The notes below the pieces were generated by a model that was given only the letters and a program-made list of their open reading frames with translations, had not been told where the DNA came from and did no database searches. Below are positions 1 to 58,652 of a DNA stretch of 58,652 nucleotides, piece by piece. Each line of letters begins with the position of its first letter. Position 1 is the stretch's first letter. A program made the position numbers and the translations under genes. Source of the DNA: an uncultured Mediterraneibacter sp. (GTDB lineage: Bacteria; Bacillota; Clostridia; Lachnospirales; Lachnospiraceae); contig NZ_CAKRGI010000014.1 in NCBI RefSeq assembly GCF_934330165.1, positions 1 to 58,652 on the forward strand, read 5' to 3'.

Positions 1-165
1 TGCGTCCGCCTGACCTGCCCCGCGGAACCTCGATTCCGCTTCGCTTCATCTCGGTCGCGGGCGGCCTGCCCTTCTTCCGGTACAGGTTTTCTGAATGCGT
101 CCGCCTGACCTGCCCCGCGGAACCTCGATTCCGCTTCGCTTCATCTCGGTCGCGGGCGGCCTGCC
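1..165. repeat. GC-rich 70-bp tandem direct repeat
   Basis: Positions 1-70 and 96-165 are identical 70-base copies separated by a 25-base spacer. The composition is much richer in G and C than the neighbouring AT-rich DNA. No credible ribosome binding site or reading frame with recognisable protein character is seen. The first copy begins exactly at the window edge, so the array may continue outside. I do not recognise the element; it could be an accessory-element end or a repeat cluster. Confidence 0.85.
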
Positions 166-168
166 TAT

Positions 169-225
169 ACCCTGGCAACTCTCTGTCTGCTCACGCAAGC
201 GTGGCAGCCAATGAGTTGTCAGGGT
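169..225. repeat. 13-bp inverted repeat (hairpin)
   Basis: The arms at 169-181 (ACCCTGGCAACTC) and 213-225 (GAGTTGTCAGGGT) are complementary with a single G-T type exception, around a 31-base loop. There is no T-tract on either side, so this is not an obvious terminator. It directly follows the 70-bp direct repeats and may belong to the same element. Confidence 0.6.
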
Positions 226-250
226 GCAGGTCAGGCTTTAATACGCGAAA

Positions 251-273
251 ACAGTCCGCATAAGGCGGACTGT
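251..273. repeat. Perfect 9-bp hairpin
   Basis: ACAGTCCGC at 251-259 and GCGGACTGT at 265-273 form a perfect stem with a 5-base loop. No poly-T follows on either strand, so termination function is doubtful. It lies just beyond the stop codon of the gene remnant at 295-411 (minus strand). Confidence 0.55.
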
Positions 274-294
274 CAATCTATCGTAACAATCCTC

Positions 295-411
295 TTATTG
301 TTCGAGTAACTCGCTCAGGTTGGCACCTTCCTTTATAATGTGGGGTTGCCGCAGCTTCTTAGATCCTTTGTATCTCCACTGCTCTGAATAAGAGAAAGTT
401 TCTTTATTTAA
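295..411 (-). pseudogene. Orphan 3' coding remnant, unknown family
   Basis: The minus strand carries an open frame of 38 codons ending in TAA, with normal-looking, charged composition and a C-terminus reading GANLSELLEQ. The upstream boundary is an in-frame stop, and there is no start codon or ribosome binding site. I infer a leftover C-terminal end of a larger gene, possibly from a mobile element given the adjacent repeats, but cannot name the family. It could also be a chance open frame. Confidence 0.25.
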
Positions 412-487
412 TTAGTATTTCTTTTAGTTCCGTATCAGACTATACAATGCATTGTCTATTATGTCAATATAGTTTAGAAAAGTTTCA
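412..487. other. AT-rich spacer, nothing recognised
   Basis: Short AT-rich stretch between the remnant and the stop codon of the AlbA_2-type gene. No hairpin with T-tract or promoter could be assigned. Confidence 0.4.
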
Positions 488-2008
488 TTATATTCTCTTA
501 TCTATAACTTCCCAATAACCATACTTTGGTGATCCATGTCGGACAAGCATCCCCCGGTCTTTTAATTTTTTGATATTCGCTTCTATATTTCGTCTCGCTA
601 CTCCGATTTCTTTTGCAAGTTCATTCGCTGACAACTGCCTGTTCAGCAAAAGAAGTTCAAGAATCTTGTATTGCGTTGGATTTAACTTCCTTTTTCCATA
701 GATTGCTGATACTTCTCTTACCTGGTTTTTATATTTTACTTCTTCTCCGATGCTTTTGCCTCTATCTCCGATGATTTCCCATTTTTCTCCGATGGTTTCA
801 TCGTTATTTCCGATGGTACTCCAGCCTTCTCCGATGCTTTTATCCACCAGATCGCCCTTGCGGAATAACTCTACCCGGAACATATTATCAAACACACTCA
901 CCCTCGGCTTTGGAAGTCCATATTCTTTTGCAGCATTAAAAATTCTTTTCATTCCGCTTCCCCATGCCTCAACAAGTCCCATTTGACTGAAAATATTGGC
1001 AATTCCTCTATTTCTTATTTTGGAATGACCATTCATAATCTCTTCATATGTCAGACCGTTATACAATCCTCCGGGTGATGTCACTTCCAGGCGATCATCA
1101 TAAATGGCAACCTGAATACAGGATTCCTCCAAAAAATTACGATGACAATGTGCATTAATAATCATTTCTCTGATCGCATCTGTCGGGAGTTCATATTTTT
1201 CTTTCCTCACCAATCCTTCTATTGTCGCTCCTAGTCTTATATTTCTCAGGACAAACTCTACTGCTTTTTCGATCTGACTATATACTGGTCCTGTAAATTC
1301 TCTTTTATCCAAAAATACAGCTCTGTCTTTTCCTTTAAATACCGCACATTGAGTTTTTGAAAATGGAAAATAGTCTGACGTCAACAGGGCATACGCATTC
1401 GTTGCTGATAATTGATCCTCCTTCTGCTTCAGGATCTTCCAATTAATAAGCTGCTCTTTCTTCACAGGATTTTCTGTCATTCCCGCCTTTCGACGGAATT
1501 TTTCAATATCCTTACAAAGCTTTTCTATTGCTTCATCTGTCACGATATATCCCACACATATAAGTTCATCCCAGGAAATCCTCGCACCTTCCATTTCCAG
1601 TTCTTTTATTTTTTCTGGAAATGCCTGTCTTGATGTGCCGGCTACACGTAGATATGTTCCACTTTCTTTTCCCTTTGATTTCAGATAATAAGGTCTGTTC
1701 TTCCCTGCTTCTACACTCACTACAATTACTGTCTTCCCATCTACAGTCAACGGTTCGATATCAGGAATAATCTGCGGTACACATGAATCTGATACTGCAT
1801 TAGCTATCCCATCCATCACCTGAAATAATTCAGCATTTTTAATCCCCACAATCTCAAGGGTCTGATCATCCACACCTACAATCAGCTTTCCACCCTGGGT
1901 ATTTGCAAATGCAACGATTGTCTTCATATATTTTTCACTTTTATCTGGCAAAGTAGATTTATATTCTATATTTTGCGATTCACCGGAAAATAGTACATTT
2001 TCTGACAT
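488..2008 (-). CDS. AlbA_2 (Schlafen-like) / HATPase_c_4 / winged-helix regulator
   Basis: About 506 residues. The N-terminal part carries the AlbA_2/Schlafen signature (E-x-IEYKSTL, then AFANTQGGKLIVGVDD). A RecG-like HATPase_c_4 module with REMIINAHCHRNF follows at roughly residues 280-385. A C-terminal winged helix (LSANELAKEIGVARRNIEANI) completes it. Members of this family are mostly annotated as putative transcriptional regulators; targets are unknown. Between the ATPase-like module and the winged helix lie five consecutive 7-residue repeats of the form xxIGxxx, encoded by 21-bp units around 740-850. I chose the ATG at 2008 because GGAG lies just upstream; the longer start at 2029 has no such site. 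It follows the Rpn gene on the same strand with a 32-base gap, so the two are probably cotranscribed. Confidence 0.8.
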   Translation of the reverse strand: MSENVLFSGESQNIEYKSTLPDKSEKYMKTIVAFANTQGGKLIVGVDDQTLEIVGIKNAELFQVMDGIANAVSDSCVPQIIPDIEPLTVDGKTVIVVSVEAGKNRPYYLKSKGKESGTYLRVAGTSRQAFPEKIKELEMEGARISWDELICVGYIVTDEAIEKLCKDIEKFRRKAGMTENPVKKEQLINWKILKQKEDQLSATNAYALLTSDYFPFSKTQCAVFKGKDRAVFLDKREFTGPVYSQIEKAVEFVLRNIRLGATIEGLVRKEKYELPTDAIREMIINAHCHRNFLEESCIQVAIYDDRLEVTSPGGLYNGLTYEEIMNGHSKIRNRGIANIFSQMGLVEAWGSGMKRIFNAAKEYGLPKPRVSVFDNMFRVELFRKGDLVDKSIGEGWSTIGNNDETIGEKWEIIGDRGKSIGEEVKYKNQVREVSAIYGKRKLNPTQYKILELLLLNRQLSANELAKEIGVARRNIEANIKKLKDRGMLVRHGSPKYGYWEVIDKRI

Positions 2009-2040
2009 CCCGTCACTCCGCTCTTTCATATTCTATTCCG

Positions 2041-3048
2041 TTACTCATTTTTCTTCATCCGTTCCAGTTCTTTTTTTAGTCGCTCAACTTCTTTTTCTGC
2101 TGTATCCGCCCGGTGCTTCTCCGTATCTGCTCTTTTTTTCTCAGCGACCAGTTCTTCTCCCATTTCATCGATCATTAGTTTTACCGTATTACGATCAAGG
2201 ATCTCCAGTTCTTTTGAAAACATCTCCATCATCCCTTCCATATTCAGGCAGAGACTATATAGTTCCTCATAGATTTTCCGAAAATCTGGATTCTTTTTCA
2301 GCAATTTCTCAATCATATCAGGATCATCCTGACTGAGGAATACAAGCCACTCTTCCAGTCTGGTTTCTATCTCTCTTTCTTCATTTTGAATGAGGTCACT
2401 AAAAATGTCAAGGCAAATGAATGTATATTCCTGCAGCAAATTAATTGCCATGCCGCTATCACATTTTTGCTCGCTGTGATGAATATAAATTTCTTTTGAA
2501 AAGCTTTTAAACTCAGACCCGCTTTTCTCAAATAGAACAATCGTATAGACCTTTTGGATTTTTTTATAAGTAAATGCCGGTCCGAGTTCTTCGCGGATCC
2601 GTTTATACTGTCTCAATAATAAATCGGAAGAATAGCAGGCACTTCGCTGCCCCGGAAATAAATATCCAACCTTTTGAATTTCCACATTTGCAATACTTCC
2701 ATCTTCAAACTGCACCACCATATCCATAATCAAAAGAGAACTCTCAGCAGCAATCCGGGCAGATTCATTTGGCAGCACTTTTAAAATTTCAACTCTTTTC
2801 CCAAGTATTTCTGACAGAAAATCATTCAGCCGTTCCGGTCGGGTATCCGGGTTCATAATTACTTTAAAGTAAGTATCATACAATAATTTTACCCCTTTAA
2901 CCCCTGTACATATTTCGAGATACTCCTGCTGGTATTTTTCCTTCCAGCCGCAGAATGTATCCCATAGTTTTTTATTTCCGCGAAGTTCTTCAAGCACCGC
3001 TCCTTTCGTACGGATCATCGGGAAATACTTTTGTAGTTTATTTTTCAT
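2041..3048 (-). CDS. Rpn family PD-(D/E)XK nuclease / putative transposase
   Basis: About 335 residues. The central section has the features of the Rpn/TIGR01784 type: YFKVIMNPDTRPERLNDFL, then IMDMVVQFEDGSIANVEIQK, where D...E-x-Q fits a PD-(D/E)XK core. The tail is a charged coiled coil (AEKKRADTEKHRADTAEKE), a region that often varies in this family. Known Rpn proteins are DNA nucleases that promote recombination, and they are often labelled transposases. The start at 3048 was picked because AAAGGA sits at normal distance; an ATG two codons earlier (3054) is also possible. A second, unrelated-sequence Rpn lies at 41211-42203. Unlike that copy, this one has no large palindromic repeats around it. 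Confidence 0.8.
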   Translation of the reverse strand: MKNKLQKYFPMIRTKGAVLEELRGNKKLWDTFCGWKEKYQQEYLEICTGVKGVKLLYDTYFKVIMNPDTRPERLNDFLSEILGKRVEILKVLPNESARIAAESSLLIMDMVVQFEDGSIANVEIQKVGYLFPGQRSACYSSDLLLRQYKRIREELGPAFTYKKIQKVYTIVLFEKSGSEFKSFSKEIYIHHSEQKCDSGMAINLLQEYTFICLDIFSDLIQNEEREIETRLEEWLVFLSQDDPDMIEKLLKKNPDFRKIYEELYSLCLNMEGMMEMFSKELEILDRNTVKLMIDEMGEELVAEKKRADTEKHRADTAEKEVERLKKELERMKKNE

Positions 3049-3269
3049 AGGCATATCCTTTCTTTCAGTAAATTTTTTCTTTGCGTTCCTTTGGATCGAT
3101 GCTTTGAATAAAAGCTGTTGATCATTTTCTGAATTCAGATACTCCACGGATCGGAGTAGTTATAGAATACTGAAAGGATAACAGGATTACAATGTGTTTT
3201 TTGTTGGTAACTTAATTTTTTTGTTCATAAGAATGTGAATAACATTTATTGAAGATTGATTATCTTAAA

Positions 3270-4448
3270 TTAATACATTTCAGGCAATAAAAAAGTGCCG
3301 GATACTCTGCCTGCACCTGCCCGCCACAGCCGGTACACCTGCTCTGCCGTATCTGCCAGGTTTCTCTTTGCATTTTCATTTTTCATGGCTTCTTCCATTG
3401 TAATCACATTTCGCAGGATTGGGAAAAATGCATCGATTCCATGGTCATTGCATTTTTCTGCATCCGCTCCTGCCGCCCCGGTAAATGCAATCACCGTCTT
3501 TTCGTATTTCTTTGCAAGTCCGGCTACTCCTACCGGTGCTTTTCCCATGGCGGTCTGTCCGTCCATCTGTCCTTCTCCGGTAATCACCAGGTCTGCTTCT
3601 CTGATATACTCTTCCAGCCGGGTTTCTTCTAAAATAATCCTGATCCCTGACTCTAAAACTGCATCGGTAAATGTCAGAAATGCAAATCCCAGTCCTCCGG
3701 CTGCCCCGGTTCCTGCCTGCTGCGGATCTGCTTTCGGGAATTTTTTTCCTGCCAGTGCCGCATAATTTTCCAGCCATTGATCCATCTCCATGATCATGGA
3801 CGGAGTTGCCCCTTTCTGCGGACCAAAGACAGCACTGCACCCCTGCTCACCGCACAGGCTGTTCGTTACATCACACGCTATACGGAATCTGCACTCCTTT
3901 AATTCCGGCAGAACATGCGTCTCCGTGATCGTTTCTAAAACTTTCAGCCCTCTCGCTCCGAAGGGAATCTGGTTTCCATTTTTATCGAGGAATCCGTATC
4001 CAAGTGCCTGCAGCATCCCTGATCCACCATCATTGGTTGCACTTCCACCAATGCCGATAATGAATCGCCTGCAGCCTTTTTTGATGGCATCCCGGATCAC
4101 TTCACCGACACCATACGTTGTCGTATAGAGCGGATTTCTTTTTTCATCCGGAACTAATGTGATCCCTGCCGCACCTGCCATCTCAATCACAGCCGTCCCG
4201 GATGACTCAATGATTCCATATTCGCATATGACCGGTGTTCCCAGCGGTCCTGTTACCTGTACCTGCTGTCTGCTCCCGTTCATTCCCGACGTCAGTGCTT
4301 CTACCGTTCCTTCACCACCATCTGCCAGCGGTCTTACGAGTACTTCTGCCCCGGCATCTGCCCTGTGGATTCCTTCTGCCACAGCCCTTCCGGCCTCCAT
4401 GGATGTCATACTGCCTTTAAACGAATCTATCGCTGTTACAATTTTCAT
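3270..4448 (-). CDS. glxK: Glycerate kinase (GlxK/GckA type)
   Basis: 392 residues from the ATG at 4448. The start MKIVTAIDSFKGSMTS, LADGGEGT near residue 46 and GIGGSATNDGGSGM are diagnostic of the glycerate kinase family, which phosphorylates glycerate using ATP in the cytoplasm. The start overlaps the stop of the upstream thiE gene as ATGA, implying translational coupling. This makes it the last gene of the thiamine-thiazole operon, an unusual partner. The final 15 or so residues appear to be an add-on: their DNA (3287-3316) forms a GC hairpin followed by six Ts on the coding strand, so an intrinsic terminator sits inside the 3' end. The upstream in-frame start at 4535 is rejected because it would lie inside thiE. 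Confidence 0.93.
   Translation of the reverse strand: MKIVTAIDSFKGSMTSMEAGRAVAEGIHRADAGAEVLVRPLADGGEGTVEALTSGMNGSRQQVQVTGPLGTPVICEYGIIESSGTAVIEMAGAAGITLVPDEKRNPLYTTTYGVGEVIRDAIKKGCRRFIIGIGGSATNDGGSGMLQALGYGFLDKNGNQIPFGARGLKVLETITETHVLPELKECRFRIACDVTNSLCGEQGCSAVFGPQKGATPSMIMEMDQWLENYAALAGKKFPKADPQQAGTGAAGGLGFAFLTFTDAVLESGIRIILEETRLEEYIREADLVITGEGQMDGQTAMGKAPVGVAGLAKKYEKTVIAFTGAAGADAEKCNDHGIDAFFPILRNVITMEEAMKNENAKRNLADTAEQVYRLWRAGAGRVSGTFLLPEMY
3287..3316 (-). terminator. Intrinsic terminator inside the 3' end of the glycerate kinase gene
   Basis: Read on the minus strand, GTGCAGG and CCGGCAC pair (one mismatch) around an 8-base loop and are followed directly by TTTTTT. It probably ends the thi operon transcript, although it lies about 20 bases before the stop codon. 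Confidence 0.6.
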
Positions 4449-5089
4449 TCTGCTTTTCCTTCCTCTTCTGACAGCGTCATCATTCCTGACATAATGCAGC
4501 CACCCTTTGCTCCGGCTTTGGCGAGTTCTTTCCACTGCTCCGGCTCAAAATGGATCCCACCGATCCCATAGACCGGCAGCCTCACTGCATCACAGACTTC
4601 TTTCAAAAATCTGATTCCCCTTGGAGGAACGCCTTTCTTACAATCCGTCGCATAAATATGGCCTGCCACCAGATAAGATGCTCCCAGCTTTTCTGCTTCA
4701 ACCGCTTCTTCCACCGAATGAACGGAAGTCCCTATCTGATAAAATACTCTGCTGTCCTGGTTTTTCTCCTGTATCACGGCCTGATCCACCAACTGTCTCA
4801 GCACAGGCAGTGGGAGATGAATCTGGTTACAGTTTAATTTTACCGCAATCTGCCAGAAATTGTGAAGAATACATGGTACTTTATACATTTCACAGATTTT
4901 CATTACCTGTCCGGCCAGTTGTTCATACTCCGCTTCTGTCAGATCCTTTTCCCTTAAGATCAATGCTTTGGGATGCCATTCACATACTGCTTTGATCTGC
5001 TCAAGGAACGGTCTCTTACATAAATGCCGATTGCTGACTGCGATCACATTTTCGCAGTACTTCTTATATTCCTGACTCTCCTTATACAT
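4445..5089 (-). CDS. thiE: Thiamine phosphate synthase
   Basis: About 214 residues with the TIM-barrel ThiE/TenI pattern: LILREKDLTEAEYEQLA near the start, IHLPLPVLRQL, IGTSVHSVEEAVEAEKLGA (pyrophosphate-binding region), YLVAGHIYAT and PVYGIGGI. ThiE couples the thiazole phosphate and HMP pyrophosphate to make thiamine phosphate. TenI-like aminase/isomerase proteins share the fold, so ThiE versus TenI is not certain; position in a thiS-F-G-H operon supports ThiE. The gene overlaps the end of thiH. The ATG at 5089 is preferred, but a GTG at 5101 is possible and neither has a clear ribosome binding site, which fits coupling to thiH translation. Confidence 0.85.
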   Translation of the reverse strand: MYKESQEYKKYCENVIAVSNRHLCKRPFLEQIKAVCEWHPKALILREKDLTEAEYEQLAGQVMKICEMYKVPCILHNFWQIAVKLNCNQIHLPLPVLRQLVDQAVIQEKNQDSRVFYQIGTSVHSVEEAVEAEKLGASYLVAGHIYATDCKKGVPPRGIRFLKEVCDAVRLPVYGIGGIHFEPEQWKELAKAGAKGGCIMSGMMTLSEEEGKAE

Positions 5090-6290
5090 AGATATAATCA
5101 CTCATAACCGGCTGAAGATGATTTGTCAGCAGTGCATCATAAACTTCCTTCACTGACCGTCCATCGGAAATCTCAAACTGGTCATCGCCTTTCTCTTCAA
5201 TTTCTTCCACATGACTACCAATTCCTGTACTGACCCCTGCAGAAATTTTCGTCGCTGCAATCTGAACAAGATGATCTCTTACCCGTTCGCATTCCCTTGT
5301 CGAAACCGTAATGCTGGCAAACGGCATAAATAACCGGTATGCACAGACAACCTGCAGCAGCTGTCGTTCATGCACATCCATCGGATTGATCCGGTCATTA
5401 TTGATAATCGGGCGAAGTCTCGGACAGGAGAATGCAATCTCGGCATGGGGATATTTTCTTTGAAGAAGATATGCATGATATCCTGTCGCAAATGCATCTT
5501 TTCTGAAATCATCCAGTCCCAGCAAAGCACCGAACCCCACACCACGCATTCCGCCCATCAATGCACGCTCCTGTGCATTGACACGATACGGATAGATTCT
5601 TTTATGTCCTGCCAGATGCAGTGTCTCATATTTATCTGAATTATAAGTTTCCTGAAATACTGTCACATAATCTGCTCCACACTCATGCAGATAAGCATAC
5701 TCATCTGCATTGACCGGATAGATCTCAAGCCCGATTACTTTGAAATATCTTCTTGCGATCTTACATGCCTCTCCAATATATTCTACGTCTGATCTGCTCC
5801 GGCTCTCACCTGTCAGGATCAGAATTTCCTGCAGTCCCGTCGCTGCGATCGCCTGCATCTCTTTTTCGATTTCTTCTGCATTCAGCCTTGCTCTGTTGAT
5901 CTTGTTATGGCAGTTAAATCCACAGTAAATGCAATAGTTTTCACAGTAATTCGCAATGTAGATCGGAGTGAACATATAGACGCTGTTCCCGAAATGCTTT
6001 CTTGTCTCTACCTGTGCCGCCTGTGCGATTTCTTCCAGATACGGAAGGGCTGCCGGGGACAGAAGTGCCTGAAAATCCTCCGGTGTACGCTGTGAATGTG
6101 CCAATGCCCTTTTTACATCTGCTGCCGTATACTGATCATAATCATACGCATCCATTTCTGCCACAACCTGATCCAGTATTTCTGATCCAATGTCCTCCAT
6201 TCCCGGAAGGTATGTCATATGGTCGATCCGGTTTTTTTTCTGATCCTCCAGAATTTCCTTACTCAAAATACTCTCATTTGTATGTTCCAT
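5082..6290 (-). CDS. thiH: 2-iminoacetate synthase ThiH (radical SAM)
   Basis: 402 residues. The radical SAM cluster motif is visible as CENYCIYC (CxxxCxxC) at about residue 110. The C-terminal region YRLFMPFASITVSTRE matches the ThiH/BATS type. ThiH cleaves tyrosine to dehydroglycine and p-cresol, feeding ThiG in oxygen-independent thiazole synthesis, as expected in an anaerobe. It lies 11 bases after thiG and overlaps thiE. Length fits the family (about 370-470). Confidence 0.96.
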   Translation of the reverse strand: MEHTNESILSKEILEDQKKNRIDHMTYLPGMEDIGSEILDQVVAEMDAYDYDQYTAADVKRALAHSQRTPEDFQALLSPAALPYLEEIAQAAQVETRKHFGNSVYMFTPIYIANYCENYCIYCGFNCHNKINRARLNAEEIEKEMQAIAATGLQEILILTGESRSRSDVEYIGEACKIARRYFKVIGLEIYPVNADEYAYLHECGADYVTVFQETYNSDKYETLHLAGHKRIYPYRVNAQERALMGGMRGVGFGALLGLDDFRKDAFATGYHAYLLQRKYPHAEIAFSCPRLRPIINNDRINPMDVHERQLLQVVCAYRLFMPFASITVSTRECERVRDHLVQIAATKISAGVSTGIGSHVEEIEEKGDDQFEISDGRSVKEVYDALLTNHLQPVMSDYIYV

Positions 6291-6301
6291 TTTACTGCCT
6301 C

Positions 6302-7078
6302 CTAATCCTGAAGAAATCCAGTCAGTGGTGAGGACGCACTGCCGCCTCGCTCCATGGTTCTTCCCAGTCCTGAAAGATACGCATTTCTTCCTGCCTCAAT
6401 CGCTTTTTTGAAAGCTTCTGCCATCATCGGCACATCTCCGGCCGTTGCGATCGCTGTATTTGCCATCACGGCATCTGCTCCCATCTCCATTGCTTCACAT
6501 GCCTGAGATGGCCGCCCGATCCCTGCATCCACAATCACCGGAACCTCAATTTCATCAATCAGGATCTGAATAAACTCTTTCGTACTCAGTCCTTTATTGG
6601 AACCGATCGGTGCTCCCAGTGGCATTACGCATGCCGCACCTGCATCCGCCAAAGCTCTTGCCACATTCAGGTCAGGATACATATAGGGCATGACAACAAA
6701 TCCTTCTTTTGCCAGTATTTCCGTTGCTTTTATCGTTTCATGATTATCCGGCAGTAAATATTTTGAATCATGAACCACCTCGATCTTAACAAAATCTCCG
6801 CATCCTACTTCTCTTGAAAGTCTTGCGATCCGCACTGCCTCCTCTGCATTTCTTGCTCCTGATGTATTTGGCAGAAGTGTGACATTTTCCGGGATATAAT
6901 CCAGGATGTTGGCAAGCCCGCCCTCATTCGCCCGGCGGAGAGCCAGTGTGATGATCTGTGCATCTGCTTTTTCAATACAGGCTTTCACCAGTTCCAGTGA
7001 AAATTTTCCTGATCCTAAAATAAACCGGGAAGTAAATTCATGACCTCCCAAAATTAATTTGTCTTGTGCTGTCTTCAT
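6302..7078 (-). CDS. thiG: Thiazole synthase ThiG
   Basis: 258 residues, the usual ThiG length. [12 protein letters not shown] at the N-terminus, [37 protein letters not shown] (with the substrate-binding lysine in VKIEV) and [13 protein letters not shown] are all family hallmarks. ThiG condenses deoxyxylulose phosphate, dehydroglycine from ThiH and ThiS-thiocarboxylate sulfur into the thiazole ring. It is central in the operon, between thiF and thiH. Confidence 0.97.
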
Positions 7079-7110
7079 TTTTTAATTTCTCCTTCTTTTT
7101 TATTTTCTCT

Positions 7111-7746
7111 TTAAGCCTCTTCTTCCCCAAGAATCAGTCTCGTGATCATATTTGCCTCATGAGCGGCACAGACCGCAACTCTCGCTGCCATCAGTCCCCT
7201 GCCATATTCCGGTTCGCTTACCCGGTCACCACAGAGGTAAAAATTTTTCATCAGTCTCTGCGTCCGGATCGTATTACTGCTTCCATAACCTGCCATCCCG
7301 GTTGCAGAAACTAATTTCTTTTCCGGGAAATGTTCCAGTATCCCGTTGACCAGCATTGCCTTTGCCTCCGGTCTGTCGAAAGCTTCACAGACGATCGGTG
7401 CATCAGCAAAAAGTTCCTGTAAATTTTCTTCCGTCACCTTCACTGTATCTGTTCGGATCTCTAAATATGGATTGATTCGCTCCAGCAGAGATTTCAATGC
7501 ATCGGTTTTATACATTCCGATCTGATCGATAAAGTACTGCTGTCGGTTCAGATTGGTGATATCCACCACATCAAAATCAATCAGATGCAGATGCCCCACC
7601 CCGATCCTTGCCAGTGCAGATGCCACATTTGATCCAAGACCACCCAGACCTGCGATCGCCACATGACCTTCTGATAAAAGCTGCTGCTTTTCCGGTGAAT
7701 GCCGCTCATTCAATGCCTCTATGATTTCTTCTTTTGTCAATGTCAT
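7111..7746 (-). CDS. thiF: ThiS adenylyltransferase ThiF
   Basis: 211 residues, the short clostridial ThiF type. GLGGLGSNVASALARIG forms the nucleotide-binding loop, and DFDVVDITNLNRQQY is the conserved D...NLNRQ motif of E1-like enzymes. It activates the ThiS C-terminus as an acyl-adenylate before sulfur transfer. The start ATG lies two bases past the thiS stop codon, with GGAGG formed by the end of thiS itself, so the pair is tightly coupled. Confidence 0.95.
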   Translation of the reverse strand: MTLTKEEIIEALNERHSPEKQQLLSEGHVAIAGLGGLGSNVASALARIGVGHLHLIDFDVVDITNLNRQQYFIDQIGMYKTDALKSLLERINPYLEIRTDTVKVTEENLQELFADAPIVCEAFDRPEAKAMLVNGILEHFPEKKLVSATGMAGYGSSNTIRTQRLMKNFYLCGDRVSEPEYGRGLMAARVAVCAAHEANMITRLILGEEEA

Positions 7747-7748
7747 TT

Positions 7749-7946
7749 TCAGCCTCCTCCAACAAATGTCACGATTTCCATACTGTCACCATCTTTCAGA
7801 CGAGTCTCTGAGTATTCGTATTTTGGAAGGATCCCTCCATTTAACTCCACAGCGATCAGATTCATCCGATAACCATTTTCTTCAAGATAATCCGCAACCG
7901 TCTGCTCTTCCTGATCCTTTACTTCTTTTCCATTTACTGTAATCAT
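7749..7946 (-). CDS. thiS: Sulfur carrier protein ThiS
   Basis: 65 residues with a ubiquitin-like beta-grasp pattern, starting MITVNGKEV and ending DGDSMEIVTFVGGG. The terminal Gly-Gly is the residue pair adenylated by ThiF and thiocarboxylated. The ATG at 7946 is chosen because GGAGGAG precedes it at ideal spacing and the length matches the family; the longer frame reaching 8027 is upstream leader. It is the first gene of the thiazole operon. Confidence 0.95.
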   Translation of the reverse strand: MITVNGKEVKDQEEQTVADYLEENGYRMNLIAVELNGGILPKYEYSETRLKDGDSMEIVTFVGGG

Positions 7947-8027
7947 TTTCTCCTCCTTCTGCTCTTTCCTGCACCTCATCTTATGCGTCCCGCTGAAGAT
8001 CTTATATATGATCGAGATACTCATCAT

Positions 8028-8064
8028 GGTATATGAAAAAATCTACTGGATTTTTTCATATACC
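8028..8064. repeat. 37-bp perfect inverted repeat in the thiS leader
   Basis: A perfect 16-bp stem (GGTATATGAAAAAATC and its complement) encloses a 5-base loop. It lies in the thi operon leader, between the T-tract terminator hairpin (8072-8128) and the thiS start. It could be a very stable RNA stem or an operator for a dimeric protein. The central A6/T6 runs are not at its end, so it does not read as a typical terminator. Confidence 0.85.
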
Positions 8065-8071
8065 TGACAAC

Positions 8072-8128
8072 AAAAAAGAAGTCCACAAAGAACTACACCC
8101 GCGGTGGTGTACCCCTTCATGAACTTCT
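8072..8128 (-). terminator. Leader terminator hairpin upstream of thiS (attenuator candidate)
   Basis: On the minus strand AGAAGTTCA pairs with TGGACTTCT (one G-T and one G-C wobble pair position), with an inner hairpin TACACC/GGTGTA, followed by TTTTTT. The thi promoter is about 60 bases upstream and thiS 130 bases downstream. It can therefore act as an attenuator for thi, and also end read-through from the cobalamin operon whose last gene stops at 8247. I find no canonical TPP aptamer (no ACCUGA-type block following CUGAGA). Confidence 0.7.
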
Positions 8129-8185
8129 GCCCACTCTAAATCAGTATCTCTATTTATTTTCAATAAAATATTCTCAGCAAGATTT

Positions 8186-8214
8186 AGTATAAAAGACTTT
8201 CCTGAAAATGTCAA
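8186..8214 (-). promoter_or_regulatory. Sigma-70 type promoter of the thi operon
   Basis: Minus strand TTGACA at 8209-8214, 17-base spacer, TATACT at 8186-8191. It predicts a transcript start near 8179 and a leader of roughly 230 nt before thiS. The leader contains CTGAGA, an AAATC/GATTT closing stem, the T-tract hairpin and the 37-bp palindrome. Confidence 0.85.
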
Positions 8215-8246
8215 TCTTTTACATCCGGCTTACTTCCATCTGATGC

Positions 8247-9506
8247 TTATCTGAGCATATAATCTTTCAACTGTCCTCTGCTGTCAATCCCCAGTTTATT
8301 AAATACAGAGGTCAGATGCTGCTTCACCGTCCGTACCGTCATTTCCATATATTCTGCAATCTCCGTATTTGTCCAGCCACGGTTTGCAAGCATAGCGATG
8401 GTAAATTCTGTTGTTGTTAAGTTGTCTGCAACATCCTCCTGGGTATCCGGGTTATGTATCCTTCTCCATCCATAGCTGAAACGGTACGTGATCTCAATGA
8501 TACGGCTGTAATCTTCCGGGTAATCCACTTTCATGCACGTTTCAATCAATCCCTGAAGCAGTCCGTGGTGTTCTCCGATTCCTTCGATCAGATTATCCGG
8601 CTCTGCCAGTTTCCAGGCTGCCATAAAATAAGTCTTTGCCTGTTCCTGATTCCGTATATTCATGCAGTCCATTGCCGCCATCAGATTCAGATAGATCATA
8701 GCGATCGGGTAAATTTCAGTACTCAGTGTCAGACATGCCTGTACGATTCCCAGTGATTTTTCATACTCCTGCTCTAAATATGCTTCATGGGCAAGTACAT
8801 AACAGCCCCACAAACGCATTCCTACAGGCAGTTCGCCAAGATATTCTGACATCGGCGGCATTTCTCCCAATGGAAGATGCAGCAGAGTCCTTCCTGCTCC
8901 TGCCACAAATACATACATGGCGATGGTTTTCTTATCAGCACCGACAGACAGAACCTGATTCAGATTTTCTTTTAAACTGTTCATGGCTCCCCGTGCCGCA
9001 TTGATCCGGTTCAGAGACAGGTTCGCAAATGTATGGATCAGACATGCGGAAAGGCGGAGCATGGAATCCGGATGATTCAGATACAACTCGGTAAGATCCA
9101 CTGCTTTATCATGCTGTCCTGTAAAATAATAGTACTCTGCATATGCCATTTCCCGTGCGTCATGATCTCGTATTTCCCCGATCAGTTCCAGGCACGTTCC
9201 CGGAGTAAATGCTGTACTCATCAGCCGCATCGGGATCTGTTCACTGGTTTCCAATTCCTTCTTTTCATCCGAAAGTCCCAAAAGATAATCTGCTGACACT
9301 TTCAGCTCTCTTGCAATACGGATCAGCATATCACTGCTGATTGATTTTGTATTTTCATTCAGAATACGGCTTATCTGGGATGGTGCTACATGAAGCCTTT
9401 CAGCCAGTTCTTTTCTTGAGATCCCGTATTTCCGGCAGATCTGCTCAATCCTTTTCCCCGGTGACATCGCATCTGCTCTTTTTGTTGCCTCTTCCATTAC
9501 AGTCAT
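8247..9506 (-). CDS. Chimeric regulator: XRE HTH, TPR-like middle, LuxR-type HTH
   Basis: 419 residues. Residues about 18-75 are a Cro/CI HTH (ICRKYGISRKELAERLHVAPSQISRILN). A long helical middle with TPR-like hairpins (AYAEYYYFTGQHDKAVDLTELYL) follows. The C-terminus is a LuxR-type HTH (NRGWTNTEIAEYMEMTVRTVKQHLTSVFNKLGI). Two different DNA-binding modules in one chain are uncommon. It is the last gene of the cobalamin-riboswitch operon, 18 bases after the ATPase gene, so its level should fall when corrinoid is plentiful. Its targets are unknown; the thi promoter lies immediately downstream, but nothing shows binding there. Confidence 0.85.
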   Translation of the reverse strand: MTVMEEATKRADAMSPGKRIEQICRKYGISRKELAERLHVAPSQISRILNENTKSISSDMLIRIARELKVSADYLLGLSDEKKELETSEQIPMRLMSTAFTPGTCLELIGEIRDHDAREMAYAEYYYFTGQHDKAVDLTELYLNHPDSMLRLSACLIHTFANLSLNRINAARGAMNSLKENLNQVLSVGADKKTIAMYVFVAGAGRTLLHLPLGEMPPMSEYLGELPVGMRLWGCYVLAHEAYLEQEYEKSLGIVQACLTLSTEIYPIAMIYLNLMAAMDCMNIRNQEQAKTYFMAAWKLAEPDNLIEGIGEHHGLLQGLIETCMKVDYPEDYSRIIEITYRFSYGWRRIHNPDTQEDVADNLTTTEFTIAMLANRGWTNTEIAEYMEMTVRTVKQHLTSVFNKLGIDSRGQLKDYMLR

Positions 9507-9524
9507 CTCCTTTGTCCGTCTTAT

Positions 9525-10643
9525 TTATTTTAATTTCTTTTTTCCTGCTCTTTCTAACTTCCCAAGCCTCTCTGCCTGCTCCAGAAGTTTCCCGATCCTG
9601 CGGTTATACGTTCCGATCTGCACCCCGGCATCGATCACTCTTCCGCATCGTTCTATCATTTTCTCTGCACTTGCAAGAGTTTCATCCGAAATTTCCTCGA
9701 AAGCTTTTTCTGTGATCACTTCCACTGCAAGCTGTTTTGCCAGCTCGCAGTCAATATCATTGTCATACAAAATGCCGGCTGCAAAAGGGATCCTCTCTTT
9801 TCTCAGTTTCCTGTATACCGGGATTCCGCTGCCGCCTGAAGAAATGACCAGCACTTCCGGCTCTCCCTTTATTCCCGGCAGTTCAATACTTCCAAATCTG
9901 GGATCAAAGGAGCCGTTCGTTATCTCATATAAGTCACGGATGATTTCTTCCTGAAATACCTCTTCCGGCTTTCCGAAATGGGAGATATTTTCTCCTTTCA
10001 CGCATACGATCTTGTCTGATACTTTCTGTGCAAGGTCGATCTCATGCAAAGACATGATCACCGTCATTTTTTTCTCTCTTGCCATCTTTTCCAGGATTGC
10101 CAGAAGCTCCAGCTTGTGCTTCACATCCAAAAAGGAGGTCGGCTCATCCAGGATCAGGATTTCCGGCTCCTGACAGATTGCCCTCGCCAGTAAAACTCTC
10201 TGCCGCTGTCCATCGCTGATCGCATTGAAATCCCGGCTGCCCAGTTCCTGTGCATGGACTGCCTCCATTGCTTCTTCCACCAGCTCTTCATCCCGCTTTG
10301 TCAGGATTCCAAGTCTGCCGGTATACGGATACCGCCCGGTTGCCACAATATCATGACAGGTCATCAGTTCTGTCTTGATCCGCTCGGTAAGGACCACCGC
10401 CATTGTGGAAGATAACTCTTTATATGACAGTTCCATCAGAGACGTATCATCAAAAAATACAGTTCCGCCGATCAGCTTTAATTGTCTTGTAATACTTTTT
10501 AAAATCGTAGATTTCCCAGAGCCGTTTGGTCCGATCAGTGTCACGATCTCGCCTTTGTCTATCCCGATATTGATATCCCGGATCAGCGGATTTCCATGAT
10601 ACCCGACTGCCAGGTCTTTTAACTGAAAATAAAAATCCGCCAT
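9525..10643 (-). CDS. ABC transporter ATPase, corrinoid/iron-siderophore type, with C-terminal extension
   Basis: 372 residues. Residues 1-255 are a FecE/BtuD-like ATPase: Walker A GPNGSGKST, signature ISDGQRQRV (the usual LSGGQ with SDG), Walker B ILILDEPTSFLD, switch His in SLHEIDLA. About 115 further residues (VLVISSGGSGIPVYRKL onward) are not part of a standard ATPase. They look like a small alpha/beta domain with a glycine-rich loop, whose role I cannot name. It follows the permease with a 3-base gap. The cobalamin riboswitch upstream argues that the substrate is a corrinoid rather than ferric siderophore. Confidence 0.9.
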   Translation of the reverse strand: MADFYFQLKDLAVGYHGNPLIRDINIGIDKGEIVTLIGPNGSGKSTILKSITRQLKLIGGTVFFDDTSLMELSYKELSSTMAVVLTERIKTELMTCHDIVATGRYPYTGRLGILTKRDEELVEEAMEAVHAQELGSRDFNAISDGQRQRVLLARAICQEPEILILDEPTSFLDVKHKLELLAILEKMAREKKMTVIMSLHEIDLAQKVSDKIVCVKGENISHFGKPEEVFQEEIIRDLYEITNGSFDPRFGSIELPGIKGEPEVLVISSGGSGIPVYRKLRKERIPFAAGILYDNDIDCELAKQLAVEVITEKAFEEISDETLASAEKMIERCGRVIDAGVQIGTYNRRIGKLLEQAERLGKLERAGKKKLK

Positions 10644-10646
10644 ACA

Positions 10647-11687
10647 CTACCTGCCCTTCTCCCGTTTCACCATCATATAAATGACGATCGGGGCACCTAA
10701 AATGGATGTTACTGTACTGATATTCAATTCCACCGGTGCAAGTGCCATTCTTGCGATCAGGTCACAGATCATACAGAAAACCGCCCCCGCAAAGAATGTT
10801 CCCGGAATAATCACGATCGGTTTCGATGTTCCGAATGCCTTTCTTGTCAGAAATGGAACTGCAATTCCCACAAAGGAGATCGGTCCTGCAAATGCCGTCA
10901 CACTTGCAGACAGCACACTGGAAAGCAGGATCAGCACCACCCGGAAGACTTTGATATTCACACCCATACTCTGTGCATATGCCTCACCAAGCTGGTAGGC
11001 ACTGACCGGTTTCGACAACAGGAATGTGCATACAAATGCGATCCCGACCACCACTGCCTCCACCTGCACGTTGCTCCAGCTCATTCCTGAAAAGCTTCCC
11101 TGCGACCAGCCATGCAGATTGACAATGTCTGAATCATCTGCAAACGTTACAACGAAATCTGTGATAGCAGAACAGATATAACCGATCATGATTCCTCCGA
11201 CCAGCAGTGCCGCCATATGATGTACTTTTTTTGACATCAGAAGAATGAAACCCGTCGAGATCAGTGATCCGATAAACGCTGCCACGATCAGTGTATACGA
11301 TGAAAAATGACCCATATAGTTCAAAAAAATAATCATCGTCAGTGCTACGACCATTTTTGCCCCGGAAGAAATTCCAAGGACAAACGGTCCCGCAATGGGA
11401 TTGGCAAAGAATGTCTGCAAAAGGAAACCGGACAAAGATAATGCTCCTCCCAGCATCGCTGCCATCAGGATCCTCGGAAGGCGGATCCTCCAGATAATGC
11501 TGTATTCCGTTGCCGCCCCGTCACGCAGAAAAAGAATCCTGAGGATCTTAGGAACGGAAATATGCACATTTCCTGTGTTGATATTGAGTACCACTGTCAC
11601 TGCAAATGCAATCACCAGCCCTGAAAATACAGCTATGTATCTGGATCTCCGTCTGAAATTTTCTCCGTGAAAACTTGTATCTTTCAT
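10647..11687 (-). CDS. FecCD/BtuC-family ABC transporter permease
   Basis: 346 residues, hydrophobic, about ten membrane helices. The family signature is visible in RLPRILMAAMLGGALSLSG near residue 70 and ANPIAGPFVLGISSGAK. FAGPISFVGIAVPFLTRK near residue 265 forms the ATPase coupling region. Members import cobalamin, haem or ferric siderophores. Its place in a cobalamin-riboswitch operon with a solute-binding lipoprotein and an ATPase indicates corrinoid import; function is inferred from regulation. Confidence 0.92.
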   Translation of the reverse strand: MKDTSFHGENFRRRSRYIAVFSGLVIAFAVTVVLNINTGNVHISVPKILRILFLRDGAATEYSIIWRIRLPRILMAAMLGGALSLSGFLLQTFFANPIAGPFVLGISSGAKMVVALTMIIFLNYMGHFSSYTLIVAAFIGSLISTGFILLMSKKVHHMAALLVGGIMIGYICSAITDFVVTFADDSDIVNLHGWSQGSFSGMSWSNVQVEAVVVGIAFVCTFLLSKPVSAYQLGEAYAQSMGVNIKVFRVVLILLSSVLSASVTAFAGPISFVGIAVPFLTRKAFGTSKPIVIIPGTFFAGAVFCMICDLIARMALAPVELNISTVTSILGAPIVIYMMVKREKGR

Positions 11688-11697
11688 AGTTTCTCCA

Positions 11698-12912
11698 TTA
11701 TTTCATCTTCTCAAGAAAGGTCATTTCTTTAGGATCCCCATCTGTCAGCATCAGATGCATATCCATGATCAGCTCTCCAACCGTATCCGTTGCCTGATAC
11801 AGGTTCTTTCCTGTATACCATACATTTCCTTCTTTTACTGCCTTAAATTCGGAAAACAAATTACTCTTCGCTTCCAGGTCACTGATACTCTTCACCTGCC
11901 CGTCGATTGTTCCGTTATAGATCAGATAATCAGCATCCACTGCTGTTGCATAAAATTCTTCCATAGTCAGTTTGACTGACGGAGCATTGCTGTCTGCGTT
12001 TTTCAGGTTCTTGAACGCATAACGTCCTCCTGCGATCTCAATCATGGAAGGAATATAATCTTCTGATTTTCTTACCACGATAGAACCATCTGTATTCACA
12101 TAAAAATATACCACAGTCTTTTCTGTATTTTCAAAGCCTTTCAGCTTCTCGATCACCTGAGCCTGCTCTTCAAAAAAGCGGTCGGCTGCATCTTCTTTGT
12201 TCAGCATTGCACCGTACAGTTTGATCCATTCGGTTCTTCCTAATGGGTGGGATTCATAACTGGAGTAATCCACAAAGACCGGTATATCCAGATCTTCGAT
12301 CATCTCCTGTACTTTCGGAGTATGAAGGATCATCGTTGATTCTACGGCAAGATCACACTCTCCGTTCACCAGAGTCTCATAATCCGGCTCACTGTATTTT
12401 CCTGCGTAGATCATTTCACCGGACTCCATGGCTTTCTTTGCACCTTCTACATACCAGCCGGATGCATTGACACCGGAAAATTTTACCTGATCAATGGCAT
12501 CCACTGCATCCACCAGAGACATGATCGCTGTTGCTGCCATATAGATATGATCCAACGGCTGCTGCAGGACTACAAGATCCTCCGGCAATCCTTCCGGGGC
12601 TTCTTTCCCTTCCGGCACAACAAGGTACTGTCTGTCTTCATGTACATCCAACAGCTTGTATCCGTCCTTATAATAGTATACATCAAATTCTGTCGCATAG
12701 GTTAAATCCATTGTCGACTCATAGGTAAGCCCCTCGATCTCCGGCCCTTTTTTATCACTTTTTGACTGATCGTCTTTTGTATTCCAAGTCTGTTCTTCTG
12801 CCTGCTGCGTACTGTCTGTACTTTTTTTACCAGCTCCCGGCTGACTGCAGCCCCCCAGAGAGAGAGCCGCTGCCAGCAGCAATGCAGTTATTTTACAAAG
12901 CTTTGTTTTCAT
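11698..12912 (-). CDS. Solute-binding lipoprotein of the corrinoid-type ABC transporter
   Basis: 404 residues. The signal peptide ends in a lipobox (AALSLGGC, lipidated Cys about residue 22), followed by a Ser/Lys/Gln-rich linker. The rest fits a class III (BtuF/FhuD-like) binding protein with two lobes and a linking helix. Its start ATG directly follows the TAA of the upstream 1414-residue surface protein. Residues about 55-250 are visibly homologous to the C-terminal tail of that surface protein: IEGLTYESTMDLTYA here versus IMGLEYQSETELEYA there, and TEWIKLYG versus YEWIKVYG. Confidence 0.92.
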   Translation of the reverse strand: MKTKLCKITALLLAAALSLGGCSQPGAGKKSTDSTQQAEEQTWNTKDDQSKSDKKGPEIEGLTYESTMDLTYATEFDVYYYKDGYKLLDVHEDRQYLVVPEGKEAPEGLPEDLVVLQQPLDHIYMAATAIMSLVDAVDAIDQVKFSGVNASGWYVEGAKKAMESGEMIYAGKYSEPDYETLVNGECDLAVESTMILHTPKVQEMIEDLDIPVFVDYSSYESHPLGRTEWIKLYGAMLNKEDAADRFFEEQAQVIEKLKGFENTEKTVVYFYVNTDGSIVVRKSEDYIPSMIEIAGGRYAFKNLKNADSNAPSVKLTMEEFYATAVDADYLIYNGTIDGQVKSISDLEAKSNLFSEFKAVKEGNVWYTGKNLYQATDTVGELIMDMHLMLTDGDPKEMTFLEKMK

Positions 12913-15900
12913 TTACTGATTCTCCTGTACTCCTGCTTCATCTACTGCCTCTTCAAACATCTTGTCCATTTTCTCTTCACATCCGAACAGTACTCCATAT
13001 ACCTTGATCCACTCGTACTGTGCAAGTTCCGTCTTTTCATCTGCACTCCGGTCAATGATCACCGGGATACCAAGCAATGCAAATTTTTCGGTGATTTCTT
13101 CCATTCTTTCTGTCTGCTCTTCTACGGTCAGTTCATCAGGATCATCGGTTGACTGCTTTTTTGTCTTCTTATCCTCTGTCTTTGTGCTGTCTTTTTCTGC
13201 ATCTTTCGGCAGGAGTTCTCCCGGAAGCAGTGCAAGGGACACTTCTTTCTTCACAAGTGCCTTTAATTCCGGTTTTTCAAAGCTTCCCCCGTAAATAACT
13301 TCAGCATCCGCTTCATCTTCATCCTCATTTACCTGCATTTTTTCTGCAATCTCAGGAACAGTACAAGCTTTCTGCTCCATTCCTACTGCTGCCACAGAGT
13401 CAAGGAGATCCAGTTCTTTCATCTGTTCAAGGATCTCATCTGATGCCACATAGGTTTTATCTGTCGGCATTTTCACAATGATCATATCCTGATCCAGACC
13501 GACCGGTACTTCTACGTCTTCCGGCACAAGCAGATATTTTACAACATTGCCTTTATACAGTTCTGCTGCCAGTTCTTCTTCACTGACTCCATTCTGATCG
13601 GACGTGGAGTCTCCACTTTCTTCTTCTGCAGCGTCACTCTTACTGCTCTTATTTTCTGTGCTGTCTTTCTTATCGGACTTGGAAACCTCTTCCTCTGTAT
13701 CCTCAGAAGTTTCTTTGGATGTCTTTTCAGAATCATCTTTTGAAGCCTCATCTGCATTTTCTTCCTTTTCAGGATCTCTTGCCGTATCTTTTGTCATGTC
13801 TACTTCCAACAGGACGATTCCCTGATCGTAATGGTAGATCTTGAAATATTCTGCATATTCCAGTTCGGTTTCTGACTGATATTCAAGTCCCATGATCTCC
13901 GGTGCTTTTTCGTCCAGTGTCTTATTACTGTTCTCCCCGACAGTTGTACCATTTCCTGCTGCGGCAAGATAGACGAAAATACTGTACTCGATCTCATGTG
14001 CCACAGACATCTTATCTGTCATTCCAAGGATCTTATTATTTTTATTCAATGCGATCGGGATAACTACGGTCGCTGTTCCTCCGCTCTTTGTCGTATAATA
14101 TGTATTTCCGTTGGCTTTTACATACTGGTAATGGTCACTGCTGAATACCAGTGTTGCATAAGCCTGTCCATTTTTGATCGTTACTTTATTACAGGTAATC
14201 CTTACTTTTCCTGTACCGCCGGACCACGTAAAGCGATCCGGTGTATATACTCCGTCTTTTAAGGCCGTTGTGCTGTCTACGTGTCCTGTAGAACCACTGG
14301 TATCTGCCTCATATTTTGACTCATGATCAGCCTTGCCGTCATTCTTTCCATTAGAACCGTTGGATGGTTTCGTTGACGGTGTCGTTGGTTTTGTCGGGTT
14401 GGACGGTTTTGAATCATTTCCCTGATCATCTTTTCCGATATCACCGGTCTTTACAAGCGTATCAGACTTAAATGTCAGCATTCTGTCATACCAGATCTTA
14501 TTTTTGATCGAATAAGCTGCAACTGCAATTTCCTTATCTAATGACTCCACCGGAATTTCATAAGTATACTTTTCTCCGTTCTCTGTCATCTTTGTCTGGA
14601 ATGGAATCCAGCTTGATTTGTCTGCTGCCGCTGCCTGTTCTTTTGTTCCGACATACAGATAACCATATCCCGTACCGCTCAGCGTCAGAACCGCCTTCAT
14701 CTTTCCATTTTTTACAGTCAGTTCACATCCAATGACACGGAACATAGACGCACTGGAATCCACCTGGATACTGTAAATTCCATCTGCCGGAACTTTTGTG
14801 CCAGGTTCCGGATCTGGTGTCGGATCAGGATCCGGTGTCGGAAGTTCTCCTGTCTTTGGCAGAATTCCGTTAATATGGAAAGTACTCTGCTTTTCTGCCC
14901 ATTTATTTGATTTCTGAATGTGGACTACATAATTGATCTCTTTTCCAAGATCCCTGGTCGGAATCGTAAATGTAAATGTCTTATAACCACTGGCGATCTC
15001 GGACTTATCCTCGGCACTGATGGCAGCGGCATCTTTCGCAGTATCCGCATCTGTCACTGATCCGATGTATATTTTATCATAAGAGGATGCCTGCGTAACC
15101 ATAGTCACGGTTGCTGTATCCCCATTGATAGAAATACTGCTGCCCCGTTCAAAATTCAGGCTTGCATAGCTGCTGGTCGGATATGCTGAACCGTACAGAT
15201 CATAAACTCCATTTTCTGTTACATTCGCTTTTCCTTCCAGATTCGGCACATTGATATATAAATCTCTCGCCCAGGACATCCACGCAGAAGCCGTTCCCGG
15301 TGTAACTGCAAGGTTCATTCCCTGCTTTTCTGCAGGAACTGTCAGTGTAAATGTCGTTGTATCATCATCTGCACGATAAACTCCATTTACTGCAGATGTC
15401 TTATCTGCATCTGCCTGAACTCCCTGATACAGGCGGGTCCATTTCTGACCTTTCACATTCAAAGTCAGGATTACATTTTTCCCTTTTAATACAGCCTTTG
15501 AAGAAACAATATTGAAATCATTGTACGCTGCACCCGTTCCCCCGGCGATCACTTTTACCTGATTTCCTGTAACAACCGGAGCCTCCGGCAGCTTCACTAC
15601 TGCTTCGGAAGAAGTGACACGCATTCCTGTCGCATCAGAAACAATACAACGATACTTTCCTGCCGTCTCCAGAGACATGATAAATGTATATGCTGCAGTC
15701 TTTGCAGTAATTCCGGTACAGTCTGCCCACGTTGCGCCATCGGCACTAAACTGCCACTGATAATTCAGATTGATTCCTTCTTCACCGGATGCCTCCACCG
15801 ACAGTGCCACAGAACTTCCGCTGCCTGCCTCAGTCTCCTGCTTCGGCTGCGTTGTGATATTGATTTCTGACGGTTTCACAAAATCGTCCATTGCAGGAAG

Positions 15901-17157
15901 CTTGAAAGCCAGTGAACTTGAAGTACTCCACGTCTGTTTTCGTCCATTTCTTGGTACAAAAGAGACTTCTCCGCCTGCCTTTTCAAGTGGCACGGTAAAG
16001 GTAAATTTTTCAAGATTTTTTTCTGTATCGACTTCGCCTAAGATAATCGGCTCTTTTGTCTCATCATTTCTATTTCCAATATAAATCGCATCATAAGTAA
16101 AACTGCCATTGGTTGTCGGTTTTACCCAGACCGAAACCTGCAATGCCCCGCCTTTTACAACCACTTTGGATGAAGCAATATTAAACATTGTGTAAGCCTG
16201 TCCCGGCTTCTTTGCATCATCAGAACCATAAATTGCCGTAACTCCGTCATTTGCCTGATAATCTTCTTTTTCTCCTGATGTCTGCACATCCGGGATACTC
16301 ATCCACAGCAGATTTTCTGACCATGTTCCTTTATCTGAACGTCCTACCGAAACCGGAATCCAGCTGTTCTTTGCGGAAACCGGAACCTGGATGGTAAACC
16401 GGCAGGTACTTCCGGTATTCGTACCCTGAACATAATTGCTCTTATCCTCGTCTGTCGCCGCACCGAGATACAGGCGGTCAAACACAGTCTTTGTACCGGT
16501 ACTAAAGGAAATCTCAATCTTATCCCCTTTTACGGTACACGTTGCATCTGTGATCGGGAACATTCCATAAGAAGTTCCATTATTTTTCAGAACTTCAACC
16601 CCCGTGATCTCTTTTGTCGGTGTCACAAGTATCTCTTTTGCAGTTGTCTCATCGGTCTGCTTTGCAGTTTCTTCCGAAGATTTCTCTTCTGCATCCTTTT
16701 TCTCCGCATCAGCTTTATCGGACGGATCATCTGATTTTTCATTCATTTTTTCAGAATCTTTTCCTGCCCCTGCCTCGTCAGAAGTATTCGGATCTTCTCC
16801 CGGATTTTCACCGGTACTGCCGGAATCCTGTGACGGTGTATTCTGATCCTGTGAACCTGTATTTTCTGAACCGGCATTCTCAGAACCATTTTCTTTTGAT
16901 CCGTTTCCGGTATGATCTGCATCAGCAGACTGCGATCCATCGGATGTATTTGCTCCACCAGAGGCTTTTGTTCCACCAGAGGCATTTGTTCCTTCCTGAA
17001 TGCCTGCTCCGTCTGCCAAATTTTCTCCTGCATCCACCTCTTCTGCCGACTGTGCGGTCTCCGCATTTTCTGCGTATGCCTTCGTATAAGACATCGGTGA
17101 AACTGCCATAGAAAACGCAAGCAGCATGGCAAGATATTTAACCTTTTTGTTCTTCAT
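12913..17157 (-). CDS. Secreted repeat protein (NEAT-like and Ig-like domains) with half solute-binding domain
   Basis: 1414 residues. A signal peptide ends near AYA at residue 29, followed by about 150 residues of Ser/Gly/Asp/Glu-rich linker. Then come about six beta-sandwich repeats of 90-110 residues sharing a pattern like Y-x-MF-x(5)-S-x-x-x-VKG, IYIG, DADK, FTFTVP and W near the end. One Ig-like domain (YQWQFSADGATWADC ... GKYRCIVSD) lies after the second repeat. They resemble NEAT/iron-transport-associated domains, but I cannot confirm that family by eye. From about residue 1075 the protein turns into a degenerate N-terminal half of the neighbouring solute-binding protein, split by an acidic Ser/Lys/Glu linker. 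No sortase motif or terminal membrane helix is visible, so anchoring is unclear. It is the first gene behind the cobalamin riboswitch; a corrinoid-capturing role is inferred. Confidence 0.85.
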   Translation of the reverse strand: MKNKKVKYLAMLLAFSMAVSPMSYTKAYAENAETAQSAEEVDAGENLADGAGIQEGTNASGGTKASGGANTSDGSQSADADHTGNGSKENGSENAGSENTGSQDQNTPSQDSGSTGENPGEDPNTSDEAGAGKDSEKMNEKSDDPSDKADAEKKDAEEKSSEETAKQTDETTAKEILVTPTKEITGVEVLKNNGTSYGMFPITDATCTVKGDKIEISFSTGTKTVFDRLYLGAATDEDKSNYVQGTNTGSTCRFTIQVPVSAKNSWIPVSVGRSDKGTWSENLLWMSIPDVQTSGEKEDYQANDGVTAIYGSDDAKKPGQAYTMFNIASSKVVVKGGALQVSVWVKPTTNGSFTYDAIYIGNRNDETKEPIILGEVDTEKNLEKFTFTVPLEKAGGEVSFVPRNGRKQTWSTSSSLAFKLPAMDDFVKPSEINITTQPKQETEAGSGSSVALSVEASGEEGINLNYQWQFSADGATWADCTGITAKTAAYTFIMSLETAGKYRCIVSDATGMRVTSSEAVVKLPEAPVVTGNQVKVIAGGTGAAYNDFNIVSSKAVLKGKNVILTLNVKGQKWTRLYQGVQADADKTSAVNGVYRADDDTTTFTLTVPAEKQGMNLAVTPGTASAWMSWARDLYINVPNLEGKANVTENGVYDLYGSAYPTSSYASLNFERGSSISINGDTATVTMVTQASSYDKIYIGSVTDADTAKDAAAISAEDKSEIASGYKTFTFTIPTRDLGKEINYVVHIQKSNKWAEKQSTFHINGILPKTGELPTPDPDPTPDPEPGTKVPADGIYSIQVDSSASMFRVIGCELTVKNGKMKAVLTLSGTGYGYLYVGTKEQAAAADKSSWIPFQTKMTENGEKYTYEIPVESLDKEIAVAAYSIKNKIWYDRMLTFKSDTLVKTGDIGKDDQGNDSKPSNPTKPTTPSTKPSNGSNGKNDGKADHESKYEADTSGSTGHVDSTTALKDGVYTPDRFTWSGGTGKVRITCNKVTIKNGQAYATLVFSSDHYQYVKANGNTYYTTKSGGTATVVIPIALNKNNKILGMTDKMSVAHEIEYSIFVYLAAAGNGTTVGENSNKTLDEKAPEIMGLEYQSETELEYAEYFKIYHYDQGIVLLEVDMTKDTARDPEKEENADEASKDDSEKTSKETSEDTEEEVSKSDKKDSTENKSSKSDAAEEESGDSTSDQNGVSEEELAAELYKGNVVKYLLVPEDVEVPVGLDQDMIIVKMPTDKTYVASDEILEQMKELDLLDSVAAVGMEQKACTVPEIAEKMQVNEDEDEADAEVIYGGSFEKPELKALVKKEVSLALLPGELLPKDAEKDSTKTEDKKTKKQSTDDPDELTVEEQTERMEEITEKFALLGIPVIIDRSADEKTELAQYEWIKVYGVLFGCEEKMDKMFEEAVDEAGVQENQ

Positions 17158-17235
17158 TTTTTCCTCCTGTCTTGAATATACGGGAAATAAACTGAACTTA
17201 TCTGAAAGTAAGTAAGAAATGTCAGAAAGACAATG

Positions 17236-17300
17236 AAAATAAACCGGGTTCTTTGAGCTTCCTGAGTCAGAAAAGAATTTCTTTTAAGAAAAGCTCCCGG
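17236..17300 (-). terminator. Expression-platform terminator of the cobalamin riboswitch
   Basis: On the minus strand CCGGGAGCTTTTC and the downstream GGAAGCTC...CCCGG segments pair, followed by TTTATTTTC. It lies between the aptamer and the surface-protein start. Corrinoid-dependent premature termination is the likely mode, but a role at the ribosome binding site cannot be excluded. Confidence 0.55.
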
Positions 17301-17357
17301 ATCCATTACTTTTCGGTACAATCAATTACTCGTGATCTGGAATGTACATTCCCCGCA

Positions 17358-17560
17358 CCAGCGACCGGCAGGTTTCCTGACTTACAAATCTTATGCCCGA
17401 ACGCCTTCCCGGTCTCCCAGTGGCTGCGTCTTCACGCCTGCCGGTCACATTTGCTTACAGTGACGAGTTCGTGCAGGAATTGCACCTGCTTCCCTTTTAC
17501 CTGTTGCTATATCTTCCTATTTAAAATATAAACAGAATTTCTATATAGAACAGCACCGAA
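17358..17560 (-). ncRNA. Cobalamin riboswitch
   Basis: On the minus strand the hallmark blocks appear in order: GGTGCTGTT, GGGAAGCAGGTG, TTCCTGCACGAAC, GTCACTGTAA, GCCACTGGGAGACCGGGAAG, and the B12 box AGTCAGGAAACCTGCC (17367-17382). This is a complete canonical aptamer. It precedes the 1414-residue surface protein and the btuFCD-like genes, so corrinoid would repress the whole five-gene unit. Confidence 0.95.
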
Positions 17561-17585
17561 CGCTTTATTTGCTTTGTTCTTCGCT

Positions 17586-17614
17586 ACTATAGCATGATGC
17601 CATAGGAAAGTCAA
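17586..17614 (-). promoter_or_regulatory. Promoter of the cobalamin-riboswitch operon
   Basis: Minus strand TTGACT (17609-17614), 17-base spacer, TATAGT (17586-17591), placing the start of transcription about 20 bases before the riboswitch. It is packed directly against the stop codon of rsmH (17617). Confidence 0.8.
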
Positions 17615-17616
17615 CG

Positions 17617-18672
17617 TTACGCCTTTACCGCCCAACGCATCTTCGTGGATCTTGCACGCCCATTCTTTGCACATTCCTGTGCAGACGGGCGGACCACATC
17701 CTTCGCATAATCAGAATAGATGCCTGCTTTATAACCTGCTTTTAATGCTTTCTTTACCAGCTTGTCCTCACCGGAATGAAACGTCAGGATTGCAACTCTT
17801 CCCCCCGGACGCAGTGCATCCGGCAATTTCTCCATAAACTCATACAAAACTTCAAACTCATTATTCACATCGATCCGCAGAGCCTGAAATGTTCTCTGAC
17901 AGGTCTTCTTTACGATATCCTTTTTTTCTTTATTGTCTGGAAGAAAAGAAAGTGTCTTCTCGATCACGTTTCTGAGCTTTGTCGTTGTATCAATCCGGTT
18001 TCCTCTGTGAATCTCATCCGTGATCGCCTTTGCAAGTTCTTCACAATATGGTTCATCAGAATTTTCATACAACATTCCGGCAAGTTCTTCCCTTGAGATA
18101 GTATCCAGACGCTCTGCTGCACTGATTCCTTTTTCCTGATTCAGCCGCAGATCCAGAGGTCCATCTGCTTTAAATGAAAATCCTCTTTTGGGATTGTCGA
18201 TCTGCATGGAGGATACGCCAAGATCTGCCAGAATAAAATCGAACCCTCCCACTTTCTCTGCAATCTCATCAATCGTGCAGAAATTTTGAAGGCAGACCGT
18301 CAGGATTTCCTCTCCGAATCCCTGCTCTTCCAGTCGCTTCTTCGTCTTTGCAGATTCCTCCGGGTCTACATCTGTAGCATAGATATGCCCCTGTCCTTTC
18401 AGACATTCCAGCATGGCTTTTGTATGCCCGCCATATCCCAGCGTTGCATCAAATCCGGTCTGTCCCGGCTGAATATTCAAGAAATCCAGTATTTCCTTTA
18501 CCATAATTGAAATATGCATCCCGGCAGGAGTATTTCCCTTGCGGATCACATGCTCCACGGTCTCCTGATATTTTTCCGGCTGAAGTTCTTTGTATTTTTC
18601 CTCGAATTTCTTCGGATATTTTCCTTTATACCGCACACGCCTTTTGTGCGGGGTCTGCTGCTCCTGACTCAT
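17617..18672 (-). CDS. RsmH-family 16S rRNA m4C methyltransferase, stand-alone divergent type
   Basis: 351 residues. DATLGYGGHTKAMLE is the SAM-binding loop, and DFILADLGVSSMQIDNPKRGFSF and ALRIDVNNE are RsmH motifs. RsmH methylates N4 of C1402 in 16S rRNA. This copy differs from the usual one. It carries a basic N-terminal extension of about 45 residues before the HISIMVKEILDFL segment and is far from any mraZ/ftsL/pbp division genes, so it may be the second paralogue known in clostridia. Whether it acts on the same site is open. Confidence 0.85.
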   Translation of the reverse strand: MSQEQQTPHKRRVRYKGKYPKKFEEKYKELQPEKYQETVEHVIRKGNTPAGMHISIMVKEILDFLNIQPGQTGFDATLGYGGHTKAMLECLKGQGHIYATDVDPEESAKTKKRLEEQGFGEEILTVCLQNFCTIDEIAEKVGGFDFILADLGVSSMQIDNPKRGFSFKADGPLDLRLNQEKGISAAERLDTISREELAGMLYENSDEPYCEELAKAITDEIHRGNRIDTTTKLRNVIEKTLSFLPDNKEKKDIVKKTCQRTFQALRIDVNNEFEVLYEFMEKLPDALRPGGRVAILTFHSGEDKLVKKALKAGYKAGIYSDYAKDVVRPSAQECAKNGRARSTKMRWAVKA

Positions 18673-18678
18673 ATTCTT

Positions 18679-19683
18679 TTATTTCCTTTCCTCAAATCCA
18701 CGCTGACTGAATTTTTCATTTTTATATATTATTTTATCAAATATTTTTGCACATTCCAAGGTCATCCGATGCGGGACTATGCTGCTTTCAGTCTTACCAT
18801 TTCGTACACAGTCAACCATTTCTTTGATTTCATACACAAAACCATTTTCCGTTACCTGATCGGAATATTGCTCTATCAGCTTTCCCTGCCCATCGTACAA
18901 AACGATCTGATCTGCATAATGCGGATGCCGGATCATTATTTTTCCTTCTGATCCTGTCAGTTCCAGTCTTTCATCTACATTTGCCAGATACGTGGTAGTC
19001 ATAAATGAAAGATGCTCCTCATACCGAAGTATAACATGTTCCGTCACATCCACCTGATCTTCATTGTAGATTACCTGGATCTGTTCTTCCTTCCAGTCTT
19101 CACCAGAAAAATACATCGTCAGTGCCAACGCATAAATTAACAGATCCAGTGCCGCCCCTCCACCGGCTTCTTTGTTAAAATAGCGATTTTCTTTATTCCT
19201 GGGAGCCGTAAATCCGATTTCAACATTACTGACTGCAAGTTTACCGATACGCCCCTCCTGCAACCATTCTCTGGCTTTTCTATTTGCGGGAAGAAAAAGA
19301 CTCCATACTCCCTCCATAACAAAAATTTTCTTTTCTTCTGCCAGCCTGAAAATTCTTTCTGCCTCTTCCAAACTTCCTGTCAATGCCTTTTCACACAACA
19401 CCGGAATCCCATATCTGATACATAATTCTGTCAACTGCACATGCATTCCGGTAACTACACCAATATAGACCCCATCCAGCTTTTCTTTCTGAAGCATTTC
19501 TTCATAATTTCCATAATAGGTATGTATTTCATATTTCTCTGCAAACTCTCTGGCTCTTTCTTCTGATCTCGCTGCTACAGCAGTCACACAGACATCTTCT
19601 ATCTTCCCTGCTGCATCACAAAATTTATTTGAAATATTTCCGGCACCCATAACGCCAAAGCGAAAAGCTTCTTTCTTTTCCAT
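18679..19683 (-). CDS. Gfo/Idh/MocA family NAD(P)-dependent oxidoreductase
   Basis: 334 residues with the Rossmann start FGVMGAGNISNKF and the family's IGVVTGMHVQLTELCIRYGIPVLCEKALTGS, which contains the EK catalytic/cofactor motif. The C-terminal half is the open-sheet substrate domain, with GGGAALDLLIYALAL. It probably acts on a sugar, inositol or trans-dihydrodiol-type substrate; the exact substrate cannot be read. It ends six bases before the rsmH start on the same strand. Confidence 0.9.
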   Translation of the reverse strand: MEKKEAFRFGVMGAGNISNKFCDAAGKIEDVCVTAVAARSEERAREFAEKYEIHTYYGNYEEMLQKEKLDGVYIGVVTGMHVQLTELCIRYGIPVLCEKALTGSLEEAERIFRLAEEKKIFVMEGVWSLFLPANRKAREWLQEGRIGKLAVSNVEIGFTAPRNKENRYFNKEAGGGAALDLLIYALALTMYFSGEDWKEEQIQVIYNEDQVDVTEHVILRYEEHLSFMTTTYLANVDERLELTGSEGKIMIRHPHYADQIVLYDGQGKLIEQYSDQVTENGFVYEIKEMVDCVRNGKTESSIVPHRMTLECAKIFDKIIYKNEKFSQRGFEERK

Positions 19684-19704
19684 CCCTTTTCTCTCCTTTA
19701 CAGG

Positions 19705-19963
19705 TTATAATCTCGTCATGGCAATCGTTCCTGCGGTCAGAAGTACCAGCCCGACTGCAGCTTTCTTCTTCAGTTTCTCTCCAAACACGAAATAGGAAAA
19801 TACTACCGTCACAAGTACACTCAGTTTATCTACCGGTGCTACCACACTTGCCAGTTCTCACTGCCGTCGCTACATTTGAATCCGTATCCTTTATTCCACA
19901 TTTTGCAAGAATGGATGTCACTCCTGCAAAAAATGCACTGCCTGCCGCAAAAAGCAACCACAT
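19705..19963 (-). pseudogene. Internally deleted EamA/DMT transporter remnant
   Basis: From ATG at 19963 the frame reads a normal EamA start (MWLLFAAGSAFFAGVTSIL, then AKCGIKDTDSNVATAVRT). It breaks, and a different frame continues with APVDKLSVLVTVVFSYFVFG to a proper C-terminus ending in TIAMTRL and TAA. A complete single EamA unit is about 140 residues, so roughly the middle 50-60 residues are missing and the frame has shifted. This is a clear decayed gene, too short to be listed as an ordinary open frame. Confidence 0.85.
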
Positions 19964-19981
19964 ATTTTTTCCCTACATTTC

Positions 19982-21400
19982 TTAAATTTTCTGCTTTTTA
20001 CCTGAGAGGATCGGCATCACCGTCAGGAGCATTGTTCCAAAGCTTGCGATCCCACCAATATAATTGCTGACCGGCTCTGCAACAAAGACTCCCTCAACTC
20101 CCATAAAATATGGAAGTAATATCGTCAATGGCACAACGATCACAACTTTTCTCAACAGACTGAAAAAAATTGCCTGCTTCGGGAATCCCAGTCCCACGAA
20201 TGTCGCCTGTCCACAGAACATAAATCCCATCATAAAAAATCCTGCAAAAAAGAGTTTCAGTGCCGGTGCTGCAATCTCAGCCAGTGCTTTGTCAGATGTA
20301 AAGAGTCCCACCAGGAAAGACGGGAAGAAATGAACCGTCAGCCATGCCAGTACCATATAGCTCATGATCATGCCGCACGTAGCAAAAATTCCTTTCCTGA
20401 CCCTCTCATATTCCTTTGCTCCAAAATTATACCCAAGCACCGGCTTCGCACCTTCCGCCACACCGTTTGCCGCAAGATTGAAAATTTCACGCACAGAATT
20501 TAAAATCGTCATCGCACCGACATACAGATCTCCACCCCAGCGTGCCAGCGTTGCATTGCAGGCGATCTGACTCAGACTGTTCGTAACGCACATAATAAAG
20601 CCTGACAGTCCCAGACCCAGGATCGAAAGAATCATTTTTCTGTCTTTTAGCTTCATATACTTTCTCTGCAATGGGTACTGCACCTTTTTTCCGGTCAGAA
20701 ACCACAGAACCCATATACATCCTGCCATCTGACTGAGAACCGTTGCGATCGCTGCTCCCCGTACTCCCAGTTTCCACACAAAAATAAAAAGCGGGTCTAG
20801 GAAGAGATTCAGAACAGCCCCGATACAGACTGTCATCATTCCCATTGTCCCGAACCCCTGTGCATTAATGAACAGATTCATCCCTGAACTGATCATGATA
20901 AAAAGTGTCCCCAGCAGATAAATCTGTAAATAGGACGCTGCCACAGGATAAGTTGCATCCGATGCTCCCAGAAGATACAGGATCGGCTTCATAAAAATAT
21001 AAAAGACACCCATCAATACAACTCCGGTTAAAATAAGAAGTACAAAGCTTACATTCTCAAGCTTTGATGCCTTTTCCTCCTCTCCTGCACCTCTTGCGAT
21101 AGACATCAGTGGTGCTCCACCGCCTGAATAAAGCTGCGTAAATGCACTCACGATCGATATGATCGGAAATACCAGCCCCACACCGGTCAGAGCCTGATCC
21201 GCTCCCTGACCGATATGTCCTAAATAGACCCGATCTACCAGATTGTATAACAGCTGCACCGCCTGTGCGATCGTGACCGGAACTGCCATGGACAAAATAT
21301 TCCGGATCATTGATCCTTTTGAAAAATCATGTTCAACATTCATTTTATTACTTTTTGCTTTCATACTAACTATTATAGTCTTCTTTCCACAATATTCCAT
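19982..21400 (-). CDS. MATE family efflux transporter
   Basis: 472 residues, twelve predicted hydrophobic segments. Motifs such as PVTIAQAVQLLYNLVDRVYLGHIG and GGGAPLMSIARGAG near the N-terminus and GAKEYERVRKG in the middle are typical. MATE proteins export cationic drugs or metabolites by Na+ or H+ antiport. The start at 21400 is favoured since AAGG sits six bases upstream and it lies only eight bases from the ClC stop; a later ATG at 21364 lacks a ribosome binding site but has a TATAAT directly upstream. It is probably cotranscribed with the ClC gene. Confidence 0.92.
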   Translation of the reverse strand: MEYCGKKTIIVSMKAKSNKMNVEHDFSKGSMIRNILSMAVPVTIAQAVQLLYNLVDRVYLGHIGQGADQALTGVGLVFPIISIVSAFTQLYSGGGAPLMSIARGAGEEEKASKLENVSFVLLILTGVVLMGVFYIFMKPILYLLGASDATYPVAASYLQIYLLGTLFIMISSGMNLFINAQGFGTMGMMTVCIGAVLNLFLDPLFIFVWKLGVRGAAIATVLSQMAGCIWVLWFLTGKKVQYPLQRKYMKLKDRKMILSILGLGLSGFIMCVTNSLSQIACNATLARWGGDLYVGAMTILNSVREIFNLAANGVAEGAKPVLGYNFGAKEYERVRKGIFATCGMIMSYMVLAWLTVHFFPSFLVGLFTSDKALAEIAAPALKLFFAGFFMMGFMFCGQATFVGLGFPKQAIFFSLLRKVVIVVPLTILLPYFMGVEGVFVAEPVSNYIGGIASFGTMLLTVMPILSGKKQKI

Positions 21401-21408
21401 GAACTGCC

Positions 21409-22725
21409 TTAACGGGTTTTTCGATTGATATACCTTGCCTTATACTTTGAATAAACGATCGTCTGATCTTTATACAAACTGTAATATCCCGACAGGGCAT
21501 AACTGATGGAAATAGCGATCAGGTAATACGCTGCCCCTGAAAATCCGAATAATTCAAATGAGATCAGCATGGATGCGATCGGACAGTTTGTCACGCCGCA
21601 GAATAATGCAACCATGCTTGCCGCTGCAGCGACTTCCGGAGAAAATCCAAGCAGTCCGCCTGCCACGCAGCCAAATGTGGCTCCTACCGAAAATGCCGGA
21701 ACAATCTCACCGCCACGGTAGCCCGCCCGCATCGTGATCGCTGTCAGGATCATTTTCCACAAAAAGTCGAGCGGTCTTGCCTTTCCCTGCTCCACTGCCT
21801 TTGCGATCAGCTCGTTTCCTGCTCCCATATAATCACCTGTTCCGAGGAGCATTGTGATCCCGATCACCAGGCATCCTGCCACACAGACACGAAGATACGG
21901 ATTCTTCAGATATTTTCCATAAATCCCGGACACTGCCTTCAATGCCACGCAGAATAAAATACTCAGTAATCCACAACCGGCTGCGATCACTGCCATCTTC
22001 AATCCGCTCTCAACACTTAACTGTGGAATGCTTGCAACCGGAAATGTCTCAGGATTCAGTCCTACTCCTGTCGCAAACTCTGCGGCGATGATCGATGCGA
22101 TCACACACGGCAGTAATGCTGCATAATACATCACACCCACGCTGACAACTTCCATCGCAAAGACCGCTGCTGCCATCGGTGTCCCGAAAACCGCTGCAAA
22201 TGCCGCACTCATTCCGCACATGATCATCACATGATGATCCGGTTCGTCCAGATGCACCAGCTTTGCCAGCCAGTTTCCGATACTGCCTCCAAACTGGATC
22301 GATGCACCTTCCCGTCCTGCAGAACCTCCGGTCAGATGCGTCAGTAATGTAGAAATGAAAATCAGCGGAGCTGAGATAAAGGGGACATTATCCCTGGACT
22401 TGATCGTTGATAAAACCTGATTCGTTCCTCCATCCTGTCTTCCCAGCTTTTCATACATAAATACGATCACGATTCCTGCCAGCGGAAGGCAGAGGAACAC
22501 CCATAAATGACTGTTCCTGTATTCTGTTGCCGCACTGATACAGGCTGCAAATGCACTGCTTGCCCCACCGACCACCAGTCCGGTCAGAATTGCCAGTAAC
22601 ATCCATTTGATAAAATTAGTAACGTCCCGTCTGATCCGTTCGTGATAATATTTTATAAGAATTTTCTTTTTTGAAAATCCATTTGATGATCCTGTCGATG
22701 ACCCATTTTCTTTCTCTGTCTGCAT
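21409..22725 (-). CDS. ClC family chloride channel / H+ antiporter
   Basis: 438 residues, strongly hydrophobic. The signature GGSAGREGASIQFGGSIG (normally GREGP) and FAAVFGTPMAAAVFAMEV are clear, and GGEIVPAFSVGATFG marks the third ion-binding helix. ClC proteins move chloride or fluoride across the membrane. The Glu in GREG supports an H+/anion antiporter-type gate. The MATE gene follows it closely on the same strand. Confidence 0.92.
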   Translation of the reverse strand: MQTEKENGSSTGSSNGFSKKKILIKYYHERIRRDVTNFIKWMLLAILTGLVVGGASSAFAACISAATEYRNSHLWVFLCLPLAGIVIVFMYEKLGRQDGGTNQVLSTIKSRDNVPFISAPLIFISTLLTHLTGGSAGREGASIQFGGSIGNWLAKLVHLDEPDHHVMIMCGMSAAFAAVFGTPMAAAVFAMEVVSVGVMYYAALLPCVIASIIAAEFATGVGLNPETFPVASIPQLSVESGLKMAVIAAGCGLLSILFCVALKAVSGIYGKYLKNPYLRVCVAGCLVIGITMLLGTGDYMGAGNELIAKAVEQGKARPLDFLWKMILTAITMRAGYRGGEIVPAFSVGATFGCVAGGLLGFSPEVAAAASMVALFCGVTNCPIASMLISFELFGFSGAAYYLIAISISYALSGYYSLYKDQTIVYSKYKARYINRKTR

Positions 22726-22826
22726 GATATTCCCTTTCCCTCTTTTCTATGTTCCAGTGTATCAAAAAAGCGGGATAAAGGGAAGTGTGAACGGCACTTT
22801 CCGGTTAAAGTACTTTTGCAATAGCA

Positions 22827-23822
22827 TTATTTCTTTTTGCATTTATCGTAAAATGCGAACATTCCTGCCAGTAATGTGCCTGAAATTGAATGCCATGTAC
22901 AGGATACTGCACAAATGATCGCTGACTCCGGTGTAGCTGCAAACTGAGCTGTCGTTGTTGCAAGATTGGTTGCAAGTCCTGCATTCTGCATACCGACCTC
23001 GATTGCGATCGTTCTCTTCTTCGCTGTATTCATACCGACCAGTTTTCCGGCCCCGTAACCAAGCAGATAACCAAGTCCATTGTGAAGGAAGACCGCAACA
23101 AAGATCACAACTCCTGACTCAAAGAATTTTGCACCCTGGGAAGATACAACTCCACCAACCACGCATGCCAGTCCAAGCACTGCGATTCCCGGCATTATTT
23201 TCTGCAATTCGCCAAATGTCTTTTTCTTTCCGAATAAATAATTCAACAAAAATCCAAGTGCAACCGGGAGAATGACTGTCTCTACGATAGATACCAGCAT
23301 CGGAAGTGCCTTGATTGAAATATGTGTTCCGCTCGCAAGGAATGAAACTAAAAGTGGTGTCATCACTGGTGAAAGGATCGTGGAAACGGTTGTCATTCCA
23401 ACAGAAAATGCTACATCTCCTCCACACAGATAAGACATGATATTGGATGATACTCCTCCGGGACAGCATCCGACCAGGATCAGTCCCAGTGCGATTCCGT
23501 CAGGAAGGTTCAAAAGCTTTGTCAGTCCTAATGCCAGAAATGGCATGATCAGATACTGGGCGATCGCACCTACACAGATATCAAAAGGTCTCTGGGCAAG
23601 GATCTTAAAATCCTCGGTTGTCAATGTCAGCCCCATACTGAACATGATGACTCCGATGATGATCGACTGGCATGTAAACTTATTGGATACCGGATCTGTA
23701 AATAACTGGAGATTAACCCATCCCATCATTCCCGGTATAAAGAACGTAACCACTGCGATCGCAATTACTACGATCGAAGTATAATCTGATAAAAATTTGC
23801 TGAATTTCTGTAAAGCTTTCAT
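22827..23822 (-). CDS. BASS family (bile acid:sodium symporter-like) transporter
   Basis: 331 residues, about ten membrane helices. MFSMGLTLTTEDFKIL, GCCPGGVSSNIMSYLCGGDVAFSVGMT and EVGMQNAGLATNLA are classic BASS motifs, including both Na+-site regions. Family members carry bile acids, pantothenate/ketopantoate or 2-oxo acids. The gene stands alone behind a T-box leader, which ties its expression to an uncharged tRNA. That makes an amino-acid-related 2-oxo acid or precursor a more plausible substrate than bile acids; this is inference. Confidence 0.92.
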   Translation of the reverse strand: MKALQKFSKFLSDYTSIVVIAIAVVTFFIPGMMGWVNLQLFTDPVSNKFTCQSIIIGVIMFSMGLTLTTEDFKILAQRPFDICVGAIAQYLIMPFLALGLTKLLNLPDGIALGLILVGCCPGGVSSNIMSYLCGGDVAFSVGMTTVSTILSPVMTPLLVSFLASGTHISIKALPMLVSIVETVILPVALGFLLNYLFGKKKTFGELQKIMPGIAVLGLACVVGGVVSSQGAKFFESGVVIFVAVFLHNGLGYLLGYGAGKLVGMNTAKKRTIAIEVGMQNAGLATNLATTTAQFAATPESAIICAVSCTWHSISGTLLAGMFAFYDKCKKK

Positions 23823-23853
23823 TCTATTTCCTCCTTACTTCTGTCCACTCAAT

Positions 23854-24141
23854 AAAAAAGTCCCTTTTCAGAAATCAATCTGAAAAGGGACGAATATAAT
23901 CCGCGTTACCACCCTGATTCCGCAAAAAAACTGCGGCTCTTCACATACCAGCATATGCTATCCATATAACGGTGGAGACCGGCGAGGTTTACTGACGTGC
24001 ATCACGCTTTCAGCCCGCTTCTTAGAGAGGATATCCTTATCCGGTTATTACCTGCTCACACCACCCACAGGCTCTCTGAAAATAATCTCGAATATGACTT
24101 TGTTCTCATCAACGAATTTGGTGAACAATATTTTCTTTACG
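23854..24141 (-). ncRNA. T-box leader upstream of the BASS transporter
   Basis: On the minus strand the T-box sequence AGGGTGGTAACGCGG lies at 23901-23915. It is followed by a terminator (GTCCCTTTTCAGA paired with TCTGAAAAGGGAC) and TTTTTT. The 5' part shows AGAGAG and CTCTCT strands of Stem I, with a GTGTGAGCAGG distal hairpin. The specifier is ambiguous: ATC (Ile) immediately before the CTCTCT strand is my best reading, GAT (Asp) the alternative. Confidence 0.92.
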
Positions 24142-24147
24142 GGGATT

Positions 24148-24175
24148 ATTATAGTCCTCTCACGAAATAAGTCAA
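24148..24175 (-). promoter_or_regulatory. Promoter of the T-box/BASS transcript
   Basis: Minus strand TTGACT at 24170-24175, 16-base spacer, TATAAT at 24148-24153. Transcription would start just before the T-box Stem I. Confidence 0.75.
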
Positions 24176-24185
24176 GTGAAAATTT

Positions 24186-25301
24186 TTACTCTTCGCTCTG
24201 CTGATTTTGTTCAATTTTTCCAACTGTCACATGATGAATCATTCCAAGAACTGATTCGTTTGCATTTACCGGAATTAACCGGATTGATGGATGTCGGTTC
24301 TGAAATACCCGGAATATTTCATCTGCAAACCCCTGCCCCATGAAATCAATTCCCTGAAAATCAAAAATGATCTCCTCAAACTCATCCAGCCGACGCAGAA
24401 TCCTTCTTGCCTGTGAACGTGCCACCGGATTTCCCAGCGGACACATCTCTCTCATTGGGATTTCGGTTCTCACAAACCCTCTTTCGATCGGCGCAAAACG
24501 GTCAAATATATCCTTTGATGTATGTGCTGGCTGATTTTCCAATTTCATCACTACCATCGTCCCCACTTTCTCTAACCTCGTATAATATGCAATCAGATGC
24601 GACCGGATAAAACTTTCCCTGTTTTCGCTTTTCATGGAAAAAATCGCATGATCTGATAATATTGCAAACTCTGTCAACATCCTTGATGAAAAAAAGATGC
24701 CTTCTCCTGAATGTTCTTTTAAATTTGTCGTAAGCTTTCCTTTATATAATTCAAGAACTGCCTGTTCTGTACTGACATTTTTTATCCCATGAGCTAAGAG
24801 ATACTTCTGTATATTCTTAAAAACTCCAATCCCATCATCTACAATAGAAATCTCTGTATACAGGCAATCTCTCTTTACTGCATAACTGATCTTTTCTGCT
24901 TCTGAATGCTCGATAGCATTATTCATGATTTCAGCAAATGTATATGCCCATATATCTTCTGCATTTTTCGAAATTTCCTTCAGTTCCGGTAAAATCTCTG
25001 CGTAAAAGATTTGATCCTCTTCTAAAGTTCCATCATTACTGACACTCCATTTTTTCTCATAAGTTACAAGTCGATAACCACACTGATTTTTATTTGATAC
25101 TTCAATCAACTTTTTATCTATGCACATCTTTACATAACGCCGTACAGATGTCTCTGAAATAGAAAATACTTCTGCTGTCTTTTTCAGAAAAAGTGTATTA
25201 TCCATACGGATTTTTTCTAACATATATAATTGTATCGCTTTTCTCTTTTCTTCACTGAATGACACGCTTCCTTTTCCTTTCTTTAAACCATAATTTTTCA
25301 A
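24186..25301 (-). CDS. HTH + GHKL ATPase + STAS-like (DUF4325) switch protein
   Basis: 371 residues. Residues about 15-65 form a winged/HTH segment (LFLKKTAEVFSISETSVRRYVKMC). Residues about 110-215 are a GHKL ATPase with N-box FAEIMNNAIEHSEA, G1 DDGIGVF and a G2-like EHSGEGIFFSSRM. The last hundred residues form an STAS-like DUF4325 domain (ARRILRRLDEFEEIIFDFQGIDFMGQGFADEIF). The combination joins parts resembling an anti-sigma kinase and its anti-anti-sigma substrate in one chain with a DNA-binding head. This suggests a self-contained regulatory switch. Targets are unknown. Confidence 0.8.
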   Translation of the reverse strand: MKNYGLKKGKGSVSFSEEKRKAIQLYMLEKIRMDNTLFLKKTAEVFSISETSVRRYVKMCIDKKLIEVSNKNQCGYRLVTYEKKWSVSNDGTLEEDQIFYAEILPELKEISKNAEDIWAYTFAEIMNNAIEHSEAEKISYAVKRDCLYTEISIVDDGIGVFKNIQKYLLAHGIKNVSTEQAVLELYKGKLTTNLKEHSGEGIFFSSRMLTEFAILSDHAIFSMKSENRESFIRSHLIAYYTRLEKVGTMVVMKLENQPAHTSKDIFDRFAPIERGFVRTEIPMREMCPLGNPVARSQARRILRRLDEFEEIIFDFQGIDFMGQGFADEIFRVFQNRHPSIRLIPVNANESVLGMIHHVTVGKIEQNQQSEE

Positions 25302-25354
25302 CTATATTTTCTATTTATTAAACTATAGCATTTCTTGATTTAATTTTCAATACA

Positions 25355-25418
25355 CAAAAAAGACCTTCTCCGGTGTGCGAATTTTTCCACATTCATCCAC
25401 CGGAAACGGTCTCTTTTT
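25355..25418 (-). terminator. Terminator after the FKBP gene
   Basis: GACC...CCGGTG and CACCGG...GGTC strands pair across 25361-25410, with A/T runs on both flanks (TTTTTT on the minus strand after the stem). It probably ends the FKBP transcript and could stop opposing transcription too. Confidence 0.75.
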
Positions 25419-25444
25419 CACTTTTCTCTAAAGTTATCCACTGT

Positions 25445-25906
25445 TTATTTCACTTCTACAAGTTCAATCTTAAAGTTAAGCTCCTTGCCTGCCATCTCAT
25501 GGTTTGCATCAAAAGTGATCGTCTTCTCTTCTTTTTCCAGTACTTTTACCGGAAATGGCTGTCCGTACTGGTTAGAAAGATAAACCTGCTGTCCAACTTC
25601 CAGGTTCTCTGATCCAGGGAGCTGTGCGATCTCAAGTGTAAAAATTGCCTCCGGATCCGGCATACCATAAGCTTCTTCCGGCATCAGATGGATATCTACA
25701 ACCTGTCCCACTTCCATATCTGCTACAGCCGCATCAAATCCTTTGATCATCTGACCAGCTCCGCAGACAAACTCCAGTGGCTCTCCACGGTCATAAGAAG
25801 AGTCAAACTGGGTTCCGTCATTAAAAGTTCCTCTGTAATGTGTACGGCATGTCTTTCCGACATTGCGTCCTGTCAGTGTGTTCTCATTTGTTCCTGTATC
25901 TGGCAT
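25445..25906 (-). CDS. FKBP-type peptidyl-prolyl cis-trans isomerase (SlyD-like)
   Basis: 153 residues. HYRGTFNDGTQFDSSYDRGEPLEFVCGAG, then MIKGFDAAVADMEVGQ and HLMPEEAYGMPDPEAIF, follow the FKBP/SlyD pattern. The segment between (LPGSENLEVGQQVYL) corresponds to the SlyD insert-in-flap chaperone domain. It catalyses prolyl isomerisation and helps protein folding in the cytoplasm. There is no His-rich metal-binding tail as in E. coli SlyD. Confidence 0.9.
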   Translation of the reverse strand: MPDTGTNENTLTGRNVGKTCRTHYRGTFNDGTQFDSSYDRGEPLEFVCGAGQMIKGFDAAVADMEVGQVVDIHLMPEEAYGMPDPEAIFTLEIAQLPGSENLEVGQQVYLSNQYGQPFPVKVLEKEEKTITFDANHEMAGKELNFKIELVEVK

Positions 25907-25926
25907 TTACAAATCCTCCATTCATT

Positions 25927-26991
25927 TTATTCAGTCTCTGTGGAACCAGTATAAGCTGATACGCCTTTAAAAGCAAGCCCCAACCCTTTACTGCATACTA
26001 CTGTATACACCGCACCAAATACATTTGCTCCGATCCTGAGTGCCACCGCATACGGCATCCCGAAAAGTCCTGAAGCGATCGACAATGCACCAAATGTGTT
26101 AAATGCAGTCTGCCATGCGTACCCCGCAGAATATCCTACTCCGATTCCACCGATCATTCCGATATATGGATAAAATGATTGGGGGAGCAGCAGATACAGT
26201 CCGGCAAATAACAGACATCCTACTATATTAAATGCAGCTCTTTTTCCGGCTCTCTCCAGCCCGTCTTCCGGGAATGGAAGACATACCGACATACAGGCGA
26301 TTCCCGCCCACATTCCCCTGGGTAATCCTGCCAGCGACATAAACAGCATTGCACTGGCAACGATCAATGCCAGCCGGATATACCATCTGCTTCTTGCGGA
26401 ATGGACATCAAACTCCCTGAACAGATCAAGGAATGCCCTGCGATATGGTCTGTTCTTCTGATTTTTATAAAATATGATCATACAAAGAATCATTCCAACC
26501 AACAGTCCCTCCACTCTGCGGACATACATCCTGCCTGTTACGTCATATCCCTGGAGCAGAAGATACCCCAGTACAAAAGTAGAATGATTATACATGATCA
26601 CATTATGGCATCCCAGGATCATCAAAAGTAAGATGCAGATTACATTAATAAAAAATGCAGGAACCGGAGAAACCAGATTGCTGATCCTCGGTCCTGTCAT
26701 CAGGATCGTAAAAATTCCCAGGATCGATCCAAGGCCATGTGTAGTCCGTATTCCAAAATCTGCCTGTCGCAGTACAAGCACAGCTAACAGGACTGTAACT
26801 CCTACTACACTGTTATCCTTTCCCGTCAGACTACTGTACAATGATACCACTGCCACACAAAAAGCCATGACCAAATATACCTTAAAATTATAGATCAGAA
26901 TATGTCTTCTTTTTTCCTTCTTATCTTCTGTTGCCCGGATCAGTTGCTTCGACCCAACCGAACTAAGCTGTAGTTCCTGATAAATTGTCAT
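25927..26991 (-). CDS. FUSC / aromatic acid exporter-like membrane protein
   Basis: 354 residues with about ten hydrophobic segments grouped in two halves, and a basic stretch between them (KNQKNRPYRRAFLDLFREF). GIRTTHGLGSILG and PRGMWAGIACMSVCLPFPEDGLERAGKRAAFNIVG resemble the FUSC family (YccS/AaeB-like), often linked to aromatic or fusaric acid efflux. The substrate is unknown. The FKBP gene follows 20 bases downstream, so cotranscription is likely. Confidence 0.75.
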   Translation of the reverse strand: MTIYQELQLSSVGSKQLIRATEDKKEKRRHILIYNFKVYLVMAFCVAVVSLYSSLTGKDNSVVGVTVLLAVLVLRQADFGIRTTHGLGSILGIFTILMTGPRISNLVSPVPAFFINVICILLLMILGCHNVIMYNHSTFVLGYLLLQGYDVTGRMYVRRVEGLLVGMILCMIIFYKNQKNRPYRRAFLDLFREFDVHSARSRWYIRLALIVASAMLFMSLAGLPRGMWAGIACMSVCLPFPEDGLERAGKRAAFNIVGCLLFAGLYLLLPQSFYPYIGMIGGIGVGYSAGYAWQTAFNTFGALSIASGLFGMPYAVALRIGANVFGAVYTVVCSKGLGLAFKGVSAYTGSTETE

Positions 26992-27116
26992 ACTGCCATT
27001 TCCTCCTGCTATTTTTCCATTTCATATGTAAATCAGTTCTTTATCTTTCAGGTTTTTTCCAAAGCAACGAGAAACTATAATACAATTTTGCAGATACGTC
27101 AAGCTGAATCTGGCAT

Positions 27117-27153
27117 AAAAATACCCCCGGGAACTTGACTCATCCCCGGAGGC
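27117..27153 (-). terminator. Terminator after the 1061-residue surface protein gene
   Basis: On the minus strand CCTCCGGG pairs with CCCGGGGG around a loop containing ATGAGTCAAG, followed by TATTTTTATG. It sits about 90 bases after the surface-protein stop. Confidence 0.7.
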
Positions 27154-27240
27154 ACCCATACCTGTTCTTCTGAATCCATTTGTCAGGCAACTTATTTTAT
27201 TAAATTTACTCTTTTTCCCTGTAGATTACAACCCTATCTT

Positions 27241-30200
27241 TCACACTTTTTTTGTAAGCTGCACGATGCTTAATCCTGCTCCAAGAGAAAGAACCAACAT
27301 GGTCATCCAAAGAGCAAGATCCGCGGTATCTCCGGTCTTCACACTCTTTGCCTGCGTAACTGCCTGGGTCTGGCTGTTCTTTTTGCCATCTGCACTGACT
27401 TTATTTCCACTCGTCTTATCAGAACCATTTTCCTTATCTACGGCACCGTTATTTCCTGCATTGGAATTATTATCATTTCCGGAATTATTTCCGTTATTTC
27501 CATTATCTCCATTTCCGGAATTATTTCCGTTGTTGCCGTTATCTCCATTTCCAGAATTATTTCCATTATCGGATGAATCCTTTGTAATGTTGAAAATAAT
27601 CTCTTTTGACATGCCTGTATAATTGCCGATTCCGGTAATTGTCAGTACATATTTTCCGGCTTCAACAAACTTTGCTTCCTCAAACGGTCTTGCTGCAGCG
27701 TCATCACCAAATACATAAGTAATGACATAATCTGTTCCTGCGACAAGCTCTTTATCTCCGTCTTTTACGGTAACAGTCGGGATTTGATTATTTCCGTCAT
27801 AAATAACAGAATCTACATCTGCCGTTACCTCAAATAAACCGGTAGATGGTATTGTCACAAATTTTTCCAGTGGCGGAACTGCATCTACACCGGTTGTCCA
27901 GTAAAGATCTGCCAGCGGATCATTTGTAACCTCATTCCCGATCAGTGTTCCATCTGCAATATGTCTTCCGGAGCTGGTAACTTTGATTCCGTCTTCCAGA
28001 GCCTTTCCCGGTGTTGCCTTATTGGAAGTACGGGCTGTTGCTCCCTGAAGGAATACTTCATTTGTAGAAATAGTTCCATTTCCTGTCACGGCATTTCCAC
28101 CGTCACCCCAAAGTACATCGCCACCGATCGCAATGACTTTTCCATTTCCTGTGATTGTTCCGTTATCCAGCTCAATGGCTGTACCGCCCTGTGCATAGAG
28201 CTGCACATTTCCGCCACCGCCATAAGTAACAAGTACCGCACCGTCTGCCAGATTCAATGTGCCGTCTTTCACTCTAAGGGCCGTCTGACCTTCCTCACTT
28301 CCGGCCTCATCACCTTCAATAAATACCTGTCCCTTTACTGTTACATTTCCAGTTGTCGTAACAACCGGCTCTGCACTGCTACGATCAGTCAGCTCTCCAT
28401 TGGCAAGGTAGTTAATATGAGAATAAATTGCTGCATTTTCCAGAATCGATCCATCTTCCATACGAAGCTGTCCACAAATCGAAGAACCTGTTGTAAATTC
28501 CTGATTAAAGGAATCATAATTCATAGAAAATGTACCACCGCTTTGTACTTCTATAATTCCCTGTACTACAGAATCTGAAAGTGTCAGCTTTCCGCCATTT
28601 TCCACAACAATACGCACACTGCTGAGAATTTCCATATTAGTCAGTGTCAGATTGCATCCTGACGGAATGTAAAGTGTCTGAGGAATATTTCCTTTCTTCA
28701 CTTCTTTCCATGCAAGATCATAACCAAGATATCCATAAGTTCCGCTTTCATGAGAACCGAACCATGCTTCTAATGCTGCCGGTACACGAACACTGTTCTC
28801 TTCACCGTCTACATTACTTCCAAAATTTTTGATCGCCCATGGCTCCATGATATCCCATGCGTACAATCCACTTTCATACTGTCTGAAATTCTCGACTTTC
28901 AGCCGGTCTGCCAGGGTTTCTTCTCCTGTATAAATGCGGAATGGAAGTGTATTGCTGACAGCCGTACGTCCCTGCATATCAGTAATGGAAACCGAAATCT
29001 TGTAAGTTCCTGCATCCTTTGGCGTACCATTCAGTGTCAGGTCACTGCTGAGTGTCATATAAACACCTTCCATACCACTGTCACTGCTCTCCGGTGTTCC
29101 GGCTTCTGTGTCCGGTACAATGCTTACTTTGCACTTACTTCCGTTCAGGCTGATCTGAGAGGAATGATCCAGCTCTTCCCAGTCACTCTCTGAAGGCTCT
29201 GTTCCTTTTTCCGTAATTGCTCCATAAACCTTTACGGCACTGTTCTTATTGCCCGATGCCCCGCCAACACTCGCACTGGATATTCCGTCATAATCTTTCT
29301 GTCCTACAATCGCTGCCTCAAAAGAGCCATCGATCTTCACATGAAGTTCATATGGATCACCCTGTCCGTCATCTGGCTGTAAAGAAATCGTTCCATTCTG
29401 ATCTACAACAAATTTGAATGAAAAATCTTCATAACCATTTGCTGTGATCGTCACAGAATCTCCGCTTTTTAAAACCGGTGAGTCTGAACTTCCACTGAAA
29501 TCTTTTGCAGAAAATACAATCTGATTATTTTCTGTATCAATAAAATATTTTCCTCCGGCCGACGGTTTGAAAGATGATTTCTCCCAGGATGTTCCGTTGA
29601 CTTTAACATCGGCAACTGCTGCCACATAACCATCTGCATTTGCAAAGACCAGATGCCACTCATTTCCAAAAAAGTCAGTCTCCATACTTACCTGGCTTAA
29701 ATCAATGCTGCCCGGCTCTACCGATGCAGTTTCCCTGAATGTTGCCGCTACCGTTACATTTTCAGATGGCATTGTAAATGTATAAACGCCTTCTGTATTC
29801 TGCACATCTACAGACGCACCGCTCACTCCATTAACATTCACCGCTTCTACTTCATATCCTGCATCCGGTGTAGCTGTTACAGTAACCGTTTCTCCTGCCT
29901 GAATCCCTTCCGTTGCACTTAAGCTGACGGTACCATTTGTGGCTGCTGCCGCAGTTGCCGTATAAGTTTTTTCTCCTGACGGTGTACTTACGACTGTCGC
30001 TGTATAAGTATAAGGATAACTCGATGTATCTTTCGTTACCTTAAAAGTCACATCCTCATATCCGTCTGCTGTCACAGCAATCGTCAGCGGATAAGTTCCC
30101 GGGCTTACGATCTTCAGAGCTTTATAACTTCCAAATGCTCCGGTCGCATTCCCAATTTCCCACAGATTTGTATCACTTCCAAAGGAATTGATCGTTCCTT

Positions 30201-30426
30201 TCGTATATTGAACCTCATTAACTGTTACACTGCTGATCTTATCCATCCAGGCTGTATCTTCAAATCCCAGACTTAAAACCTCTGTCCAAAAACCACTGAC
30301 TTCACAATTTGTAACTGTCGTCGGAGCTGCTTTTTTCTCCGCTGCCATGACAGGTGTTCCTGCTGTTGTCAGGATCACCATCACGGACAGAACCAGTGAT
30401 AGTAATTTTCTCCAATTTCTTTTCAT
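27241..30426 (-). CDS. Cell-surface protein with haemoglobin-interacting-like, InlB-like and MBG-like domains
   Basis: 1061 residues. A signal peptide ends near residue 29 (TPVMAA). Residues about 37-125 and 240-345 each end in the GYEDxxFK pattern (ADGYEDVTFKV, ANGYEDFSFKF), resembling the DUF1533/Shr haemoglobin-interacting domain. A divergent InlB B-repeat (NGTVSLSATEGIQAGETVTV) lies between them. A parallel-beta-like central region and an MBG-type domain (VIYDGNNQIPTVTV) follow. The tail is an Asn/Gly repeat, then VKTGDTADLALWM, a hydrophobic stretch and TKKV. That layout resembles a sortase signal with TGD instead of LPxTG. Haem or haemoglobin binding is only inferred from domain resemblance. 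Confidence 0.8.
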   Translation of the reverse strand: MKRNWRKLLSLVLSVMVILTTAGTPVMAAEKKAAPTTVTNCEVSGFWTEVLSLGFEDTAWMDKISSVTVNEVQYTKGTINSFGSDTNLWEIGNATGAFGSYKALKIVSPGTYPLTIAVTADGYEDVTFKVTKDTSSYPYTYTATVVSTPSGEKTYTATAAAATNGTVSLSATEGIQAGETVTVTATPDAGYEVEAVNVNGVSGASVDVQNTEGVYTFTMPSENVTVAATFRETASVEPGSIDLSQVSMETDFFGNEWHLVFANADGYVAAVADVKVNGTSWEKSSFKPSAGGKYFIDTENNQIVFSAKDFSGSSDSPVLKSGDSVTITANGYEDFSFKFVVDQNGTISLQPDDGQGDPYELHVKIDGSFEAAIVGQKDYDGISSASVGGASGNKNSAVKVYGAITEKGTEPSESDWEELDHSSQISLNGSKCKVSIVPDTEAGTPESSDSGMEGVYMTLSSDLTLNGTPKDAGTYKISVSITDMQGRTAVSNTLPFRIYTGEETLADRLKVENFRQYESGLYAWDIMEPWAIKNFGSNVDGEENSVRVPAALEAWFGSHESGTYGYLGYDLAWKEVKKGNIPQTLYIPSGCNLTLTNMEILSSVRIVVENGGKLTLSDSVVQGIIEVQSGGTFSMNYDSFNQEFTTGSSICGQLRMEDGSILENAAIYSHINYLANGELTDRSSAEPVVTTTGNVTVKGQVFIEGDEAGSEEGQTALRVKDGTLNLADGAVLVTYGGGGNVQLYAQGGTAIELDNGTITGNGKVIAIGGDVLWGDGGNAVTGNGTISTNEVFLQGATARTSNKATPGKALEDGIKVTSSGRHIADGTLIGNEVTNDPLADLYWTTGVDAVPPLEKFVTIPSTGLFEVTADVDSVIYDGNNQIPTVTVKDGDKELVAGTDYVITYVFGDDAAARPFEEAKFVEAGKYVLTITGIGNYTGMSKEIIFNITKDSSDNGNNSGNGDNGNNGNNSGNGDNGNNGNNSGNDNNSNAGNNGAVDKENGSDKTSGNKVSADGKKNSQTQAVTQAKSVKTGDTADLALWMTMLVLSLGAGLSIVQLTKKV

Positions 30427-30557
30427 AAATGCCTCCTTAAAAGTTCGATAATAATTTTGTCTTTCTGATAAGGTTTTCGCTATGAAATTTCCCCTTTACA
30501 TCAATCAGATACCTGACGCCTTTCCTTTTCAACTCTTTTCAAACGCCGGATATCATA
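30427..30557. other. Divergent intergenic region
   Basis: AT-rich spacer between the divergent surface-protein and apbE genes. The surface-protein ribosome binding site (AAGGAGGC) is at its left edge. I could not assign a convincing minus-strand promoter. Confidence 0.4.
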
Positions 30558-30586
30558 TTGAAATATGCCTCCTTTCATGCTATACT
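30558..30586 (+). promoter_or_regulatory. Promoter of apbE
   Basis: TTGAAA at 30558-30563, 17-base spacer, TATACT at 30581-30586. The leader to the apbE start is about 140 nt and contains two ATGCTAA motifs of unknown meaning. Confidence 0.75.
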
Positions 30587-30730
30587 TTCACTTGATTTCC
30601 TTTGGTTAGACTATGCTAATCATCGTTGCACAATGCTAACACCATTCATTTTCTTTGTCAATCAAAGAAAAAAAATTCTCTTTTTATTGAAAAATTTTTA
30701 CCATTAATTACCATTTGGAGGCTTTCATTT

Positions 30731-31753
30731 ATGAAAAAACTTTTATTTTTTTCCGCTCTTTGTGCCTTTTTGCTCTGTGGATGTTCCGAATCTTCCACAA
30801 ATTCTTCTTCCGGGCTACAAAAAAGCAATTTTTTTGCTATGGATACTTCGATTGAATTTAATATTTACGGGGATGCTTCTCTGTTAAAAGAGGCACAGAA
30901 TGTGCTGACCGATCTGGAATCTGAAGTTTCTGTCACAGATCCTGACAGTGAAATTTATAAGATCAATCAGGATGGAACTGGTACACTGACCGGGAATGCT
31001 GCTGACCTGATGCAGGAAGCTTTAGAAATGTGCAGACGTACAGACGGTACATTGGATATTTCCGTTTATCCGATCGTACGTGCATGGGGATTTACTACAG
31101 GAGAATATCAGGTTCCTGAGGAAACAGAGATTGAATCCCTTCTCCCGCTTGTTGATTATACAAAGATCCAATATGATACTGCTACAGGAAATGTATTCAT
31201 TCCAAAAGGAATGACCATTGATCTTGGAAGTATTGCAAAGGGATACGGTGGACAGCTCGCTGCTCAGTTGCTCCGCGAAAAAGGTGTGACTTCCGCCCTC
31301 CTGAACCTTGGCGGGAATGTGCAGACCATTGGAAGTAAACCGGATGGATCTCCATGGCAGGTGGGCATCCAGGACCCGACCGGCGATACTCCCATGATGG
31401 TCCTTTCGGTTTCCGATCAGGCAGTCATCACTTCCGGTGGTTACGAACGCTACTTTGAACAGGACGGAAAGACTTACTGGCACATTATGGATCCGTCCAC
31501 CGGCCACCCGGCAGACAGCGGGCTTTGTTCCGTCACGGTGGTTGGAAAAGACGGTGGAATCTGCGATGCTCTTTCTACTTCTCTTTTTGTCATGGGACTT
31601 GAAAAAGCCGCAGCACTCTGGCAACAAAGCAATGACTTTGAAGCTGTTTTTGTGACCGATTCACATGAAGTCTACATTACTGAAGGATTAAAAGACTGCT
31701 TTGCTCTCACAGAAGACCATGCGGATACCCATGTAAAAGTACTTGAAAAATAG
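30731..31753 (+). CDS. apbE: FAD:protein FMN transferase (ApbE), lipoprotein
   Basis: 340 residues from the ATG at 30731, chosen because GGAGG lies just upstream. It has a lipoprotein signal (FLLCGC), then FFAMDTSIEFNIYG near residue 40, GSIAKGYGGQLAAQLLREKG, LLNLGGNVQTIGSKPDG and HIMDPSTGHPAD, all ApbE hallmarks. ApbE attaches FMN to threonine of target flavoproteins such as Rnf or extracellular electron-transfer proteins, outside the membrane. No obvious flavoprotein target is encoded in this window. Confidence 0.95.
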   Translation: MKKLLFFSALCAFLLCGCSESSTNSSSGLQKSNFFAMDTSIEFNIYGDASLLKEAQNVLTDLESEVSVTDPDSEIYKINQDGTGTLTGNAADLMQEALEMCRRTDGTLDISVYPIVRAWGFTTGEYQVPEETEIESLLPLVDYTKIQYDTATGNVFIPKGMTIDLGSIAKGYGGQLAAQLLREKGVTSALLNLGGNVQTIGSKPDGSPWQVGIQDPTGDTPMMVLSVSDQAVITSGGYERYFEQDGKTYWHIMDPSTGHPADSGLCSVTVVGKDGGICDALSTSLFVMGLEKAAALWQQSNDFEAVFVTDSHEVYITEGLKDCFALTEDHADTHVKVLEK

Positions 31754-31774
31754 CTTCTTTTCGCAGGAGCTTCA

Positions 31775-32326
31775 CTATTCTGTCATCCCAAGTTTCACCA
31801 TCTTTGGTACATGCTTCAGTGCCGGGATCACTTTCCCGATCAGATCTTCCGTCGTAAATTTCAGGCTGGAGGTATTGATGCAGGGATGACAGCCAAAATA
31901 TCTTTCTGTCAGTACCTCTTCGTCAATCAGAAGCTGTACTTTTCCCTCTATATCATTCATCAATCCCATAACGCTGACCGAACCCGGTGTGATGTCCAGA
32001 TATTTCTCCATATGTTCCGGTTTCGCAAATGAAAGCCTTGAAGACCCGATCTGTGCCGACAGTTCTTTTGTCTTGAACGGCTTATCCCCCGGCATCAGGA
32101 GCAGATAAAATTCCGTTGCCTGTCGGTTGCATAAGAACAGGTTCTTGCAGATCACTGTTCCCTCTCCTAATACACGGTCAATTTCCTCACACGCTTCCAT
32201 TGTCATAGCAGTCTCATGATCGACTCTCTGATACGTTACTCCCAGCCGGTCCAACAGGTCATATACCCGGATCTCTTTTTCCAGTCTGCCTTCTGTATTG
32301 TCCGGTCTTCCATTTTGTAATTCCAT
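31775..32326 (-). CDS. YbaK/ProX-type aminoacyl-tRNA deacylase
   Basis: 183 residues from ATG at 32326 (preceded by GAGGATAAAA). VYDLLDRLGVTYQRVDHETAMTMEACEEIDRVLG, GTVICKNLFLCNRQATEFYLLLMP with the conserved K-N-LFL segment, and SVSVMGLMNDIEGKVQLLID match the free-standing ProXp-type editing domain. Such proteins hydrolyse mischarged Ala- or Cys-tRNAPro in the cytoplasm. It is convergent with apbE, with only 21 bases between them. Confidence 0.88.
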   Translation of the reverse strand: MELQNGRPDNTEGRLEKEIRVYDLLDRLGVTYQRVDHETAMTMEACEEIDRVLGEGTVICKNLFLCNRQATEFYLLLMPGDKPFKTKELSAQIGSSRLSFAKPEHMEKYLDITPGSVSVMGLMNDIEGKVQLLIDEEVLTERYFGCHPCINTSSLKFTTEDLIGKVIPALKHVPKMVKLGMTE

Positions 32327-32497
32327 TTTTATCCTCTTTTCTCTATAAAACAATTTCTTATAAAGCAGTATAGCAAAAACATTCCCGTCATGCTATAGTA
32401 ATAAAATGTTGAAAACAAAAGTTTTAACAAAATAAATGAAAGTATTTGTTACTGCTCACCTCTCTGTGATCAGCAACTAAAAAGGAATGTACAGACT

Positions 32498-33607
32498 ATG
32501 AAAAAAGGAATGAAAAAAATACTAAAATATCTCGGGATCATCGTGTTGATCGTCCTGGTTCTTCTTCTTGCATACATCATCTATCTTTTTGCAAGTTACC
32601 ACCGGATTCCCGATAATCAGCCGCTTCAGGTTGAACAGACAAAAGAGAGTATTTCATCAGGAGATACCCTGACGACAGAGAAAGAATACTCTGCCCTGAC
32701 TTACAATATCGGCTTTGGTGCCTATACCCCGGATTTCAGCTTTTTCATGGATGGTGGCAAATCCTCCTGGGCTAAGAGTAAGGAAAGTGTAAAAAAGACA
32801 GTTCAAAGTGCCGGAGAACTGGTTGCTTCTAAAGATCCTGATTTTGCACTGATCGAAGAAGTGGATCTTAATTCTACCAGAAGTTACCATGTGGACGAAT
32901 ATTCAATCCTCAAGGAAACGATTCCAAGTTATAATACCGTATTTGCACAGAATTATGATTCCGCTTTTCTCTTCTATCCATTTAACCAGCCACATGGAAA
33001 AAGCCAGTCCGGACTTGCACTTTTTTCAAAATATCCGGTTACAGATTCTCTGAGAAGAAGTTTCCCCGTATCCACTTCATTCAGTAAATTTTTTGATCTG
33101 GACCGGTGCTACAGCATTTCCAGAGTTCCTACAGACAACGGAAAAGAGCTGGTTATCTTTCTGCTGCATATGTCAGCCTACGGAAACAGCGATGCAATCC
33201 GTGAGGGACAGATCCGTATGCTGAGTCAGGATATGCAAAAAGAATACGAAGCCGGGAATTATGTTCTCTGCGGAGGTGATTTCAACCATGATCTGAAAGC
33301 CTCCAATGATGACAATGATGATGCCGCTGATCATGAATCCTGGGCTTATCCATTCCCAAGAGAAGAACTGCCGGAACACTTTTCTTTCTGCATTGATCAG
33401 CTTTCTGACACAGAACGTGATACTCTCTGGGACAGTGCAAGAAATGCCGATATGGAATACATCCCCGGTGAAACTTATACTGTAACGCTGGACGGCTTTA
33501 TCATTTCAGATAATATAGAATGTCTTCATTATGAAAATGTCAATACCGGTTATTCTTATTCTGACCATGATCCGGTATATATGAAATTTAAACTCTTAGA
33601 TAACTAA
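32498..33607 (+). CDS. Membrane-anchored endonuclease/exonuclease/phosphatase (EEP) family protein
   Basis: 369 residues. One N-terminal membrane helix (LGIIVLIVLVLLLAYIIYLF) points the rest outside. The EEP fold is marked by LTYNIGFGAY, LIEEVDLNS, VLCGGDFNHDL and the terminal YSDHDPV catalytic motif. The family includes nucleases, inositol-phosphatases and sphingomyelinases; the extracytoplasmic position suggests a nucleotide, nucleic acid or lipid phosphodiester substrate. The ATG follows AAAAAGGAATG-type sequence at fair spacing. Confidence 0.85.
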   Translation: MKKGMKKILKYLGIIVLIVLVLLLAYIIYLFASYHRIPDNQPLQVEQTKESISSGDTLTTEKEYSALTYNIGFGAYTPDFSFFMDGGKSSWAKSKESVKKTVQSAGELVASKDPDFALIEEVDLNSTRSYHVDEYSILKETIPSYNTVFAQNYDSAFLFYPFNQPHGKSQSGLALFSKYPVTDSLRRSFPVSTSFSKFFDLDRCYSISRVPTDNGKELVIFLLHMSAYGNSDAIREGQIRMLSQDMQKEYEAGNYVLCGGDFNHDLKASNDDNDDAADHESWAYPFPREELPEHFSFCIDQLSDTERDTLWDSARNADMEYIPGETYTVTLDGFIISDNIECLHYENVNTGYSYSDHDPVYMKFKLLDN

Positions 33608-33640
33608 AAAAGAGCTTGCCCTATACCTGACAGCTAAAAA

Positions 33641-33681
33641 AGGAACAACTGATCATTTTCCGGTCAGTTGTTCCTCTTTTT
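33641..33681 (+). terminator. Terminator after the EEP gene
   Basis: AGGAACAACTGA (33641-33652) pairs perfectly with TCAGTTGTTCCT (33664-33675), followed by CTTTTT. A-tracts on the 5' side mean it could also terminate ldh transcription from the other strand. Confidence 0.9.
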
Positions 33682-33743
33682 AATGCGTCTTTTTCAAATT
33701 TTCAACGATTCTTCCAGACGCTTTCTTCAATTATGTATTCTTT

Positions 33744-34688
33744 TCAGCTATTTTCTTTGATGATCTTCTTTAAAATCTCCGCAGAACTTTTTAACTGTGT
33801 CAGTTCCTTCTCACTTAACTCAATCGGAACGACCGTTTCGATTCCATTTGCATCTACCACTGCCGGAATACTCAGCACCACATCCTCCAGTCCATACTCA
33901 CCCTGCATCAGACTTGATACCGGCATAATCGACTGTTCATCACGGACGATCGCTGCACAGATTCTGCATACTGCCATCGCAATTCCATAATAAGTTGCAT
34001 GCTTTCGTGCAATGATCTCATAAGCACTGTTCTTCACATGATCGAAAATCTTCTCCATGGATGCATCATGGTCAAAATGACCTCGCAACTCACAGAAATC
34101 ATTGATCGGAAGTCCGCCAACTCTTGCATCGCTCCACGCTGCCAGTTCACTGTCCCCATGTTCTCCGATAATATACGCATGCACGCTCCGGCTGTCTACA
34201 CCTAAATGCTCCCCCAGCTCATACCTGAATCTTCCTGTATCCAGAACTGTACCTGAACCAATGACCCGGTTTGCCGGATACCCCGACTCTTTCAACGCAA
34301 TATAAGTAAGAATATCTACCGGATTTGACACGATCAGTAAAATGCCTTCAAATTCGCGTTTCTTAATCTCTCCAACGATCGACTTCATGATCCTGCTGTT
34401 CTTTTTAATCAGATCCAGCCTTGTCTCATCCGGTTTCTGATTTGCTCCTGCTGTGATGACGATCACAGCCGCATCACTGATATCATCATAAGTTCCCGCA
34501 TAAATTTTCATCGGACTGGCAAATACCATTCCGTGACTGATATCAATTGCCTCTCCCTCTGCTCTTTTCTGATCCGCATCAATCAGTACCATTTCTGAAA
34601 ATAACTGACTCTGCATTAAAGCAAATGCAGAAGATGATCCTACAAATCCACAACCTACAACCACTACTTTTCTACTGTTAATTCCCAT
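33744..34688 (-). CDS. ldh: L-lactate dehydrogenase
   Basis: 314 residues. The Rossmann motif GCGFVGSSSAFAL, ITAGANQKPDETR (with the substrate-loop Arg and Gln at the LDH rather than MDH position), GTVLDTGRFRYELGEHLG and the catalytic GEHGDSE are all present. It reduces pyruvate to L-lactate with NADH, regenerating NAD+ in fermentation. It is a monocistronic gene with its own consensus promoter. Confidence 0.95.
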   Translation of the reverse strand: MGINSRKVVVVGCGFVGSSSAFALMQSQLFSEMVLIDADQKRAEGEAIDISHGMVFASPMKIYAGTYDDISDAAVIVITAGANQKPDETRLDLIKKNSRIMKSIVGEIKKREFEGILLIVSNPVDILTYIALKESGYPANRVIGSGTVLDTGRFRYELGEHLGVDSRSVHAYIIGEHGDSELAAWSDARVGGLPINDFCELRGHFDHDASMEKIFDHVKNSAYEIIARKHATYYGIAMAVCRICAAIVRDEQSIMPVSSLMQGEYGLEDVVLSIPAVVDANGIETVVPIELSEKELTQLKSSAEILKKIIKENS

Positions 34689-34760
34689 ATATGTATCCTC
34701 CTTCTCTTAAAATCTCCAATTTTTATCTCTAAATTCATAAAATTATTTCTTTCTGATTCA

Positions 34761-34789
34761 ATTATATCCTAATATTTCCTCTATGTCAA
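34761..34789 (-). promoter_or_regulatory. Consensus promoter of ldh
   Basis: Minus strand TTGACA at 34784-34789, 17-base spacer, TATAAT at 34761-34766: both hexamers are perfect. An AT-only stretch (ATAATTATTA-type) lies just upstream and could act as an UP element. I see no good Rex site here. Confidence 0.9.
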
Positions 34790-34894
34790 TATTAATAATT
34801 ATTACTATTATTAAATATCAGGGCTATCTTACATTCCTTTGAGTAGATTCTTTTTCTTGTTCCGGCACAGATTCAGGCTTATTACTTGCGTAAA

Positions 34895-34950
34895 TAAAAG
34901 GGAACTATCCGTCATTCATGAAGCCATCTTCATATGACAAATAGTTCCTC
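34895..34950 (-). terminator. Terminator after the 355-residue unknown gene
   Basis: On the minus strand GGAACTAT...GTCAT pairs with ATGAC..ATAGTTCC, followed by CTTTTATTTA. It lies about 50 bases past the stop codon at 34996. Confidence 0.75.
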
Positions 34951-34995
34951 ACTACCTTTTATTCCTCTTCTGTATTGCTGTCCTGCACTTTTCGT

Positions 34996-36063
34996 TTACT
35001 CTTCCGGCAGTTTCCACAAAACTTCAAAGGATGCTGCCTGCTTAATATCGTTCAACGGAAGGGTCGGCCTTAAGATAACCGGGATATCCAACAATCCCAC
35101 CTCTGCCAGCTCTTTTTCCAACCTCTCTTTTACCTGGAAAGTTCTCTCTTCATCATATTCATTCCAATCCAGTAAAATATATTTCAGTACATCCGGATTC
35201 AGCATCATCTGATTTTTATTCCAAAATGTAGTATGATGCATTGTGAATGAACGGAATGGATAATCAAACTTCGTTCTCCGCAGTTCGTCGATTGAAGTAT
35301 AATAGCGTTCTTCATACGGCATCTCTCCAAAAGACTCTTCCCTTTTTGTATTTCCCGGATTTACTTTCGTAATCCTGAGCGTTGAACCTGGATCAAGAAG
35401 CACCCTCTCATCTATCACGAAGGAAACCGGACCATATGCACTCCTCCTTCCGGTATTCAACCGGATATCACAGTTGTCAAAAAAGAGATCATTATAAACT
35501 CCGTCCCTTTTGTCTGATTCATCGGAATCCTGAGCCGTCTGAAACCCGCGGAAGTAATACTCTCCATATTGTCTTGAATACATCATTTTATTCTGTATAT
35601 ATGTAATTGCTGTCGAGACGCTGTTGGCATGATAAAGTCCATCACAAACCGTCATTTTCATTCCATGCTCCTCATCATACCAGTCCTTTGCACGATAATT
35701 CGGAATATTGCAATTCAACATTTCTTCCTTTTTCTCCATCAGATACTTGTAAATCTCCGATCTTGGGATGGTCCATATCTTTCTAATTAATTTTTTTACA
35801 TTTCCATCCTCCACACTTACCTTATCCTTTACCAGTCCGGTATAGTCACGTAAAATTTCTCGGTAAAAATCTCCTACCTGCGAATTTTGTGTATAGGTAA
35901 GCGTTCCGTACACCTGATCGCACTCCACCGCAATATTGATCAATTCTTTCATTTCTTCCGGTGTCCACTGAATATCCTTTTTTAATGCCTGAATCGTTCG
36001 GTGCGTGTCCATATAACTCGCACTTTCTCGTAACTGCTTTATAAATTCATCCTTTTCCAGCAT
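34996..36063 (-). CDS. Protein of unknown function
   Basis: 355 residues from ATG at 36063, chosen because GGGAGG precedes it by six bases; an upstream in-frame extension would overlap the chromate-transporter gene. I do not recognise the family. The N-terminal 100 residues are helical and charged. The middle carries LYHANSVSTAITYIQNKMM, YSRQYGEYYFRG, YNDLFFDNCDIRL and YGPVSFVIDERVLL. These faintly resemble the LYH-x-TS and FVLD patterns of ADP-ribosyltransferase-like folds, but that is a guess. No signal peptide or membrane helix is seen. It may be cotranscribed with the chromate transporter genes. Confidence 0.6.
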   Translation of the reverse strand: MLEKDEFIKQLRESASYMDTHRTIQALKKDIQWTPEEMKELINIAVECDQVYGTLTYTQNSQVGDFYREILRDYTGLVKDKVSVEDGNVKKLIRKIWTIPRSEIYKYLMEKKEEMLNCNIPNYRAKDWYDEEHGMKMTVCDGLYHANSVSTAITYIQNKMMYSRQYGEYYFRGFQTAQDSDESDKRDGVYNDLFFDNCDIRLNTGRRSAYGPVSFVIDERVLLDPGSTLRITKVNPGNTKREESFGEMPYEERYYTSIDELRRTKFDYPFRSFTMHHTTFWNKNQMMLNPDVLKYILLDWNEYDEERTFQVKERLEKELAEVGLLDIPVILRPTLPLNDIKQAASFEVLWKLPEE

Positions 36064-36146
36064 AGAGTGCCTCCCTGCGTTAATTTCTTCTCTCTGAATT
36101 TTCTCTGTCCAAATCTTATCTGTCTGAATTTCTATCGGTGATCCAG

Positions 36147-36710
36147 TCATTTTCCGGTCAATGCCAGCCCCGCTTTCATTAACCCTGCCAGCACCATCAC
36201 CCAGACAGGATTTATTTTGGTCTTTCTTAAGAATATCACACAAAGGATAAAAATAGCAACCATACTCCATTTTGTTCCTTCAAAGGATATTGCTGATGCA
36301 CTGCCCCAAAATGCTGAGAGCACGATCAGAATCCCTGCTGATGCGATCAGTGCCACAACCGCAGGACGCAGAGAGCCAAGCACACCTTGAAGCAGTTCCA
36401 TATTCCGGTATTTCAGATACAATTTTGCAATCACCGTAACAAGGATACAGGATGGAAGTATGCACCCTGCTGTCGCAGCTATCGCACCGGGCAATCCCGC
36501 AACTTTAATTCCGACAAAAGTTGCCGAATTGACCGCAATCGGTCCCGGTGTCATCTGTGAGATCGTGATCAGATCCGTAAACTCCGACATGCTCAGCCAC
36601 TGGTGCGTTGTAACAACCTGGCTCTGAATCAGCGGCATAGCGGCATAACCTCCACCAAAGCTGAACAGTCCCACCTGCAAAAAGCTAAAAAACAACCGAA
36701 TGTAGATCAT
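36147..36710 (-). CDS. chrA: Chromate transporter family protein, half-size (second gene of pair)
   Basis: 187 residues from ATG at 36710. The start overlaps the preceding gene's stop as ATGA and has GGAGGG upstream. QVGLFSFGGGYAAMPLIQSQVV and QMTPGPIAVNSATFVGIKVAG are the duplicated ChrA signatures. Half-size ChrA proteins act in pairs. The family exports chromate, but in gut anaerobes the natural substrate is unknown. Confidence 0.9.
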   Translation of the reverse strand: MIYIRLFFSFLQVGLFSFGGGYAAMPLIQSQVVTTHQWLSMSEFTDLITISQMTPGPIAVNSATFVGIKVAGLPGAIAATAGCILPSCILVTVIAKLYLKYRNMELLQGVLGSLRPAVVALIASAGILIVLSAFWGSASAISFEGTKWSMVAIFILCVIFLRKTKINPVWVMVLAGLMKAGLALTGK

Positions 36711-37288
36711 TTCATTTCCCTCCTTTTTGCAAAAAGAGTGCGAATCACACCCAGAAAACCACATCCCAGAATGATAAGAACTACATTGACTCCGAAAATA
36801 CAAGAACACATAAAAGCTCCGATCATGATTCCAACCGAAACGGCATCCTTCTCCTTTACGATTCCTGCTCCCATTTCATACGTAACCGATGCAATTACTG
36901 CCCCTACTCCTGCCTGCATCCCCTCCAGCATCTGACTGATAAAAAAATTACTGCGAAATGCCTGATAAAAAACCGAAATCACTGATATGATGACAAATGG
37001 GGGAAGAATTGTCCCCAGGATCGACACCAGTACCCCTGCGATTCCTGCCAGTTTATATCCTACTACGATTGCTCCATTCACTGCGATCGCTCCCGGTGAG
37101 GACTGTGCGATTGCCACAAGATCCAGCATTTCTTTCTCATCGATCCAATGCAGATCATCTACGAATTTTTTCTTCATTAATGTAACGATCACATAGCCGC
37201 CACCAAAAGTAAATGTGCTTAAATATAAAGTTGAAATAAAAAGTTTCCATAAAACTTTCGCTTTTGCTTCTTTTCCCTTTTTCTCCAT
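36707..37288 (-). CDS. chrA: Chromate transporter family protein, half-size (first gene of pair)
   Basis: 193 residues, about six membrane helices. YLSTFTFGGGYVIVTLMKKKFV and IAQSSPGAIAVNGAIVVGYKLAG are the ChrA motifs. Together with the next gene it makes a heteromeric ChrA-type carrier. A positively charged first 13 residues (KKGKEAKAK) and GGAGG at the start support the chosen ATG. Confidence 0.9.
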   Translation of the reverse strand: MEKKGKEAKAKVLWKLFISTLYLSTFTFGGGYVIVTLMKKKFVDDLHWIDEKEMLDLVAIAQSSPGAIAVNGAIVVGYKLAGIAGVLVSILGTILPPFVIISVISVFYQAFRSNFFISQMLEGMQAGVGAVIASVTYEMGAGIVKEKDAVSVGIMIGAFMCSCIFGVNVVLIILGCGFLGVIRTLFAKRREMK

Positions 37289-37353
37289 AAAATTTCCTCC
37301 AACAAAACCAGTATATTACTGTTCGGGGAGGATGTAAAATATTTTAAAAAGGT

Positions 37354-38115
37354 CTATCTCATTTTTCTAAAATCAAATTCATCGGTACGATTCAACAGTT
37401 GTGACCATCTTGCTGAAATCAGCTTGGCATACTGGATTGGAAGAAGTCCATAACTTCCAAGTGAATAACCATCATTCATTTCCAGAAATACTGTCTGAAG
37501 CTTTCCATTCTTTTCGATTACGGCAAAATCCAGACTTCCTCCCATGGGTCTTTCACGGATCATTCTAAACGCTTCTACTACCTGATCCACTACTTCCGCA
37601 TCAAAATGATAATGGTAATCTCCCTGATACGGTCTGATATCAACCAATTCATCATAAATAATAAACCCTCTCCATTCCATCCTGGGATCAATAACATCGC
37701 AACAAAGTACTTCATAATTTTCATAACAGCTTCCACAGCCTATCAAATCCTTTGATGATCGAATCACATGTCCGGTAAATGCTTTGCTTTTTACCGGTTT
37801 TACAAAAATTCCCCATTTTTCTGGATGAGTATTGATCGAATTGATTGTATCTTTCCAGACATTTCTTCCCATAAACTTTCTTAATTCCACTGGATAATCT
37901 TCACAAACCGGAACTACACCAAACTTTTTTAGGATTATTTCCACCTGAGTAATATAATCCAGTACAATATCTTCCTTTTTGACGCTTTCATAAATATCAC
38001 TGATTTTTTGATATCTGACTATTTCTGCTCCCATTTCACGAAATCCATAAACTGCCTGTGAAATATTCTGCGAATGATATTCCCCATTCTGTCGAATTTT
38101 CGCATAGACCTTCAT
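37354..38115 (-). CDS. ATP-grasp domain protein (DUF4343 type)
   Basis: 253 residues. RNVWKDTI, WGIFVKPVKSKAFTGHVI (nucleotide-binding lysine region), EWRGFIIYDELVDIRPYQGDYHYHFD and the metal-binding stretch VFLEMNDGYSLGSYGL place it with ATP-grasp enzymes. These ligate a carboxylate to an amine or thiol. The substrates are unknown and no modifiable precursor peptide is seen nearby. It lies 40 bases after the small XRE regulator gene on the same strand. Confidence 0.8.
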   Translation of the reverse strand: MKVYAKIRQNGEYHSQNISQAVYGFREMGAEIVRYQKISDIYESVKKEDIVLDYITQVEIILKKFGVVPVCEDYPVELRKFMGRNVWKDTINSINTHPEKWGIFVKPVKSKAFTGHVIRSSKDLIGCGSCYENYEVLCCDVIDPRMEWRGFIIYDELVDIRPYQGDYHYHFDAEVVDQVVEAFRMIRERPMGGSLDFAVIEKNGKLQTVFLEMNDGYSLGSYGLLPIQYAKLISARWSQLLNRTDEFDFRKMR

Positions 38116-38155
38116 TTTTCTTCCTTCCCCTTTTTCTCTTTTTCATATCATTGAA

Positions 38156-38410
38156 TTATGTAGCAAACCACACTATGTCCTCTCTTTGTACCACAAGGAT
38201 CTCATCAATCGTAACCTCCAGTACTGCTGCCAGCACCACCAGATTGTCAATCGTCGGCATTGCTGTCCCATGCTGCCATTTATAAATAGCCTGTGGTGTC
38301 GTAAATCCAAAAATGTTCTGCATTTCTCTTACTGACAAGCCTGCCGCCTTTCTCAATTTCATAATATTTCTTCCTGTAGCTACCATATCAATAGCTGGTA
38401 TCGTCATCAT
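38156..38410 (-). CDS. Small XRE-family HTH regulator
   Basis: 84 residues, nearly all an HTH_3 domain: NIMKLRKAAGLSVREMQNIFGFTTPQAIYKWQHGTAMPTIDNLVVLAAVLEVTIDEIL. AAAGGAAG precedes a double ATG (38410 or 38407). It probably regulates its own unit, which may include the ATP-grasp gene downstream. The target is unknown. Confidence 0.88.
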   Translation of the reverse strand: MMTIPAIDMVATGRNIMKLRKAAGLSVREMQNIFGFTTPQAIYKWQHGTAMPTIDNLVVLAAVLEVTIDEILVVQREDIVWFAT

Positions 38411-38506
38411 CTTTCTTCCTTTCTGCTTCCGGCAGAAAAATTTCTTTCATCCATTTTTCCTGTCTGAGTACATCACCCCAGCCAGGTTTCCCTGCCGGCA
38501 GATGCA

Positions 38507-39721
38507 CTACTCAGAAGCTTTAAAATTATAAACTGGTTTCATTACATCAATCACATCTACGGACTCTCCAATCACATCAATGATATCGTCGAGTCTTTTA
38601 TACGCCATTGGTGCTTCATCTAAAGTATTTTCATTAATTGATGTGGTATAAATTCCTTTCATTATATTTTTGTATTCATTCATACTAAGCTCGGTTTTTG
38701 CCTTTGTCCGTGACATCAATCTTCCTGCTCCATGTGGTGCAGAAAAATTCCATTCAGCATTTCCTTTTCCGATTGCAAGCACACTTCCATCTCTCATATT
38801 AATCGGAATCAGCACTTTTTCTCCTTTATGTGCTGCAATAGCTCCTTTCCGCAGAATCATTTCTTTTATATCAATATAATTATGAATTGTATGAAAAGCC
38901 TCTCCTCCCATCATGCCCGTCCTCTCCAAAATGATCTCTGCCATTTTTTCTCTGCTTCGCTTTGCAAATTCCTGACAGATTTCAACGTCATACAAATAGT
39001 CATCAAGATATTTTCCTGATAAAAAGCACAAATCCTCAGGCATATTTGTCTCCGATTCATATACTTGCCAGTGGAGCTTCTCTAAAGCCCGTTGAATCTC
39101 TTTTCTACGTCCCTGTTCTTTGTAAGTTCTGATAATTTCATCACGTTTTTCAAGATACTCTCCATATCCCCGGTCAAGATTAACTGCAAGTTGTTGATAA
39201 AACTCTGCAACCTGCTTTCCAAGATTCCTCGATCCGGAATGAATGATCAGATATTTTGTACCATCTGCTGCTTCGTCAATTTCAATGAAATGATTGCCTC
39301 CACCCAGTGTACCAAGCGATCTTTCTAGCCATTTTGTATTTTTTAACTCTCGATAACACCGAAGTTTCGTCAGATCAAATTTCTCCTGTCTTCCTTCCCA
39401 GACATTTCTCCCTGACGGAATAAAATGTGCTGCCTCATCAACCTTTTCAAAATCAATTTTGATATTTCCGAGATTTACGGTATACATCCCACATCCAATA
39501 TCTACACCTACCATATTGGGAACTACTTTATCTTTGATCGTCATTGTAGTTCCGATCGTGCAGCCTTTTCCCGCGTGAACATCCGGCATAATACGAACTT
39601 TCGTCTCTTCCGTTATCACATAATCACACATTCGGCGAATTTGCTCAATCGCTTCTGGTTCTATCACTTTCGCATAACAAATTGCCGTATTCACTTTTCC
39701 TTTTATTTCAAATCCACTCAT
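38507..39721 (-). CDS. rtcB: RtcB family RNA ligase
   Basis: 404 residues from ATG at 39721 (AAAGGA upstream); a longer in-frame extension to 39787 is unlikely. MPDVHAGKGCTIG, MVGVDIGCGMYTVNLG (metal-binding Cys), GTLGGGNHFIEI, IHSGSRNLGKQVAEF and SAPHGAGRLMSR (guanylylated His region) are the full RtcB set. It joins 2',3'-cyclic phosphate RNA ends to 5'-OH ends with GTP and Mn2+, and may repair RNAs cut by toxins. No archease gene is seen beside it. Confidence 0.93.
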   Translation of the reverse strand: MSGFEIKGKVNTAICYAKVIEPEAIEQIRRMCDYVITEETKVRIMPDVHAGKGCTIGTTMTIKDKVVPNMVGVDIGCGMYTVNLGNIKIDFEKVDEAAHFIPSGRNVWEGRQEKFDLTKLRCYRELKNTKWLERSLGTLGGGNHFIEIDEAADGTKYLIIHSGSRNLGKQVAEFYQQLAVNLDRGYGEYLEKRDEIIRTYKEQGRRKEIQRALEKLHWQVYESETNMPEDLCFLSGKYLDDYLYDVEICQEFAKRSREKMAEIILERTGMMGGEAFHTIHNYIDIKEMILRKGAIAAHKGEKVLIPINMRDGSVLAIGKGNAEWNFSAPHGAGRLMSRTKAKTELSMNEYKNIMKGIYTTSINENTLDEAPMAYKRLDDIIDVIGESVDVIDVMKPVYNFKASE

Positions 39722-39838
39722 TTTCTTTTTCCTTTCCTGATAAATTATAAGAAATCGGCTTATCAACTCTTTCAAATATCCTTTCAAGTATCGTAGTAGT
39801 CTTCCAGGTTACTTGCATAGCTTAAATACCCTGATGTC

Positions 39839-39880
39839 AAAAAACCGCCTATCCAGTGCATCCACACAAGATAAGCGGTT
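39839..39880 (-). terminator. Terminator after the 50-residue CxxC protein gene
   Basis: On the minus strand AACCGCTTATC pairs with GATAGGCGGTT (one mismatch), followed by TTTTTGA. It lies about 35 bases after the small gene's stop and before rtcB. Confidence 0.8.
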
Positions 39881-39912
39881 CTGAAATCTATATGGTTATC
39901 TGTTGCCATTCT

Positions 39913-40065
39913 CTACCCGAACGACCTCACACCCCTGACTACAGTATTTTCTTCAAGCTTACTCTTATCTGAATACACAAAACTGACACCACACTCTTCA
40001 CATTTGAGTGCCGCATCATCTATAATTTCCAGATCTAAATAACTTGAACGAATGACTGTAAACAT
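39913..40065 (-). CDS. Small CxxC protein of unknown function (50 aa)
   Basis: A 50-residue frame starts MFTVIRSSYLDLEIIDD and contains LKCEECGVSFVYSD, with one CxxC pair that could bind zinc or iron as a dimer. AGGAAGGAG sits at ideal distance before the ATG at 40065, and an intrinsic terminator follows the stop. Together these argue for a real transcription and translation unit even though it is too short for usual gene calling. It might be a rubredoxin-knuckle-like fragment; function unknown. Confidence 0.7.
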   Translation of the reverse strand: MFTVIRSSYLDLEIIDDAALKCEECGVSFVYSDKSKLEENTVVRGVRSFG

Positions 40066-40167
40066 CTTTTTCTCCTTCCTGATAAGCCCCATTATAACAG
40101 TCCTGTCCTCTCTCTGCTGTATACATTAACATAAAATTATATATTTGTCATTATACTCGTGGTATAT
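40066..40167. other. AT-rich spacer before palindromic unit A
   Basis: Short AT-rich stretch between the CxxC gene and the left end of the repeat unit. No clear promoter hexamers could be fixed. Confidence 0.4.
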
Positions 40168-40921
40168 AAATTTGTATTTGCTGAAGAGGAAATGTTCTGG
40201 CATCAAGAAGGATTTTGACAGAAGAGTGTTCATATCCGTACTTGTTGTTGCATCGCAGTGCAGGACCCGCTTTACCTCAGCCCGTTGACAACTTGTAACA
40301 GAAACGTGGAAATGCTCGTGCAAAGGCACTCGCATTTACGTTCCTTAACAAGTTGGGCAAAGTGTCTTCGGAACGCTCCCTGTCAATGCACTGCTCACGC
40401 AACAGCAAGGGCGGATATTGGGCTTTTCAAGTCAGAAAGCGTTTCTCTCACCGGAACATTTTCTTCCAACAAACACGAAATTTCAATAAGAAATAAAGAG
40501 CCGGATGGCTATCGACTAAGATCAATAATCTGTAAGATGTAGTATTTGATATTTACTGTCTGACACTTACCATCTTAGTCGATAACCTTCCGGCTTTTCT
40601 TGTCATTTTCAAATTTGCATTGTTGAGTGAATACGCTGTGAAGCCAGTGTAACTTCTTATTGAGGTGACCAGCGGAAAGCAGGGGGGTTCCTGAGCAGGT
40701 GCATTAACGTAGAGCGTTCCGAAGACACTTTGCAGCGTTTGTTAGAGAAAGTAAATGGGAGTGCCTCTGCACGAGCATTTCCACTTTCGAGTTACAAACG
40801 GTCAACAGGCTGAGGTAAAGCGAGCCTGCACCGCAAAGGAATATCCCTGCTTTCCGCGTCCGCTCTGCCACATAGAAGTTTTCTACTTTCCAGGCGTATA
40901 ATCCAGACAATTACAAATTTT
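40168..40921. repeat. Giant palindromic repeat unit A
   Basis: About 750 bp whose two halves are imperfect inverted repeats. Examples are AGTGTCTTCGGAACGCTC in the left arm and its exact complement in the right arm, and the central stem 40500-40522 / 40572-40594. The ends match TTTGTATTTG on the left and CAAATT-type sequence on the right. A direct, closely similar copy is unit B (42204-42933). Small open frames on both strands are shadows of the palindrome and have no coding character. I do not recognise it as a known insertion sequence. Confidence 0.85.
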
Positions 40922-41210
40922 ATACTTATTTCATACAATTTTTAAACTCTCTTCATTGCTTTTCCTCTTACACTATCTTATACTCTTCTCACATCAAAAG
41001 CTCAGACAGATTCTATTTCCATTTTCTATGTCTGATGTCCAGTATGCAGGAAAGCCTAGGGGAAAAATTTTAACCCCCCTTTTAAGAAGTCTTTTAAAAT
41101 TTTATTCTTAGGACTCTGCTATGGACGCATCTCATATTTCAGGACCATTTCGGTCAGAGATTTTCATTTTGATGATAACGATTATATTTTTTATTAGGGA
41201 GGACTTGCCT
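40922..41210. other. Leader region of rpn
   Basis: AT-rich spacer between unit A and the rpn gene. A CCCCCCTTTTAAG stretch lies near 41080. I could not assign a confident promoter. The rpn ribosome binding site GGGAGG is at its right end. Confidence 0.4.
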
Positions 41211-42203
41211 ATGGGACAAGCAGATGTAAATGTTAATCTTTGGCTTAAGGATACGAAACGGTTCGCAGACCTGTTCAATGCCATTTTATTTCATGGAGAA
41301 ACCGTGATCCTGCCGGAGAATCTTCACCCCAGCCCGGAGACAGCCGCAGTCAGTCTTCAGGACGCCCAGGGGAAAAATGTCGTAAAAAAGCAGTACCGTG
41401 ATATCATCATGAACTGGCAGGATCAGGCTGTCCTGATGTTGCTGGCAGTAGAATCCCAGACTGCGGTCCATTACGCTGCACCGTTAAAAGTCATGCTCTA
41501 TGACAGTATGGAATACGCAGAACAGGTACGGGTCAAATGGAAAGAACATCCACCCCGTCTTTCTTCGGCTGAATTTCTTTCCCGGTTTCAAAAGAATGAT
41601 AAACTCATCCCGGTGATTACTTTGGTCTTCTATTATGGGACAGAGGAATGGGATGGACCGCTGGAGCTGCATCAGATGTTTGATCTTGGTACAGAAAAAA
41701 GCCACGCAGAATTACTGAAAAAATACCTTCCAAATTATCATATTAATCTGGTGGATGTCAGAAGACTGGAGAATTTAGAATCTTTTCAAAGTGATTTACA
41801 AATTGTCTTTGGTATGCTACAATGTAGTCAGGATAAATACGCAATGCGTACATACATAGCAAACCATAAAGAGTATTTTCAAAAGCTGGATCTAGAGACT
41901 TATCATGCACTTGGTGCATTTTTAAATTTCCGGCAGCTGATGGAGATAAACGTAAAACAGAAAGAAAGGGAGGAACTGGATATGTGTAAAGCACTGGAAG
42001 ATATTTATAACGATGGCGTTCAGGCTGGTATAGAAGCGGGGATAAAACAGGGCAGGGAATCGGGGATCGCTCAGGGAGAAGAAGCCCATAAGAAAGATGT
42101 TGCCTTTCAGATGCAAAAGCTTGGTTATCCTTTGGAGGCAATTGCGGCAGTACTGAGAGAAACGGTTGAAGGCATCAGCAAGATACTGGCTGTAGTTAGA
42201 TAA
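41211..42203 (+). CDS. Rpn family PD-(D/E)XK nuclease / putative transposase bracketed by palindromic repeats
   Basis: 330 residues from ATG at 41211, selected for the GGGAGG before it; an in-frame extension to 41121 has none. NVNLWLKDTKRFADLFNAILFHG near the start, then KKQYRDIIMNWQDQAVLMLLAVESQT (D...E-x-Q nuclease core) and PVITLVFYYGTEEWDGPLELHQMF, are typical of Rpn/transposase_31-like proteins. The C-terminus has Gly-rich repeats (AGIEAGIKQGRESGIAQGEE), as in many members. The stop codon is fused to the left end of repeat unit B. Known Rpn proteins cut DNA and stimulate recombination; action on the flanking palindromes is a hypothesis. Confidence 0.85.
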   Translation: MGQADVNVNLWLKDTKRFADLFNAILFHGETVILPENLHPSPETAAVSLQDAQGKNVVKKQYRDIIMNWQDQAVLMLLAVESQTAVHYAAPLKVMLYDSMEYAEQVRVKWKEHPPRLSSAEFLSRFQKNDKLIPVITLVFYYGTEEWDGPLELHQMFDLGTEKSHAELLKKYLPNYHINLVDVRRLENLESFQSDLQIVFGMLQCSQDKYAMRTYIANHKEYFQKLDLETYHALGAFLNFRQLMEINVKQKEREELDMCKALEDIYNDGVQAGIEAGIKQGRESGIAQGEEAHKKDVAFQMQKLGYPLEAIAAVLRETVEGISKILAVVR

Positions 42204-42933
42204 CTTTGTATTTGTTGAGGGGGAAATATCCCGGCAGCAGGAAGGGGCTTGACAGAAGAACGTTCATATCCGCCCATGTTGTTGCATCGCAGTGCAGGCC
42301 CCGCTTTACCTCAGCCCGTTGACAACTTGTAACAGTGCAGTGGAAACAGTCGTGCAGAGGCACTCCTGTTTACTCCCCTTAACAAGTTGGGCAAAGTGTC
42401 TTCGGAACGCTCTCTGTCAATGCACTGCTCACGCAACAGCAAGGGCGGATATTGGGCTTTTCAAGTCAGAAAGCATTCCTCGCACCGGAACATTTTCTCC
42501 CAACAAACACAAAATTCCAATAAGAAATAAAGAGCCGGATGGCTATCAACTAAGATATCAGATACTGCAGTTTGCAGATTGTTTATCCTGGTCAATAGCC
42601 ATTCGGCTTCTTTCTACCGTTTTTAAATTTGCATTGTTGAGTGAATACGCTGTGGAGCCAGTGTGACTTCTTATTGAGATGGTCAGCGGAAAGCAGGGGT
42701 GTTCCTGAGCAGGTGCATTAGCGTAGAGCGTTCCGAAGACACTTTGCAACGTTTGTTAGAGAAAGTAAATGGGAGTGCCTCTGCACGAGCATTTCCACTT
42801 TCGAGTTACAAACGGTCAACGGGCTGAGGTAAAGCGGGCCTGCACTGCGAGGGAATATCCCTGCTTTCCGCGTCCGATCCGCCACATAGAAGTTTTCTGC
42901 TTTACAGGCGTATCACCACAACAAATACAAATT
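42204..42933. repeat. Giant palindromic repeat unit B
   Basis: About 730 bp, a second copy of unit A in the same orientation. It shares long identical blocks (for example ACGCAACAGCAAGGGCGGAT and GAGCGTTCCGAAGACACT) and the same internal inverted symmetry. Its central stem differs from A (GCCGGATGGCTAT / ATAGCCATTCGGC), but pairing is preserved. It starts right at the rpn stop and ends at the -35 box of the NYN gene promoter. Open frames within it are non-coding shadows. Confidence 0.85.
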
Positions 42934-42960
42934 GTCCTTTCTCCTCAATCGTGCTACAAT
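42932..42960 (+). promoter_or_regulatory. Promoter of the NYN-like gene at the end of repeat B
   Basis: TTGTCC at 42932-42937, 17-base spacer, TACAAT at 42955-42960. The -35 overlaps the terminal CAAATTG of repeat B. The predicted transcript start (about 42967) leaves only about 10 nt before the ATG at 42977. Confidence 0.65.
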
Positions 42961-42976
42961 GATCTCGTCCGAATGA

Positions 42977-43942
42977 ATGGTGGTTATTATTAAATATTAT
43001 TTAGTAGACAGTGAGAACGTCAACGACAACTGGTTGATGCTGCTGGATCTGAGTGACGAAACGGATAAGATCATCGTGTTTTATACGAAAAATTCACCTC
43101 ATATGTCCTATTCATCAGTCATCAAACTGCTCGGATGTACTCGCGAAATCAAATTTGAAGAATGCAATGAGGGAAATAATGCTCTGGATTTTCAGTTGAT
43201 CTCTTACCTTGGTTATCTGATGAAGAACGAAGAATTGAAAGATTCTGAGTTTATTGTAATGAGTAACGATACCGGTTATGATCCTGCGGTCAACTTTTGG
43301 AAAAAAAGAGGGTTTCCTGTGAACAGAATTAATGTGAATTACTGCAAGTTATCTTTGCAGCGGCAGAAGGAGGCAGCCCTTCGCCTGGCAGAACAAGCCG
43401 TTTCTGTCAAGATGCAGTCTGCAGAAGATTTTTCCGGCGAAGAATCTCATCCGGGATCTTCCGCTGAAGAACTTCCTTTTAAAGACAGACCGGAAGAAGT
43501 TCCTTCTTCCATTTGTCCTGAGCTTTTAAAAGAAGTTCCGACTTCTCAGAAGCCCTGTTCTTTTGATAAGGAAGAAGTCGATGCTCTCATCAACTGCCTT
43601 GGCAAAGATAATCTGATTGCAATTCACGAAACCCTGGTTCATGTATACGGGCAGAAGCAGGGACAAAGTATTTACAAAACCGTAAAAGATAAATCTTATT
43701 CTTTTGCACCTGAAACTCTTTCACGCAAAGATAAGGTACACTATTTTACTGATATCATTTTTTCACACAGTGACCTGAACGATCCTGGAAACTTCTTAGA
43801 TTTCCTTGAAAAAAATAAGGACAAATCTAAAAATCTCAATGGAGTCCGCTCTGCGATCACCAAGGCTTATGGAAATAATACCGGGATGAAATACTACAGT
43901 CTTTTCAAGCCTTATTTTAAAACGATATCAGCCTTAAAATAA
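42977..43942 (+). CDS. NYN/PIN-like domain protein, putative RNase
   Basis: 321 residues. The N-terminus KYYLVDSENVNDNWLMLLDL has the conserved early Asp of NYN/PIN-like folds. IVFYTKNSPHMSY, NALDFQLISYLGYLMKN and EFIVMSNDTGYDPAVNFWKKRGFPV supply further acidic residues in the expected places. A Ser/Glu/Pro-rich linker (about residues 140-190) leads to a helical C-terminal domain of unknown type. No ribosome binding site precedes the ATG, and the promoter lies so close that the mRNA may be nearly leaderless. RNase activity is inferred from the fold only. Confidence 0.75.
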   Translation: MVVIIKYYLVDSENVNDNWLMLLDLSDETDKIIVFYTKNSPHMSYSSVIKLLGCTREIKFEECNEGNNALDFQLISYLGYLMKNEELKDSEFIVMSNDTGYDPAVNFWKKRGFPVNRINVNYCKLSLQRQKEAALRLAEQAVSVKMQSAEDFSGEESHPGSSAEELPFKDRPEEVPSSICPELLKEVPTSQKPCSFDKEEVDALINCLGKDNLIAIHETLVHVYGQKQGQSIYKTVKDKSYSFAPETLSRKDKVHYFTDIIFSHSDLNDPGNFLDFLEKNKDKSKNLNGVRSAITKAYGNNTGMKYYSLFKPYFKTISALK

Positions 43943-43968
43943 CGAACGACAGAAAGGAAATTCGGACA

Positions 43969-44030
43969 AATTGGAACGGATATCTGATGAATACGATTAG
44001 TCAGAAGGTATCGTTCCAATTATTTTATTT
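43969..44030 (+). terminator. Terminator after the NYN-like gene
   Basis: AATTGGAACGGATA pairs with TATCGTTCCAATT (one bulge) across 43969-44021, followed by ATTTTATTT. It lies 27 bases after the stop. Confidence 0.75.
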
Positions 44031-44126
44031 CCACGGTCATTTAATTACTTTTATTCTGAATCTTTCATTTTATACAAAAGAACCGTCCCTATTTAAAGAA
44101 AAAAGAAAAACTTCTCTGTTTACAAC

Positions 44127-44155
44127 TTGAAACCATTTCACTGACATGATAGTAT
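44127..44155 (+). promoter_or_regulatory. Promoter of the second MATE gene
   Basis: TTGAAA at 44127-44132, 17-base spacer, TAGTAT at 44150-44155. The leader is about 100 nt before the start at 44261, with no obvious structure. Confidence 0.6.
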
Positions 44156-44260
44156 ATCTAATTAGCACATAACCATTAACGCATCCATCTGCCATCATTT
44201 GAACATTGATTTATCTTATCATAGTCAGACGCGATGCAAATACATCAGATAGGAGATTTT

Positions 44261-45658
44261 ATGAATCAGAAAATGAACACTGCTCCTGCAGCAGAAAATA
44301 AAATGGGAACCATGCCCATTGGCAAACTGCTATTTAATATGTCACTGCCAATGATGATTTCCATGCTGGTACAGGCACTTTACAACATTGTTGACAGTAT
44401 CTTTGTAGCAAAATTATCTGAAAATGCTCTTACAGCCGTCTCTCTGGCATTCCCACTGCAGACATTGCTCATTGCCGTGGCAACCGGTACCGGTGTTGGT
44501 ATGAATGCATTACTTTCCAGAGCACTTGGAGAACGCCGTTCCGACGAAGCTGATAAAATTGCCATAAATGCTGCATTTATTTACTTCCTGAGCTATCTCG
44601 TATTTCTGGTACTCGGATTTATTATTGTAAAACCTTTCTACGCAAGCCAGATTGGAAGTGCGGATGCAGAAATTATGGAAATGGGAATTGACTACTTGAA
44701 AACGGTCATGATCTTTTCCTTTGGACTGCTCTCCCAGATATTTTTTGAGCGTCTGCTTACCTCTACCGGAAGAACAATCTTCAGTATGACCTCACAATTA
44801 TGTGGAGCGATTACGAATATTATTTTAGATCCGATCATGATCTTTGGATTACTCGGATGTCCCAAAATGGGCGTTACAGGTGCTGCCGCTGCGACAGTCA
44901 TCGGACAGTGTGTCGCTGCAATCGTTGCATTCACCTGTAATCACAAGTTCAATCATGATGTAAAACTACATTTTCGTGGTTTCCGCCCAAGAGCAAAGAT
45001 TATTGGAACCATTTATGCGATCGGCGTACCTTCTATTATCATGCAGTCCATCGGTTCTGTTATGACTTACTCGATGAACCGAATTTTGATCGAATTTTCT
45101 TCAACTGCAACCGCAGTTTTCGGTGTATATTTTAAACTGCAGAGCTTCTTCTTTATGCCTCTGTTCGGTCTGAATAACGGAATTACACCGATCATAGCTT
45201 ACAATTATGGTGCTCAGAACAGAAAGCGTATGGTCAAGACGATCAAACTTAGTCTGATCACTGCATTTTGTCTTACTTTTATTGGGTTCCTCTGCTTTGA
45301 GGGAATCCCACAGATCCTGCTTGGAATGTTCAACGCTTCCGAAGATATGCTTACGATCGGTATCCCGGCACTGCGCATCATCGGAATCCACTATCTGATC
45401 GCATGGTTCTGTATCGTTTGCGGAACAGTATTTCAGGCTCTTGGTAAAGCCGTCTTCAGTATGATCGTGTCCATCATGCGACAGCTTGTTGTGCTGATTC
45501 CTGCTGCTTACATTTTATCGAAGCTCGGCGGACTTCACGTTGTATGGTGGTCTTTCCCGATCGCAGAGACTGTTTCCCTTGTGGTATCACTCCTCTTCCT
45601 TTTAAGGATCAACCGGACAGTAATCTCCAAAATCCCGGATGGAAGTGATATTCTGTAA
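44261..45658 (+). CDS. MATE family efflux transporter
   Basis: 465 residues from ATG at 44261 (AGGAGA eight bases upstream). Twelve membrane helices are expected. PIGKLLFNMSLPMMISMLVQALYNIVDSIFVAKL, GTGVGMNALLSRALGE and GLNNGITPIIAYNYGAQN are MATE signatures. It is likely a drug/Na+ antiporter of the NorM/MepA branch. Monocistronic, between a promoter and a convergent HD gene. Confidence 0.93.
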   Translation: MNQKMNTAPAAENKMGTMPIGKLLFNMSLPMMISMLVQALYNIVDSIFVAKLSENALTAVSLAFPLQTLLIAVATGTGVGMNALLSRALGERRSDEADKIAINAAFIYFLSYLVFLVLGFIIVKPFYASQIGSADAEIMEMGIDYLKTVMIFSFGLLSQIFFERLLTSTGRTIFSMTSQLCGAITNIILDPIMIFGLLGCPKMGVTGAAAATVIGQCVAAIVAFTCNHKFNHDVKLHFRGFRPRAKIIGTIYAIGVPSIIMQSIGSVMTYSMNRILIEFSSTATAVFGVYFKLQSFFFMPLFGLNNGITPIIAYNYGAQNRKRMVKTIKLSLITAFCLTFIGFLCFEGIPQILLGMFNASEDMLTIGIPALRIIGIHYLIAWFCIVCGTVFQALGKAVFSMIVSIMRQLVVLIPAAYILSKLGGLHVVWWSFPIAETVSLVVSLLFLLRINRTVISKIPDGSDIL

Positions 45659-45699
45659 AGATAATATCTTCACTTATTTTTCAAAGCTAAATATCTTCA

Positions 45700-46254
45700 C
45701 TAATGTCCTATGATCGACAATTCTGAATACCTTGCAAATAACGCAAGGTATTCTTTTTCTACTTCTGAAAAACTGCGGACTTTATAATTCAGTTCAATAT
45801 GAAGCTGTGGTGCTTCGCCGGATTGTGGTTCTTTCAGGAGTCTTTCCAGATCATACCAAAGCATTGCACGATCTATTTCTTTTAATTGTATTTGTTCTTC
45901 TTCCGACAGGTCTGAGCCAAGAAATTTTTTATAGACCATACTGAGCAGGCGGTTTTCTCTTTCCTGATATTCCGGTAATTCTTTCTTAAACGGTGCCGGC
46001 ACATCCGACAGATAACACTCACTTGCATCATGAAGCAGACATGCAAGTATCATACGATCTGAAAATCCTCTCGCTGCTGCCTCTTTTGCACAGCAGATAC
46101 AATGCTCTCCCACAGACCAGAATGTCTGCACATGCCCATTTCCCCTGCAGATCAGCGACAGAGCATGGGCAATATCCTGTATTCTGATCAAATCCAAATC
46201 CGGCTCTGTCGGTCTGAAATGTACTCCAGTATAGGTAGTTATATATTCACTCAT
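45700..46254 (-). CDS. HD domain phosphohydrolase (YfbR-like)
   Basis: 184 residues. SVGEHCICCAKEAA and LACLLHDASECYLSDVPAPFKK provide the H...HD metal-binding motif, and IDRAMLWYDLERLL a later Asp. This arrangement suits the 5'-nucleotidase/dNMP phosphohydrolase (YfbR) or HDIG-type small HD enzymes. Its role may be nucleotide pool cleaning; the substrate is not certain. Confidence 0.82.
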   Translation of the reverse strand: MSEYITTYTGVHFRPTEPDLDLIRIQDIAHALSLICRGNGHVQTFWSVGEHCICCAKEAAARGFSDRMILACLLHDASECYLSDVPAPFKKELPEYQERENRLLSMVYKKFLGSDLSEEEQIQLKEIDRAMLWYDLERLLKEPQSGEAPQLHIELNYKVRSFSEVEKEYLALFARYSELSIIGH

Positions 46255-46274
46255 CGTATTCCTGCTTTTCCTTC

Positions 46275-46547
46275 CTACAACCCTTCCCGGTATACTTTAT
46301 TGATCATTGTCTGTGCATGCTCCAATTCTTTTTTCTGAATGATCGCATTCCGGTCGCTTAAAATCGCCAGCATTTCATCTACAACATCCTCCGGTCTCGG
46401 TTCTGATATCCTGTAAAGATACCCCAGCATCCGGGTTGCAGTATAATCGGTATTCATCTGCCTGTATGCAATTTCCCGGCAGAAATCCTTCGGGTATCCT
46501 TTCAGTTGTAAGGCATCATATAATTCGTCCTGTCTTGATCTTGTCAT
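46275..46547 (-). CDS. Small conserved-looking protein of unknown function
   Basis: 90 residues, mostly helical and polar: DELYDALQLKGYPKDFCREIAYRQMNTDYTATRMLGYLYRI. No signal, membrane helix or metal motif. AAGGAGGAGAAAG-like sequence (rich in GGAG) precedes the ATG. It lies 20 bases upstream of the HD gene on the same strand, suggesting a two-gene unit. I do not recognise the family. Confidence 0.65.
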   Translation of the reverse strand: MTRSRQDELYDALQLKGYPKDFCREIAYRQMNTDYTATRMLGYLYRISEPRPEDVVDEMLAILSDRNAIIQKKELEHAQTMINKVYREGL

Positions 46548-46606
46548 CTTTCTCCTCCGGCTGTTACCAAAAACTATATTTTCATTCTCCTGTTCTGTCA
46601 GACATT

Positions 46607-47605
46607 TTATTGCGGCAACTGATATTGTCTCATCAGTCTTTCACCTTCTGTCTGCATCTGTTTTACAACTTCCTCCGGTCCTATGATCTTAATCCCCTCT
46701 CCAAGAGAAAAAATCCATCCCAGGAACTGCCTGCTCACATGTACATCCACATTCACCGTAAAGTGTTCGCCATCCACAGGAATCATCATTACATCTTTTC
46801 CAAACCGGTCAATGATCACGCCTGCCAATGTATTATTCACCTTCATTTTTACGGTTCTTTCTTTCCCACCGAACATTCCAAAACTCTTCTTCGCATAGTC
46901 TGCCATGTCAAGCTTTTTAAAATATTCTTTTCCCTCTCTGTTCTCATTGGACATTTTGATATGAAGCATCTTATCTACTCTATAGTGCTTGATCTTTTCT
47001 GCATCCGAGTCATAACCGACCAGATAATAATTTTCATCATCCCAGGAAAGTCCCCATGGGCTGATATGATACCACGCTCCATTATGCCGCAATTCCATTT
47101 CTTTTTTTACATTCCACTGATAATACTGAAATTTGATCTTTTTATTCTCCGATATCGCATTATGAATTGCATCTACTGTATAATAGATGCTCTCATTCAT
47201 CGTCTTTATTCTTCCTGATACATATACCTGACGCTGCAATTTCTGTGCATCATATTTACTGAGCAGTGTCTCCAGCTTTTTTATCAGTCTGTTGCTCTTC
47301 TTCTCCGTAATAAACTTTGAAGACTGAATTGCATCCACCAGAAGCTTTAACTCCGGAAGTTCAAATGACCGGCTTACCACATGATAGTGATAACGGTTTC
47401 CGATCGGCTCACCTTCCACCTCGATCCCAAGTATACTTAGATCTCGTAAATCTGCATATAAACTTTTCCTGTCTGCTGTTACGTCATATTTCGCCAGCTC
47501 TTCTATAATTTCCGGCATGGTAATATAATGCTCCTCATCTGTCAGATCCTGCATAATCTGAGCAAGCCGATATAATTTAAACTTCTGATTACTTCCTTTT
47601 GACAC
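46607..47605 (-). CDS. WYL domain transcriptional regulator
   Basis: 332 residues. An N-terminal winged helix (ITMPEIIEELAKYDVTADRKSLYADLRDLSILG) is followed by a WYL domain at about residues 145-225 (HISPWGLSWDDENYYLVGYDSDAEKIKHYRVDKM). A WCX-like C-terminal extension (TVKMKVNNTLAGVIIDRFG) completes it. WYL regulators sense ligands such as nucleic acids or nucleotides and often control DNA damage or defence genes. No defence island surrounds it here. Confidence 0.9.
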   Translation of the reverse strand: MSKGSNQKFKLYRLAQIMQDLTDEEHYITMPEIIEELAKYDVTADRKSLYADLRDLSILGIEVEGEPIGNRYHYHVVSRSFELPELKLLVDAIQSSKFITEKKSNRLIKKLETLLSKYDAQKLQRQVYVSGRIKTMNESIYYTVDAIHNAISENKKIKFQYYQWNVKKEMELRHNGAWYHISPWGLSWDDENYYLVGYDSDAEKIKHYRVDKMLHIKMSNENREGKEYFKKLDMADYAKKSFGMFGGKERTVKMKVNNTLAGVIIDRFGKDVMMIPVDGEHFTVNVDVHVSRQFLGWIFSLGEGIKIIGPEEVVKQMQTEGERLMRQYQLPQ

Positions 47606-47694
47606 TTATTTTATCTCCTTTTGCATCATAATCCAGGTATATCACCGATACTCTAAGTATAACATACGCGGAAGACTTTTGCTCATGGCTCACG

Positions 47695-47736
47695 AAAAAA
47701 GAGACAGCAGAAAATTTTTCTCCTGCTGCCCTTTTT
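47695..47736. terminator. Bidirectional terminator
   Basis: GACAGCAG (47703-47710) pairs with CTGCTGCC (47723-47730) with one G-T pair. Six As flank it on the left (TTTTTT on the minus strand) and TTTTT on the right. It probably ends the minus-strand surface-protein transcript from 47845. Confidence 0.75.
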
Positions 47737-47844
47737 AAGAACTACACTTTTTTAATTTAGATGTTACCAGTGCAATATCCGAAAAACCACTCTTATTTTT
47801 TACTGCAGTGACATTTTAAAAATACTCTCGCATATTGGATCTAT

Positions 47845-49806
47845 TTAAAAATGCATGGAACTTGACTTCCGACGATACAATAGCATTCCTGCCAGCACAA
47901 CTGCTCCTGTTATCATCATTAACCAGTTAAACTCCAATGGATCACCAGTCCGCACACTCTTTTCCCCAGTGAGTACATTTTTCACAGACTTTCCATTCTC
48001 TTTCACATCTTTTTTTGTCTTATCTTTTGTACTGTTCTTTGCGGCATCCTCTGTATCATCTTTTGTATCTGACTTTCCTGAATTCGATGCTACAATCTGA
48101 TACTCTTTCGATACTTCTCCCTGAAGTACATAATTTTCTTTTTGTGCCCCTGTTAATCCTGTTACTTTTGCTGTATATTTTCCGGGGTTTAACGCAGTTC
48201 CACCTTCTACTACTGCCTGACAGTCATCCCCCGGTAATACACCTGATAAACCGGCAGTTACATTGACTTCTTTCCCCGTGAATGCTATGGTTCCCTCCGT
48301 ATTCCATACACACTGAACCGGCTTTGGCCGGACTGTCACCGGAACTTTCAAAGTTGCTCCTTTATAATTGGGATTATACGGTATGAAGATCATTTCTTTC
48401 TGACTTCCAGTCTCAGCCACAGAAAGTTTTTCTGTATCATCTACAAATTTAAATGCTCCGTCGCCTGAACCATTTGTAAACTCTGCCTCTTTCAAACTGT
48501 CTCCATAAGTTATTTCTGCTGTCGGAAATGTCACCTGAGGCTCTGCCTGCGTAATTTCATACTGCCAGCTACGAGCTGCCTGCGTCTTCGGAAGATAGTA
48601 ATTTCCATTCGTCATTCCAACTGCAGCTGCCTGATACACTCCGGCATCTGTATTTTCCGCATTAAATATTTTTACAACCTCACAGCTATCCCTTCCAAGC
48701 AGACTCTCCGATGCCACCTGGGCCTGGATCCCAAATGAATTTCCAGTATAGGTATACTGAGACCTGGCATTCCAGTTAAGACTTGCCTCTTTTGGTGTAA
48801 TTTCGAGAAATGACGGTATCACAATGACATCATAATTACTGTTCGTTGCATTGGCTTTTGTAATCAGGTACGTTCCCTTATTTCCATACTTACCCAATAT
48901 TTCATCGCCATCTGCATCTGTCGTACTTCCATTCATAATATTTTCCGACTTAATCGTTGTTGCCTTTAATGTAATTCCAAGATCTTCTACCGTATCTCCC
49001 GGTAAAAGCTTTGACCTTTCTTCATCACTGATCGTAAAACTCAGATCATTGTCTGTCCATTCCTGTCCATATGCTTTTCTCTTCTTCTGTACCCGAACAA
49101 CGATCCGCGTTCCTGCCTGGCTGGAAACCTTATCTTCCCGGCTCTGCAAAGACATAATAATAAGTGGGTTTATAACCAGATCATACTCGTCCAGATGAAT
49201 CCAATTTACCCGAAATCCACCTACAGTTTCCGGGCACTTGATATGATAGTAACCCGCATTCAGAATTCCATCCAGAGATTTTCCGGTTTCTTCAAGGGTC
49301 ATCTCCTTTGTAACATTTGCGAATAATGCATCTGTTTCTTCAGCTGTCAAGAAATCATTTGCTTCTACCGCATAGGAAATCTGTGCTTTCTGCCCATATG
49401 AAATTTCCTCTATTCCAAGATATGCTGTAATTACACCACTCTTATTCAATTTTTCGACCGGTACCTGCATCGTAACGGAATTGTAATGTCTGTTATCTTT
49501 TGGTCTGAATGTCAGTTCAAAGGTCCTTTTTGTTACAACATCTTCGTCTGTCACAAAATATCCTGCATCTGTAAATGTCCAGGTTCCTTCTATTGCTCCT
49601 TCGATTCCTTTCAGTTCCGCCTGTGCCAGACATTCTCCATAATTCAACTCCACTTCCGGTACCGGAAGCTCTGGATCAACTCTCACACCGGTAGTTGTCC
49701 CCCAATCTTCTGTTCCTATATTTTCTGCCTCTGCATTTACAGGAATCACCGAAAACGCCATTGACAGGCACATCAAAACCGCAAAAAGTCGTTTCTTCTT
49801 TTTCAT
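47845..49806 (-). CDS. Cell-surface protein with MBG-like repeats and TGD-type anchor
   Basis: 653 residues from ATG at 49806, chosen for GAGGAAAAA upstream. A signal peptide ends near VIPVNAEA. The body holds repeated beta domains with the pattern YGDSLKEAEF / YGECLAQAEL followed by G-x-F-x-F-x-D and F-x-P-x-N-x-Y (FIPYNPNYKGATLKVPVTV, FRPKDNRHYNSVTMQVPVE). These are MBG/YDG-like. A Lys/Asp/Thr-rich linker leads to SVRTGDPLEFNWLMM, a hydrophobic segment and RRKSSSMHF, a sortase-type layout with TGD. Ligand unknown. A LytTR two-component system starts divergently next to it. Confidence 0.85.
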   Translation of the reverse strand: MKKKKRLFAVLMCLSMAFSVIPVNAEAENIGTEDWGTTTGVRVDPELPVPEVELNYGECLAQAELKGIEGAIEGTWTFTDAGYFVTDEDVVTKRTFELTFRPKDNRHYNSVTMQVPVEKLNKSGVITAYLGIEEISYGQKAQISYAVEANDFLTAEETDALFANVTKEMTLEETGKSLDGILNAGYYHIKCPETVGGFRVNWIHLDEYDLVINPLIIMSLQSREDKVSSQAGTRIVVRVQKKRKAYGQEWTDNDLSFTISDEERSKLLPGDTVEDLGITLKATTIKSENIMNGSTTDADGDEILGKYGNKGTYLITKANATNSNYDVIVIPSFLEITPKEASLNWNARSQYTYTGNSFGIQAQVASESLLGRDSCEVVKIFNAENTDAGVYQAAAVGMTNGNYYLPKTQAARSWQYEITQAEPQVTFPTAEITYGDSLKEAEFTNGSGDGAFKFVDDTEKLSVAETGSQKEMIFIPYNPNYKGATLKVPVTVRPKPVQCVWNTEGTIAFTGKEVNVTAGLSGVLPGDDCQAVVEGGTALNPGKYTAKVTGLTGAQKENYVLQGEVSKEYQIVASNSGKSDTKDDTEDAAKNSTKDKTKKDVKENGKSVKNVLTGEKSVRTGDPLEFNWLMMITGAVVLAGMLLYRRKSSSMHF

Positions 49807-49973
49807 ACTATTTTTCCTCTTCTTCTTTCTTTTTATTTTCAGCATTCAAGTTTTCTATTATTATATTTTTAATTCCATTTTCTCTCAATTCCCCTGTCAT
49901 GAATCGACAAAAAATAGCACGAACCGTAATTCTATGCTATACTTAAAGTTATATAAATCGGGAGGATTCTTTC

Positions 49974-50693
49974 ATGATAATTGGAATTGTTGATGATATA
50001 GCAAGTGAACGTTCCCTGTTACGCTCACGCCTTGAAAAGCAGCTAAGTACGCATGGAATTACAGCCACTTTTTTTGAATATGAGAATGGTGAAGATTTCC
50101 TCAAGGCTTCAGAGGAACAAACATTTCAGGTGCTGTTTCTTGATATTTATATGGAGGGTGCCAATGGAATTGAAATTGCAAAAAAATTCCGTAGATCTGA
50201 TAAAAATTGCCTGCTAATTTTCACTACAAGTTCCACGGACCATGCACTGGAAGGGTTTCAGGTACGAGCAATGCATTATCTTGTCAAACCTTATACAGAC
50301 ATCGAACTTTCTGCTCTGACAGATGAGATTCTTTCGAGAATACCTGCACCGGAAAAATATCTCTCACTAAAAATAAATGGAACGCCTCTGCGTATTCCTT
50401 TAAAAAATATCATCTATGCAGAGCACTTTTCCCACATGATCCATATTCATACGACAGCTGGCAAGGAACTGATCACCCGTCAGTCCTTTAAGTCATTTAC
50501 AGATCTGTTAAAAGATGATCCCTGCTTCTTTATCTGCAACCGCGGAACTGTTATCAATTTGGGACATGCGGTTGATCTTAGTGGATCGGTATTTCTTCTT
50601 GATGATGAAAGCAAAATTGGGGTCAGCCGTGATCTTGTAAAGACCGCACAACAGACTTTTATGGATTATCTATTTCAAAGGAGACCTTTTTAA
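49974..50693 (+). CDS. LytTR-family response regulator
   Basis: 239 residues. An N-terminal receiver (MIIGIVDDIASERSLL with acidic pair, FLDIYMEGANGIE phospho-Asp, LIFTTSSTDHALEGF, YLVKPY) is followed by a LytTR DNA-binding domain (LRIPLKNIIYAEHFSHMIHIHT ... FFICNRGTVINLGHAV). It usually controls virulence, bacteriocin or cell-wall genes. GGGAGGA precedes the ATG. It forms one operon with the kinase downstream (TAATG overlap). Confidence 0.93.
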   Translation: MIIGIVDDIASERSLLRSRLEKQLSTHGITATFFEYENGEDFLKASEEQTFQVLFLDIYMEGANGIEIAKKFRRSDKNCLLIFTTSSTDHALEGFQVRAMHYLVKPYTDIELSALTDEILSRIPAPEKYLSLKINGTPLRIPLKNIIYAEHFSHMIHIHTTAGKELITRQSFKSFTDLLKDDPCFFICNRGTVINLGHAVDLSGSVFLLDDESKIGVSRDLVKTAQQTFMDYLFQRRPF

Positions 50694-52015
50694 TGCATAC
50701 AATTCTTTGTCCAGTTCTTGAATTTACAATTATTATTCCCGGTATGCTGCTTGCATATTTGCCTGTAAGTTCCTACCTGAAAAACTCTCCTGCCAGGCTT
50801 GCCAGCTGGCTGCTTCCACTTCTTTTGGGAATTTGCATCTTATCCGGACTGGTTTGCTTCCGCTCGAATCTCCCGACAGTAGTTCTTCTGCCACTGGTTT
50901 TATGCTTCATCATGTTCATTTATCATAAAACGCTGTCTGTTTCACTCTGGAAATCCGGTAATATTTTTTTAGCCGTCTGTGCGGTCTTTACATGTCTGCA
51001 CAGTCTCACCAGAGCATTTCAGTCAGCACTGTTACACTTCTCTGGCAAAAATAAATTATGGTTTCTTCCTGACGCCGGCATTTGTTATAATGTGCTCTGC
51101 ATCCTTTTTGTTTTCATTGCATGGTATCCGGCTTCTCATACTGTAAAAGCTATGATCGAATATGAGAATATGGTGCAGACCTGGTACGTATTCTGGATTT
51201 TTCCAGTTGCATTTATCGGGTTAAACCTGCTCATAAAATCTGACATTCCGCTTCACTCTGAACAGGACTGTCAAATATACACTGCCATTTCCCTGGCATT
51301 ACTGATAATTCTTGCACTATTTTATACACTGTTTTTTTTAATGGCAAATATGCTCCATCAAAACGCAAAACTTCAGCAGGAAAACCATCTTCTTTCTATT
51401 CAGCAGGAGCGCTATAAAAGTCTCTCCACCGCCATTGAAGATGCGAGACAGGCCAGACATGATATCCGGCATCATTTTCTTCAATTATCATCCATGGTAG
51501 AAAACGGACAGATAGAAAAACTAAAAGAATATCTCAACAATGCTATTTATAAAATTCCCTGCCTTGACTTCCATTTTTGTGAAAACGAAGTTGCTGACCG
51601 GGTCATTGGTTACTATTATGCACTTGCTCAAAAAGAGGAAATCCCATTTTTTGTACAGGCTGATCTTCCATCCAGTCTTTCTGTTGATGAGACTGACCTG
51701 GGACTTGTCCTTTCAAATCTTTTAGAAAATGCATTTGAGGCCAGCCAGAGAACTGAAAAATCCAGGCAAAAAATCTGTCTGGAAATTTATATGCATTTTT
51801 CAACCTTTCTTTTAATTAAAGTTGAAAATGCATTTGACGGAAATATTCAAAAGAAAAACTACCGCTTTCTGTCCTCTAAAAGAAATGCTGAAGGAATTGG
51901 CATCCAGTCCGTCCGCCGAATTGCAGAAAAGACTGGTGGATCCAGTAGTTTTTCTTATGAAAATGGGGTATTTACAGCCAGGGTTATGTTACGGCTTCAT
52001 CAATTTATCATTTAA
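50693..52015 (+). CDS. GHKL sensor histidine kinase (AgrC/LytS-like)
   Basis: 440 residues. About six N-terminal membrane helices cover residues 10-225, then a coiled dimerisation segment with the phospho-acceptor in ARQARHDIRHHF. The ATPase domain has an N-box (LVLSNLLENAFEAS) and a glycine box (KRNAEGIGIQSVRRIAEKTGG). Its start overlaps the regulator's stop codon. The ligand is not known; no AgrD-like peptide or AgrB gene is present nearby. Confidence 0.92.
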   Translation: MHTILCPVLEFTIIIPGMLLAYLPVSSYLKNSPARLASWLLPLLLGICILSGLVCFRSNLPTVVLLPLVLCFIMFIYHKTLSVSLWKSGNIFLAVCAVFTCLHSLTRAFQSALLHFSGKNKLWFLPDAGICYNVLCILFVFIAWYPASHTVKAMIEYENMVQTWYVFWIFPVAFIGLNLLIKSDIPLHSEQDCQIYTAISLALLIILALFYTLFFLMANMLHQNAKLQQENHLLSIQQERYKSLSTAIEDARQARHDIRHHFLQLSSMVENGQIEKLKEYLNNAIYKIPCLDFHFCENEVADRVIGYYYALAQKEEIPFFVQADLPSSLSVDETDLGLVLSNLLENAFEASQRTEKSRQKICLEIYMHFSTFLLIKVENAFDGNIQKKNYRFLSSKRNAEGIGIQSVRRIAEKTGGSSSFSYENGVFTARVMLRLHQFII

Positions 52016-52040
52016 TCCTGCTGCACCTAAGTTAATTTTT

Positions 52041-52093
52041 TACCAACGAACAGAGTCTGGTAACACAACGCTTTTACTCCTCTGTTCGTTACC
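52041..52093. repeat. Inverted repeat between convergent kinase and hydrogenase genes
   Basis: AACGAACAGAG (52045-52055) and CTCTGTTCGTT (52080-52090) are perfectly complementary and extend by TACC/GGTA-like bases. No T-tract follows on the plus strand, but TTTTTTA precedes on the left. It may terminate one or both converging transcripts. Confidence 0.6.
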
Positions 52094-52205
52094 GGTCCTG
52101 TATTTCCTTCTATGAATGTCGTTACTCCTGAGGAATAGGTGGCATTTCTTCAAAGATATACTTAAGCTCATCTACCATGCCGGCCTTTGACTCAGCCTTT
52201 CTTTT

Positions 52206-53906
52206 TTATCTATTATGCAGCAATTTATGTTCCTTTCCCTTCAGGATTCCCTCATAAACCTCTGCAATGATCGGATTTTCATCAGATCTTTTAATCTGTG
52301 CCATGCTGTCGATCTTATACATTCCTTCCAAACGGGCTTTTTTCGTCCTCGGTCCGATCGGCACCGGCTGTCCACCACCGGCAATACAGCCTCTCTTACA
52401 TGCCATCACTTCTACAAAATCATACTGGACTTCACCGGCTTTGATCTTCTCCAGCAGTGTTTCTGCACAGTGAAGACCATTCACTACTGCAATTTTCACC
52501 GTCCTGTCCTCAAGCTGGATGGTGGCTTCTTTGATTCCTTCAATCCCACGGATTCCTGTAAAGCTGATTTCTTCCAGGTCTTCCATTCTGCTGCTGTGTA
52601 CCAGGCGTCTCAGAACTGCCTCGGTCACACCACCCGTTACCCCAAAGATCGCTGCTGCCCCCGAAGCCAGACCAAACGGCATATCCAGTGCCTCCGGCTC
52701 GATCTGCGACAGATCCATTCCGGCTTCTTTGATCATACGGGTCACTTCTGTCGTAGTCAGTACATAGTCTACATCCTGCTGCCCTTCTGTAAAATGCTCC
52801 GGTCTTTTGATCTCTGCTTTTTTTGCTGTACATGGCATAATGGAGATTACAACCGTCTTGCGGATGCTCCGTCCTTCTTTTTCCGCTTCTGCCTCTTTCA
52901 TCCTTGCTTCTTCTTTCAGCAATGCACCGAACATTGCCTGCGGAGAACGACAGGTAGAAATATTTTCACGAAATTCCGGGTAACGGTTCTCACAGAACTT
53001 CACCCAGCCCGGGCAGCAGGAGGTAAATAACGGAAGATTCTCACCGGATTTCAAACGCTCCAGTAATTCGGCTGACTCTTCCATTACCGTCAGGTCTGCC
53101 CCGAAATTTGTATCATATACCTCATCAAATCCCATACGCCGCAGAGCTGCCACAAGGCGTCCCAGTGTATTTTCGCCTTTCGGGATTCCGAATTTATCTC
53201 CGATTGCCACCCGGACAGCCGGTGCGATCTGTGCCACAACTCTGGTATTCTTATCTGCCAGTGCTGCCCATACTGGATCAACATCCTGCCGGATACTGAT
53301 CGCACCAGTCGGACAGACCGCCCTGCACTGTCCGCAGCCTACGCAGTCAGTCTCTGCCAGTTCTCTGTTAAATGCCGGCATAACCTGCATTTTTGAACCC
53401 CGGAAAGCAAAATCCAGAATGCCAAGTCCCTGGATTTCATCACAGGTACGCACGCAATCCCCACAGAGAATACATTTATTGGGGTCTCTTATTACACAAT
53501 CTGAAGATGTATCCCGTGGAAGTGGTTTCTTATTATTTTCAAATCTGATCTCTGAAATGCCTAACTGGCTTGCCAGCTTCTGTAATGTACAGACTCCATT
53601 TTTGGCACACGTTGTACAGTCACGGCAATGGGATGACAACAGCAGTTCAATGATCATTTTCCTGTGATGCTGCAATCTTGGTGTATTTGTATAGATCACC
53701 ATCCCATCCCGTGGTACTTCTGAACAGGATGCAAATACCTTTCCACGTTCATCTTCCACCACACACATCCTGCACGCCCCATAGGTTGACAGTTCTGAAT
53801 GATAACAGAACGTAGGAAGATCAATCCCCGACTTTCGGATCACTGAGAGGACATTTTTTTCATCTGTAAAAGCCACTCTCCTGTTGTTGATTGTCATATA
53901 GCCCAT
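52206..53906 (-). CDS. hydA: [FeFe] hydrogenase catalytic subunit HydA (NAD-linked, HndD type)
   Basis: 566 residues. The NuoG-like N-terminal part has a [2Fe-2S] site (CYHSELSTYGACRMCVVEDE), a His/Cys [4Fe-4S] site (HCRDCTTCAKNGVC) and two further [4Fe-4S] motifs (CILCGDCVRTC, CVGCGQCRAVC). The H-cluster motifs follow: FTSCCPGWVKFCE, MPCTAKKAEIKRPE and EVMACKRGCIAGGGQP. It makes or oxidises H2. With the NuoF- and NuoE-like subunits upstream it forms a trimeric complex of the electron-bifurcating (NADH + ferredoxin) type, the usual H2 route in gut clostridia. A Rex-like site lies at the operon promoter. Confidence 0.96.
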   Translation of the reverse strand: MGYMTINNRRVAFTDEKNVLSVIRKSGIDLPTFCYHSELSTYGACRMCVVEDERGKVFASCSEVPRDGMVIYTNTPRLQHHRKMIIELLLSSHCRDCTTCAKNGVCTLQKLASQLGISEIRFENNKKPLPRDTSSDCVIRDPNKCILCGDCVRTCDEIQGLGILDFAFRGSKMQVMPAFNRELAETDCVGCGQCRAVCPTGAISIRQDVDPVWAALADKNTRVVAQIAPAVRVAIGDKFGIPKGENTLGRLVAALRRMGFDEVYDTNFGADLTVMEESAELLERLKSGENLPLFTSCCPGWVKFCENRYPEFRENISTCRSPQAMFGALLKEEARMKEAEAEKEGRSIRKTVVISIMPCTAKKAEIKRPEHFTEGQQDVDYVLTTTEVTRMIKEAGMDLSQIEPEALDMPFGLASGAAAIFGVTGGVTEAVLRRLVHSSRMEDLEEISFTGIRGIEGIKEATIQLEDRTVKIAVVNGLHCAETLLEKIKAGEVQYDFVEVMACKRGCIAGGGQPVPIGPRTKKARLEGMYKIDSMAQIKRSDENPIIAEVYEGILKGKEHKLLHNR

Positions 53907-53918
53907 ACTCTGTTCCTC

Positions 53919-55805
53919 CTACCCTTCAATATGAATTGCACCAAATGCACAGGCACTCGCACATGCTCCGCATTTGATACATTTTTCCGTATCGATCGTA
54001 AATGGTTCCTTGATCTTTCCGCTGATCGCACCGACCGGACAGTTTCTCGCACATTTTGAACATCCTTTACACCGCTCAGGACTGATGATAAATTTTCGTA
54101 ATGCAGTGCAGGTATGGGAGGCACATTTCTTTTCAACTACATGCTCCACATACTCATCATGGAATACTTTCAGCGTACTCATAACCGGAAGTGCCGCACT
54201 CTTTCCAAGACCGCACAGTGCAGTTTCCGTGATCATATTTGCCAGTTCTTCCAGCAGATCAAGGTCTTCCAGCTTTCCATTTCCTGCCACGATCCGCTCC
54301 AGGATCTCCAGCATACGCTTTGTTCCTTCACGACATGGCACGCACTTTCCACAGCTTTCATTCTGCGTAAAATTCATAAAGAATCTTGCCACTTCCACCA
54401 TGCACGTATGGTCATCCATCACAACCAGTCCGCCTGAACCGATCATTGCCCCCATTTTTTTCAATGAATCAAAATCCAGACTGACATCCAGATCTTTCGA
54501 CACCAGGCATCCTCCTGACGGGCCTCCGATCTGCACCGCTTTGAACGCTCCGTCTCCTTTGATGCCACCACCAATATCGTAGATCACTTCCCGCAGGGTC
54601 GTTCCCATCGGCACCTCGATCAGACCTGTATGCCGGACACTTCCTGTCAATGCAAATGCTTTTGTTCCCGGACTTTTCTCCGGTCCGATGGAACAAAACC
54701 ATTCTGCCCCTTCATTAATGATCATCGGAACATTGGCAAATGTCTCTACATTATTAAGAACAGTCGGCTTTCCAAACAGACCCTGTTCCACCGTCCTTGG
54801 CGGTTTGACACGCGGCATACCTCTTTTTCCTTCAATGGACGCAGTCAATGCACTTCCTTCTCCGCAGACAAATGCTCCTGCACCGCGGTTAATATGTAAA
54901 CGAAATGAAAAATCTGTTCCTAAAATATGATCGCCTAAAAGACCGCTTTCCTCTGCCTGTGAAATTGCCCGTTTCAGACGGCTGATCGCCAGCGGATACT
55001 CCGCTCTCACGTAAATATAGCCTTCTCTGGCTCCTACCGCATAAGCCCCGATCATCATTCCCTCGATCATCTTATGCGGATCTCCTTCCATAATACTCCG
55101 GTCCATAAATGCTCCCGGATCTCCCTCATCACCGTTACAGACTACATAACGGGTCTTTTCCTCCTGACGGGCTACCTGTGACCATTTATATCCCGTTGGG
55201 AATCCACCGCCTCCTCTTCCCCTTAAATTGGATGCTGAAATCTCTTCCACCACTTCCTGTGGTGTCATCTCAAACAGGACTTTTTCCAATGCCTGATAGC
55301 CTCCGGTGGAAATGTATTCCTCCATATGCTCTGCATCGATATGTCCACAGTTTTTCAGGACATTTCTCGTCTGCTTTTTATAAAACGGGATCTCTTCCTG
55401 CTTTTTATACTCAATCCCGTCCTGCTTAAATAAAAGATGACGGATAACATCTCCCTTTTCGATCGTTCTGTGGAAAATCTCATCGCAGTCTTCCGGCTTT
55501 ACTTTTGTATAAAGGATTCCTGCCGGTTCGATCCGCATCAGCGGTCCCATTTCACAGAATCCGTGACATCCGCTTTTCTTCACTTCCAACGGACCACTAC
55601 CATGAGCAATCTCCGGTCCAAATTCCACGTCGATATCCGGGTTTTCTTCTGCAAGTTCCCTCATCCGCCTGTATATCTCACCTGATCCGCCTGCCAGACA
55701 CCCGGTTCCTGCACAGATCAAAATCCTGCAACGGCTGTCGCTGATCTTTTTTGCCGCTTCTTCACGAATCTGATGAAGTATTTCTCTGCTCGTAATTTTT
55801 TCCAT
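53919..55805 (-). CDS. hydB: NuoF-like hydrogenase subunit HydB (HndC type)
   Basis: 628 residues. An N-terminal thioredoxin-like [2Fe-2S] domain (CAGTGCLAGGSGE ... CHGFCEMGP) precedes the NuoF core, with NAD/FMN-binding GRGGGGFPTGYKW and GDEGDPGAFMDR. A [4Fe-4S] site follows (ESCGKCVPCREGTKRM), then two C-terminal ferredoxin motifs (CKGCSKCARNCP, CIKCGACASACA). It is the flavin subunit that exchanges electrons with NADH. It lies two bases after hydC and 12 before hydA. Confidence 0.96.
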   Translation of the reverse strand: MEKITSREILHQIREEAAKKISDSRCRILICAGTGCLAGGSGEIYRRMRELAEENPDIDVEFGPEIAHGSGPLEVKKSGCHGFCEMGPLMRIEPAGILYTKVKPEDCDEIFHRTIEKGDVIRHLLFKQDGIEYKKQEEIPFYKKQTRNVLKNCGHIDAEHMEEYISTGGYQALEKVLFEMTPQEVVEEISASNLRGRGGGGFPTGYKWSQVARQEEKTRYVVCNGDEGDPGAFMDRSIMEGDPHKMIEGMMIGAYAVGAREGYIYVRAEYPLAISRLKRAISQAEESGLLGDHILGTDFSFRLHINRGAGAFVCGEGSALTASIEGKRGMPRVKPPRTVEQGLFGKPTVLNNVETFANVPMIINEGAEWFCSIGPEKSPGTKAFALTGSVRHTGLIEVPMGTTLREVIYDIGGGIKGDGAFKAVQIGGPSGGCLVSKDLDVSLDFDSLKKMGAMIGSGGLVVMDDHTCMVEVARFFMNFTQNESCGKCVPCREGTKRMLEILERIVAGNGKLEDLDLLEELANMITETALCGLGKSAALPVMSTLKVFHDEYVEHVVEKKCASHTCTALRKFIISPERCKGCSKCARNCPVGAISGKIKEPFTIDTEKCIKCGACASACAFGAIHIEG

Positions 55806-55807
55806 GC

Positions 55808-56284
55808 TTATTCTGCTCCTCTCAATTCGTGAATCAATTCTGCCGCAGCATCCGGGGTCATTCCCGGATAAACCTTATCATTTACTGTCAGAACCGGGGC
55901 AAGTCCGCACGCTCCAAGACAGGAAACTGTCTCCAGTGTAAATAACATATCGTCCGTTGTTGCCTTTTCTTCTGAAAGTCCAAGTTCACTATAAAGCCGT
56001 TCCAGAATCGGAATTGACTTCCTGACATGACAGGCAGTTCCATTACAGACTTTAATAATGTACTTTCCCTTTGGTTCAAAAGAGAAGTTTTCATAAAATG
56101 TTGCCACACTGTATGCCTTTGCTTCATTAATTCCAAGTTTCTTCGCCACATACCTCAGAAGTTCCGGTGGAAGATACCGATATTCACTCTGAATGTCCTG
56201 AATGATCGGAATCAGTGAAGACGGTTCAAGTCCATGCTGCGAAATGATCTCATCTGCTTTTTTATAGTAGGTTTGATCTAACAT
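55808..56284 (-). CDS. hydC: NuoE-like hydrogenase subunit HydC (HndA type)
   Basis: 158 residues. The thioredoxin-like [2Fe-2S] domain has CNGTACHVRKS and CLGACGLAPV, preceded by the helical PIIQDIQSEYRYLPPELLRYVAKKLGI segment. It passes electrons within the HydABC complex. It is the first gene of the operon and has GGAGGA at correct distance. Confidence 0.95.
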   Translation of the reverse strand: MLDQTYYKKADEIISQHGLEPSSLIPIIQDIQSEYRYLPPELLRYVAKKLGINEAKAYSVATFYENFSFEPKGKYIIKVCNGTACHVRKSIPILERLYSELGLSEEKATTDDMLFTLETVSCLGACGLAPVLTVNDKVYPGMTPDAAAELIHELRGAE

Positions 56285-56318
56285 ATAGTTCCTCCTTCAA
56301 TATTTTTGTGCAGTTCTT

Positions 56319-56344
56319 ATTATACTTTGATAATTTTCTATCAA
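56319..56344 (-). promoter_or_regulatory. hyd promoter -10 with Rex-like operator
   Basis: On the minus strand TATAAT (56319-56324) is preceded by the 18-bp palindrome TTGATAGAAAATTATCAA (56327-56344). It fits the Rex form TTG-x-TA-N(6)-TA-x-CAA. Its place between -10 and -35 would let a bound protein block RNA polymerase. The -35 (AAATTG) is weak. Rex control by the NADH/NAD+ ratio is inferred. Confidence 0.6.
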
Positions 56345-56690
56345 TTTGTTTTTATTATATGGTATTTTATATAATTAATCAATAAACATCGCTTTTAAGA
56401 TGTCTATTTTTAACAATCTTGGTTTTTCTTTTTTATTTTTACTTGATTTTTTTTAGAAATTTTAATTAAAATATATCAAGTAAACGTTTTAAAAATCACT
56501 CTTTATTTTCTTAATTTTTCCTTTATTTCCAACAAAAAACAGGCTTTACAGTTTTTCTGATTTCTTGCTTATTTTTTTATATATATTGTCTTTTAGTTCC
56601 GAATTTGACAAAGAATTGCTGTTTTAGTTCTTAATAAAATCATAAGGAAGTTTAATTTTCTTTTATAAATTGAACATAATTTGGACACAT
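56345..56690. other. Very AT-rich gene-free stretch
   Basis: T- and A-rich tracts with no credible reading frame, ribosome binding site or terminator. It separates the hyd promoter from the first copy of the structured-RNA element. Confidence 0.5.
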
Positions 56691-56698
56691 TTTATGAT

Positions 56699-56815
56699 TA
56701 TACTAAATGTCAGATAGTTGATTAACAACTATCTCCCCCCTCATAAAGTGATGGCATCCCGGCAGACCCGGGGTGTCAGACTTTAACTCTCATTCCTTTA
56801 GATAACTATAAAAAA
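56699..56815 (+). ncRNA. Structured RNA candidate, copy 1
   Basis: TATACT at 56699-56704 lies six bases before the element. Stem 1 is AGATAGTTG / CAACTATCT with loop ATTAA. A CCCCCC tract, then stem 2 closed by AAAGT/ACTTT and TGGCATCCC/GGGGTGTCA, follows. The end is a conserved single-stranded block ATTCCTTTAGATAACTATAAA. A second copy lies at 57829-57931 with the same stem 1 and tail but a different apical stem 2. No open reading frame is present. I do not recognise a known family. Confidence 0.7.
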
Positions 56816-56817
56816 AC

Positions 56818-56852
56818 GAAAACCCGTTGGCCGAAAGGTCAGCGGGTTTTCT
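56818..56852 (+). terminator. Terminator of structured RNA copy 1
   Basis: GAAAACCCGTTGGCC and GGTCAGCGGGTTTTC form a long stem with a GAAA tetraloop, ending in TTTTCTCC. It directly follows the RNA element, making the small transcript about 140 nt. Confidence 0.85.
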
Positions 56853-56989
56853 CCGTTCTTATCGCTCTTGTCTCATCCTCACTCTTATCTCATACAGACG
56901 AAAAGGTTCTGCCTGAAAGACCATCTTTCCGGTACTTCCATGACAGAACCTCTTCATTTCATCTGCCTTTTCAGACTGACGTTATATTC

Positions 56990-57643
56990 TTAGACTGATC
57001 CCGGGAACAGGGCTGTTGAAATCTTCTCCATATCAGAATCACTGATTCCATACTGACCATCAGAATCTTTTGTTACAGCAACTTCGATCGTCGTTGTATC
57101 ACTATATGTATTGCCATCGATCGACTTCTGCATACTCTGGATCAGCAGATCCTGGAACATACTTGCATCCGCCTGGCTTACATCCTGACCCTGATCCATC
57201 ATCTCCTGTGCAACTGCAGTCGAGTTATCTTCCAGAGTCTGATATACATCAGACGGAGTTACCTCAATCGTTACTGTAAAATTGCCATCCTTATCTTCCT
57301 TAGCTTCTTTTACTTCGTATTTTGCAAGATTATCAATCTTTACAAGCATATCCTTGTATTCCTGCTTTTCTTCCTCTGTAAAAGTTCCCAGATCTTCCAG
57401 TCCACTCAGCTCTGTATCGACCTGCTCGTCTAATGTATCCTCAATCTCTGCCTTTGCATCTTTTTCTGAAATACCTCGTGCTTTCGCATACTCATCGTAT
57501 TTCTGCTTATAATTGGCATCCAGCACACCTCTTACATAAGCTTCTGCATCAAACTTCGTTGCTCCACCGCATGCGGTTGCACTTATTACGAAAATGAAAC
57601 CCAGCATAAGTGCGAGAACTTTTTTCATTTTTCCTCTATTCAT
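56990..57643 (-). CDS. Putative lipoprotein of unknown function
   Basis: 217 residues. The signal peptide ends in a lipobox (FVISATAC, Cys about residue 25), so it is likely attached to the outer face of the membrane. The mature part is acidic and mostly helical (DAEAYVRGVLDANYKQKYDEYAKARGISEKDAKAEIEDTL), with a beta-rich C-terminus (TVTIEVTPSDVYQTLEDN). It resembles widespread short Lachnospiraceae lipoproteins (DUF5105-like). Its function is not known. The gene lies between the two copies of the structured-RNA element but on the opposite strand. Confidence 0.85.
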   Translation of the reverse strand: MNRGKMKKVLALMLGFIFVISATACGGATKFDAEAYVRGVLDANYKQKYDEYAKARGISEKDAKAEIEDTLDEQVDTELSGLEDLGTFTEEEKQEYKDMLVKIDNLAKYEVKEAKEDKDGNFTVTIEVTPSDVYQTLEDNSTAVAQEMMDQGQDVSQADASMFQDLLIQSMQKSIDGNTYSDTTTIEVAVTKDSDGQYGISDSDMEKISTALFPGSV

Positions 57644-57717
57644 AAACTTTTCTCCTTTTTATTTGAACCGTCTGCGGAGATTCCCAGTCTCCACAAAGAT
57701 CCATCAGTTACGAGATA

Positions 57718-57746
57718 ATTTTATCATTTTTTACTTATATCATCAA
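57718..57746 (-). promoter_or_regulatory. Promoter of the lipoprotein gene
   Basis: Minus strand TTGATG at 57741-57746, 17-base spacer, TAAAAT at 57718-57723. The leader is about 70 nt, with AAAGGAG near the start codon. Confidence 0.65.
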
Positions 57747-57828
57747 GTTTTTCTAATTTGTTAATGAGATATTTATATTTTTTCTGTTTGTTTTAGAATT
57801 TACTCACATTTTTGACACACATTTTGTC

Positions 57829-57931
57829 TATACTAATACTCAGATAGTTGATTAACAACTATCTCCCCTCATAAAGTATGGCACAGAAAGTGCCAGCACT
57901 TTACTCTCATTCCTTTAGATAACTATAAAAA
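57829..57931 (+). ncRNA. Structured RNA candidate, copy 2
   Basis: TATACT at 57829-57834 is again six bases before AGATAGTTG. Stem 1 and its ATTAA loop are identical to copy 1. A CCCC tract follows, then stem 2 AAAGT-TGGCA / TGCCA-ACTTT with a CAGAAAG loop, shorter than in copy 1. The tail CATTCCTTTAGATAACTATAAAAA is conserved. The stems are kept while loops and lengths vary, which is the pattern of a functional RNA. Confidence 0.7.
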
Positions 57932-57934
57932 CCA

Positions 57935-57970
57935 CGCCCCCCCTCACAGCCAATGCTGTGAGGGGGGGCG
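57935..57970 (+). terminator. 16-bp GC-rich hairpin after RNA copy 2
   Basis: CGCCCCCCCTCACAGC pairs perfectly with GCTGTGAGGGGGGGCG around CAAT. The T-tract is missing (CTGTCGTG follows), so termination is plausible from position but not typical. Confidence 0.55.
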
Positions 57971-58081
57971 CTGTCGTGAGTAATCCCTCGAATTGGTTTA
58001 TCCCAAACTTTTACCCAACTTTGTTTATTTTTCATTCATTGAAAAAAGACGGACAGTCATTGAAACCGTCCATCTTGAAAT

Positions 58082-58182
58082 TTATTTTTCCATATCCATC
58101 TTTTTAAGCTGTTCTATTTGGTCTCTTCTTCCATCTGCTCCTGAGCCTGCCTCGTAATCTTTATTTCGTAGATTTCAGACAA
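58082..58182 (-). pseudogene. Internally deleted RelE/ParE-type toxin remnant
   Basis: Starting at a TTG two bases past the antitoxin stop, the frame reads SEIYEIKITRQAQEQMEEE, a normal RelE/ParE-family N-terminus. It then stops. One frame over, RDQIEQLKKMDMEK and TAA follow at once, matching the usual C-terminal end of such toxins. About 70 central residues, including the catalytic ones, are missing. The toxin is therefore dead while its antitoxin gene is intact. Confidence 0.75.
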
Positions 58183-58184
58183 TC

Positions 58185-58484
58185 TTATGCCCTCTTTCTT
58201 AAATCTGCGAATACATCCTTTGCTGACCTTGAATCATCTGCTTTTGCCTGCGTAAGACCTTTTTCCATAATTGAATCGAATTTTGTATCTGCCATTTCAT
58301 CTCTTGTCGTAATTGTCCTAGATACATTTAAGGCAAACGGAACCCCATTATTCGCAATCACTTGTCTATAGGTCATATCTATAAAGACAGAAACCGGAAT
58401 CCCCAATTTTTCTAAAATTGCCTCTGCTGATTCTTTAATCTCTGGTTGTATTCTTGCCGTAACATTTGCTGTTTTAACTGCCAT
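58185..58484 (-). CDS. RelB/DinJ family antitoxin
   Basis: 99 residues from ATG at 58484 (AAGGTGGT upstream); a longer in-frame start at 58526 is unlikely. ANVTARIQPEIKESAEAILEKLGIPVSVFIDMTYRQVI is the ribbon-helix-helix DNA-binding part of RelB/DinJ antitoxins, and GVPFALNV the typical link. The C-terminus (AKDVFADLRKRA) would wrap the toxin. Its toxin partner immediately downstream is decayed, so this is an orphan antitoxin that may act as a repressor or neutralise related toxins. Confidence 0.88.
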   Translation of the reverse strand: MAVKTANVTARIQPEIKESAEAILEKLGIPVSVFIDMTYRQVIANNGVPFALNVSRTITTRDEMADTKFDSIMEKGLTQAKADDSRSAKDVFADLRKRA

Positions 58485-58568
58485 ATTAAGCACCACCTTA
58501 AATGAAGCTATATAGCCACTTCTCATTCCCTCTCTATATCAAACCTATTCATGGTTGTTCTCCTTTGC

Positions 58569-58652
58569 TCATCCATGTTTATGTTCCAACGCCAATCCAA
58601 TCAACCGGTCGGCTTGATCTGCCATAAACAGTGGAATATTCAGCACATCATC
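58569..58652 (-). CDS. Partial gene at window edge, unknown
   Basis: The last 27 codons of a minus-strand gene enter from the right edge, reading VLNIPLFMADQADRLIGLAL and ending in TGA. Composition looks coding and the frame is open to the edge. Too little is visible to name a family. It ends about 85 bases before the antitoxin start. Confidence 0.45.
   Translation of the reverse strand, partial: DDVLNIPLFMADQADRLIGLALEHKHG

Follow-up and report, generated by a model that had tools for sequence, protein, structure and literature searches.

Repeated sequences in bacteria usually sit loosely between genes. MITEs and foldback elements are non-coding and multi-copy, with long inverted ends between which genes may be carried. 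The REPINs of the REPIN/RAYT system are pairs of inverted repeats able to form hairpins, dispersed between genes and non-autonomous (PMC3116915), and the REPs themselves measure 20-40 bp (PMC3733652). Inverted repeats are also enriched just downstream of stop codons, and in E. coli most of these are parts of terminators (PMC6060812). Rpn proteins are described as toxin/antitoxin-like defence nucleases whose genes are reported to hitchhike with mobile elements (PMC10327210), and as low-specificity DNA endonucleases of the PD-(D/E)XK type (PMC5350276, PMC10327210).

The locus described here shares features with each of these systems. It lies in a window of 58,652 nucleotides (the whole stretch of DNA analysed, from an uncultured Mediterraneibacter sp.), in which two units, A and B, flank an rpn gene. 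Each unit consists of two inverted hairpin arms of about 313 nt, with a common conserved core, around a two-sided terminator-like stem. The arms were delimited by blastn within the arm family and scored with a covariance model, R1. Unit A runs from a left arm (40170..40483, plus strand, core 40244-40406, 148.6 bits) through a centre with a putative terminator-like stem and A/T runs on both sides (40484..40606, placed by its inverted repeat and by comparison of centres) to an inverted right arm (40607..40919, minus strand, core 40684-40845, 134.9 bits). A stretch upstream of rpn follows (40920..41210, plus strand), whose element-adjacent start recurs upstream of the rpn copies of G001, the nearest genome compared, as seen by flank comparison and blast. 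The rpn gene itself (41211..42203, plus strand), which we read as cargo, encodes a Transposase_31/YhgA-like nuclease with six homologues in G001. Its match to PF04754 (E 1.4e-08, 35 bits against a cut-off of 21) was obtained on the longer ORF 41121-42203, and the start at 41211 was chosen by comparison with that ORF opening at 41121. Unit B comprises a left arm (42204..42516, plus strand, core 42278-42440, 140.3 bits), a centre with a putative terminator-like stem (42517..42620, from folding of both halves of B) and an inverted right arm (42621..42933, minus strand, core 42698-42859, 140.3 bits).

An earlier note on this DNA had described A and B as direct copies of one another, and their identity is 86%. 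As it had also stated, the left-arm block AGTGTCTTCGGAACGCTC is exactly complementary to a right-arm block within its own unit in both A and B, and each unit has a further central stem. In A this stem is a 45-nt pair that is 80% complementary, and the centre of B also folds as a stem. The note's account of rpn holds too, in that no other long gene lies between the two units and the rpn TAA finishes at 42203, immediately ahead of B (gap 0). Its description of the units as large palindromes needs amending, because the halves are indeed inverted but do not form one palindrome; they are two rod-like hairpins facing each other with a stem between them. The folding that it had suggested gave -164.9 and -149.3 kcal/mol for the two halves of B, each including the central stem (z -8.3 and -7.4 against shuffles, with 0 of 100 shuffles as stable for each half). 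The central stems of the window were absent from the output of a simple terminator scan. A stem and a T run are visible in many centres of the wider family when these are compared, termination activity being assumed from sequence. Rfam searches gave the element no match at the gathering score and only sub-threshold miRNA-type matches. Elsewhere in the window, Rfam places a SAM riboswitch (292-394), a cobalamin riboswitch (17350-17519) and a T-box leader (23883-24121), all on the minus strand.

The family to which A and B belong, one of paired hairpin elements placed with unusual exactness, is apparently undescribed. We call it so because it has no Rfam match and because no such element appeared in the mainly open literature searched, the unnamed motifs of PMC8040213 aside. 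The genome of G001 (one contig, 2.73 Mb) holds 31 two-arm copies and several partial ones, one of the two-arm copies (in L081) spanning an rpn copy, and R1, which was built from 51 arm cores, finds 66 arms in it. Arms fall into two subtypes, left (L) and right (R), with one of each per two-arm copy. Across the genus, R1 matches occur in 44 of 58 genomes, the number of arms varying widely from 0 to 66. Outside the genus they are rare, with 6 of 397 genomes (four genera) in a search of the family and 6 of 392 (two genera) in a search of the order, both of which scored 7 candidates per genome, so that weak or few copies may escape. A pattern scan returned at least 120 stretches, and most of the 80 loci listed are titled Mediterraneibacter, the others standing under older or provisional names. 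The arms of G005 are about 65% identical to those of the window. Among 33 centres (31 from G001 and two from the window), 20 measure 91-136 nt and contain a terminator-like stem, the remainder being shorter, or having up to about 200 nt extra, or reaching about 1.6 kb. Two long centres in G001 hold nested DDE_3/HTH transposase genes (L083 4912-6183 and L087 4684-5874, both minus strand), which we take to be of the IS630 type. Gene-free stretches of roughly 120-240 nt, related to these transposase stretches, occupy the centres of several other elements.

Some copies in G037 and G003 had looked single-armed, but a second, diverged rod appeared in all four stretches folded. A viral or plasmid origin was considered and set aside, with 0 exact pattern matches among viral_contigs and no blastn match against plasmids. 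The four matches in a phage collection are to faecal scaffolds, unverified and 4.3-5.8 kb long, each of which stops within an arm ('Bacteriophage sp.' MT838801.1, MT839318.1, MT839411.1 and MT838007.1). Three of their ORF sets look bacterial by eye and the fourth scaffold has no ORF of 120 aa; apparently all four are bacterial chromosome.

Set against the described systems, these elements have the paired inverted repeats, dispersal between genes and non-autonomy of REPINs. They differ in that their arms of about 313 nt far exceed the REPs and are not short palindromes, in that no HUH (Y1) tyrosine transposase was recognised among the ORFs near the elements looked at, and in their placement at stop codons, where REPINs are loosely extragenic. 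With MITEs and foldback transposons they share a non-coding, multi-copy nature, terminal inverted repeats and the carriage of genes between long inverted ends. Here, however, the inverted ends are long hairpins in their own right and the element fills gaps from stop to stop. Nor was a parent transposase recognised near the elements looked at, the only transposases seen there being the nested DDE_3 ones with their own ends. The target duplications raised in the earlier note did not appear either: none was seen to differ from site to site, and the AATT that the ends carry is invariant and equal to permuted pairs, a fixed AATT target being indistinguishable from an element end. Insertion into an existing hairpin was rejected as well, flank complementarity being equal to permutation (706 of 2000 reach the observed value). 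By eye, one element, in L072, sits inside a flanking inverted repeat. The hairpins resemble intrinsic terminators in lying just downstream of stops, but are built of two conserved 313-nt arms plus a centre and occur as many similar copies in one genome, rather than as short unrelated stems. The gene flanked by A and B belongs to the same toxin/defence nuclease type as the mobile rpn genes described before (PMC10327210, PMC5350276). According to PMC10327210, rpn has no flanking terminal repeats, whereas all seven copies examined here are bracketed.

What was not expected of the family is where it sits. An arm's outermost AATT[T/C]G frequently abuts the stop codon of the gene running into that arm. 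Counting ORFs of 80 aa or more in G001, a facing stop lies at -1..+3 nt for 34 of 66 arm ends (random points, 99 of 20,000) and at -12..+30 for 46 of 66 (random points, 872 of 20,000). The 31 two-arm elements of this genome abut a stop (-3..+5) at both ends in 10 cases, at one end in 11 and at neither in 10. In the window one arm end of four does so, where the rpn stop meets B, and no ORF of at least 80 aa runs up to the element at the other three. At named loci from other species, a same-strand stop lies 17-94 nt before the core in 75 of 86 arms, against a stop within 200 nt for 747 of 3,000 random points; this count entered 89 of 106 matches, omitting weak or cut ones, and dropped 3 near a locus edge, its species and some of its loci are non-independent, and a small number of its lowest values are due to ORFs entering the arm. 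Sixty of the distances from core to stop fall into two tight groups, with 20 arms at 34-44 nt and 40 at 70-86 nt, fitting two basal stem lengths.

Flanking genes are convergent at 21 of the 33 two-arm elements of G001 and the window. Measured with simple ORF calling, the non-element sequence between the stops and the element comes to -1..+5 nt in 10 of these 21 pairs, while the remaining 11 have 11-441 nt left over, some with extra ORFs or partial elements; in 28 convergent pairs without an element the gap ranges from -115 to 1134 nt, with a median of 97. Where convergent genes do have an element between them, it often stands in place of the entire gap. Such exactness at stops is unexplained by ordinary transposition plus selection.

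One convergent pair that is occupied in G001, where the gap is 760 nt, was compared in 20 other species. For both genes the alignment reaches the final C-terminal residue of the query in each of the 21 species, gene 1 of G028 being five residues longer. The shortest gaps are -26 nt (G028), 8 nt (G076) and 12 nt (G010). Gaps of 38-157 nt with simple hairpins, by eye, occur in G033, G025, G035, G014, G082, G018 and G074, and other palindromes seem by eye to extend from stop to stop in G005 (193 nt, L191) and G077 (201 nt, L201); the gap in G006 is 219 nt. An R1 arm is present in gaps of 422 nt (G067) and 504 nt (G016), and the gap of 1303 nt in G037 has an R1 match of 15.8 bits only. R1 gave no match in the long gaps of G022 (765 nt), G031 (752), G068 (347) and G011 (349). 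The comparison therefore indicates that the element leaves the genes untruncated, that the site is variable and that a close fit to stops is not peculiar to this family. A second empty-site comparison, at L096 (4073-4946, in G001), found no intact pair in the species listed, because the two genes of this element are not adjacent there; they are found on other contigs or with about 15 kb between them, and the L096 element thus marks a rearrangement junction.

The same gene ends bear arms in different species. The 121 arm-touching genes include 21 homologous groups with arms in at least two species, and G001 is represented in seven of these groups. The number is inflated by sister species, and a few of the groups depend on short or paralogous ORFs. 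Similarity between orthologous arms does not exceed that between other arms, at 0.76-0.90 (four pairs entered for two species) compared with a median of 0.79 and a maximum of 0.99 for non-orthologous arms, and at 0.69-0.78 in seven orthologous comparisons with G001 against means of 0.71-0.76. The exception is a locus where a gene of about 1420 aa faces one of 81 aa, at which arms are more similar among some species. Species-specific arms at shared gene ends point to gene conversion or to repeated insertion at the same ends. A dedicated mechanism, if there were one, would also leave arms at the same gene ends across species, each with the species' own sequence. That Mediterraneibacter has a mechanism which (re)installs paired giant hairpins exactly between convergent stops, choosing its sites by gene 3' ends and keeping the copies alike, seems to us improbable.

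The contents between arms or elements differ, and include rpn, an Rce1-like protease, ParE/RelB, DUF2000 and a DDE transposase. At a locus where an acyltransferase gene faces a sodium:alanine symporter gene, the arms flank different genes in three species. G008 has an Rce1-like protein there, whose 19.8 bits fall slightly short of the Pfam cut-off (22.4); G064 has a ParE/RelB pair together with DUF2000, and G080 has DUF2000 followed in the list by an Rce1-like protein. At L084, left of the element at G001 781240, 22 nt resembling the end of rpn lie between the stop of a 342-aa gene and the element, as if a transferred stretch had overrun the element end.

The reading we favour, and to which we give roughly even odds, is that of a mobile, cargo-carrying, foldback/MITE-like family that is alike within each genome and acts as a two-sided 3'-end structure. 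The element would spread like a long-terminal-repeat MITE or foldback transposon moved by some other factor, and recombination or repeated spread would keep the copies within one genome alike. Established copies would then form the 3' end of the genes they touch, with the transcript running from the stop through the rod hairpin to the terminator-like stem on both sides, and rpn would be cargo, a toxin/defence-type gene carried between two elements. This reading is favoured by the many two-arm copies in G001, each with one arm of either subtype, by the placement at stops and in convergent gaps, by the different genes between the arms of the acyltransferase-symporter locus in three species, by the bracketing of all six G001 rpn copies and by the species-specific arms at shared gene ends. 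It is weakened in that neither a transposase belonging to the element nor a varying target duplication was found, and by the unexplained exactness at stops. Its stop-placement part is weakened because 10 of 31 two-arm elements in G001 and three of four window ends abut no stop, and its terminator part because the simple scan missed stems whose activity we assume. It is also conceivable, if on balance unlikely, that these are vertically inherited 3'-end structures rather than transposons, namely convergent-gene terminators that grew into palindromes and were homogenised by gene conversion, spacers having been lost by deletion and rearrangements via the repeats having brought new neighbours. The small hairpins at or near the stop of the compared pair in several element-free species (by eye) are consistent with such a history, as are the 21 homologous groups whose orthologous arms are no more alike and the L096 element joining genes that are non-adjacent in the species listed. 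Deletion should, however, leave varied remnants, yet exact junctions dominate near stops and recur in G005, and the wide range in copy number between species also argues against vertical descent.

Two further explanations concern the nuclease and the transcript. The earlier note had proposed a mobile or domesticated system in which Rpn acts on hairpin DNA, and a dispersed family with a repeated element-rpn-element composite is indeed present. All six rpn homologues in G001 have element sequence on both sides (both intact in three, one or both truncated in three), making seven of seven copies looked at, with that of the window, bracketed by one element family, and Rpn is a DNA nuclease of a suitable type (PMC5350276, PMC10327210). 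Copies are nonetheless found genome-wide and mostly unlinked to rpn, with most G001 elements not adjoining one, while the sites do vary between species. A protein search found no rpn in the arm-bearing genomes G037 (30 arms), G016 (23), G027 (15) and G003 (9). The sole match in G005 (35 arms) is a broken fragment lying 2.4 kb away from the arm concerned, and in G034, G067, G006 and G021 rpn is on arm-free contigs or at least 33 kb from the nearest arm, G006 and G067 being highly fragmented, so that arm neighbours on other contigs are possible. Across these nine arm-bearing genomes, no intact rpn was seen next to an arm. The RAYT-like role is not supported, and we consider it very unlikely that the hairpins are recognised or cut by Rpn and mobilised by it in the way that RAYT mobilises REPINs. 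A functional structured RNA, either a sense 3' UTR or one reading outward from the centre, with the hairpin DNA merely its gene, is in our view improbable. Two-sided changes are seen in 30 of 40 predicted pairs across 51 cores of several species, with 35 invariant columns, and tandem G.A pairs are possible on the outward strand (by eye). A first count of strands favoured the outward one (A.C 66 against G.U 20), and before composition control the outward fold was lower in 36 of 36 R arms, 18 of 33 L arms and 40 of 44 others. Control for composition leaves a weak fold difference (Stouffer z -2.2, with 13 of 24 below zero), a second alignment fitted to the sense model brings A.C and G.U near parity, and copies within G001 have no strand preference (GT 19 and 26, AC 22 and 24 column-events), so that the outward preference was dropped. 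A promoter search of the centres gave nothing convincing. Template switching can yield compensatory pairs and keep palindromes paired (PMC8794818), and for this reason covariation is weaker functional evidence here than usual. In G001 and the window, one-sided column-events outnumber compensated pairs by 62 to 4 in R arms and by 72 to 12 in L arms. The suggestion in the earlier note that paired central stems reflect selection for structure therefore calls for caution: the stems exist in both units, but template switching offers an alternative and one-sided changes predominate.

With a large element that meets stops to the base, takes the place of convergent gaps, allows its contents to change and returns at the same gene ends in several species, location at 3' ends would be a trait under selection or targeting. 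Such a family would lend itself to the study of how repeats reach the ends of genes, of the insulation of convergent transcription in gut Firmicutes and of the ferrying of toxin/defence-type genes such as rpn. Unit B itself has left a trace in G001, where the last ~20 nt of its right end lie beside the same PIN-gene flank (L076, around 2442060-2442110), which dates the B site to before G001 and the lineage of the window separated. The element at L076 is interrupted by other sequence, and the rest of a right arm lies 16 kb off, in L075 around 2426390-2426430.
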